Below are positions 1-35,887 of a stretch of 35,887 nt of DNA, piece after piece. How positions within the stretch are numbered: the stretch's first letter is position 1; each line of letters begins with the position of its first letter. The DNA is taken from NCBI GenBank assembly GCA_026401075.1, contig JAPLNQ010000101.1:1-35887 (forward strand), read 5' to 3'. This DNA comes from Planctomycetia bacterium (lineage in GTDB: Bacteria; Planctomycetota; Planctomycetia; Pirellulales; UBA1268). A model generated the notes under the pieces. It ran no database searches, was not told where the DNA came from, and worked only from the letters and a program-made list of their open reading frames with translations. Made by a program: the position numbers and the translations under genes.

Positions 1-1
1 A

Positions 2-3000
2 CTTCCGTCCGGGGCTTCTTATCGTGGATGGCTCCGTGGCGGCATCTTGGTGGCGGCCTGCGTTGCCGCAGTGTCGGCGGGGGCTGCGGCGCCGGCCCCG
101 GTGATGGTCGAGGCCGAAAAAGCCGCCAAGCCGCCAGCCCTCGTCCATCGCGACGAGCGTGCCTCGGACGGCCGCGTGGTGGTTGGCCTCCTGTCCAACA
201 AGGATGGCAGGCCGGCCGAACAAAAGCTGTTCGAGCACGGCTCCCCGCTGCCCGCCGGCGACTACGACGTGACGGTGTGGATGGAACCCAAACCGCTATC
301 GCTCATGCACAGCCTCGCGGTCACGATCCAGGCAGGCAATGAGCAGCGGACGCTCGGGGCGATCGCGTTCGATCCCGAGGGGGGCTACCAGCCGTTCACG
401 TTCCGCTTCATGCATCCCGGAGGCAACGCGACGGTCCGCGTCTCGGCCATCGCCAGCAGCGGCTTCGAGGGCATGCGGCGGGACCAGAGCGAGGAGGAGA
501 AAAAGGCGGTCGCCAGCATCGTCCCCAGCGACGCCGACTCGCTGCTCTCGGACAAGCCGGGCGTGGATGACGACGAGTTCGAACTCGAGGAGGATCCGGC
601 GGTCGACAGGATTCCGATCGACATGCTGCGGCTGGCGATCGACCGGATCGAGATCCGCCCCGTGCGGACCGCCGATGCGGTCGTGACGGCGGTCGAACTC
701 GACAAGGTCCACTACTTTCCCGACGAGACCGTGCGGGGCACCGCCACGCTCGCCTCGCCCCGCGGCGGCGACTACCGCGCCGTGGTCGAGGTGGTCACCG
801 AGGCCGACGCCGCCCGCCCGGTTGCCGAGCAGGCGGTGACGCTCGCCCCTGGGAAGGCGTTCACACTGCCCTTCGAGTGCGTGCTCGATGGCACAACCGA
901 GATGGGCCACGAATTCCGCGTTCGACTGCTCGACGGCGACCGCGAGATCCATGCCGGCCGGCAGTTCGCCGGCGTGAGCGGCAACGTCTACCGCATCGGG
1001 ATCACGGGTGGCAACTGTGGGCAGAACACGCAGACGGTCAAGCCCGAACAGCTCACCACAGTGATGCGGGCCAACAAGCAACGCTACGCCAACTACTACG
1101 AGCGGTTTGCCTGGGCGCCGTGCGACTATTCCGACATGACGCCCGATACCGAGCTCTTCTGGTCGGGGCAGACGCAATATCCCGGCAGCATCACGGGATT
1201 GAAGCGAGAGATCGACGAGGCCCACCGACTGGGCATCAAGGCGATCAGCTACGGCAAGTCCTGCGGCGCCAGCTTCTCAGGAGCCGAGACCTACCGGCGA
1301 TTTCCGGAACTCTTCCAGCACTCCCCCGACTACGGCACCGGTTCCGAGGCGTTCTCGACCTTCTACCTGGAGCGGATGGCCCGGGGCGAGTATGTGATCG
1401 ACGCCGGCCCCAACGTGCCGCCCACGTGGCAACACTGGGCGAGCTTCTGGGTGAAGTCGACGCCCGAGGCCGTCGACTTTTCGGCGCGGGAGACGATCGC
1501 CTCGGCGAAGATGCTGGGCTGGGACGGCGTCCGCTGGGACGGCCATTTTTCCGGACTCATGCCCCGCTTCGTCGAGCAGGTCAACGCTGAGCTGCCGCGG
1601 TTCGTCCACGGCTACAACGCGGCCTTCGCCAGCCCGGGCGGGACGGTCTTCACGCCGACGCCCCCGCCCGACGACTTCCACCAGATCGCCGCCGGCCACG
1701 GCACGGTCATGGACGAGAGCGTCCGTGACTGGAGCCACACGAATTTCTCGAGCGGGCTCATACGACCCTACTGGGAGGCGATCGCCCGCGAAGCCGACTA
1801 CGTGAAACGGATCGGCGGCCTGCCGCTGATCATCACCTTCGACATGGCCAGCGGCCTCGACACCACGCTCGACGTGCTCTTCGCGCTGGCCTGCGGCCAG
1901 CGGTACACGTATCTCACCGCGCCGCCGAGCGACTTTGCCTTCGGCACGCTGCCCCGCTTTCTCACGCGGTATTCCGCGTTCGTCTGGGACGACACCGCCC
2001 GCGTGGCCGAGCCGGAGAAGTTCATCCGTGTGGCCGCAGGCAGCACCGTAAACGCCAAGGCCAAGCAAGCCGCCGCGTTGTGGTGGCAGGAGGCGACGTG
2101 GGTCCGCCGGCTCGTGGGAAAGCGGCAGCAGCTGCTCGTCAATCTGATCAATCCGCCCGGCTACCCCGCCTTCTGCAACCGGGTGCAGCCGCCGCCGGTG
2201 ACGCGAACCGGCGTCACGGTTTCCGTCGATGCCCCAGCCGGAGCGAAGCTCGTGCGAGCGTTCGAGGTGTCGCCCGATCTCGTCGAGGGCCTGGCGATCC
2301 GCACCGTGAAGTCGGACGATCGCACCCACTCGATCGAGTTGCCGCGGCTGCGGGCCTGGTCGATCGCGGTCTTCGAGTTCGAGACCGATGGCGATGCGCC
2401 GCTCCTGCCGCTGACCGACCCGGTCGGTGCCGCAGACAAGGCTGCACAGGAAGCCAAAGCCAAGGCACAGAAAGAGGCCGAGGACAAGCAGGCGGCCGCG
2501 GGACTCGCTGCGGCGAAGCCGCCGGCCAGCAAGGCTGATCCCACGGCCGACGCCAAAGCGGCAGACAAGACCGCAGCGAAGAACGCCACCGCGCAGCCGC
2601 TCGTCCTGCGGCGCAACGGCCTGCTCGACGTCATCGACGTCCGCGGGCTCCTATGTCGATCGGGTCGGCTTCCGGCTGGGACCGGCCGGGTCGCTCGAGG
2701 GTTTTCCGGATGCGACAGGCGACCTCGAGGGTCAGGATGTGGTCGTGCTCGACGACGTACATGCGATCGACCTGGGGGCCGATCGCGCGGCCCGGATCGC
2801 ACGCTTCGTGCGTGGCGGCGGTGGGCTGCTCATCATCGGCGGCCCGTTCAACCTGTCGAGTGGCAACGATCACACGACGGCCTTGGCCGACATCCTGCCG
2901 GTCACACACCGCCAGGCATACGACCTGGCGACCGATGCGAAGGGACTGTCGCTGGCCCCGGCGGGGGATGCGTTCGGGAAACTCGACTGGTCGCCACTCC

Positions 3001-3064
3001 GCTGCCTCTCGGTCGATACCTCCCCATTGGCCGAGGGGGCTACGGTGCTGGCCACGGGGGGTAA
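2..3064 (+). CDS. Exported putative glycoside-hydrolase-like (TIM-barrel) protein, N-terminal part; 5'-partial at window edge and frameshifted near 2645
   Basis: Frame open from base 2 with a hydrophobic signal-like segment (RGWLRGGILVAACVAAVSAGAAA). GH-like text '...LGIKAISYGKSCGASFSGAETYRRFPELFQHSPDYG...MLGWDGVRWDGHFSGLMPRF'. After about 2647 this frame becomes Arg/Gly-rich nonsense while the homologous reading continues in frame 2646..4148. Confidence 0.65.
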   Translation, partial: LPSGASYRGWLRGGILVAACVAAVSAGAAAPAPVMVEAEKAAKPPALVHRDERASDGRVVVGLLSNKDGRPAEQKLFEHGSPLPAGDYDVTVWMEPKPLSLMHSLAVTIQAGNEQRTLGAIAFDPEGGYQPFTFRFMHPGGNATVRVSAIASSGFEGMRRDQSEEEKKAVASIVPSDADSLLSDKPGVDDDEFELEEDPAVDRIPIDMLRLAIDRIEIRPVRTADAVVTAVELDKVHYFPDETVRGTATLASPRGGDYRAVVEVVTEADAARPVAEQAVTLAPGKAFTLPFECVLDGTTEMGHEFRVRLLDGDREIHAGRQFAGVSGNVYRIGITGGNCGQNTQTVKPEQLTTVMRANKQRYANYYERFAWAPCDYSDMTPDTELFWSGQTQYPGSITGLKREIDEAHRLGIKAISYGKSCGASFSGAETYRRFPELFQHSPDYGTGSEAFSTFYLERMARGEYVIDAGPNVPPTWQHWASFWVKSTPEAVDFSARETIASAKMLGWDGVRWDGHFSGLMPRFVEQVNAELPRFVHGYNAAFASPGGTVFTPTPPPDDFHQIAAGHGTVMDESVRDWSHTNFSSGLIRPYWEAIAREADYVKRIGGLPLIITFDMASGLDTTLDVLFALACGQRYTYLTAPPSDFAFGTLPRFLTRYSAFVWDDTARVAEPEKFIRVAAGSTVNAKAKQAAALWWQEATWVRRLVGKRQQLLVNLINPPGYPAFCNRVQPPPVTRTGVTVSVDAPAGAKLVRAFEVSPDLVEGLAIRTVKSDDRTHSIELPRLRAWSIAVFEFETDGDAPLLPLTDPVGAADKAAQEAKAKAQKEAEDKQAAAGLAAAKPPASKADPTADAKAADKTAAKNATAQPLVLRRNGLLDVIDVRGLLCRSGRLPAGTGRVARGFSGCDRRPRGSGCGRARRRTCDRPGGRSRGPDRTLRAWRRWAAHHRRPVQPVEWQRSHDGLGRHPAGHTPPGIRPGDRCEGTVAGPGGGCVRETRLVATPLPLGRYLPIGRGGYGAGHGG

Positions 3065-4148
3065 GCATCCGGCGATCGTCGAACGCACGGTGGGCGCCGG
3101 CCGTGTGATTGCCGTCATGCTCACCCCGCTCGGTGATTTTCCTGAGGGCATCCAGCCCTACTGGCGTTCCCCGCAATGGGCCCAGGTGCTCGCCACCTGC
3201 CTGCGGCGGCTGGGCGAGGGCGCGGAAAAGCTGTCGACCGCCACGGCGAGGAAGCCGAATTCCGAGGGCGGGTTCACTCCCGAAAGCCTGCTCATCGAGT
3301 CCGAGGATCTGCCCGACGAAAAACTCGCCGCGGCGATCCTCGAGGCTGCCGATGGCGCGGTGTCCGCCGATGAGGCGGGAACGGTGCTCGACGTCCTCAT
3401 CGACTCGCTCGGCCGGATCGACGATGCGGAGCTGGCACTTTCGGTGGTCGACCGGCTCGCGCCCGTGGTCGATGCCTCCTGCACACCGCGGGCACTCACC
3501 CTGACAACATCGCAGTTTGAATTCGTCCGTGTAGCCGGCTACCGGCTGCTGCGGTTCTGTGGTGATCCCGCACAGGCCACGCTTCTGGTCAATGCGCTCG
3601 ACAACCCAAACGCCGACATCGCCCGCGAGGCGCTGCTGGCCCTCGGGAAGACGGGCGACCGCGGCGTCGTGCCGAAGGTGGAAAAGCTCTCTCGCGCCGG
3701 AGGCAACCGGCTGCTTGCCCATCTTGTGCTCAGGCAGCTCGGAGGCGACCGCGAGTCCTCCGCCGCCTGGAAGGCTTTCATCGACGGCGAGAAGCAGGCC
3801 GTGGGGCTCACCGCCGCGAGGAAGTCGATTCAGGGCGATCTCTACGGTGGCACGTCGTTCAAGCTGACGCCGGCGGCACGGAAGGCGCTGACGAACCAAC
3901 TGCGACGCGTGCAGCGGCTCGAAACGCAGGCTCGCAGCGACGTCGCGATGTTCATGCGATCGCTCGATGGACTGACCGACGAGGAGGTGGCGAGTCTGGG
4001 CCCGGTGCTGGCCGAGAGCCAGTCGGCGGCGGCGACCATGCTGGCCTTCTCGGTACTGCCGAAGCTCAGCGAGACGCAGGTGCAGGCGTTGCGTCAGGCG
4101 CTTGCAGCTGCCAGGCTCGAGGAGCTGCGTTGGCTCTCCGCGAAGTGA
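2646..4148 (+). CDS. C-terminal part of the same protein: GATase/ThuA-like segment plus HEAT-like repeats
   Basis: Frame of ORF 2427..4148; meaningful from 'GSYVDRVGFRLGPAGSLEGF...VVVLDDVHAIDLGADRAARIARFVRGGGGLLIIGGPFN'. Later alpha-helical HEAT-like text 'NPNADIAREALLALGKTGDRGVVPKVEKL'. Continues directly from ...LLDVIDVRG of the upstream frame. Confidence 0.65.
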   Translation, partial: GSYVDRVGFRLGPAGSLEGFPDATGDLEGQDVVVLDDVHAIDLGADRAARIARFVRGGGGLLIIGGPFNLSSGNDHTTALADILPVTHRQAYDLATDAKGLSLAPAGDAFGKLDWSPLRCLSVDTSPLAEGATVLATGGKHPAIVERTVGAGRVIAVMLTPLGDFPEGIQPYWRSPQWAQVLATCLRRLGEGAEKLSTATARKPNSEGGFTPESLLIESEDLPDEKLAAAILEAADGAVSADEAGTVLDVLIDSLGRIDDAELALSVVDRLAPVVDASCTPRALTLTTSQFEFVRVAGYRLLRFCGDPAQATLLVNALDNPNADIAREALLALGKTGDRGVVPKVEKLSRAGGNRLLAHLVLRQLGGDRESSAAWKAFIDGEKQAVGLTAARKSIQGDLYGGTSFKLTPAARKALTNQLRRVQRLETQARSDVAMFMRSLDGLTDEEVASLGPVLAESQSAAATMLAFSVLPKLSETQVQALRQALAAARLEELRWLSAK

Positions 4149-4356
4149 CCTTCCCCTTGGGTTCGACAGTTGGTCGTCGCACCTGGAATCTTGGATCGAT
4201 CTCCCCTATGATGCGAAGATGGGCCGCAAACCGCCGCCTGTGCTGCCACGGCCCGACATCCCCGAGCGGTGCCGTCAGCCAAGCGAATCGCCGCTCAAGG
4301 CGTAAGTCGTGGCCGGCAAAAAAAACGTGATCGACCTGGAACGATTGGACTGAATC

Positions 4357-7300
4357 ATGCGTATGCCGTGGCTGGTGCTTGTCGTCGTGGCCGCGATCTG
4401 CGGGCTGCCGTGTCTGGCTGCAGAAACGCCCGGCCCGGCTCCGGTAGCCGGCCAGCGGGTGTTTGTTACGGCGCACAGTTTTCACATCTTCGTCGCCGAG
4501 CGGCTTGCCCCTCTGGCCAGGGCGGCCGGCATCACCGGTCATGAACTGGTCGGCAAGCAGATGCTCGGCGCATCTCGGGTGCAGCAGCACTGGGATCTGG
4601 CGGACCGGATGAACCCGGCCAAGAAGGCCTTGGTGGCGGGTGACGTAGACGTGCTGACCATGTCGCCGAACTGGATGGTGCCGGACGATGGCATCGCGCT
4701 CTTCACCGAGCTGGGCCTCAAACACAACCCGCAGTTGCGGGGGCTGGTGCAGATATCGTGGCCGGCGTTCGACCATTGGGAGCCGACCGGCAATCCGGCA
4801 CTGTGGAATCCGGCCAAGAAGATCAATCACAACGAGGAGCGTGACGCCCGCCCCCTCGACGGCCCACGCGAGGCGAACGCCCAAGTCAGGGCGGTGATCG
4901 AGAAGCAGGTCGCCGCGCTCAACGCGAAGTATGGGCGTGACGTCATCCACATCGTTCCGGTGGGCGATGCCGTGCTGCGGCTGCGGGAACGGGTGGCCGC
5001 AGGGAATGTGCCCGGCATCAAGCGGCAGTCGGAGCTGTTCACCGATCCCATTGGCCATGCGAAAGCCCCGGTCATGGCGCTGGCGACCTACTGCAACTTC
5101 GCATGCATCTACGGTCGTTCACCCGTGGGGCTCGACGATGGGGACCGTGAACTCGACAGGATCGACCCCTCGCTCCGCAGAGTGTTGCAGGAGATCGCCT
5201 GGGATGCGGTCACGTCGCACCCCATGTCGGGCGTGACGAAAGACGGTCTCACGAAAGATAGTCCGGCGAAAGAAAGTCCTAGGAAAGAAGGTGTGCCCAA
5301 AGACAACGCAGGGCGAAGTTCATCGCCAACAAGCGTCGACAGCAGTTCCAGCACCCCTGCCACGGGTGTGCCGATCACCTATACGCTCCCGACGGACGGG
5401 CCGCTCCCGAAAACCTACCGGGTGACGCTGGCCATCACCGATACAAGCGCCCCAGACTGGATCGTGAGTTCGTTCCTCTCCGGTGAGCCGCGGACCGTGA
5501 CCGCGGAGAACAAGGGACATTTCACCGATACGTGGGATGGACTCGACGACAACTTCATGCCGGCACCCCCGGGCGGCTACGGCGTGAAGGGTATTTTCCT
5601 ACCCGCTGAAATCTGGCCCGTCGACGGCAATTCGCACACGTTGACCGCCAAGCTTGCCGGGGGGCCGTTCGCATTTCTGCCGCGGCCCGATCAGGACATG
5701 CAGCCGCCGAAGGTGCACGGCGACCCGGTCAACTCACCCCCCGGTGACGTGGCAACCTTCGGCGAGTCGGCCGTCTTCACGTGGACCTATCTCGAAAACG
5801 GCACGAACAATTTCGTGCTCGATCTGACGAAGCCGGTCGGGCTCGACCAGATTGTCGGCTCGTTCAACTCCGGGGGGGCCGCTGGCGGGCCGTGGACCGC
5901 GACCGATGGCTCGGGCGTCTGGACTGTCGGCGAGGACTTCGGGCGGTCATTCATCTACAAGGCGCAGGGCAAATGGGGGCCTGATCGCGCGATGTACCGC
6001 GAGGGCGTCGTGCTGCTCGACGGTGTCGCGTGCGGGCTGGCGGCGTCCCGCGAGAGCGACCGGTCGTTCGTCTATGTCGCCGAGGCCGCGAAGGTGGAGA
6101 TGAAGGGCAAGGATCGCGCCGGCCGTGACGTCTGGACAGAGGGAGAGAGCCGCATCGACCGCGTCACCGTGCTCGACGGCGAGAATGGCAAGAAGCTGGC
6201 AGCCGTCGATCTGCCCTCGCCCGTGGCGATCACCGTGCGGAATGGAACTTTGTTCGCGCTCCAGCAGTCGGGCGACACGTTTGCCCTTCGGTCGTTGAAG
6301 CTCGCGCAGGGGCTACCGACGGGCGAGTGGTCCGTGCCGATCGTGCTCTCTGGTGTGAAGGCACCGGCAGATGTCGATGTCGATTCAAGCGGCAGGATCT
6401 ACGTGGCGGATCCGGCTGCCAATCACGTGTTTGTCTTCAACTCGAATGGGAAGTCCCTGCGGACGATCGGGAAGGCTGACTCGCAGCGGCCCGGTCATTA
6501 CGACCGGCTGACGATGATGAGCCCGCGTCGTGTTTCGTGCTGGAACGACGGAAAGCGAGATCTGGCGATCGTCATGGAGGGCGAGGGGCCGGGACGGTTT
6601 GCAGAATGGTCGGCCGAGGGCGAATTGGTTCGCGAGTGGCAGGGGCTCGTGCCCCATGCGAACAACGGCTATGCCGAAGATCCCGCTCACCCTGACCACA
6701 TCTACATTCAGGGACACGGCGAATACCTGCTGCGGTTTGTCGTCGCGAACGACACTGGGATGTGGACGCTCGACGCGGTGTGGCCGCATGTCACGGGTGA
6801 CCTCGGCAAAACATGGCGTGGCGAGGGGAGCTTTCCGCGGATGATCAGACGCGACGGCAGGCTGTATCTCGCGTATGGGCGGGGCCTGTCGGTCTACCGA
6901 TTTGACGGCGATCGCTGCCTGGCGTCGGCGGCGATCGTGCTCAAGGTCGACGGCAAAAACAGGAATTACTTCGCATGGCACGACGCCAATGGTGATGGCA
7001 CGATGCAGGACGGCGAGGTCAGCGCCGAGAAGATCGAGGTGCCTCGTGGCGTGTTTGGGTATCACGGCGATGGCTGGCAGCACGACTTCTCCCTGCTCTG
7101 TCCCGGTGAGGGAACGCGGGACATCTGGCGACTGGCGCCGGAATCGTTCGATGCGCACGGGAACCCGGTGTTTGCCAGGTTCACGAAACTCCTGGCCGAT
7201 CCGATCATGGCCGCCAAGGCCGCAGGGAATGCGCCGGCGGTGAGGGGCGGCAACGAAGTCTCCGACACGATCAACAGCGCCTGGCGCCGCGTGGTGCTGA

Positions 7301-9219
7301 CGCCGAACGGCGAGGTGTTGACCGACATCCGGTGCGGCTCCCTCTCAGCCAACCACGGCACGGAGCAGAAGATCAGCCGCTACGTGCCCGACGGCAAGGG
7401 CGGGTATGACATTCGTTGGCGTATCGGTCGCTCCGCGAACATCCGGGCCTCGCGTGACGGATTCGTCGGGTCCATTCAGATGACCGAGCCGATGCACGGA
7501 CTTATCGGCGTCGTGGATCAGTCGCGGGCGGGAGTGCAGGTGTTCACCGCGGACGAGGGGCTCTATGTCGACACGCTGCTGCTCGACGGCAGCTTCAACA
7601 AGCAGACGATCTACGGCGTTCCGGGCGAGTTTTTCAGCGGCGATGGCTTTCTGAACAACGAGACCGGCAAGGTCTCCATCAAGTGGGGCAAGCACACGCC
7701 GATCCTATTCGAGGCTGTCGGCTGGACGAAGGATCTTGCGATTCGACGCATCGCCGGACTGCCGAAGGAAGTCACGCTCACGGCGGCGCAGACGGCACCG
7801 CCTCCGCCGATGGCGATGGTGGTGCGGGGCGGCGCGGGAAAGGCGCCCTATGCGCGGTTTCAGCCCTCGCCGGGCGGGCCACCGGCCCTCGATGGGGCAA
7901 TCGACGGCTGGGAATCGTGCGAGGCCATCACCTTCGGTGAGGGAGAGTGCAAGGTCGAGGTCCGGGGGATGTATGACCTTGATCACCTCTATCTCCGCTG
8001 GCATGTCAGGAGCGACGCACCGATCCGGGTCAGGCCGCTTGAGCAGGCGGACCGGCTGTTTACGCACGACCGCGGCGCGGACACGCTCGGCGTTTATTTT
8101 CAGGGCAGCCCATCCGCGACTGGCAAGACTCCCGAGGGCAGGCCTGGCGATCTGCGGCTGGTGTTCGGCCTGTTCGACGACGCTGGGAAGACCGTTCCGG
8201 CGGCGCTGGCGATGGTTCCGTCTTGGAACGTGCCGGGAGCGCATCCTGTCACGTACGGTTCGCCCGTCGGCAAGACGTCGCTCGCACACGTCGCCCTCGC
8301 GACACAGGTGCGGCTCGCCCACCGACTCGACGCCGACGGCAAGGGGCTGACGCTCGCCGCCGCGATCCCCCGCTCCGTCCTCCCCGCGGAGACGCCCGAT
8401 TGGAGCGAGGGACTTCGCACGACGATCGACTTCGACGCCAACTTTGGCGGCAATCGCAAAATCTGGTGGTCGAATGCCGACGGCTCCGCGAGCCGCGAGA
8501 CCAACGACGAGCCGACCGAGGCGCGGCTCTATCCAGGGGCGTGGGGGCCGCTTGAACTCGCCGCGCTCTCCCGCGGGCTGTATGTCCGCCAGTGGCAGGT
8601 CATCGGACCATTTGGTTTTGGAAAGCTGCCGCAACTCGATGTGCGTTCGGGTCGCGGTCAGATTTGCGCGACGCTCGCCGACCTGAAGTTTCCACCCGAA
8701 CTGCAGGGAGACGCTCGGGACGGCGGTTCTGCCGCCGTGCTTGTGCGGCGGGATCTCTCCGGGCGCTACGAAGGCGACATGGCTCGAACGCGGAAGATGA
8801 ATCGTGTGCTCACATGGATGCCAGTGACGATCACCGAGGACGAGGTGGATTTCAGGAAAATCGCGCGGCTCAAGTGGACCATGCATGACGAGGAGGGCGT
8901 CGCGTACATGGTGACGTGGATTCACGCGGCCGATGCGTCTGACGTCACCCTCACGATCCCCGAAGTGCACGGTCACCGTGCCGTTCGCGGCTGGTTCAAC
9001 GGCGACCCGCTGCCGGCGACCCTCGGCGAGGGGAAGCGGGCCGCGGATCTGCGGCAGCGGATCGATTCCTCGCGGCCGATGTCGCTCAGGAAGGGCTGGA
9101 ACGAGCTCCTGATCCGTGTCGATCACATCTGGGGTGATTCTGCGATCACGGTGAGGCTCGACGCCCCCGCCACGACATTGTGGAAGCTGCGGACGAGCAA
9201 TGAGCAGCCGGAAGAGTGA
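4357..9219 (+). CDS. Giant exported multidomain protein: N-terminal SGNH/hydrolase-like region, FlgD-like segment, NHL/beta-propeller region, C-terminal CBM9-like region
   Basis: 1620-aa ORF with signal peptide MRMPWLVLVVVAAICGLPCLAAE; FlgD-like 'DTWDGLDDNFMPAPPGGYGVKGIF'; propeller-like 'GRIYVADPAANHVFVFNSNGKSLRTIG'; CBM9-like 'ALDGAIDGWESCEAITFGEGECKVEVRGMYDLDHLYLRWHV'. Confidence 0.8.
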   Translation: MRMPWLVLVVVAAICGLPCLAAETPGPAPVAGQRVFVTAHSFHIFVAERLAPLARAAGITGHELVGKQMLGASRVQQHWDLADRMNPAKKALVAGDVDVLTMSPNWMVPDDGIALFTELGLKHNPQLRGLVQISWPAFDHWEPTGNPALWNPAKKINHNEERDARPLDGPREANAQVRAVIEKQVAALNAKYGRDVIHIVPVGDAVLRLRERVAAGNVPGIKRQSELFTDPIGHAKAPVMALATYCNFACIYGRSPVGLDDGDRELDRIDPSLRRVLQEIAWDAVTSHPMSGVTKDGLTKDSPAKESPRKEGVPKDNAGRSSSPTSVDSSSSTPATGVPITYTLPTDGPLPKTYRVTLAITDTSAPDWIVSSFLSGEPRTVTAENKGHFTDTWDGLDDNFMPAPPGGYGVKGIFLPAEIWPVDGNSHTLTAKLAGGPFAFLPRPDQDMQPPKVHGDPVNSPPGDVATFGESAVFTWTYLENGTNNFVLDLTKPVGLDQIVGSFNSGGAAGGPWTATDGSGVWTVGEDFGRSFIYKAQGKWGPDRAMYREGVVLLDGVACGLAASRESDRSFVYVAEAAKVEMKGKDRAGRDVWTEGESRIDRVTVLDGENGKKLAAVDLPSPVAITVRNGTLFALQQSGDTFALRSLKLAQGLPTGEWSVPIVLSGVKAPADVDVDSSGRIYVADPAANHVFVFNSNGKSLRTIGKADSQRPGHYDRLTMMSPRRVSCWNDGKRDLAIVMEGEGPGRFAEWSAEGELVREWQGLVPHANNGYAEDPAHPDHIYIQGHGEYLLRFVVANDTGMWTLDAVWPHVTGDLGKTWRGEGSFPRMIRRDGRLYLAYGRGLSVYRFDGDRCLASAAIVLKVDGKNRNYFAWHDANGDGTMQDGEVSAEKIEVPRGVFGYHGDGWQHDFSLLCPGEGTRDIWRLAPESFDAHGNPVFARFTKLLADPIMAAKAAGNAPAVRGGNEVSDTINSAWRRVVLTPNGEVLTDIRCGSLSANHGTEQKISRYVPDGKGGYDIRWRIGRSANIRASRDGFVGSIQMTEPMHGLIGVVDQSRAGVQVFTADEGLYVDTLLLDGSFNKQTIYGVPGEFFSGDGFLNNETGKVSIKWGKHTPILFEAVGWTKDLAIRRIAGLPKEVTLTAAQTAPPPPMAMVVRGGAGKAPYARFQPSPGGPPALDGAIDGWESCEAITFGEGECKVEVRGMYDLDHLYLRWHVRSDAPIRVRPLEQADRLFTHDRGADTLGVYFQGSPSATGKTPEGRPGDLRLVFGLFDDAGKTVPAALAMVPSWNVPGAHPVTYGSPVGKTSLAHVALATQVRLAHRLDADGKGLTLAAAIPRSVLPAETPDWSEGLRTTIDFDANFGGNRKIWWSNADGSASRETNDEPTEARLYPGAWGPLELAALSRGLYVRQWQVIGPFGFGKLPQLDVRSGRGQICATLADLKFPPELQGDARDGGSAAVLVRRDLSGRYEGDMARTRKMNRVLTWMPVTITEDEVDFRKIARLKWTMHDEEGVAYMVTWIHAADASDVTLTIPEVHGHRAVRGWFNGDPLPATLGEGKRAADLRQRIDSSRPMSLRKGWNELLIRVDHIWGDSAITVRLDAPATTLWKLRTSNEQPEE
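5236..5310 (+). repeat. Degenerate 15-bp tandem repeat (5 units) encoding pentapeptides TKDGL-TKDSP-AKESP-RKEGV-PKDNA
   Basis: acgaaagacggtctc / acgaaagatagtccg / gcgaaagaaagtcct / aggaaagaaggtgtg / cccaaagacaacgca, in frame within ORF 4357..9219. Confidence 0.85.
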
Positions 9220-9267
9220 TCTGTTCCGCACGGTCGCCTTGAGCGGCCCCCGAAGAAGAGGTGTGTC

Positions 9268-10578
9268 GTGGCCGGGATCCAGCGTCCGTTTTCTTTCCGG
9301 GCCATAGGCATCGCCCTGCTCTGCGGGGCCGCGCTGCTCGCGGAAGAGCCAGCCACAACCACGATCGTCCCCGCGCCGGAACTGCCCGCATCGCTCCCGT
9401 GGGACCTGGCCACGCTCAGTCAGCCGCCAGCAGTCGAATGGCTCGACGAAACCTCGCCAGTGCGGTCGCTGCTCTACGCAGGCGAGCCGTTCGAAGGGCA
9501 TGCCACGCGGGTGTTCGCGTATTACGCCACGCCGGCGAGTGTCGCTGGCGGTGGCGATGCGGGCCAGGCCGCCGCGGCCACGACCAAGGGCCCCTGGCCC
9601 GGTGTCGTGCTCGTGCACGGCGGTGGCGGAACGGCGTTTGCCGAATGGGTGACGCTCTGGGCGAAGCAGGGCTATGCCGCGATCGCGATGGACCTCGCCG
9701 GTAGCCGGCCAGACCCTGCGGGCACGAAGAAGAACGCCGTCATCCGTATGGCCGATGGTGGGCCGGGGCAGGAACACAAGAACAAGTTCGACACGATCGC
9801 CACGCCTGAGACAAGTGATGACTGGCCCTACCATGCCGTGGCCAATTGTGTCCGCGCGCACTCGCTGCTACGGAGTTTCCCTGACGTCGATCGCAGCCGC
9901 ACGGCTATCACCGGGATCAGTTGGGGCGGCTACACCACCTGCCTCGTCGCGTCACTCGACAACCGCTTCCGCGCGGCGGTGCCCGTCTACGGCTGCGGCC
10001 ACCTCAGCGACAACAGCTGCTGGCTCGGCGATTTTGAGCGGATCGGCCCCGAGCAGTCGACGCGATGGACAAAGCTCTATGATCCCGGCAGCTATCTGCC
10101 TGCCTGCCGCGTGCCGATCTTCTTCGTGAACGGCACCAACGACTTCGCCTATCCGCTCGACAGCTATGGAAAGAGCTATGCCGATGTGCCGCAGGCGACC
10201 AAGAACATCCGCATCCAGGTGAACATGCCACACGGTCACGAGGCGGGCTGGGCGCCGAAAGAAATCGCCGCCTTCATCGATGCGACGCTGCTCGGTGCAC
10301 CCGGCCTGCCCGTGGTCGGCACGCCGACTGTCGATGAGCGTGGCACGCGGTGCCGCGTCACGGCCGGTGGGCCGGTCGCGTCGGCCGTATTCGTCTCGAC
10401 GGCCGAGCCGGGGCCGATCAACAAACTCACCTGGCAGACCGTACCAGCGGAGGTCGACGCAGACGGCACGCTCGCGGCTCCAAAGCCGCCGGCCGATACG
10501 CGGGCCTATTTCTTCACGGCCACGACCCCCGCCGGGCTCCAGGTGAGTTCGCCGGTGGTCATCGTGCCTGATCGGTGA
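9268..10578 (+). CDS. Exported alpha/beta hydrolase (dienelactone hydrolase / acetylxylan esterase-like)
   Basis: 436-aa ORF (GTG start) with signal-like N-terminus; 'GPWPGVVLVHGGGGTAFAEW', nucleophile elbow 'GISWGGY', late 'PHGHEAGW' His region. Confidence 0.8.
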   Translation: MAGIQRPFSFRAIGIALLCGAALLAEEPATTTIVPAPELPASLPWDLATLSQPPAVEWLDETSPVRSLLYAGEPFEGHATRVFAYYATPASVAGGGDAGQAAAATTKGPWPGVVLVHGGGGTAFAEWVTLWAKQGYAAIAMDLAGSRPDPAGTKKNAVIRMADGGPGQEHKNKFDTIATPETSDDWPYHAVANCVRAHSLLRSFPDVDRSRTAITGISWGGYTTCLVASLDNRFRAAVPVYGCGHLSDNSCWLGDFERIGPEQSTRWTKLYDPGSYLPACRVPIFFVNGTNDFAYPLDSYGKSYADVPQATKNIRIQVNMPHGHEAGWAPKEIAAFIDATLLGAPGLPVVGTPTVDERGTRCRVTAGGPVASAVFVSTAEPGPINKLTWQTVPAEVDADGTLAAPKPPADTRAYFFTATTPAGLQVSSPVVIVPDR

Positions 10579-10622
10579 CGCTGCCCTCTTGCGATGGGCC
10601 GGACATGGCCTATCATCCGGCC

Positions 10623-11717
10623 ATGAACATCACCATCGCTGTGCTCCCTGGCGACTACATCGGCCCCGAGGTCATGGCCGTCGCCCTCCCGATCCTCGAG
10701 ACCGTACTCCGGAAGTCGGGGCATACGCTCGAGCATTCGACCCACGACGTGGGCGGCGCCGGCATCGACCGGCACGGCAAAGCTCTCCCCGACTCCACCC
10801 TCGCGGCCTGCCGGGCGGCCGATGCAATTCTCTTCGGATCGGTTGGCGGGCCGAAGTGGGAAAAGCTGCCTCCGCAGGAGCAGCCTGAGCGGGCGTCGCT
10901 CCTGCCGTTGCGGAAGCATTTCCGTCTGTTCGCGAACGTGCGGCCTGGCCTGCTCTTGAAGAATCTCGTCGACACCTCGCCGCTGCGGCCGGACCGCATC
11001 CCCGACGGCGTCGACATGGTCTGCATCCGCGAACTCACCGGCGGCCTCTACTTCGGGGCCAAATCAACCAGGGAGATCGAAGGGGGCGACATCGAGGCGA
11101 TCGACACGATGGTCTACCGCCGCTCGGAGATCGAGCGGATCACTGACGTCGCCATCGCGACCGCCCGGGCGCGGCGCAGGCACATCACGCTGGTCGACAA
11201 GGCCAACGTGCTCGAGACGTCGGTCCTGTGGCGGAAGGTAGTCGGCGAGCGGATCAAGGCCGTTGCCCCCGACGTCACGCTGGCGACGATGTATATCGAC
11301 AACGCGGCGATGCAACTCGTGTTGCGCCCGTCGCAATTCGACGTCGTGCTCACCGAGAACATGTTCGGCGACATCCTGTCGGACGAGATGGCCGTGATCT
11401 GCGGCTCGCTCGGCATGATGGCCTCAGCGTCGCTCGGGCTCGACGAAAACCGGCACGGCAGGCCGTACGGCCTCTACGAGCCGTCTGGCGGCACAGCGCC
11501 CGACATCGCCGGCCAGGACAAGGCCAACCCCTGTGCGCAGGTGCTATCGGCCGCCCTCATGCTCCGCCACTCGTTCGGGCTGGAGGCCGAGGCGCGGGCG
11601 ATCGAATCGGCCGTGGAGCGGACGGTGGCCTCTTGGATACGCACCGCCGACATCGCCGGTGGCGGCCCGGCCGTGGGCACGAGGGCGATGGGCGAGGCGA
11701 TCCTCGCCCGGCTCTGA
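10623..11717 (+). CDS. leuB: 3-isopropylmalate dehydrogenase
   Basis: MNITIAVLPGDYIGPEVMAVALPIL...FGSVGGPKWEKLPPQEQPERASLLPLRKHF...IRELTGGLYFG...TENMFGDILSDE...YEPSGGTAPDIAGQDKANP. ATG at 10623 chosen over the upstream in-frame start. Confidence 0.95.
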   Translation: MNITIAVLPGDYIGPEVMAVALPILETVLRKSGHTLEHSTHDVGGAGIDRHGKALPDSTLAACRAADAILFGSVGGPKWEKLPPQEQPERASLLPLRKHFRLFANVRPGLLLKNLVDTSPLRPDRIPDGVDMVCIRELTGGLYFGAKSTREIEGGDIEAIDTMVYRRSEIERITDVAIATARARRRHITLVDKANVLETSVLWRKVVGERIKAVAPDVTLATMYIDNAAMQLVLRPSQFDVVLTENMFGDILSDEMAVICGSLGMMASASLGLDENRHGRPYGLYEPSGGTAPDIAGQDKANPCAQVLSAALMLRHSFGLEAEARAIESAVERTVASWIRTADIAGGGPAVGTRAMGEAILARL

Positions 11718-11720
11718 GCC

Positions 11721-11745
11721 GTGGCGGCAAGTTTTAAACTTGTCC
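11721..11745 (+). repeat. Intergenic palindromic repeat, copy A1 (GTGGCGGCAAGTTTTAAACTTGTCC)
   Basis: Contains CAAGTTT-T-AAACTTG palindrome; same pattern at six other intergenic sites in the window. Confidence 0.75.
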
Positions 11746-11762
11746 GTGTCTCGACGCGGATT

Positions 11763-11787
11763 CCACAAGTTAAAAACTCGTGGCCAC
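11763..11787 (-). repeat. Intergenic palindromic repeat, copy A2 (reverse complement GTGGCCACGAGTTTTTAACTTGTGG)
   Basis: Inverted relative to A1, 17 bp away. 11762-11797 is an exact 36-nt inverted match to 35852-35887. Confidence 0.8.
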
Positions 11788-11871
11788 GGGTCGAACTTCG
11801 TCGGCCACGTCGATCGAGTCTATGCTGAATCCTTGCGAACGCCTTAGGCTGGCAGCATTCCAGGAGCGATC

Positions 11872-12975
11872 ATGAAGAGAGAACGACCACAGGCACATGA
11901 CGCCGTCGCGACCGACCGGCGTGGTTTCGTCGGCATGGCGGCCACGGGACTTGCGGCGGCAACGTTGGCGTCGCAGCCTGTGTCGAACGTTGCTGCGGCG
12001 GAGGCCACTGTGGCACAGCGTGAAAAGACGTTTCGTGATCACCTGCTCGAGTGCCTCGGCGGGCCGTGGCCCGAGGCCTGCCCGCTCAACGTTCGCTCGC
12101 GTGAGCCTGTCGAGTTTCGCGGGATGCGGATCGAGAGCGGTCGCAAGGACGGCTACCGCATTGAATCGATCGACTACGAAGTGGAGCCGGGCGACCGTGT
12201 GGCTGCGTTCGTGCTGATCCCGGACGGCGTCGATGCCGCTCACCCCGCGCCCGCCGTCGCGGTGTGGCACCAGCACGCCGGCGAATGGCACCTGGGCAAG
12301 AGCGAGCCGGCCGGTCTGGCCGGCAACCCGATGCACCACACCGGCGTGGCGCTGGCCAAGGAGGGCTACGTGGTGATCTGCCCCGACGCGCTCTGCTTCG
12401 AGGAGCGGCAGAGCCCGGTCCTCGAGAAGGGCAATTACGAACGGTTCGAGTTTCTGCGGCTCACCGTGGCGGGCCGCTGCATGGCCTGGAAAAACATCCT
12501 CGACATGCGGCGGGCGATCGACGTGCTCGCGGCAAGGCCCGAAGTCGACGCCAGCCGCATCGGCTGCTACGGACACTCGATGGGATCGACGCACACGTGG
12601 CTCGTGGGGCCGTGGGACGAGCGGCTCACGTGCCTCGTGGGCAACTGCTGTCTGCCCACCTACGCCGCGATCGAGCGGACCCACCTGCTCCACTGCTTCC
12701 CCAACTTCATCCCTGGCATCCATCAATACGGCGATACACCCGACATCGCCGCCCTGATCGCGCCGCGGCCGCTTCTGCTCAACTTCGGGGAGACCGACAA
12801 GGGGAGCCCGATCGAGGAGGTACGGACCGGCGTCGAACGGATCGGGACAGCGTATCGTGAGGCGGGGGTTCCGGACCGCTTCAGCTCGTTCATCGAGCCC
12901 GGCGTCGGTCATGTGCTCTCCGATGCGATGTGGCAACGCACCCGCGAGTGGCTCGCCCGTTATCTCAAGGCTTAG
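11872..12975 (+). CDS. Tat-exported alpha/beta hydrolase (dienelactone/acetylxylan esterase-like)
   Basis: Twin-arginine N-terminus 'TDRRGFVGMAATGLAAATLA'; 'RIGCYGHSMGSTHTW' nucleophile elbow; 'ALIAPRPLLLNFGETDKGSP'; 'GVGHVLSDAMW'. Confidence 0.8.
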   Translation: MKRERPQAHDAVATDRRGFVGMAATGLAAATLASQPVSNVAAAEATVAQREKTFRDHLLECLGGPWPEACPLNVRSREPVEFRGMRIESGRKDGYRIESIDYEVEPGDRVAAFVLIPDGVDAAHPAPAVAVWHQHAGEWHLGKSEPAGLAGNPMHHTGVALAKEGYVVICPDALCFEERQSPVLEKGNYERFEFLRLTVAGRCMAWKNILDMRRAIDVLAARPEVDASRIGCYGHSMGSTHTWLVGPWDERLTCLVGNCCLPTYAAIERTHLLHCFPNFIPGIHQYGDTPDIAALIAPRPLLLNFGETDKGSPIEEVRTGVERIGTAYREAGVPDRFSSFIEPGVGHVLSDAMWQRTREWLARYLKA

Positions 12976-13012
12976 TCGCTCAGAGCGTAGTGGTATTGGC
13001 GTAGTGGCATAC

Positions 13013-14305
13013 ATGGCAACACCCCATCCCGTTCGGTCCCCTTCCCCAACAGTCGAGCCCATGCTTTCGGACCTCACGCTCTGGCGGCCGTATTGCCAGA
13101 TGAAAACGGCAGGGGAACCGCTGCACGTGGTCGCCGCGGAGGGATCGTGGCTCGAACTCGACTCGGGCCAGAAGATCATCGACGCCCTGTCGTCGTGGTG
13201 GACCGTCTGCCACGGCCATCGCCATCCGCACATCGTGGCGGCCATCGTGGATCAGGCCCACCGGCTGCCGCACGTGATGCTCGGCGGCATCGATCATCCG
13301 CAGGCCGTGCGGCTGGCGGATCGTCTCGCAGCGCTGATGCCCGGCAGCCTGAACCATTCGTTCTTCTGCGACTCCGGCTCCGTGGCCGTCGAAGTCGCCA
13401 TGAAGATGGCGGTGCAGTTCTGGATGAACCGGGGCGAGCCGGCTCGAAAGCGGTTCATCTGCCTGCGGCATTCCTACCACGGCGATACCAGCGGCGCGAT
13501 GAGCGTCTGCGATCCTGACGACAGCATGCACCGGCACTTCCGTGGGTTCCTGCTCGAGCAGTATCCGCGGGAGTTACCGACCGACGAGGAAGGCTGGCAG
13601 TCTTTCGCAGAGTTTCTCAAGGGTGTGGGCGGGCAGTGCGCCGGCGTCATCGTCGAGCCGCTCGTGCAGTGTGCGACCGGCATGCGGTTTCATTCGCCTG
13701 AACAGCTGCGGCGACTGGCGGAGGTCACGCGGGAGGCTGGGCTCCTGTTCATCGCCGATGAGATCGGGACGGGCTTTTGGCGGACCGGCAAACGGCTCGC
13801 CTGCGACTGGGCCGGCGTGGTGCCCGACATTCTCTGCCTCGGCAAGTCTCTTACTGGGGGCACGCTGCCGATGGCCGTGGCGATGGCGACCACGGAGGTC
13901 TTTGCCGCGTTTTACAGCGATCAGGCCGACCATGCCCTGATGCACGGGCCGACCTACATGGGCAATCCGCTCTGCTGTGCGGCAGCCAATGCGTCGCTCG
14001 ACCTCTTCGAACGGGAGCCTGTGGCGGAACGGGTGGCTGCGATCGAACAGATGGGCCGCGAGTGGCTCGAGCCGCTGGCCGCCCTCGGGCATGTGCGGGA
14101 GGTCCGCTGCCGCGGCGGCTTTCTCGCGGTCGAAACGGAGAAAGCATTCGATCGAAAGCAGCTTGCGCCCTCGATCGTCGAGTATTCCGTCTGGCTGCGG
14201 CCGATCGGCAATGTGATGTATGCCGTGCCGCCGTTCACGATCACGGCTGACGAACTGCGGCAGGTGATCGACGCGATGTCGGCCGCGGTGCGGGCGAATG
14301 CGTAG
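13013..14305 (+). CDS. bioA: Adenosylmethionine-8-amino-7-oxononanoate aminotransferase
   Basis: 'LWRPYCQMKTAGEPLHVVAAEGSWLELDSGQKIIDALSSWWTVCHGHRHPHI', 'HSYHGDTSGAMSV', 'LLFIADEIGTGFWRTGK', 'LCLGKSLTGGTLPMA' (PLP lysine), 'HGPTYMGNPLCCAAA'. Start may instead be 13061. Confidence 0.95.
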   Translation: MATPHPVRSPSPTVEPMLSDLTLWRPYCQMKTAGEPLHVVAAEGSWLELDSGQKIIDALSSWWTVCHGHRHPHIVAAIVDQAHRLPHVMLGGIDHPQAVRLADRLAALMPGSLNHSFFCDSGSVAVEVAMKMAVQFWMNRGEPARKRFICLRHSYHGDTSGAMSVCDPDDSMHRHFRGFLLEQYPRELPTDEEGWQSFAEFLKGVGGQCAGVIVEPLVQCATGMRFHSPEQLRRLAEVTREAGLLFIADEIGTGFWRTGKRLACDWAGVVPDILCLGKSLTGGTLPMAVAMATTEVFAAFYSDQADHALMHGPTYMGNPLCCAAANASLDLFEREPVAERVAAIEQMGREWLEPLAALGHVREVRCRGGFLAVETEKAFDRKQLAPSIVEYSVWLRPIGNVMYAVPPFTITADELRQVIDAMSAAVRANA

Positions 14306-14321
14306 GCGGTGCCGGGAAACA

Positions 14322-14344
14322 ACAAGATGCAATCTTGTCGCCAC
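14322..14344 (-). repeat. Intergenic palindromic repeat, copy B1 (ACAAGATGCAATCTTGTCGCCAC on +)
   Basis: Arms ACAAGAT/ATCTTGT, spacer gca; reverse complement GTGGCGACAAGATTGCATCTTGT fits the family consensus. Confidence 0.75.
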
Positions 14345-14358
14345 GGGGAGTCTTTCAC

Positions 14359-14383
14359 GTGGCAGCGAGTTTGTAACTTGCTG
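14359..14383 (+). repeat. Intergenic palindromic repeat, copy B2 (GTGGCAGCGAGTTTGTAACTTGCTG)
   Basis: Aligns with GTGGCCACGAGTTTTTAACTTGTGG at other loci; diverges from B1 with the GTGGC ends facing each other. Confidence 0.65.
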
Positions 14384-14406
14384 ATGCCTGTCGCCACGCG
14401 CGGCGA

Positions 14407-15312
14407 CTAAAACACGTTGGGCACGAAGTGGCCGCCACGGCAGCGTTTGAGGTAGTCGAGCGCCGCCACCTGCCCGGTGGTCTCGAGGGCGTCGCGGTAG
14501 ACGGGGTCGTGAAAGCCCTCGATGTCGATGCTGCCCCGCCAGCCGTGGAGCCTGAGCGTGCTGATCAGGTCGGTCCAGTTGGTGTCGCCGAAGCCGGGGG
14601 TGCGGTGGTGGATGTATTGCACGCCGCCGCGGATCCCGTGCTCGCGGACCACGTCCCACAACACCGTCGCGTCCTTGCCGTGGATGTGCCAGATGCGGTG
14701 GCAGTAGCGGCGTAACTGCGGCAGTGGATCGACGAAGCTCACGATCTGGTGGCACGGCTCCCACTCGAGGCCGATTACCGGGCTCTGCACCTCGCCGAAG
14801 ATTGCCTCCCAGGCCTGCGGGGCATGGGCGATGTTGCGGTCGCCCGCTTCCCACGTGCCACGGGCCTCACAATTCTCAAAAGCCAGCCGCACCCCCTGCT
14901 CTTCCGCGCGGGCGGCGAGCGGTCGAAAGACCTCGCCGAATCGGCCGTATGACTCGGGCACCGGCCGGCCCGGAATCCGACCGGCGAAGCCCGACACGAT
15001 GTCGCAGCCGAAGCTGGCAGCGGCATCGATGAGCCGCTCCCAGTCGCGAACCGTCTCGGGACTCGTGAGCGGATTGCCGTAGACGCCGATGGCGCTCACG
15101 CGACGCGGCAGGTCGCCGCTCGCGACCGGGCATTCCTCGAGCACCCGCCGGACGGCGTCGGCCAGCCCGGAGAGATTGGCGTCGCCGACGCTCTTGCCGA
15201 AACTGATCTGGAAGGTTTCGAAGCCGAGCGGGAGGAGTTGGCGGATCACCTCTGCAGTGCGGTCGTGGGCGGGGACAAGCGTGCCGATGCGGATGTCGTC
15301 GTGGGCGTGCAT
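14407..15312 (-). CDS. Sugar phosphate isomerase/epimerase (xylose isomerase-like TIM barrel)
   Basis: MHAHDDIRIGTLVPAHDRTAEVIRQLLPLGFETFQISFG...'RLAFENCEARGTW'...'VIGLEWEPCHQI'...'IWHIHGKDA'...'GSIDIEGFHDP'. ORF extends to 15495 but ATG at 15312 is the probable start. Confidence 0.85.
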   Translation of the reverse strand: MHAHDDIRIGTLVPAHDRTAEVIRQLLPLGFETFQISFGKSVGDANLSGLADAVRRVLEECPVASGDLPRRVSAIGVYGNPLTSPETVRDWERLIDAAASFGCDIVSGFAGRIPGRPVPESYGRFGEVFRPLAARAEEQGVRLAFENCEARGTWEAGDRNIAHAPQAWEAIFGEVQSPVIGLEWEPCHQIVSFVDPLPQLRRYCHRIWHIHGKDATVLWDVVREHGIRGGVQYIHHRTPGFGDTNWTDLISTLRLHGWRGSIDIEGFHDPVYRDALETTGQVAALDYLKRCRGGHFVPNVF

Positions 15313-15390
15313 GATGGAAGCGTAGGGTACAATCTCGTGAGCGGGAAGATGTGTGTTTGGACCCAGAGTGATCCTGAAGCCAGAGTGATC

Positions 15391-15837
15391 ATGAACAAGG
15401 CCTTCTGCAAGGAGCCCGATTCGAGCCTGCCGCCGCGGTGCCCCCGCTGCGGTGCGGACGGCCTGCCGGTAGCGCCGGAGACCCTGCGGGCCCACCTGGC
15501 CTCAGACGCAGCCGAGTCGCTCGGTGAGCCGGCCTACTGGTGCGTGACCGACGCCTGCCCCGTCGCCTACTTTGACCTTTTCGAACGGAGCGTGGATTCC
15601 GCCGCCGCCCATGGCCTCTACTGGCCAAAGGATCCCGCCGGGCCCCTCTGCTGCTGCCACGGCCTGAGCGTGGACGACGTCGACGCCGACCTTGCAGAGC
15701 CCGTGCCTTTGCGGGTGCGGGCGGTGGTGCAGAAGGCCGGCCAGCCCGATGCGGCCTGCACGACGAAGAGCCCCGACGGTCGCCCATGCGTGGCACGCGT
15801 CCAGCGGTACTACATGCGGCAGAAGCAGAAAGGCTGA
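15391..15837 (+). CDS. Small cysteine-rich protein resembling the N-terminal zinc/[2Fe-2S] domain of CopZ
   Basis: Cys pattern CPRCG...WCVTDACPVAYF...LCCCHGLSVDDV...CTTKSPDGRPC resembles CopZ-type 'C-x2-C ... C-x4-C-x-V-x-YF ... CxC' domains; no HMA domain follows. Confidence 0.6.
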   Translation: MNKAFCKEPDSSLPPRCPRCGADGLPVAPETLRAHLASDAAESLGEPAYWCVTDACPVAYFDLFERSVDSAAAHGLYWPKDPAGPLCCCHGLSVDDVDADLAEPVPLRVRAVVQKAGQPDAACTTKSPDGRPCVARVQRYYMRQKQKG

Positions 15838-15858
15838 CCCCGGTCAGCGTTCTATTCC

Positions 15859-16572
15859 ATGCGACTGCTGAGTTGGAACATCCACAAGGGGATCGGCGGC
15901 CGGGACCGGCGGTATTCGCTCGCGCGGATCATCGACTGCATCGAGGCGGAGAATCCCGACTTGATCTGCCTGCAGGAGGTGGACCGTCTCGTGTCGCGGA
16001 GCAGGCTCGATGATCAGCCCCGGCTGCTCGCCCGCTACTTCCGCGCGCATTCGGTGTTTCAGGCGAACGTGGCGGCTGGTGAAGGCGGCTACGGCAACCT
16101 CGTGCTGTCGCGATGGCCGGTGGAGAGCCGCCACCGGATTCTGCTGCGGCATGGCACGCGAAAGCCACGCGGTGCGCAGTTGCTTGTCATCGACAGTCCC
16201 GAGGGTCCACTGCACCTGGTGCACACGCATCTGGGGCTGGCGGAGCGGGAGCGGCACTGGCAGATGGACCGCCTGCTCGGCCACATGCTCTTCCGCTCGG
16301 CCGACAACCTACCGACGATGGTCGTGGGTGACTTCAACGATTGGCGCGACACACTCGCCGCTGCGAGCCTAGCCGCAAATGGCTTCGCGCAGGTGACCCA
16401 TCCGGCGGGAAAATTTCGGTCGTTCCCGGCATGGCTGGCGGTAGGGGCGCTCGACAAGGCATTCATTCGGGGCGCGATCGAGGTGCGTCAGGCGCGGATC
16501 GTGAAGACGAGCCTCTCGCATGTCGCCAGCGACCACCTGCCGCTGGTGATCGATTTTCACGTGGGATCGTGA
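15859..16572 (+). CDS. Endonuclease/exonuclease/phosphatase (EEP) family protein
   Basis: 'MRLLSWNIHKGIGGRDRRYSLARIIDCIEAENPDLICLQEVD', 'VHTHLGLAERERHWQ', 'MVVGDFNDWRDTL', 'SHVASDHLPLVIDF'. Confidence 0.9.
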   Translation: MRLLSWNIHKGIGGRDRRYSLARIIDCIEAENPDLICLQEVDRLVSRSRLDDQPRLLARYFRAHSVFQANVAAGEGGYGNLVLSRWPVESRHRILLRHGTRKPRGAQLLVIDSPEGPLHLVHTHLGLAERERHWQMDRLLGHMLFRSADNLPTMVVGDFNDWRDTLAAASLAANGFAQVTHPAGKFRSFPAWLAVGALDKAFIRGAIEVRQARIVKTSLSHVASDHLPLVIDFHVGS

Positions 16573-16578
16573 TCCTCT

Positions 16579-16603
16579 GTGGGGACAAGATTGCATCTTG
16601 TCC
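16579..16603 (+). repeat. Intergenic palindromic repeat, copy C (GTGGGGACAAGATTGCATCTTGTCC); perfect 9-bp stem
   Basis: GGACAAGAT-TGC-ATCTTGTCC at 16583-16603, between two convergent stop codons. Confidence 0.8.
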
Positions 16604-16612
16604 ATGCCGTCG

Positions 16613-17596
16613 TCACGAGGCGTTGGCCAGACGCAGCGTGTCGTCGAACGATCGTAGACCGGCGGTGGCGCCCAGACCCGTCACGCAGCAGGCAGCCGTG
16701 GCGGCGCCGAGCAGGCCAGCCTCGCGGAGTGGCATGCCTCGGAGGACTCCCGTGAGCAGACCGGCGAGGAACGAGTCGCCCGCGCCGGTCGTGTCGACGA
16801 CCGGACCAGGGGCGGCTACGCACGGAATATCGAAGACTTCGCCGACCGCGGGGCTCAGGAGCGTGCCCTGCGTGCCAAGTTTTACGCCGACGATACCCCC
16901 CGCTCCATGCCGTCGGTAGCAGTCGATGATCTCCTTCGGGTCGGAGAGCCCGGTCTGGTGGACGGCTTCGTCGAGGCTGGGCACATAGATGTCGACGTGT
17001 GGCAGGGCTGGCGCAAGTTGCGCGAGTGTGCCTCCGGAGCTACCGGTTTCGAGCGTGACGCGGCAGCCTGTCGCCTTGATGGTCGCGAGGGCGTCGGCCA
17101 GCACCGGCTCGAGGGAAGGCAAGAGTCCGAAATAGCCGACGAGCGCCATGCGGCTGTTGCCGAAGTGCGCAGCCTGCCGCTTGATGAAGGTGAGATCGAT
17201 GGCGTGCGGCGCGCCGACGTGATGGGCGAAGCTGCGTTCGCCGCTCGGATCGATCAGCACGGCGGTCGTGCTGGTGGCGAGCGTGGCGTGCGGTTCGAGC
17301 GCCGCGGTGTCGATCCCCTCGGCCGTGAGCCGCGATCGGACGACGCTACCCCAGAGATCGTCGCCCACCAGGCTCGACGCCGCCACGCGAAGTCCGAGCC
17401 GCTGCATGGCGGTGCCAGAGTTGCAGACGATGCCGCCGGTGGTCACCTCGATTGGCTCGACGTGAAATAGCCGGCCGGCACCGACCGGCTGCGTGAGCGG
17501 CACCGGTCGAACGAGGATGTCTGCCACGCAGGTACCGCAGACGATGCAATCGATCGCGTTGCCGTGTGACGAATCGCCGTGGGGTCTGCCGCTCAT
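16613..17596 (-). CDS. PfkB-family carbohydrate kinase (ribokinase/adenosine-kinase-like)
   Basis: 'IDCIVCGTCVADILVRPVP', 'TTGGIVCNSGTAMQRLGL', 'VVDTTGAGDSFLAGLLTGVLRGMPL' (PfkB signature 2). Confidence 0.9.
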   Translation of the reverse strand: MSGRPHGDSSHGNAIDCIVCGTCVADILVRPVPLTQPVGAGRLFHVEPIEVTTGGIVCNSGTAMQRLGLRVAASSLVGDDLWGSVVRSRLTAEGIDTAALEPHATLATSTTAVLIDPSGERSFAHHVGAPHAIDLTFIKRQAAHFGNSRMALVGYFGLLPSLEPVLADALATIKATGCRVTLETGSSGGTLAQLAPALPHVDIYVPSLDEAVHQTGLSDPKEIIDCYRRHGAGGIVGVKLGTQGTLLSPAVGEVFDIPCVAAPGPVVDTTGAGDSFLAGLLTGVLRGMPLREAGLLGAATAACCVTGLGATAGLRSFDDTLRLANAS

Positions 17597-17744
17597 GCCA
17601 ACGCCTTACCCGTCGAGTGGAGTCGCGTGGCGTTGCTGCTGGGAACGTTCTCCGGCACGCATCGCCACGCATCGGATGGGATCGATTGTAGCCCGTGCCC
17701 ATCGACGGCCTGGGGCCCAATCCTTATGTTTTTTCAGCCCCGGC

Positions 17745-20700
17745 TTACATGATGGGCGGGCGGACCGCAGATCGGCGACTTGGAGCCGTCGGTACGAGCG
17801 AGAACAGCTCGGGAGCCGGCATCACGGGGAGCGATCGCGACGAGGCAGCCGAACTTGTCGTGACGAGCCGAAACGCGAGGGCACGGCTGGCTGTGGAGAC
17901 GTTGCCCGCCACGTCGATCTGTCTGACACGGACCACATTCCGGCCCTCGGTGGGCGTGTAGTCGGTGCTCCATTGACTCCATCCGGCACGTTCTTCGAAC
18001 GAATACTCGACCATCGCGGTCCTCTCCACCCGTCGCACCGACAGGGAGGGGTCGCGGGTCACGATGGCATAGAGGTTGATGCCGGCCAGGCGGGCAGGCA
18101 TCACCTGCGGCGCCACCGGCCGCGAGCGATCGAGTGTGAAGCTGAATGTGGTGGTGGGCGAGATATTGTTGGCCGCATCGATCTGGCGGACATGCACGAT
18201 GTTGCGACCGGCCTTGGACTGGAAGACAGGGTTCCACCGCAGCCCGCCATTCGTTGAATACTGAGTCCTCGCCCCGGGTTCCGATGCGACCACCAGCCGC
18301 CCGTCGCTCGTGATGCGATCGCTGGCGCTGAGCCCCGTGTCGCGGACGAGGGCAACCTGCGGAGCCTTCGGCGGGATCACGTCGGCCGTGCCCGGATACG
18401 TCGCGATGTTCCATGCCGAGCAGATCTGCTTGAGGCTGTAGAGGCCGTAGTTGGCCAGCGGCACGCCACGGCCTTCGTTGCCGTCGACAAAGATCGCGGT
18501 GGTGGGATCGGTCGAGCCGAGCAGGCCGGAGGCCTTCGTCATGAACGAAAGGAAGTCGGGCAGTTGCCAGTAGCCGAAGAACGGCAGGTCCTGCCCCTTC
18601 TCGGCGCTGAACATGAACGTGATCCGATTTTCGAGGCCGGCCGGCACGTTGGGCGCCTGCCAGTCCATGGTGAGCTCCGTAAACTTCCAGCCGCTCGCGG
18701 TTGTGACGTCGATCGCCGGCCCCGTCACCGAGAGCGACGTGCCCGACGGCACAGTGTCCTGCACCTTCCAGTACGGCGCCGTGGCAGGCAGAAGGTCGCC
18801 CGTCTCCGTGACGGATGTGATCGCGGAGTATTGCTGGAGTTCGTCGAAATTCGTGCCGCTGCCGCTCATCGTCAGGTTGCCGCTGGTGCCCGACACCATG
18901 ATCGTCCCCTGCCCCGCGGCATAGGGCCAGTCGAGCAGGCTCCGCTGAAAATCGGTCGCCGCGTCGGCCGGCGATCGGGGCGTGGGTGTCTTGCCGTCGG
19001 TGGCCCCGTTGTCGGTCATCCAGCGAAAGTAGGAGCCGGCCGAGGGGTGGTCGGGCGGAGTCGGCTTATTCGGAGGAGTCGGCGGCGGTGCATTGCCAAC
19101 GTAGGCCTCCATGTAGGCCATCGACAGGATCGGCTCAGACACGCCCGGCCTCCACGACGGATACCCCTGGGCGTCGAGGTACGGTTTGATCGGCGTGTAG
19201 GGAACGAGGCCGGCGAGGTCGCCCGTCGCTGGAAAAGTCGCTGTATTCATCTTGGCGAGCGTGTGCGAGTCGACCTCGAGGGCCATGCCGACCCCGAGCG
19301 ACTTCGTCACGGGTGACTGCCGTTTGGCCCAATCGAGCCAGCACGCGACATTCTGGTAGGCCACCGATCCGATGTTGGGGCCTGCCGAGCCCTTCGTCAG
19401 TTCCGGGTCGATCGTGATGCTGGTGATCACACCCTGCGGCACCTCTGCATTGGCGAGCAGTGTGGAGAACCAGCTGAGCGCGCGGGGCAGGTTGGCCCAG
19501 TCGGCTGGCAGCTCGATCGAGGCAGGCTGGCCTGAGAGGAGCGGGGTCCAGCCCGTGTCGGCCGCGCCGCTGGCGGAGGCCGGAAAGCTGGATCGGTCGA
19601 TGAGAATCTCGAGCGGAACTTTCTTGGCCCCCGACAGCTTGGCGAACTGCGTGAGGAAGCCGACGAAGTTGGTCGTTTTTGTGCCAACGACCGCCGTTGC
19701 CGTCGGGTCGTAGAAGCTGTTCTTCAAAACATCTGGATCGGTGACGTAGAGCACGAGCTTCGAGGGCGGGTGGTCGGCGAGGTAGCCGAGCAGCCAGTTG
19801 TGGTAGCCGGCCAGGGACACGGCATCGGTCGCGCACTCGCGATAGTCCCACATCACGAACCGCCAGTCGTCGAAGGAGGCGGGGGCGGCAGTGACCGAAT
19901 GGGATGCGGTATTGACCCAGGTGGCGGGCAGCAGCTGGTACTGGAAGACGCAGATATTCGGCTGCACCGTCGCATTCCAGAAGGGCACGAACTCCTTCGT
20001 GAAGGTCTGGCAGAAGTCGACGAAGTCATCCACGCCGGCACCGGGGCCGCCCGCAGGGGCGTCCCAGGTGCCGAAGGCGTCGATCAGCGAGCCGCCCACA
20101 CCGAGCTTCTCGCAGCTGAACATCAGGTAGGTCCGCGACAGATCGGTTGGCATGTTGCCCGACGTGTGCGTGCCGACGAGGTAGCCGAAGGTGCTGGCGG
20201 GATCATCGACCGACGGCGTGCCCAGCACTTCCTGCACCGGATCGGCCGCATTGCGGGCGCGCGTGTAGATCGTGTCGGGGGCCGCGGGCGAGGGATTCGG
20301 GACGCTTGCAGTTGACGCGTAGGCATCGACATAGGTCGTGCCAGCGCCCACCTGCTTGTACATGTTGTAGAGCTCGCAGTAGGCCGCATCGAGGAGGCGG
20401 GTGTCGGGGTCGCCGACCGTCCAGGTTGCCATCTGCGCGAGATTGGTGAAGCCGTGTGAGAAGCCGCTGCCGACGAAGCCGGGGTCGGCATGCATCGTCG
20501 GCCAGAGCGTCTTCTGGTAGTCGCGGATGGCCTGCAGCGTCTGCGGATCGGCGGAAATCTGGCTCGACTCCGCTTCGATCGTCACCTCGCTGATCAGCAG
20601 CCTCGACCCGTTGGCCGTCAGCACGTCGTTGGCATGGTCGGCCCAGTAGTAGGCCTTCTCCCATTTGTTGTCGTCGGTGAACGTGCCCCCGGTCGGGTTC

Positions 20701-21098
20701 CATGTCCAGGTCTGGCCGCCTGTGAAATCGGGGATGATGGCCACCTGTCCGGTGAAGCCGCGCTGGCTCAGCTGCAGGATCGAGGCGATCAGCCGCGACT
20801 GGGCGGTGAGTTGGAAGTTCGCGCTGATCGAGGTGTCGGATGACTCAGGATCGGCCAGCCGAAGCAGCAGCTTGTTGGACTCGAGCGGCTGGACGCTCGT
20901 GGCGTAGTCGACGATGCCCTGGTAGAAGGTGTCGTCACCGTTGTCGCCCTCGATCCACATGGCCACCGGGAGGCCGGCCGCGTCGAATGCGTGGCGCTGT
21001 TCGAGTGGCTCGATCGCTGGGGTGACCCCGGAGCGGCGTCGTGTGCGTTTCGTGCCGGCCGCAGGCCGGGAGGATCGATCAGAGGGGGCTTGCTTCAT
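17745..21098 (-). CDS. Large planctomycete extracellular protein with N-terminal IEPLEQRHAF motif and two C-terminal Ig-like repeats; function unknown
   Basis: 1117 aa; N-terminus 'RTRRRSGVTPAIEPLEQRHAFDAAG'; tandem Ig-like text 'GRNIVHVRQIDAANNIS' and 'GRNVVRVRQIDVAGNVS'. Confidence 0.8.
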   Translation of the reverse strand: MKQAPSDRSSRPAAGTKRTRRRSGVTPAIEPLEQRHAFDAAGLPVAMWIEGDNGDDTFYQGIVDYATSVQPLESNKLLLRLADPESSDTSISANFQLTAQSRLIASILQLSQRGFTGQVAIIPDFTGGQTWTWNPTGGTFTDDNKWEKAYYWADHANDVLTANGSRLLISEVTIEAESSQISADPQTLQAIRDYQKTLWPTMHADPGFVGSGFSHGFTNLAQMATWTVGDPDTRLLDAAYCELYNMYKQVGAGTTYVDAYASTASVPNPSPAAPDTIYTRARNAADPVQEVLGTPSVDDPASTFGYLVGTHTSGNMPTDLSRTYLMFSCEKLGVGGSLIDAFGTWDAPAGGPGAGVDDFVDFCQTFTKEFVPFWNATVQPNICVFQYQLLPATWVNTASHSVTAAPASFDDWRFVMWDYRECATDAVSLAGYHNWLLGYLADHPPSKLVLYVTDPDVLKNSFYDPTATAVVGTKTTNFVGFLTQFAKLSGAKKVPLEILIDRSSFPASASGAADTGWTPLLSGQPASIELPADWANLPRALSWFSTLLANAEVPQGVITSITIDPELTKGSAGPNIGSVAYQNVACWLDWAKRQSPVTKSLGVGMALEVDSHTLAKMNTATFPATGDLAGLVPYTPIKPYLDAQGYPSWRPGVSEPILSMAYMEAYVGNAPPPTPPNKPTPPDHPSAGSYFRWMTDNGATDGKTPTPRSPADAATDFQRSLLDWPYAAGQGTIMVSGTSGNLTMSGSGTNFDELQQYSAITSVTETGDLLPATAPYWKVQDTVPSGTSLSVTGPAIDVTTASGWKFTELTMDWQAPNVPAGLENRITFMFSAEKGQDLPFFGYWQLPDFLSFMTKASGLLGSTDPTTAIFVDGNEGRGVPLANYGLYSLKQICSAWNIATYPGTADVIPPKAPQVALVRDTGLSASDRITSDGRLVVASEPGARTQYSTNGGLRWNPVFQSKAGRNIVHVRQIDAANNISPTTTFSFTLDRSRPVAPQVMPARLAGINLYAIVTRDPSLSVRRVERTAMVEYSFEERAGWSQWSTDYTPTEGRNVVRVRQIDVAGNVSTASRALAFRLVTTSSAASSRSLPVMPAPELFSLVPTAPSRRSAVRPPIM

Positions 21099-21306
21099 GG
21101 ACTCGATGTTACCTTGACCGGTGCAAAAAGCGATTTCTGGGTGAAAGATCGCGGTTTTCCTTGCTTGCGCTGCGGGCTTGGATGGAGCACTTCAAACGTC
21201 ATAAAGAACAGTCAACTCCAACGTTCTCGGAGTAGTAACTATGATGGAAGTGAAGCACGCTGATGCCTCGGCGAGCAGGCTCCAGGAAGAGAAACGAGGG
21301 CGATGT

Positions 21307-24300
21307 ATGGCCATGGTGTTCAGTCGGTTTCGGGAAATCTGTGTGGGCGTCGTCCTCGTCGCTGCCGTCGCGTTGCCCGCGGTTGCGGTGCCCACGAGTG
21401 ATGCGGCGCCTGCCCCCAAGCCGCCCGTCGTCGCGGCCCGCTCGGATGAGCCGATGAAGGCCAGCGCGGCCTTCGGCATGCCCGCTGGCATGACGGTAAC
21501 GCTCTTTGCCGCTGAGCCCGATGTGGCGAACCCCGTCGCCTTCGCCATCGATGAGCAGGGGCGGGTCTTTGTCTGCGAGACTTTCCGGCAGAGTCGCGGT
21601 GTGAGCGACAACCGGGGACATACGAGCGAGTGGGTCGATGCCGATCTCGCCTCACAGTCGGTCGAGGACCGGCAGGCCTATCACCGTCGACTGCTCGGCG
21701 ACAAGGCCCGCGAGTGGGAGATCCACGATGATCGCCTGCGGCTGCTCGTCGATACCAACCGCGACGGCGTGGCCGACATGGCGACCGTCTTTGCGGATGG
21801 CTTCAACGGGCTTATCGAGGGGACGGCGGCCGGCGTCCTTGCCCGCCGCGGCGACGTGTTTCTCACGTGCATCCCGAGCCTCTACCGGCTGCGTGATCTC
21901 GATGGCGATGGCCGTGCCGATGCCACGCCGGCCGAGCGGGCCGTGCTCTCGACGGGCTATGGAGCTCGCGTGGCGTTTCGTGGCCACGACATGCACGGGC
22001 TCGTGCTCGGCCCCGATGGTCGGCTCTATTTCACGATCGGCGACCGCGGCTACAAGGTCGAATACAAGGACGACAAGGGCGAGGCCCACGTGGCCCATGA
22101 TCCGAGCAGCGGCGCGGTCTTTCGCTGCGAGCCGGATGGCTCCGGCCTCGAGGTGTTTGCAACGGGGCTCCGCAATCCGCAGGAGATCGCCTTCGACGAT
22201 CTCGGCAACCTCTTCACGGTCGACAACAACTCCGACGCGGGCGACAAGGCAAGGCTGGTGCACGTCATGCCCGGCAGCGACTCCGGCTGGAACATGGCCT
22301 TTCAGTATCTCGGCGACCGCGGGCCGTGGCATCGTGAGAAGATTTGGCATCTTGCTAACGCTTCACAGCCTGCGGGCCTCGTGCCGCCACTGGCACACAT
22401 CGGTGCTGGCCCGTCGGGCTTTGCCGCCTATCCCGGCAGCGGTCTGCCGGCCCACTTCGATGGACGCTTCCTCCTGGCCGATTTTCGTGGCGGCCCTGCC
22501 GGTAGTTCGGTGCGAAGCTTCCGCCTGCGGCCGAAGGGGGCGAGCTTCGAGCCCTTCGACGAGGAGGAGACGTTCAAGAACGTGCTCGCGACCGATGTCG
22601 AGTTTGGCCCGGACGGGGCCGTCTGGGTGAGCGACTGGGTGCAGGGCTGGAACGGTGAGGGCAAGGGCCGTATCTGGCGTTTTACGCCCAGCGAGCCAAA
22701 GACGACGGATGATGGCGACGTGGCGGCGCTGCTGGCGGGCGATTGGTCTGCACTGGCATCGCCGAGACTCGCGCAGTTGTTGGGCCATACCGATCGGCGG
22801 CTCAGGTGTGAGGCGCAGTGGGAACTGGCCCGTCGCGGAGAGGCAACACCTTTCGAGGCGATCGTTGCAGATCAATCGCAGCCGCTGCTGGCACGCGTGC
22901 ATGCCCTCACAGGAATCTGCCAGATCGCCCGCCGGATGTCCCGCGGGAACGGTGATGGCTCGGCAGCACAGAAGTTGCTGGCGGTGATCGCCGCCGCAGT
23001 CGCCGATCCAGCCTGGGAGATCCGCTCTGTGGCAGCGCGAAACCTGGGCGAGGCATGGGCCGGCCGAGTGGATACTGCTGACGGTGGAATAGCCTCAAGC
23101 TTGCAGGCGTCTCGTGCTGCGTTGCTCGACCGGCTTGCCGACGACAACCTCCAGGTGCGGGCCGCGGCGGCCATCGCACTCGGGCAGTTGGGCACCGGTT
23201 CTGATCTGGTGGTGCAGGCGCTTGTCGCCATGGCGGAGCGTGATGTCCAAGGCGACCATGTCGACCCGCACCTCCGTCATGCGATCGTGATGGGCTTCGC
23301 AGGAGCCGTCGATGCACCGGCGCGGGCGGTGTTCGTCGAGCATGCCTCGACGGCTGTGCGGCTCGTCGACTGCCTTGCCATGCGACGGTGCCGCGATAGC
23401 CAAGTCGCGAGGTTTCTCGCTGACAGCGACCCGCGGATCGTGCTGGAGGCGGCGCGGGCCATTCATGATCTCCCGATGACGAATCTCCTGCCGGCGCTGG
23501 CGGCATGTGCGACCTATCAGCCGCCGCAGGGCAAGGTGGACGACGCGTTGGTGCGACGCGTGATTTCCGCCGCCGAAAAGTCGGGCACACCGGAGGCGGC
23601 GCGGCTGCTCACTGTCGTGGCCGCGCGGAGCGATCTGCCCACTGACCGTCGAGTGGAGGCGATCGACGCCCTGCGGGTCTGGGCGAAGCCGCCACAGAGA
23701 AACCGGGTCAATGGCGTGTGGCAGTTTCACTCGGCTTCACGTGATCCAGTCGTGGCTCGCGTGGCGCTCGAGGCCGCCCTGCCGGAGTTACTTGGATCGA
23801 GGCTTGACGAGCCGCTGCGGTTCGCTGTGCTCCAGGCGGCGACCGAACTGGGGATCACGTCGACGGGTTCGATGCTCGTGAACTGGTGCTACGACACGAC
23901 ATGCTCGCCGGCCTCGCGGGCGAAGGCGCTCGGCAGCCTGCTGGCGTCGAAACCAGCGGCTGCGGTCGAGGTGTCAGAAAAACTCCGCGATGACCCGCAG
24001 CCGGCGGTGCGAATGGCGGCGCGACGCGTCCGTGCGACACATCTTCCGGCGGAGCAGGTCGTGCCCGAACTGGAAGCGGCGGTCAGCTCGGCGGATCTTG
24101 CCGAGCGGCAGGCGGCCGTCAGCCTGCTGGCCGAAATGGATGCTCCGGCGTGTGTTGAAGCGGTGAAGACTCTGACGGCGAAGCTCGATGCGGGCTCGCT
24201 CGATCCGACGATCCATCTTGAGGTTCGCGAGGCCGCGCAGAAGCGGTTGGGCCGCGAGGTCGCCGCAGCGCCGGCATCCGGGAGCAGCGAGGATATGGTC

Positions 24301-24759
24301 GCCGCCTGGAGCGACACGCTCGAAGGCGGCGATGTTGCGCGTGGCCGCGACCTCTTCTTCACGAAGGGTGAGGTCTCTTGTGTGAGGTGCCATCACGCCG
24401 AGGGCAAGGGGGGCGATGTCGGGCCAAAGCTCGATGGCATCGCCGCCACAAAACAGCGGCCGTATCTACTCGAGAGCATCGTGGCCCCGAATGCAACGGT
24501 GGCCGAGGCCTATCGCACGACGGTCTTTCTCACCGATGAGGGCGTGACCGTTGCCGGAATCCTTGTGTCAGAGAATGCGGATACGGTGAAGCTCAAGCTG
24601 GCCGATGGCACGGTCAAAGACGTCAAGGTAGCATCGATCGACGAACGCACGAGCGGCCCCAGTTCGATGCCCGCCGACCTGGTCGGCAAACTCACCCGCC
24701 GGGAGCTCCGTGATTTGATCGCCTGGATGGCGAGCCTCACGAAGCCACCGAAGCCCTAG
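21307..24759 (+). CDS. PVC-type haem-binding CxxCH protein: membrane-bound dehydrogenase-like propeller, HEAT repeats, C-terminal cytochrome c domain
   Basis: Signal peptide MAMVFSRFREICVGVVLVAAVALPAVA; 'MTVTLFAAEPDVANPVAFAIDEQGRVFVCETFR'; 'FATGLRNPQEIAFDDLGNLFTVDNNSDAGD'; HEAT-like 'NLQVRAAAAIALGQLG'; 'CVRCHHAEGKGGDVGPKLDGIA'. ORF opens at 21241 but 21307 is the likely start. Confidence 0.92.
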   Translation: MAMVFSRFREICVGVVLVAAVALPAVAVPTSDAAPAPKPPVVAARSDEPMKASAAFGMPAGMTVTLFAAEPDVANPVAFAIDEQGRVFVCETFRQSRGVSDNRGHTSEWVDADLASQSVEDRQAYHRRLLGDKAREWEIHDDRLRLLVDTNRDGVADMATVFADGFNGLIEGTAAGVLARRGDVFLTCIPSLYRLRDLDGDGRADATPAERAVLSTGYGARVAFRGHDMHGLVLGPDGRLYFTIGDRGYKVEYKDDKGEAHVAHDPSSGAVFRCEPDGSGLEVFATGLRNPQEIAFDDLGNLFTVDNNSDAGDKARLVHVMPGSDSGWNMAFQYLGDRGPWHREKIWHLANASQPAGLVPPLAHIGAGPSGFAAYPGSGLPAHFDGRFLLADFRGGPAGSSVRSFRLRPKGASFEPFDEEETFKNVLATDVEFGPDGAVWVSDWVQGWNGEGKGRIWRFTPSEPKTTDDGDVAALLAGDWSALASPRLAQLLGHTDRRLRCEAQWELARRGEATPFEAIVADQSQPLLARVHALTGICQIARRMSRGNGDGSAAQKLLAVIAAAVADPAWEIRSVAARNLGEAWAGRVDTADGGIASSLQASRAALLDRLADDNLQVRAAAAIALGQLGTGSDLVVQALVAMAERDVQGDHVDPHLRHAIVMGFAGAVDAPARAVFVEHASTAVRLVDCLAMRRCRDSQVARFLADSDPRIVLEAARAIHDLPMTNLLPALAACATYQPPQGKVDDALVRRVISAAEKSGTPEAARLLTVVAARSDLPTDRRVEAIDALRVWAKPPQRNRVNGVWQFHSASRDPVVARVALEAALPELLGSRLDEPLRFAVLQAATELGITSTGSMLVNWCYDTTCSPASRAKALGSLLASKPAAAVEVSEKLRDDPQPAVRMAARRVRATHLPAEQVVPELEAAVSSADLAERQAAVSLLAEMDAPACVEAVKTLTAKLDAGSLDPTIHLEVREAAQKRLGREVAAAPASGSSEDMVAAWSDTLEGGDVARGRDLFFTKGEVSCVRCHHAEGKGGDVGPKLDGIAATKQRPYLLESIVAPNATVAEAYRTTVFLTDEGVTVAGILVSENADTVKLKLADGTVKDVKVASIDERTSGPSSMPADLVGKLTRRELRDLIAWMASLTKPPKP

Positions 24760-24777
24760 CACGGAATCCAGCGGCGG

Positions 24778-26052
24778 TCAGAAAATTGCCTGAAGGAGTG
24801 CGCCGACCGCGGCGGCCGCTGCGACCACGACCGGCGTCGAGGCCCAGCCGCGGAGCAACGCCACGGCACTGACGATCGCCACGGCAATGGGCAGAAGCGA
24901 CAGTTGGCCTTCTGGCAGGAACGAGGCGAACGCGAGCTTGAGGCCCAGCAATACGATGGCCGCGACGACGGCTGCGCCGATCGCCGTCATCGCCCGGCCC
25001 AGACCCGACGTTGGCCGGATGCTCCGCACGAGCGGCGCTAGCGCAAAGACCATCGCGAACGAAGGGATGAACGCGAAGAGCGTGGCGATCGCGGCCCCCT
25101 CGAGGCCGGCTGCCGCGGCGCCGGCGGTATCGGTCTTCCAGCCGGCGAGAAACCCGATGAACGTGACGACGAGGATCAGCGGGCCCGGCGTGGCCTCCCC
25201 CATGGCGAGCGCATCGAACCGTTCGGCGGGCGCGAGCCAGCCGCGGGCGACCGACTCATCGAGCGCCCACGGCACGACCGCGTAGGCGCCACCCAGCGAG
25301 AGGAGCGTCGTCTCGGTGAAGAGCGCGGCGATGTCGGCGCCGCGTCCACCCGCCAGATGGAGCAGGCTGACAACGAGATAGGCTGCTCCCCAGATCGCGG
25401 TCCAGACAGCGGCGGTGATGACTGCGTGGTGGATCGGCGATCGGCCGCGTGCAGGTGCGGTGTCTGCAGGCTCTGCAGGCATGGCGGGCTCCGCACGGCC
25501 TGCGTGGGCATCCTTACCGCCCGCTCGAGGCGCGAGGTCGAACGGCAGCAGGAAGCCCACGATTCCCGCCACCAGCACCACGAGCGGAAAACTCGCGCCT
25601 GCGGCAAGCGCCGCCAAGGCGCCGATCGCGATCACGACTGCCGCCGGTGAGCGGAGCGATTTTCTTCCGATCCGCCAGGCGGCGAGCGAGACCAGTGCCA
25701 CGACCGCCGGCCGGGTGCCCGCGAACGCCGCCGCGACGAGCGGAAGGTGTTCCCCAGCGGCATGGAGCCAGGCGAGCGCCGTCACGAGCAGGGCGCCGGG
25801 AATCACGAAGAGCGTGCCGGCGAGTAGTCCACCGGCCACCCCGCCCTGCCGCCAGCCGGCGTAGGTGGCCAGCTGCTGGGCCTCCGGGCCCGGCAGGAGC
25901 ATGCACAGCCGCATGGCAGCGAGGAATTCTTCTTCGTCGAGCCACTTGTGGCGTTCCACCACCTCACGGTGCAGGATGGCGACCTGCCCCGCCGGGCCGC
26001 CAAAGCCCGTGGCACCGATCATGAGCCATGTCTTCCAGGCGCCGGGCTTCAT
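24778..26052 (-). CDS. chrA: Chromate transporter (two-domain CHR family)
   Basis: 'GATGFGGPAGQVAILHREVVERHKWLDEEEFLAAMRLCMLLPGPEAQQLATYAGWRQGG' and second half 'TETTLLSLGGAYAVVPWALDESV...AMGEATPGPLILVVTFIGF'. Start taken at MKPGAWKTW (26052), not the 26358 extension. Confidence 0.93.
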   Translation of the reverse strand: MKPGAWKTWLMIGATGFGGPAGQVAILHREVVERHKWLDEEEFLAAMRLCMLLPGPEAQQLATYAGWRQGGVAGGLLAGTLFVIPGALLVTALAWLHAAGEHLPLVAAAFAGTRPAVVALVSLAAWRIGRKSLRSPAAVVIAIGALAALAAGASFPLVVLVAGIVGFLLPFDLAPRAGGKDAHAGRAEPAMPAEPADTAPARGRSPIHHAVITAAVWTAIWGAAYLVVSLLHLAGGRGADIAALFTETTLLSLGGAYAVVPWALDESVARGWLAPAERFDALAMGEATPGPLILVVTFIGFLAGWKTDTAGAAAAGLEGAAIATLFAFIPSFAMVFALAPLVRSIRPTSGLGRAMTAIGAAVVAAIVLLGLKLAFASFLPEGQLSLLPIAVAIVSAVALLRGWASTPVVVAAAAAVGALLQAIF

Positions 26053-26276
26053 CCGGCCTTGCTCTGCGTCGGTGGCACCTCGAGCTCCGACATCAGAAGG
26101 AGATCGACGACGCTGTAACTGTCGTCGGGCTGGAACACGATCACGGTGCGGCCGGTCGGTGACACGGCCACGAAATCCGGATGTGCCACGGGAAAGACCC
26201 GCCCATCGACCATGTGAATGGTGAAGGCGCGAAATGGCTGCTGCCTGATGGTCGCGCGGAATTGCTCGATGGTCAT
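26049..26276 (-). CDS. Small conserved hypothetical protein, 4-nt overlap with chrA start
   Basis: MTIEQFRATIRQQPFRAFTIHMVDGRVFPVAHPDFVAVSPTGRTVIVFQPDDSYSVVDLLLMSELEVP; ORF track gives 26049..26354, ATG at 26276 is the likely start. Confidence 0.75.
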   Translation of the reverse strand: MTIEQFRATIRQQPFRAFTIHMVDGRVFPVAHPDFVAVSPTGRTVIVFQPDDSYSVVDLLLMSELEVPPTQSKAG

Positions 26277-26354
26277 GACGTCGAATTCTCCACGGCGGGT
26301 TGATCCCAGTCGATGCACAGAACCTTGCCGAAAAAGATATACGCACGTACACAC

Positions 26355-26705
26355 TCATGTCAACCCGCAGATGAGGCTTGTCCCGGTGCGGCGATTCTCC
26401 CGCATGATGCAGCAGAGTTCGTCGCCGCCGGGCGAGCGGAACACGGAGGGCTCGCAGGGATCTTTTCCACCAAGTGTCGTGCCATCGCAGGCCATGACAG
26501 GATCCGACCAGGTGAACCCGCCGTCGCGGGTGACCGACTGGAGCACCTGAAGATCGGCATCCTTTCCCCCTGCGCCCCGGTGGAACATACCGAGCGTCGA
26601 GCCATCCTTCAGTGGCACCAGGCTGGAGAACGTCATCACGTTGCGGAACGGGGCATCGCTGGCGAGGGGCGTCGAAAGTGGCGGCTCCTCACGCCAGGGA
26701 TATGA
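26355..26705 (-). pseudogene. Truncated sialidase/BNR-repeat protein remnant lacking both termini
   Basis: Frame reads (no start) [78 protein letters not shown]...[25 protein letters not shown] then ICGLT*. Sialidase-like text runs upstream of the first possible start to the hairpin at 26703. Confidence 0.75.
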
Positions 26706-26783
26706 AAAGGGGACGCAGCTCTTTTCTTCATCCGTGCGCTCCGTCTGGTGAAAGGTGAAGAAAAGAGCTGCGTCCCCTTTTCA
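26703..26783. repeat. Perfect inverted repeat: 28-nt arms, 25-nt loop
   Basis: 26703-26730 tgaaaaggggacgcagctcttttcttca; 26756-26783 tgaagaaaagagctgcgtccccttttca. Confidence 0.95.
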
Positions 26784-28174
26784 CGCCAGCACGGGCTGGA
26801 TCACGTGGCCGTGCACGTCGGTGAGCCGGCGTTCGATGCCGTTGTTGTAGAAGGAGAGCCGCGTGTGATCGAGGCCGATGAGGTGGAGGATCGTGGCGTG
26901 GAGATCGTAGATCGTGGCCACGTTCTCGACCGCCTTGTAGCCAAACTCATCGGTCGCGCCGTAATGGAAGGCCCGCTTCACGCCGGCACCGGCGAGCCAG
27001 ACGGTGAACCCCGCTGGGTTATGGTCGCGGCCGTTGGCTCCCTTCTGGAAGGTCGGCATCCGGCCAAACTCCGTCACGAACACCACCAGCGTGTCGGCAA
27101 GCAGACCACGGTCCTTGAGATCCCGGAGCAGTCCGGCGACGGGCTGGTCGAGGATCGGACCGTGCACGCTGTATTGCTTCTCGATGGTCTTGTGGCCGTC
27201 CCAGTTGCCCACGCCCTCGCCCATTGCGTAGCCGCCGTTGAAGAGCTGCACGAACCGCACCCCCTTCTCCACGAGCCGCCGGGCGAGGATGCAGTTGCGG
27301 GCGAAGCGGGCCTTGAGTGAATTCTTCGTGTCGTCGGCGCCGTAGAGCGCGAGGGTCTGGGCCGACTCGTCCGAGAGGTCGGCCACCTTTGCCGCGGAGA
27401 GCTGCATCTTGGCGGCCAGTTCGTAGGCACTGATCCGGGCCGCGAGGTCGGTGTCGCCCGGATGCCGTGAAAGGTGGTCTTCGTTGAGCCTCTTGAGGAA
27501 GTCGCGGGTGGCCTGGTCGGCTTCGACTGAGATCGAAGCCGGACGGGCCAGGTTTGCAATCGGGCGGTCGGCATTGAAGCCCGTGCCCTGAAAGACGGCC
27601 GGTAGAAAGGCCGACTGCCAGTGCCGTGGACCGTTCTGCGGCACGCCGCGAGGATCGGGGATGGCCACAAACGCCGGCAGGTCGTTGCATTCGCTCCCAA
27701 GGGCGTAGGTCGTCCACGCGCCGATGCTCGGGAAGCCGTCGAGCGTGAACCCGGTCGACATCTGGCTCTCGGCCGGCCCGTGGGTGTTGCTCTTGGCCGT
27801 CATTGAGTGGATGAAGCACATCTCGTCGGCCATGTCGCCAAGCTGCGGCAACAGGTCGCTCGTCATCGTGCCGCTCTCGCCCCGTGGCTTGAAGTCCCAG
27901 AGCGGCTTGATCAGGTTCCCCTGCTCACCCTGGAACGTGATCAGCTTTTCGCCGCTGGCTGTCGGCATCGGCGTGTCGTGCCGCTTCACGAGCTCCGGCT
28001 TGTAGTCGAACGTGTCGACATGCGAGAGCGCGCCCGAGCAGAAGATCATCAGCACCCGCTTGGCCTTCGCGGGAAAGTGCGGCGACCGCGGGGCGAGAGG
28101 CCGGTGCCGCCCCACTGGAGGAAGTCACGGCGATCGAGCATCCGGCGGCCGGCATGGGAAAGTTCGTGTCGCAT
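26781..28174 (-). CDS. DUF1501 domain-containing protein; N-terminal Tat-like leader in a different frame (lesion at about 28100)
   Basis: ORF 26781..28115 '[32 protein letters not shown]...[37 protein letters not shown]...[13 protein letters not shown]'. The 28174 frame reads [30 protein letters not shown], a typical DUF1501 leader. Confidence 0.88.
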
Positions 28175-28181
28175 GGGCGCC

Positions 28182-31100
28182 TCAGTAGATGGTGATGAAT
28201 TCGCTGGCGTTGTAGAGGCTGCGGCAAAGCATCGGCAGGCCGTGAGCGGCGACGAGCGTGCGGCCTGCGGCCACCTCGGCCTCCGTGGCCTTGCGGCCGA
28301 AGGCCAGTTCGATCGCCCGGCCCACCTGGAGGCCGGGGTCGCTTCCCGCCTCCCGCTCGACCCGCTTGGCGAATCGCGCGGCCTGGTCGAGCAGGAAATC
28401 GCCGTTGAGCATGTTGAGCGCCTGCAGCGGCGTCACGCTCACTGTCCGCTTTGGCTGCACCTGCCCGGCATCGGGGCAGTCGAAGGCGCCGAAGAAGCTG
28501 TCGAGCTCGGCCCGCGGCTTCGACTGATAGACCATCCTGCGGAAGTCCTCGTCGGTGAACGTCGTCTTCGTGGTGTAAACCTTCACGTAATTCGTGTTGG
28601 GCTCGAAGAGGTCGAAGCCCGGCCCGCCCATCTTCGTGTTGAGGCTGCCGCTCACGGCGAGGATCGCGTCGCGCAGCGGCTCGGCCTCCAGCCGCCGCGG
28701 CGGATATCGCCAGAGCAGCCGCGAGCCCGAGTCGACCGTCAGGCCATCCTCTCGTGGCGTGCTCGTCTGCCGGTAAGCCCGGCTCGTGACGATCAGCTTG
28801 TGAAGGGCCTTCAGCCGCCAGCGGCTGGCAGGGTTTGCGGGGTCGATGAGTTCGCTGGCCAGCCAGTCGAGCAGTGCAGGATGGCTCGGCAGGGCCCCGT
28901 TGACGCCGAAGTCGCTCGGCGTGTCGACGATGCCGGTGCCGAAATGGTAGTGCCAGAGCCGGTTGGCGATCACACGGGCCGTGAGCGGATTGGTCGGCGA
29001 GGCGATCCAGTCGGCGAGCGCCCTGCGGCGGTCGCTCTCCGGGGCGTCGGCCGGGAGCTCCCACGAGGCACCGAATCGCGAAAGGCTGCCGGGGGCGATC
29101 TCCTCCCGCAGAGCCATCGGGTCGCCACGGAAGAAACGATGCGTCTTCTGGGCCGCGACGAACTGGCCGGCATACGCCTTCGGCAGCGTCTTCAGCGGCT
29201 CAAGCTTCTTCTTGAGATCCGCCGCCGTCTCCGAGAGGCTTTCCATCTCGGCCAATTCATTTGGCGAGAGCTCGGCGGCCGACGTGATCGGGCCGGTCTT
29301 GTGAGCGTAGTCGTGCGGCAGCCGGTCGGCGTGGGTCGCAACGACCTTCCAGTTCTCGCCATCGAGCGACGTGCTGACCTCGTATTTCGTCGTCAATCGG
29401 TCGGTGTATTCAGGCTTCGGACTGCGGTCGCGGCTCCAGACGACGCGGCTGAGTTCCTCCACCCCGGGCAGCTCCAGCTGAACCCAGCCCTTGCCGATCT
29501 CATTGGAGATCCACGACCGGCGGTTGCCGTACTTGCCGTCGTTGATGTGCTCGAGCTTATGGGAGATGTTGTCGGCGATGGTGCCCGAGGCCGACGGTTT
29601 CGCTCCGGCTGCCACATTGCGGCCGTCGACGGTGAATGCCTCCAGTTCGTCGAGGCAGGGCTCCGCTGCCGTCGTGTCGAGCACGGTGAATCGCACGAAC
29701 CGGGCCTTCGTTGGCGGGAAGGCATCCACATTCTCGCTGGCCGACACCGGGCCGCGGAGATGCGGAGTCCGGTTGGCCACGTCGTCGAGCGACTCCTGCT
29801 CTTCGAAGATCACGGCGTCGGCCGTGAGCGGAGCCTCAGCAGAGCCACCGACGACGAGCAGCCGCGATGCCTCAGTGAGCGCATGGACGCCAGCCTCGCG
29901 CAAGCCACTCCAGAGCGGCTGGCTCGGCGTCGGTTCGCCGCTGGCATCGTTCAAGAGTCGCTGGTCGACCGTGGCGATCACGGTCTGGTCTGCCGTGGTC
30001 TTGGCGTCGCCGTCGGCGTCGATGACGTATTTCGCGTCGCGAGAATGCGTGTGCCATCCGGCACCCCACGAGAGCCAGATCCGGAACACGCCGGCAGCCT
30101 TGGGCCCGTAGGCGAAGACGGTCTGACCGGGGGCAGCCTGCCACCAGGTGTATTCCTTGCCGATGTTGGGGAGTGAGCGGATGTCGCCGGGCTCGTCGGC
30201 GTGGCCGCGTTCGGTGCCGGCGGCATGCGTGGCGACCCCCTTCGGCTCGGCCAGCTTCTCCGTCTGTGAGGCAGAGAGGTCGTCGATCACGATCGTGCGG
30301 CGAAGCCGCGCAGCGGGCTGCAGTTCGGCAAGCCGACGCTGGATGGGCCGCAATTCCAGCTCGATGGCGGCGACCTGCTTCAGCCGGTCGGCGTTGTCGG
30401 GGGGCAGGATGTCGCGGTCGCCGTGCTTGACTCCGGCAAAGACCGCTTTGATCCGATAGTAATCGGTCTGCAGCACGGGATCGAACTTGTGGTCGTGGCA
30501 GCGGGCGCAGCCAACGGTGAGACCGAGCATGGCCGAGCCCGTCGTGCTCACCATGTCGTGCATTTCGTCGGCCCGCTGGTTGGCCGTGAGCACAGGATCG
30601 GGCGACCCGACCTCGTCCTTCGGTCCGCCGACGATGAAGCCCGTGGCCGCGTCGGCTCCGAGCATGTCGCCGCAGAGTTGCTCCCTGACAAACTGGTCAT
30701 AAGGCGTGTCGGCATTGAACGACGCGATCACCCAGTCGCGATAGGGCCAGGCATTGGACCGAACCTTGTTCATCTCGAAGCCGTGGCTCTCGGCGAATCG
30801 CACGACGTCGAGCCAGTGCCGCGCCCAGCGCTCGCCGTAGTGCGGTGAGGCAAGCAGCCGGTCGACGAGTTCCGCAAACGGCCCGGCCGTGTTGCCAGCG
30901 GCGCGGCAGGAGTCTTCGAAGGCCGCGATCTCCTCTGGCGATGGCGGTAGGCCGATCAGGTCGAAGTGGACGCGGCGAATGAGTGTTCGCGGGTCGGCCT
31001 CCGGATTGAGGGCGAGGCCCTTCTCGGTAAGCGCGGCGACGATGAACGCGTCGATCGGATTCTTGCCGATGGCTGCCTGACCGCCGCCGGCTGCTTGGGT

Positions 31101-31622
31101 TGAAGCGAGAGCTGGTACAGCCGGTCGCTCGAGCGGTTGAAACGCCCAGTGGTTCGCGCCCTTCGCGGGGGCGGCATCGCCCTTAGGCAGGAGCGACTCA
31201 GGCAGCGTCTGCATGTCGTCGGGCCACGGGGCGCCGGCCTCGATCCAGAGCCGCACGAGCTGCTGCTCGTCGGCAGAGAGTGGCTCGCCGTCGGCCGGCA
31301 TTCGGCTTTCATGGTCGTCGGTGACGATCCGCTTGAAGAGTTCGCTCTCGTCGGGCTTGCCGGGCGCGATGCCCACGGACCCCGAGTCACCGCCTGCGAT
31401 CGTCTTTTCCCGCTCGTCGATCCGAAACCCGCTCTCCGGGCTGCCGGCGGCATGGCAGGCCCCGCACTTCGTGGCCAGCAGCGGCGCCACCTGGGTGCGG
31501 AACGTCTCGGCGGCCGCGGTATCAGCGGCGGGAGCCGCAAAGGCGGCATCGCGAGGGACGGCGAGGGCCAAAAGGCCCGCGAGGACAACCACCGCCCAGA
31601 CGCTCGACTGCGAAAGCTTCAT
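28182..31622 (-). CDS. PSCyt1/DUF1549/DUF1553 (planctomycete cytochrome C) domain protein with F5/8 type C-like insert
   Basis: Signal peptide; 'LLATKCGACHAAGSPESGFRIDERE'; 'PIDAFIVAALTEKGLALNPEADPRTLIRRVHFDLIGLPPSPEEI'; 'WARHWLDVVRFAESHGFE'; 'RRALADWIASPTNPLTARVIANRLWHYHFGTGIVDTPSDFG'. Start at 31622 rather than 31724. Confidence 0.95.
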   Translation of the reverse strand: MKLSQSSVWAVVVLAGLLALAVPRDAAFAAPAADTAAAETFRTQVAPLLATKCGACHAAGSPESGFRIDEREKTIAGGDSGSVGIAPGKPDESELFKRIVTDDHESRMPADGEPLSADEQQLVRLWIEAGAPWPDDMQTLPESLLPKGDAAPAKGANHWAFQPLERPAVPALASTQAAGGGQAAIGKNPIDAFIVAALTEKGLALNPEADPRTLIRRVHFDLIGLPPSPEEIAAFEDSCRAAGNTAGPFAELVDRLLASPHYGERWARHWLDVVRFAESHGFEMNKVRSNAWPYRDWVIASFNADTPYDQFVREQLCGDMLGADAATGFIVGGPKDEVGSPDPVLTANQRADEMHDMVSTTGSAMLGLTVGCARCHDHKFDPVLQTDYYRIKAVFAGVKHGDRDILPPDNADRLKQVAAIELELRPIQRRLAELQPAARLRRTIVIDDLSASQTEKLAEPKGVATHAAGTERGHADEPGDIRSLPNIGKEYTWWQAAPGQTVFAYGPKAAGVFRIWLSWGAGWHTHSRDAKYVIDADGDAKTTADQTVIATVDQRLLNDASGEPTPSQPLWSGLREAGVHALTEASRLLVVGGSAEAPLTADAVIFEEQESLDDVANRTPHLRGPVSASENVDAFPPTKARFVRFTVLDTTAAEPCLDELEAFTVDGRNVAAGAKPSASGTIADNISHKLEHINDGKYGNRRSWISNEIGKGWVQLELPGVEELSRVVWSRDRSPKPEYTDRLTTKYEVSTSLDGENWKVVATHADRLPHDYAHKTGPITSAAELSPNELAEMESLSETAADLKKKLEPLKTLPKAYAGQFVAAQKTHRFFRGDPMALREEIAPGSLSRFGASWELPADAPESDRRRALADWIASPTNPLTARVIANRLWHYHFGTGIVDTPSDFGVNGALPSHPALLDWLASELIDPANPASRWRLKALHKLIVTSRAYRQTSTPREDGLTVDSGSRLLWRYPPRRLEAEPLRDAILAVSGSLNTKMGGPGFDLFEPNTNYVKVYTTKTTFTDEDFRRMVYQSKPRAELDSFFGAFDCPDAGQVQPKRTVSVTPLQALNMLNGDFLLDQAARFAKRVEREAGSDPGLQVGRAIELAFGRKATEAEVAAGRTLVAAHGLPMLCRSLYNASEFITIY

Positions 31623-31837
31623 GGTGGCACGTTCCAGGAGGTTGGGCGAATGCGGCCCAGCGGTCGTGAAGCAGGACCCTCCTATAGTATCGACAAGCGC
31701 ACCCGCCCTGCACTTCCATTCCACCGCAAATCTTTTACGTTTTTTCAGGAAGTGCTACTGCTGCGGCGGCGCTATGTCCTGCAGCCGGCGGGCAGCCAGC
31801 CGTGGTGGAAGTGTTGTGCCGCATGATGCCAGTCTGA

Positions 31838-33067
31838 TCAGTCGGCCCGCAGGGCCGCAACCGGGATCACGGCCAGTTCGCCGCTGTTGTTGTTCCACAG
31901 TTGCCGCCCCTCACCGACACGGCCCGCGCCGCCACCGGAGTTTGAGTAGCCCACATAGAGTTGGCCGTCGCGCTCGATCGCATACGGATACGAAAGCTGG
32001 GCCCTTGGATGCGACTCCGCTTCGCCGTCTTGCTCGCTGCGGCGAATCACCAATACCCGCGAAAAGGTGCTCGCCCCCGGCGGCCCGAGGGCGATCGTCA
32101 GCGGGGTGCGCTTGCTGCCGCTGTCCGCAGTGGTCGTGCAGATCAGATACGGCTCGCCGCTCGAGAGCCGGCCCGCGTAGGGCTTGCTCGTCGTCATAGG
32201 GAGGTTACTCGGCTGCGACGGCGTCCAGGTGCGTCCGTAGTCGTCGCTCGTCGCCACGAGTGCGAGAGCCTTTGCCCCGTAGCGGGCGATGCTCGTGATC
32301 CGGCGGCCCTGCGTGACCAGCGTCGATTCGCCCCACATTCCCCCGGGGCCTTCGGCCGCGGGGACCACCCCGAGACCTTCGGCCACCGGAATCACCACGA
32401 GATCCCAGGTCGTGAAATTATCCCCCCGGCTGATCGCGACGGCGGCCGGATGCACACCGCCCGCGCTGGCGTCGCCCCGCGCGGATATGCCCGCCATGAT
32501 CCAGTTGCCGTCCTCAATCCGCTGCGGCTCCTGCATCGGCCAGAAGCCCCCTTCGACCACGACGCCAAGTGCCGCCCACCGTCCCGTCGCCTCGTCGAGC
32601 ACGTAGCCCCTGGTGTGTACCCGTTTCATCGTGCCGTAGTAGGCCCCCATGAACGCATGGAGCCGGCCGCCGTGCGAGAGAAACACGCCGTGGCTCACGG
32701 CCAGATCCGGCTCCTCACCAGAGTCGATCGTGAACGTCTCGCCCCACGTGCGTCCGCCATCGTCGCTCACCCGGCTACGGGCCTCTTCGCTGCCAGTGTT
32801 TTCGCCCCCCTTGTTGTGGCCGAACGACGCATAGAGCCGGTCCTTGTGCCAGGCAAGCCCGACCCCGTGCAGAAACCGGTAGCCGTCTTGATTGAACTCA
32901 TATGGCTTGATGACGGCAAACCGCGTGCCGGCAATCACGGGCATGTCGACCGCACGCGGCAACGTCGCGGCCGGATCCCAGAGCATCGCCGGCTCCGCCG
33001 CAAAAAGGTGGCAGCCACCAAAAATGGCGAAGATGCACAGGACAGGGGGCGGCAGTCGAGCGTTCAT
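31838..33067 (-). CDS. Exported sialidase/BNR-repeat-like protein
   Basis: Signal peptide MNARLPPPVLCIFAIFGGCHLFAAE; Asp-box-like 'SRVSDDGGRTWGETF' and 'VATSDDYGRTWTPSQ'. ORF extends to 33157; starts at 33067, 33070 or 33076 are plausible. Confidence 0.8.
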   Translation of the reverse strand: MNARLPPPVLCIFAIFGGCHLFAAEPAMLWDPAATLPRAVDMPVIAGTRFAVIKPYEFNQDGYRFLHGVGLAWHKDRLYASFGHNKGGENTGSEEARSRVSDDGGRTWGETFTIDSGEEPDLAVSHGVFLSHGGRLHAFMGAYYGTMKRVHTRGYVLDEATGRWAALGVVVEGGFWPMQEPQRIEDGNWIMAGISARGDASAGGVHPAAVAISRGDNFTTWDLVVIPVAEGLGVVPAAEGPGGMWGESTLVTQGRRITSIARYGAKALALVATSDDYGRTWTPSQPSNLPMTTSKPYAGRLSSGEPYLICTTTADSGSKRTPLTIALGPPGASTFSRVLVIRRSEQDGEAESHPRAQLSYPYAIERDGQLYVGYSNSGGGAGRVGEGRQLWNNNSGELAVIPVAALRAD

Positions 33068-33253
33068 CATTCCCATTTCCTCACGGTTTGGTGGCCGGCA
33101 CCTTTCTCGAGAAGATACGCCGGCACGACGGCGGAGGGAACGGATCGGTTCGGCCATTTCACGGTAACTCGTCTCCGTTTTTTCCCGGTGAGACGCCCTT
33201 CCCCGCGGCTACGATGCTGATGTTTTACAGCGACGAAAGACGACAACACACCC

Positions 33254-34552
33254 ATGAATGACACCGAATCTGGTCTCTCCCGGTCGCGGATCACTGATCT
33301 CGAGCGGCTGCTCGACGTAGCCCGCCACCTGGGGGCGACGGTCGATCTGGATGCCCTGCTCGAGACGGTCGCGGTTGCGGCGATGTCGGTGCTCGATTGC
33401 GAACGGGCGACCGTCTACCTCTACGATCAGTCTGCCGGCGAACTGTGCAGCAGGCTGGCGACAGGCATCGCGGATTCGCCGATCAACGAGATTCGGTTTC
33501 CTGTCACCCGGGGCATCGCCGGTGAGGTGGCTCGCACCGGGCACAGCGTCAACCTGCCCGACGCGTATGCCGATCCGCGGTTCAACCCCGACTTCGACCG
33601 CGTCAGCGGGTTCCGCACCCGGAGCATGCTGGCCGTGCGGTTAGCCGATCACGACGACCAGACGGTGGGCGTGTTGCAAGTGCTCAACAAGCGGTCGGGC
33701 CCATTCGATGCCCGCGACGAAGAGGTCGCGGGCTTCCTCGGCGGCCAAGCGGGGGTGGCGATCCAACGGCAGTCGCTGCTGCATCACTTCGCGGAGAAGC
33801 AGCGGATCGAGCGGGACCTCAGCATCGCCCGCAGCATCCAACAGGGACTTCTGCCGCGGGAGAAGCCGAGCGTGCCGGGGTTCGACATCGCGGGCTGGAA
33901 TCAGCCGGCCGACGAGACCGGTGGCGACTTCTACGATTTTTTTCCTCTCCCCGACGGTCGCTTCGCACTGGCGATCGCCGATGCCACCGGCCATGGCATC
34001 GGTCCGGCGCTGGTCGTCGCCGAAACGCGGGCGCTGCTCCGGGCCCTCGTGCATCAGTCGTCGTCGCTGCCAAGTGTCGTGTCGAGCGTCCACTCGCTGC
34101 TCTGTCTCGATCTGCCCGACGGACGGTTTGTGACGCTGTTCTGCGGCCTTCTCGATCCATCGCGGGGCACGGTGCACTACGTGAGTGCAGCGCAGGCACC
34201 GATTTACGTCTATGAGGCGGCGACAGGAATGGTGCGCGAATTTGCCGCGCAGGGCCTGCCGCTCGCCCTCATGCCCGAAGCAACCTACGAAGAGTCAACC
34301 GATATCCACCTGGCCGAGGGCGATGTGCTCGTGCTCCTCACGGATGGATTCTTCGAGTGGAGTCGGCCGGACGGCGAGCAGTTTGGCGAGGAGCGCGTGC
34401 GGGAGATCATGCGACGGCATCATGCCCTCCCGGCGGCCGAGTTCATCGACCTCCTGCATCGCGCGGTCGTCGAATTCGCAGCGGGCACCCGTCAGGGCGA
34501 TGATCTGACGGCTGTGGTCGTCAAGCGAACTGCGTCAGTAACTAGGCTATAG
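33254..34552 (+). CDS. GAF domain-containing PP2C/SpoIIE-type (RsbU-like) protein phosphatase
   Basis: GAF region 'LDALLETVAVAAMSVLDCERATVYLYDQSAGEL...GIAGEVARTGHSVNLPDAYADPRFNPDFD'; phosphatase 'RDLSIARSIQQGLLPREKPSVPGFDIAGWNQPADETGGDFYDFFPLPDGRFALAIADATGHGIGPAL'. Confidence 0.93.
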   Translation: MNDTESGLSRSRITDLERLLDVARHLGATVDLDALLETVAVAAMSVLDCERATVYLYDQSAGELCSRLATGIADSPINEIRFPVTRGIAGEVARTGHSVNLPDAYADPRFNPDFDRVSGFRTRSMLAVRLADHDDQTVGVLQVLNKRSGPFDARDEEVAGFLGGQAGVAIQRQSLLHHFAEKQRIERDLSIARSIQQGLLPREKPSVPGFDIAGWNQPADETGGDFYDFFPLPDGRFALAIADATGHGIGPALVVAETRALLRALVHQSSSLPSVVSSVHSLLCLDLPDGRFVTLFCGLLDPSRGTVHYVSAAQAPIYVYEAATGMVREFAAQGLPLALMPEATYEESTDIHLAEGDVLVLLTDGFFEWSRPDGEQFGEERVREIMRRHHALPAAEFIDLLHRAVVEFAAGTRQGDDLTAVVVKRTASVTRL

Positions 34553-34612
34553 GCAAATCGTGTGGCCAAGCCGTCGGGCCGCCCGTGGGCGGCTCTAGCA
34601 AGGATGTGAACG

Positions 34613-35305
34613 ATGCCCAGTCCCACCTTTATGCCAGGCCCATCGGCCCGCACCGTTTGCACTGCCGCCGGCGCGGTGAAGACCGTGCCCGCCGACTGGG
34701 TGCTGCTGCCGCCCGGCGACGCGGGGCTGACGCGGCGGGTGAAGGCGGCTGGCGACCACTATGTCGTGCAAGAAAAGGTCGGCCGCCGGATGTTTTCGCG
34801 GGGCGTGTGGGCGCCGACCGCCACGGTGGACCAGATCCGAAAGGAACTCGACGCCGAGCGAGCCACCGACGCTTACGCCAAGAAGCAGGAGTCGGCAGCC
34901 AAGCGGCGCGAGAGGGTCCAGGAAGAGTATGTCGAGGATTTTCAGGGAGCGGTCGCAGAGTTTCTGCGATTTCACCAGACGCATGCGGCCCTGTCGCGGC
35001 GGCTGGCACGGCTCGTGGCCGCCCACGCGACGCCGGTCGGCAGTGGCACGGTGGCCCGCACGAAGCGGATTCCGATCGAGCGGCGGGCGGAGGCGGCGGT
35101 CATCGCGTGGATGCGGCACCAGACGACGGCCTACGAATCGATGAAGATCCCCCGGGTGAAGGGGCAGCGACGCGAGGTGCGGAGAATGCTGGCCGCGCGG
35201 TCGCGGTCAGTGCTCGACGCCTATCGTCAGGGCCACGCCATTCCCGATAGCTGCCCGCTCAAGCGGGCGCTTGCGGCCGAGTCGCCGTCGCCACAGAAGC
35301 AGTGA
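34613..35305 (+). CDS. Conserved hypothetical protein, probably DUF2293 family
   Basis: 230 aa; C-terminal 'RAEAAVIAWMRHQTTAYESMKIPRVKGQRREVRRMLAARSRSVLDAYRQG' resembles DUF2293 from memory. Confidence 0.6.
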   Translation: MPSPTFMPGPSARTVCTAAGAVKTVPADWVLLPPGDAGLTRRVKAAGDHYVVQEKVGRRMFSRGVWAPTATVDQIRKELDAERATDAYAKKQESAAKRRERVQEEYVEDFQGAVAEFLRFHQTHAALSRRLARLVAAHATPVGSGTVARTKRIPIERRAEAAVIAWMRHQTTAYESMKIPRVKGQRREVRRMLAARSRSVLDAYRQGHAIPDSCPLKRALAAESPSPQKQ

Positions 35306-35316
35306 GTGTCTGTCGC

Positions 35317-35765
35317 ATGCACCACGCCGCCCTGCCCGCCGATGGCCTGCTCTCGCAGTGTGACGAAACCCGCACCCGCCGCGGCGGGCCGGGCGGACAG
35401 CATCGCAACAAGGTGGAGACGGCCGTTGTGCTTGTGCACCGGCCGACGGGAGTTTCCGCGGAAGGGTCCGAGCGGCGGTCGCAGGCCGAGAACCGCCGTG
35501 TCGCACTGTGGCGGCTACGGCTCGCGCTAGCTCTTTCGCACCGAGAGCCGCCGACGGCGGGCCCGCGGCGGACCACGACGACTATCCAACGATCGTTGCT
35601 GAGGCGATCGACAGGTTGATGGCAGTCGGATTCGAGATGCGGCCGGCCGCCGATGCGCTCGGGGTGAGCATGTCGCAGCTCACAAAACTGTTCAGGAAGG
35701 TGCCCGCCGCGTGGGTGGCTATCAATCGACTCCGCGAAGAGGCGGGGTTGCCGCGGCTCAAGTAA
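35317..35765 (+). CDS. Peptide chain release factor-like (GGQ-domain) protein, frame disrupted near 35560
   Basis: ORF 35302..35619 carries 'RTRRGGPGGQHRNKVETAVVLVHRPTGVSAEGSERRSQAENRRVALWRLRLALA'. C-terminal half 'DHDDYPTIVAEAIDRLMAVGFEMRPAADALGVSMSQLTKLFRKVPAAWVAINRLREEAGLPRLK' is in ORF 35508..35765. Confidence 0.75.
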
Positions 35766-35781
35766 GACCAGGAGGGGCACG

Positions 35782-35805
35782 GCAAGATGCGATCTTGCCG
35801 CCACG
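35782..35805 (-). repeat. Intergenic palindromic repeat, copy D1 (GGCAAGATGCGATCTTGCCGCCAC on +)
   Basis: Arms GGCAAGAT/ATCTTGCC, spacer gcg; followed by CGCCACGGGG as at copy B1. Confidence 0.75.
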
Positions 35806-35861
35806 GGGGAGAAGGTTGAGGTTGTCTCGGCATGGAGGATGAGGCCGAAGGAGTTCGACCC

Positions 35862-35887
35862 GTGGCCACGAGTTTTTAACTTGTGGA
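35862..35887 (+). repeat. Intergenic palindromic repeat, copy D2 (GTGGCCACGAGTTTTTAACTTGTGGA), cut by window end
   Basis: 36-nt exact reverse-complement identity of 35852-35887 to 11762-11797. Confidence 0.85.

Follow-up and report, generated by a model that had tools for sequence, protein, structure and literature searches.

The window, a stretch of 35,887 nucleotides that makes up the entire contig C66 of an uncultivated planctomycete (G000), carries seven short palindromic units at four intergenic loci. All of them had been claimed from the sequence-only reading of this DNA, and we recovered each one with slightly shifted edges. The expected head-to-head pair after leuB consists of a type A unit, i.e. 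a GTGG foot and a hairpin, at 11721-11745 on the plus strand (GTGGCGGCAAGTTTTAAACTTGTCC) and a type B unit at 11763-11787 on the minus strand (GTGGCCACGAGTTTTTAACTTGTGG). Separated by a spacer of 17 bp, the two form a 67-bp REPIN (11721-11787) that lies 3 bp past the stop codon of leuB, a gene assigned by profile match (TIGR00169, 452.8 bits). The plus-strand flank beyond unit B (11788-11811, GGGTCGAACTCCTTCGGTC-like; 50-nt inverted repeat, 92%) is common to many copies. Two further units, an AT-core variant at 14320-14344 (minus strand, GTGGCGACAAGATTGCATCTTGTTG) and one at 14359-14383 (plus strand, GTGGCAGCGAGTTTGTAACTTGCTG), are divergent and form no facing pair; one of them is trailed by the apparent outer foot of a decayed partner. 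A lone plus-strand unit at 16579-16603 (GTGGGGACAAGATTGCATCTTGTCC) sits close to the ends of two genes: the stop codon of one, of the exo/endonuclease family, precedes it by 6 bp, and the other, a PfkB kinase gene on the opposite strand, ends 9 bp away. The remaining two are located at 35780-35804 (minus strand, GTGGCGGCAAGATCGCATCTTGCCG) and at 35862-35887 (plus strand, type B), the latter reaching the contig end.

Each unit is composed of an unpaired GTGG foot and a hairpin with a 9-bp stem and a 3-nt loop. Besides the commonest types A (GTGGCGGCAAGTTTTYAACTTGTCC) and B, there are types in which the outer stem letters are altered jointly (CAAC/GTTG, GGAC/GTCC, GGGC/GCCC, CAGC/GCTG, CCGC/GCGG, CGGC/GCCG), and some swap T-A for A-T within the stem. 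In 42 selected distinct units, a set from which the most degenerate units were excluded and to which three units from other planctomycetes were added, 97.6% of the stem cells were paired compared to 82.1% in shuffles, and double changes occurred in six of the nine stem pairs. The unselected set of all 68 distinct units from two genomes behaved alike: the three outer stem pairs were paired in 173 of 204 cases (120 ± 5 when shuffled), and each base of the GTGG foot was retained in 66-67 of the 68. Published definitions (PMC6006769 and PMC3733652) place the foot of a GTAG/GTGG-type REP on the 5′ side of a short hairpin, at a distance of 0-2 nt, and this is the arrangement found here. The units are chiefly arranged in inverted pairs whose inner gap measures 16-18 bp (52 cases), such a pair being present in 43 of 62 clusters in G000. 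Thus, the common unit is a REPIN, an inverted REP doublet around a short spacer. Tandem A units often precede the pair, and single units and tandem heads also exist. With DNA parameters, the 11.7-kb pair folds into one long hairpin of −16.7 kcal/mol (z −4.9).

Control-level copy numbers, equal frequency inside coding sequence and absence beyond the window had been named beforehand as outcomes that would speak against a dispersed family, and none of the three was observed. The pattern GTGGCNNCNAGNTNNNANCTNG has 178 + 177 = 355 exact matches in the genome (4,155,231 bases in 301 contigs, 93% complete), so that copies are abundant outside the window, and the reversed control has 0. A position-weight scan of 690 kb returned 128 units at a score with zero reversed-sequence matches. 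In these 690 kb, only three of 62 clusters lie within genes predicted by a simple codon-usage caller, which classed 84% of this DNA as coding; high copy number and extragenic location are thus combined as in other REPs. Of the other clusters, 25 are in convergent gaps, 22 in tandem and 5 in divergent ones, and 7 are at the edges of stretches, compared to 7.4 convergent, 30.8 tandem and 13.8 divergent expected from intergenic length. Within tandem gaps the median distance from cluster to upstream stop is 42 bp. The stretches had been picked for holding copies, which biases densities but does not account for the orientation preference. A bias towards 3′ ends and convergent gaps is also reported for REPs in PMC3733652.

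The family is unevenly distributed within the genus. Exact-pattern copies number 355 in G000, 40 in G002, 28 in G004, 10 in G001 and 0 in G003, so that gain, amplification and loss can be read within one genus. Sampled relatives in other genera gave single matches at most, and a pattern search across the phylum found 0 matches in 393 other genomes. Among the matches listed for GTDB species genomes, most fell in MAGs of the same genus as G000, and a handful came from two groundwater planctomycetes and one Gemmataceae MAG; in these latter copies the foot is kept, the loops are similar and the stems partly different. A MAG titled Candidatus Kuenenia stuttgartiensis (CAMCQY records; L176, L182, L185, L190, L192) has a G+C content of 64-66% and contig coordinates that match those of G001, and its title looks wrong.

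Comparison with the syntenic sister species G002, which is about 90% identical (82-93% over flanks), reveals presence and absence of units, with inexact boundaries. At least one unit is present in both genomes at 5 of 21 comparable syntenic sites, and the other 16 are without any copy in G002. The window units at 14320-14344, 14359-14383 and 16579-16603 are among the clean empty sites. No target-site duplication was seen, nor could an exact insertion boundary be fixed. A CAAGCCC-type repeat occurs in 8 of the 16 empty G002 counterparts, compared to 8% of all G002 gaps and 28% of its convergent gaps, so that both families occupy like slots.

As the sequence-only reading had stated, there is no transposase in the window. 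It had proposed to look for a Y1/RAYT gene flanked by the same unit, and exactly this is found elsewhere in the genome, at G000:C142:13640-14344 (= L256:1264-1968). The query that exposed it was L253, a related RAYT of another planctomycete that is itself flanked on either side by GTGGC-footed REPs. The encoded protein of 234 aa carries the motifs NHVH, FWQHE and DYVEYNP and scores 82.4 bits with the NCBI model of REP-associated tyrosine transposases (NF047646, cut-off 80). Its sole PDB match is 4er8, labelled TnpArep (E 9e-5, 25 bits). Nine units matching the dispersed family surround the gene, four upstream and five downstream; the start codon is 52 bp away from the nearest upstream unit, and the first downstream unit falls within the 3′-terminal part of the reading frame. 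The gene is single-copy, with one strong match in the 93% complete assembly. In most of the 29 RAYT relatives with fetched DNA, GTAG/GTGG-footed hairpins were found near the gene. Other planctomycete REP-RAYT pairs, e.g. L225 and L253, served as positive controls for the hairpin scan. The Pfam model Y1_Tnp (PF01797) misses the C142 gene with a score of only 14.7 bits. An early reading of the units as an orphan family without transposase, based on the Pfam Y1 search, ended with its discovery, and RAYT surveys relying on that model will undercount.

No close homologue of the C142 RAYT was detected in G001, G002 and G004, which hold 10-40 copies each in assemblies that are 72-93% complete (G004 72%). 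Faster decay of copies in G002, considered as a sign of RAYT loss, was not borne out: in regions selected for strict matches, the fraction of exact master units was 0.55 in G002 and 0.52 in G000, and that of clusters with an intact pair 0.64 and 0.69, respectively, so that G002 is not clearly more decayed.

Alternatively, the units might be selected, immobile regulatory hairpins of the host, acting as bidirectional terminators or stabilisers of mRNA 3′ ends. The strong convergent-gap and 3′-end bias and the potential of a doublet to fold into one long hairpin (DNA parameters) would suit such a role. However, a sister that is 90% identical lacks the units at most sites, and the stems of the listed copies, judged by eye, are not followed by the T-run of an intrinsic terminator. 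Fixed regulatory hairpins would also leave the unpaired GTGG foot and the crowding of units around the RAYT gene unexplained. We therefore consider this explanation very improbable as a primary one. A hairpin role can hold as a secondary effect of mobile units, and the host may draw some benefit from them.

Even less probable is a bystander role of the C142 gene, with another Y1 gene moving the family in trans. The Pfam model finds two genes in G000, on C255 and C222, both intact and Y1/RAYT-like. Yet each has its own unrelated palindrome (AATGGGGACGGGAGCGAATTT and AAACGGTGCCTGGCACCAAAT, respectively), and the GTGGC unit is absent nearby. The C222 gene (L036:2890-3700) carries AAACGGTGCCTGGCACCAAAT on both sides. 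The sequence GGTGCCTGGCACC has 12 occurrences in the sample of G000 and none in that of G002. The class-3-like Y1 genes of G001 and G002 were likewise rejected as mobilisers, as their flanking repeats are CAAGCCC-type. Finally, a MITE with terminal inverted repeats, mobilised by a classical DDE-transposase insertion sequence, would match a unit of about 67 bp in which a short spacer separates two inverted ends. Both ends, however, are covarying hairpins in their own right, units also occur singly and as tandem heads, and a target-site duplication was not seen; that the gene flanked by identical units encodes a Y1 RAYT nearly refutes this alternative.

Taken together, covarying GTGG-footed hairpins, inverted pairs, intergenic 3′-end bias, empty sites in the sister and a unit-flanked RAYT uphold the initial suggestion of a mobilised REP/BIME-like element. 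With a probability of roughly 0.93, the units represent a REP/REPIN family, mostly of inverted doublets, with its own cognate RAYT. It is a new REPIN family of an already known kind of element, the REPIN-RAYT system, and adds a complete REPIN-RAYT pair in Planctomycetota. Judging from sequence, the C142 RAYT very probably spreads the units. Most likely a HUH-type Y1 nuclease/transposase, the single-copy enzyme would recognise, in single-stranded form, the hairpin and its unpaired GTGG guide, cut at the GTGG foot, and move or copy the doublet in trans to other sites. Copies would survive mainly between the 3′ ends of genes, where insertion is presumably least harmful.

The REPIN-RAYT system of Pseudomonas fluorescens (PMC3116915, PMC8049555) shares the inverted hairpin doublets, the conserved G-rich foot, hundreds of copies and a single-copy RAYT, and its group I 16-mer also starts with GTGG. 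In contrast, the planctomycete family belongs to another phylum, has another stem and spacer, displays an AT-rich stem core in a genome of 66% G+C, and often has A-units in tandem before one B-unit. According to PMC3733652, REPs of the GTAG superfamily, including the GTGG variant GTAG-20 from Opitutus terrae, likewise possess an unpaired GTRG foot and a stem of 6-9 bp, form dimers and show the same positional bias; the planctomycete stem differs in sequence, and the family is absent from those of the 24 families that were compared. E. coli-type TnpAREP (PDB 4er8) and its REP/BIME have the HUH and DY-x-x-NP motifs and a tetranucleotide REP foot in common with our pair, whereas similarity is low (25 bits) and the planctomycete RAYT contains extra residues between the N-terminal motif and the HUH core. 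The REP GTGGCACCGGCGTCCCGCCGGTG of the groundwater planctomycete G488 (L253) has the GTGGC foot in common and flanks a related RAYT (38% identical) on both sides, but its stem sequence is unrelated.

The G000 RAYT occupies the gap between convergent msrB and argF, genes that were named by reading their proteins. In G002, the corresponding gap contains a class-3-like Y1 gene accompanied by CAAGCCCGAAGCGC repeats, the label 'class 3' being assigned from the description in PMC6006769. Such a gene, likewise accompanied by CAAGCCCGAAGCGC repeats, also adjoins argF in G001, at a contig end with msrB out of view, and the gap of G003 has class-3-type repeats with the Y1 gene absent (loci compared: L256, L299, L300, L277). 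In eight further genera of this family, the 1.5 kb on either side of argF yielded no Y1 relative. By a rough estimate (3 x 2 Y1 genes over about 550 convergent gaps), sharing of the gap by chance has a probability of about 1%. The 70 bases upstream of the RAYT and of the class-3-like gene resemble each other to a degree matched in 1 of 500 shuffles, a likeness that may merely reflect a shared promoter consensus. Tentatively, the gap might be a common home of competing Y1 systems, in which one REP-RAYT system was replaced by an unrelated one within the genus while the genome-wide repeat populations shifted along, although we find this rather doubtful. If true, such a same-site exchange bears on how RAYTs persist or get replaced.

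Other repeats accompany the family. At 26703-26783 of the window, a 25-nt spacer separates the arms of a perfect inverted repeat of 28 nt (TGAAAAGGGGACGCAGCTCTTTTCTTCA), which belongs to a second dispersed family with 12 matches in the G000 sample, mostly as inverted pairs. The segment 26284-26780 (about 497 bp), which includes most of this repeat, is missing at the syntenic place in G002. Stretches of 160-230 bp between units (L085, L081, L092, L068), examined for a transposase, turned out to be another, longer intergenic repeat (GCTCGTCGCCGGCGGATTCTGCT...) that bears REP units (L081:11121-11377, L085:3193, L092:124-309, L068:13815-14006). At the same point of this repeat, a unit is present in L068 and L092 and none in L085. 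At L051:18494-18560, a REPIN is nested within a member of the GGGGACGGGAGCGA repeat family.
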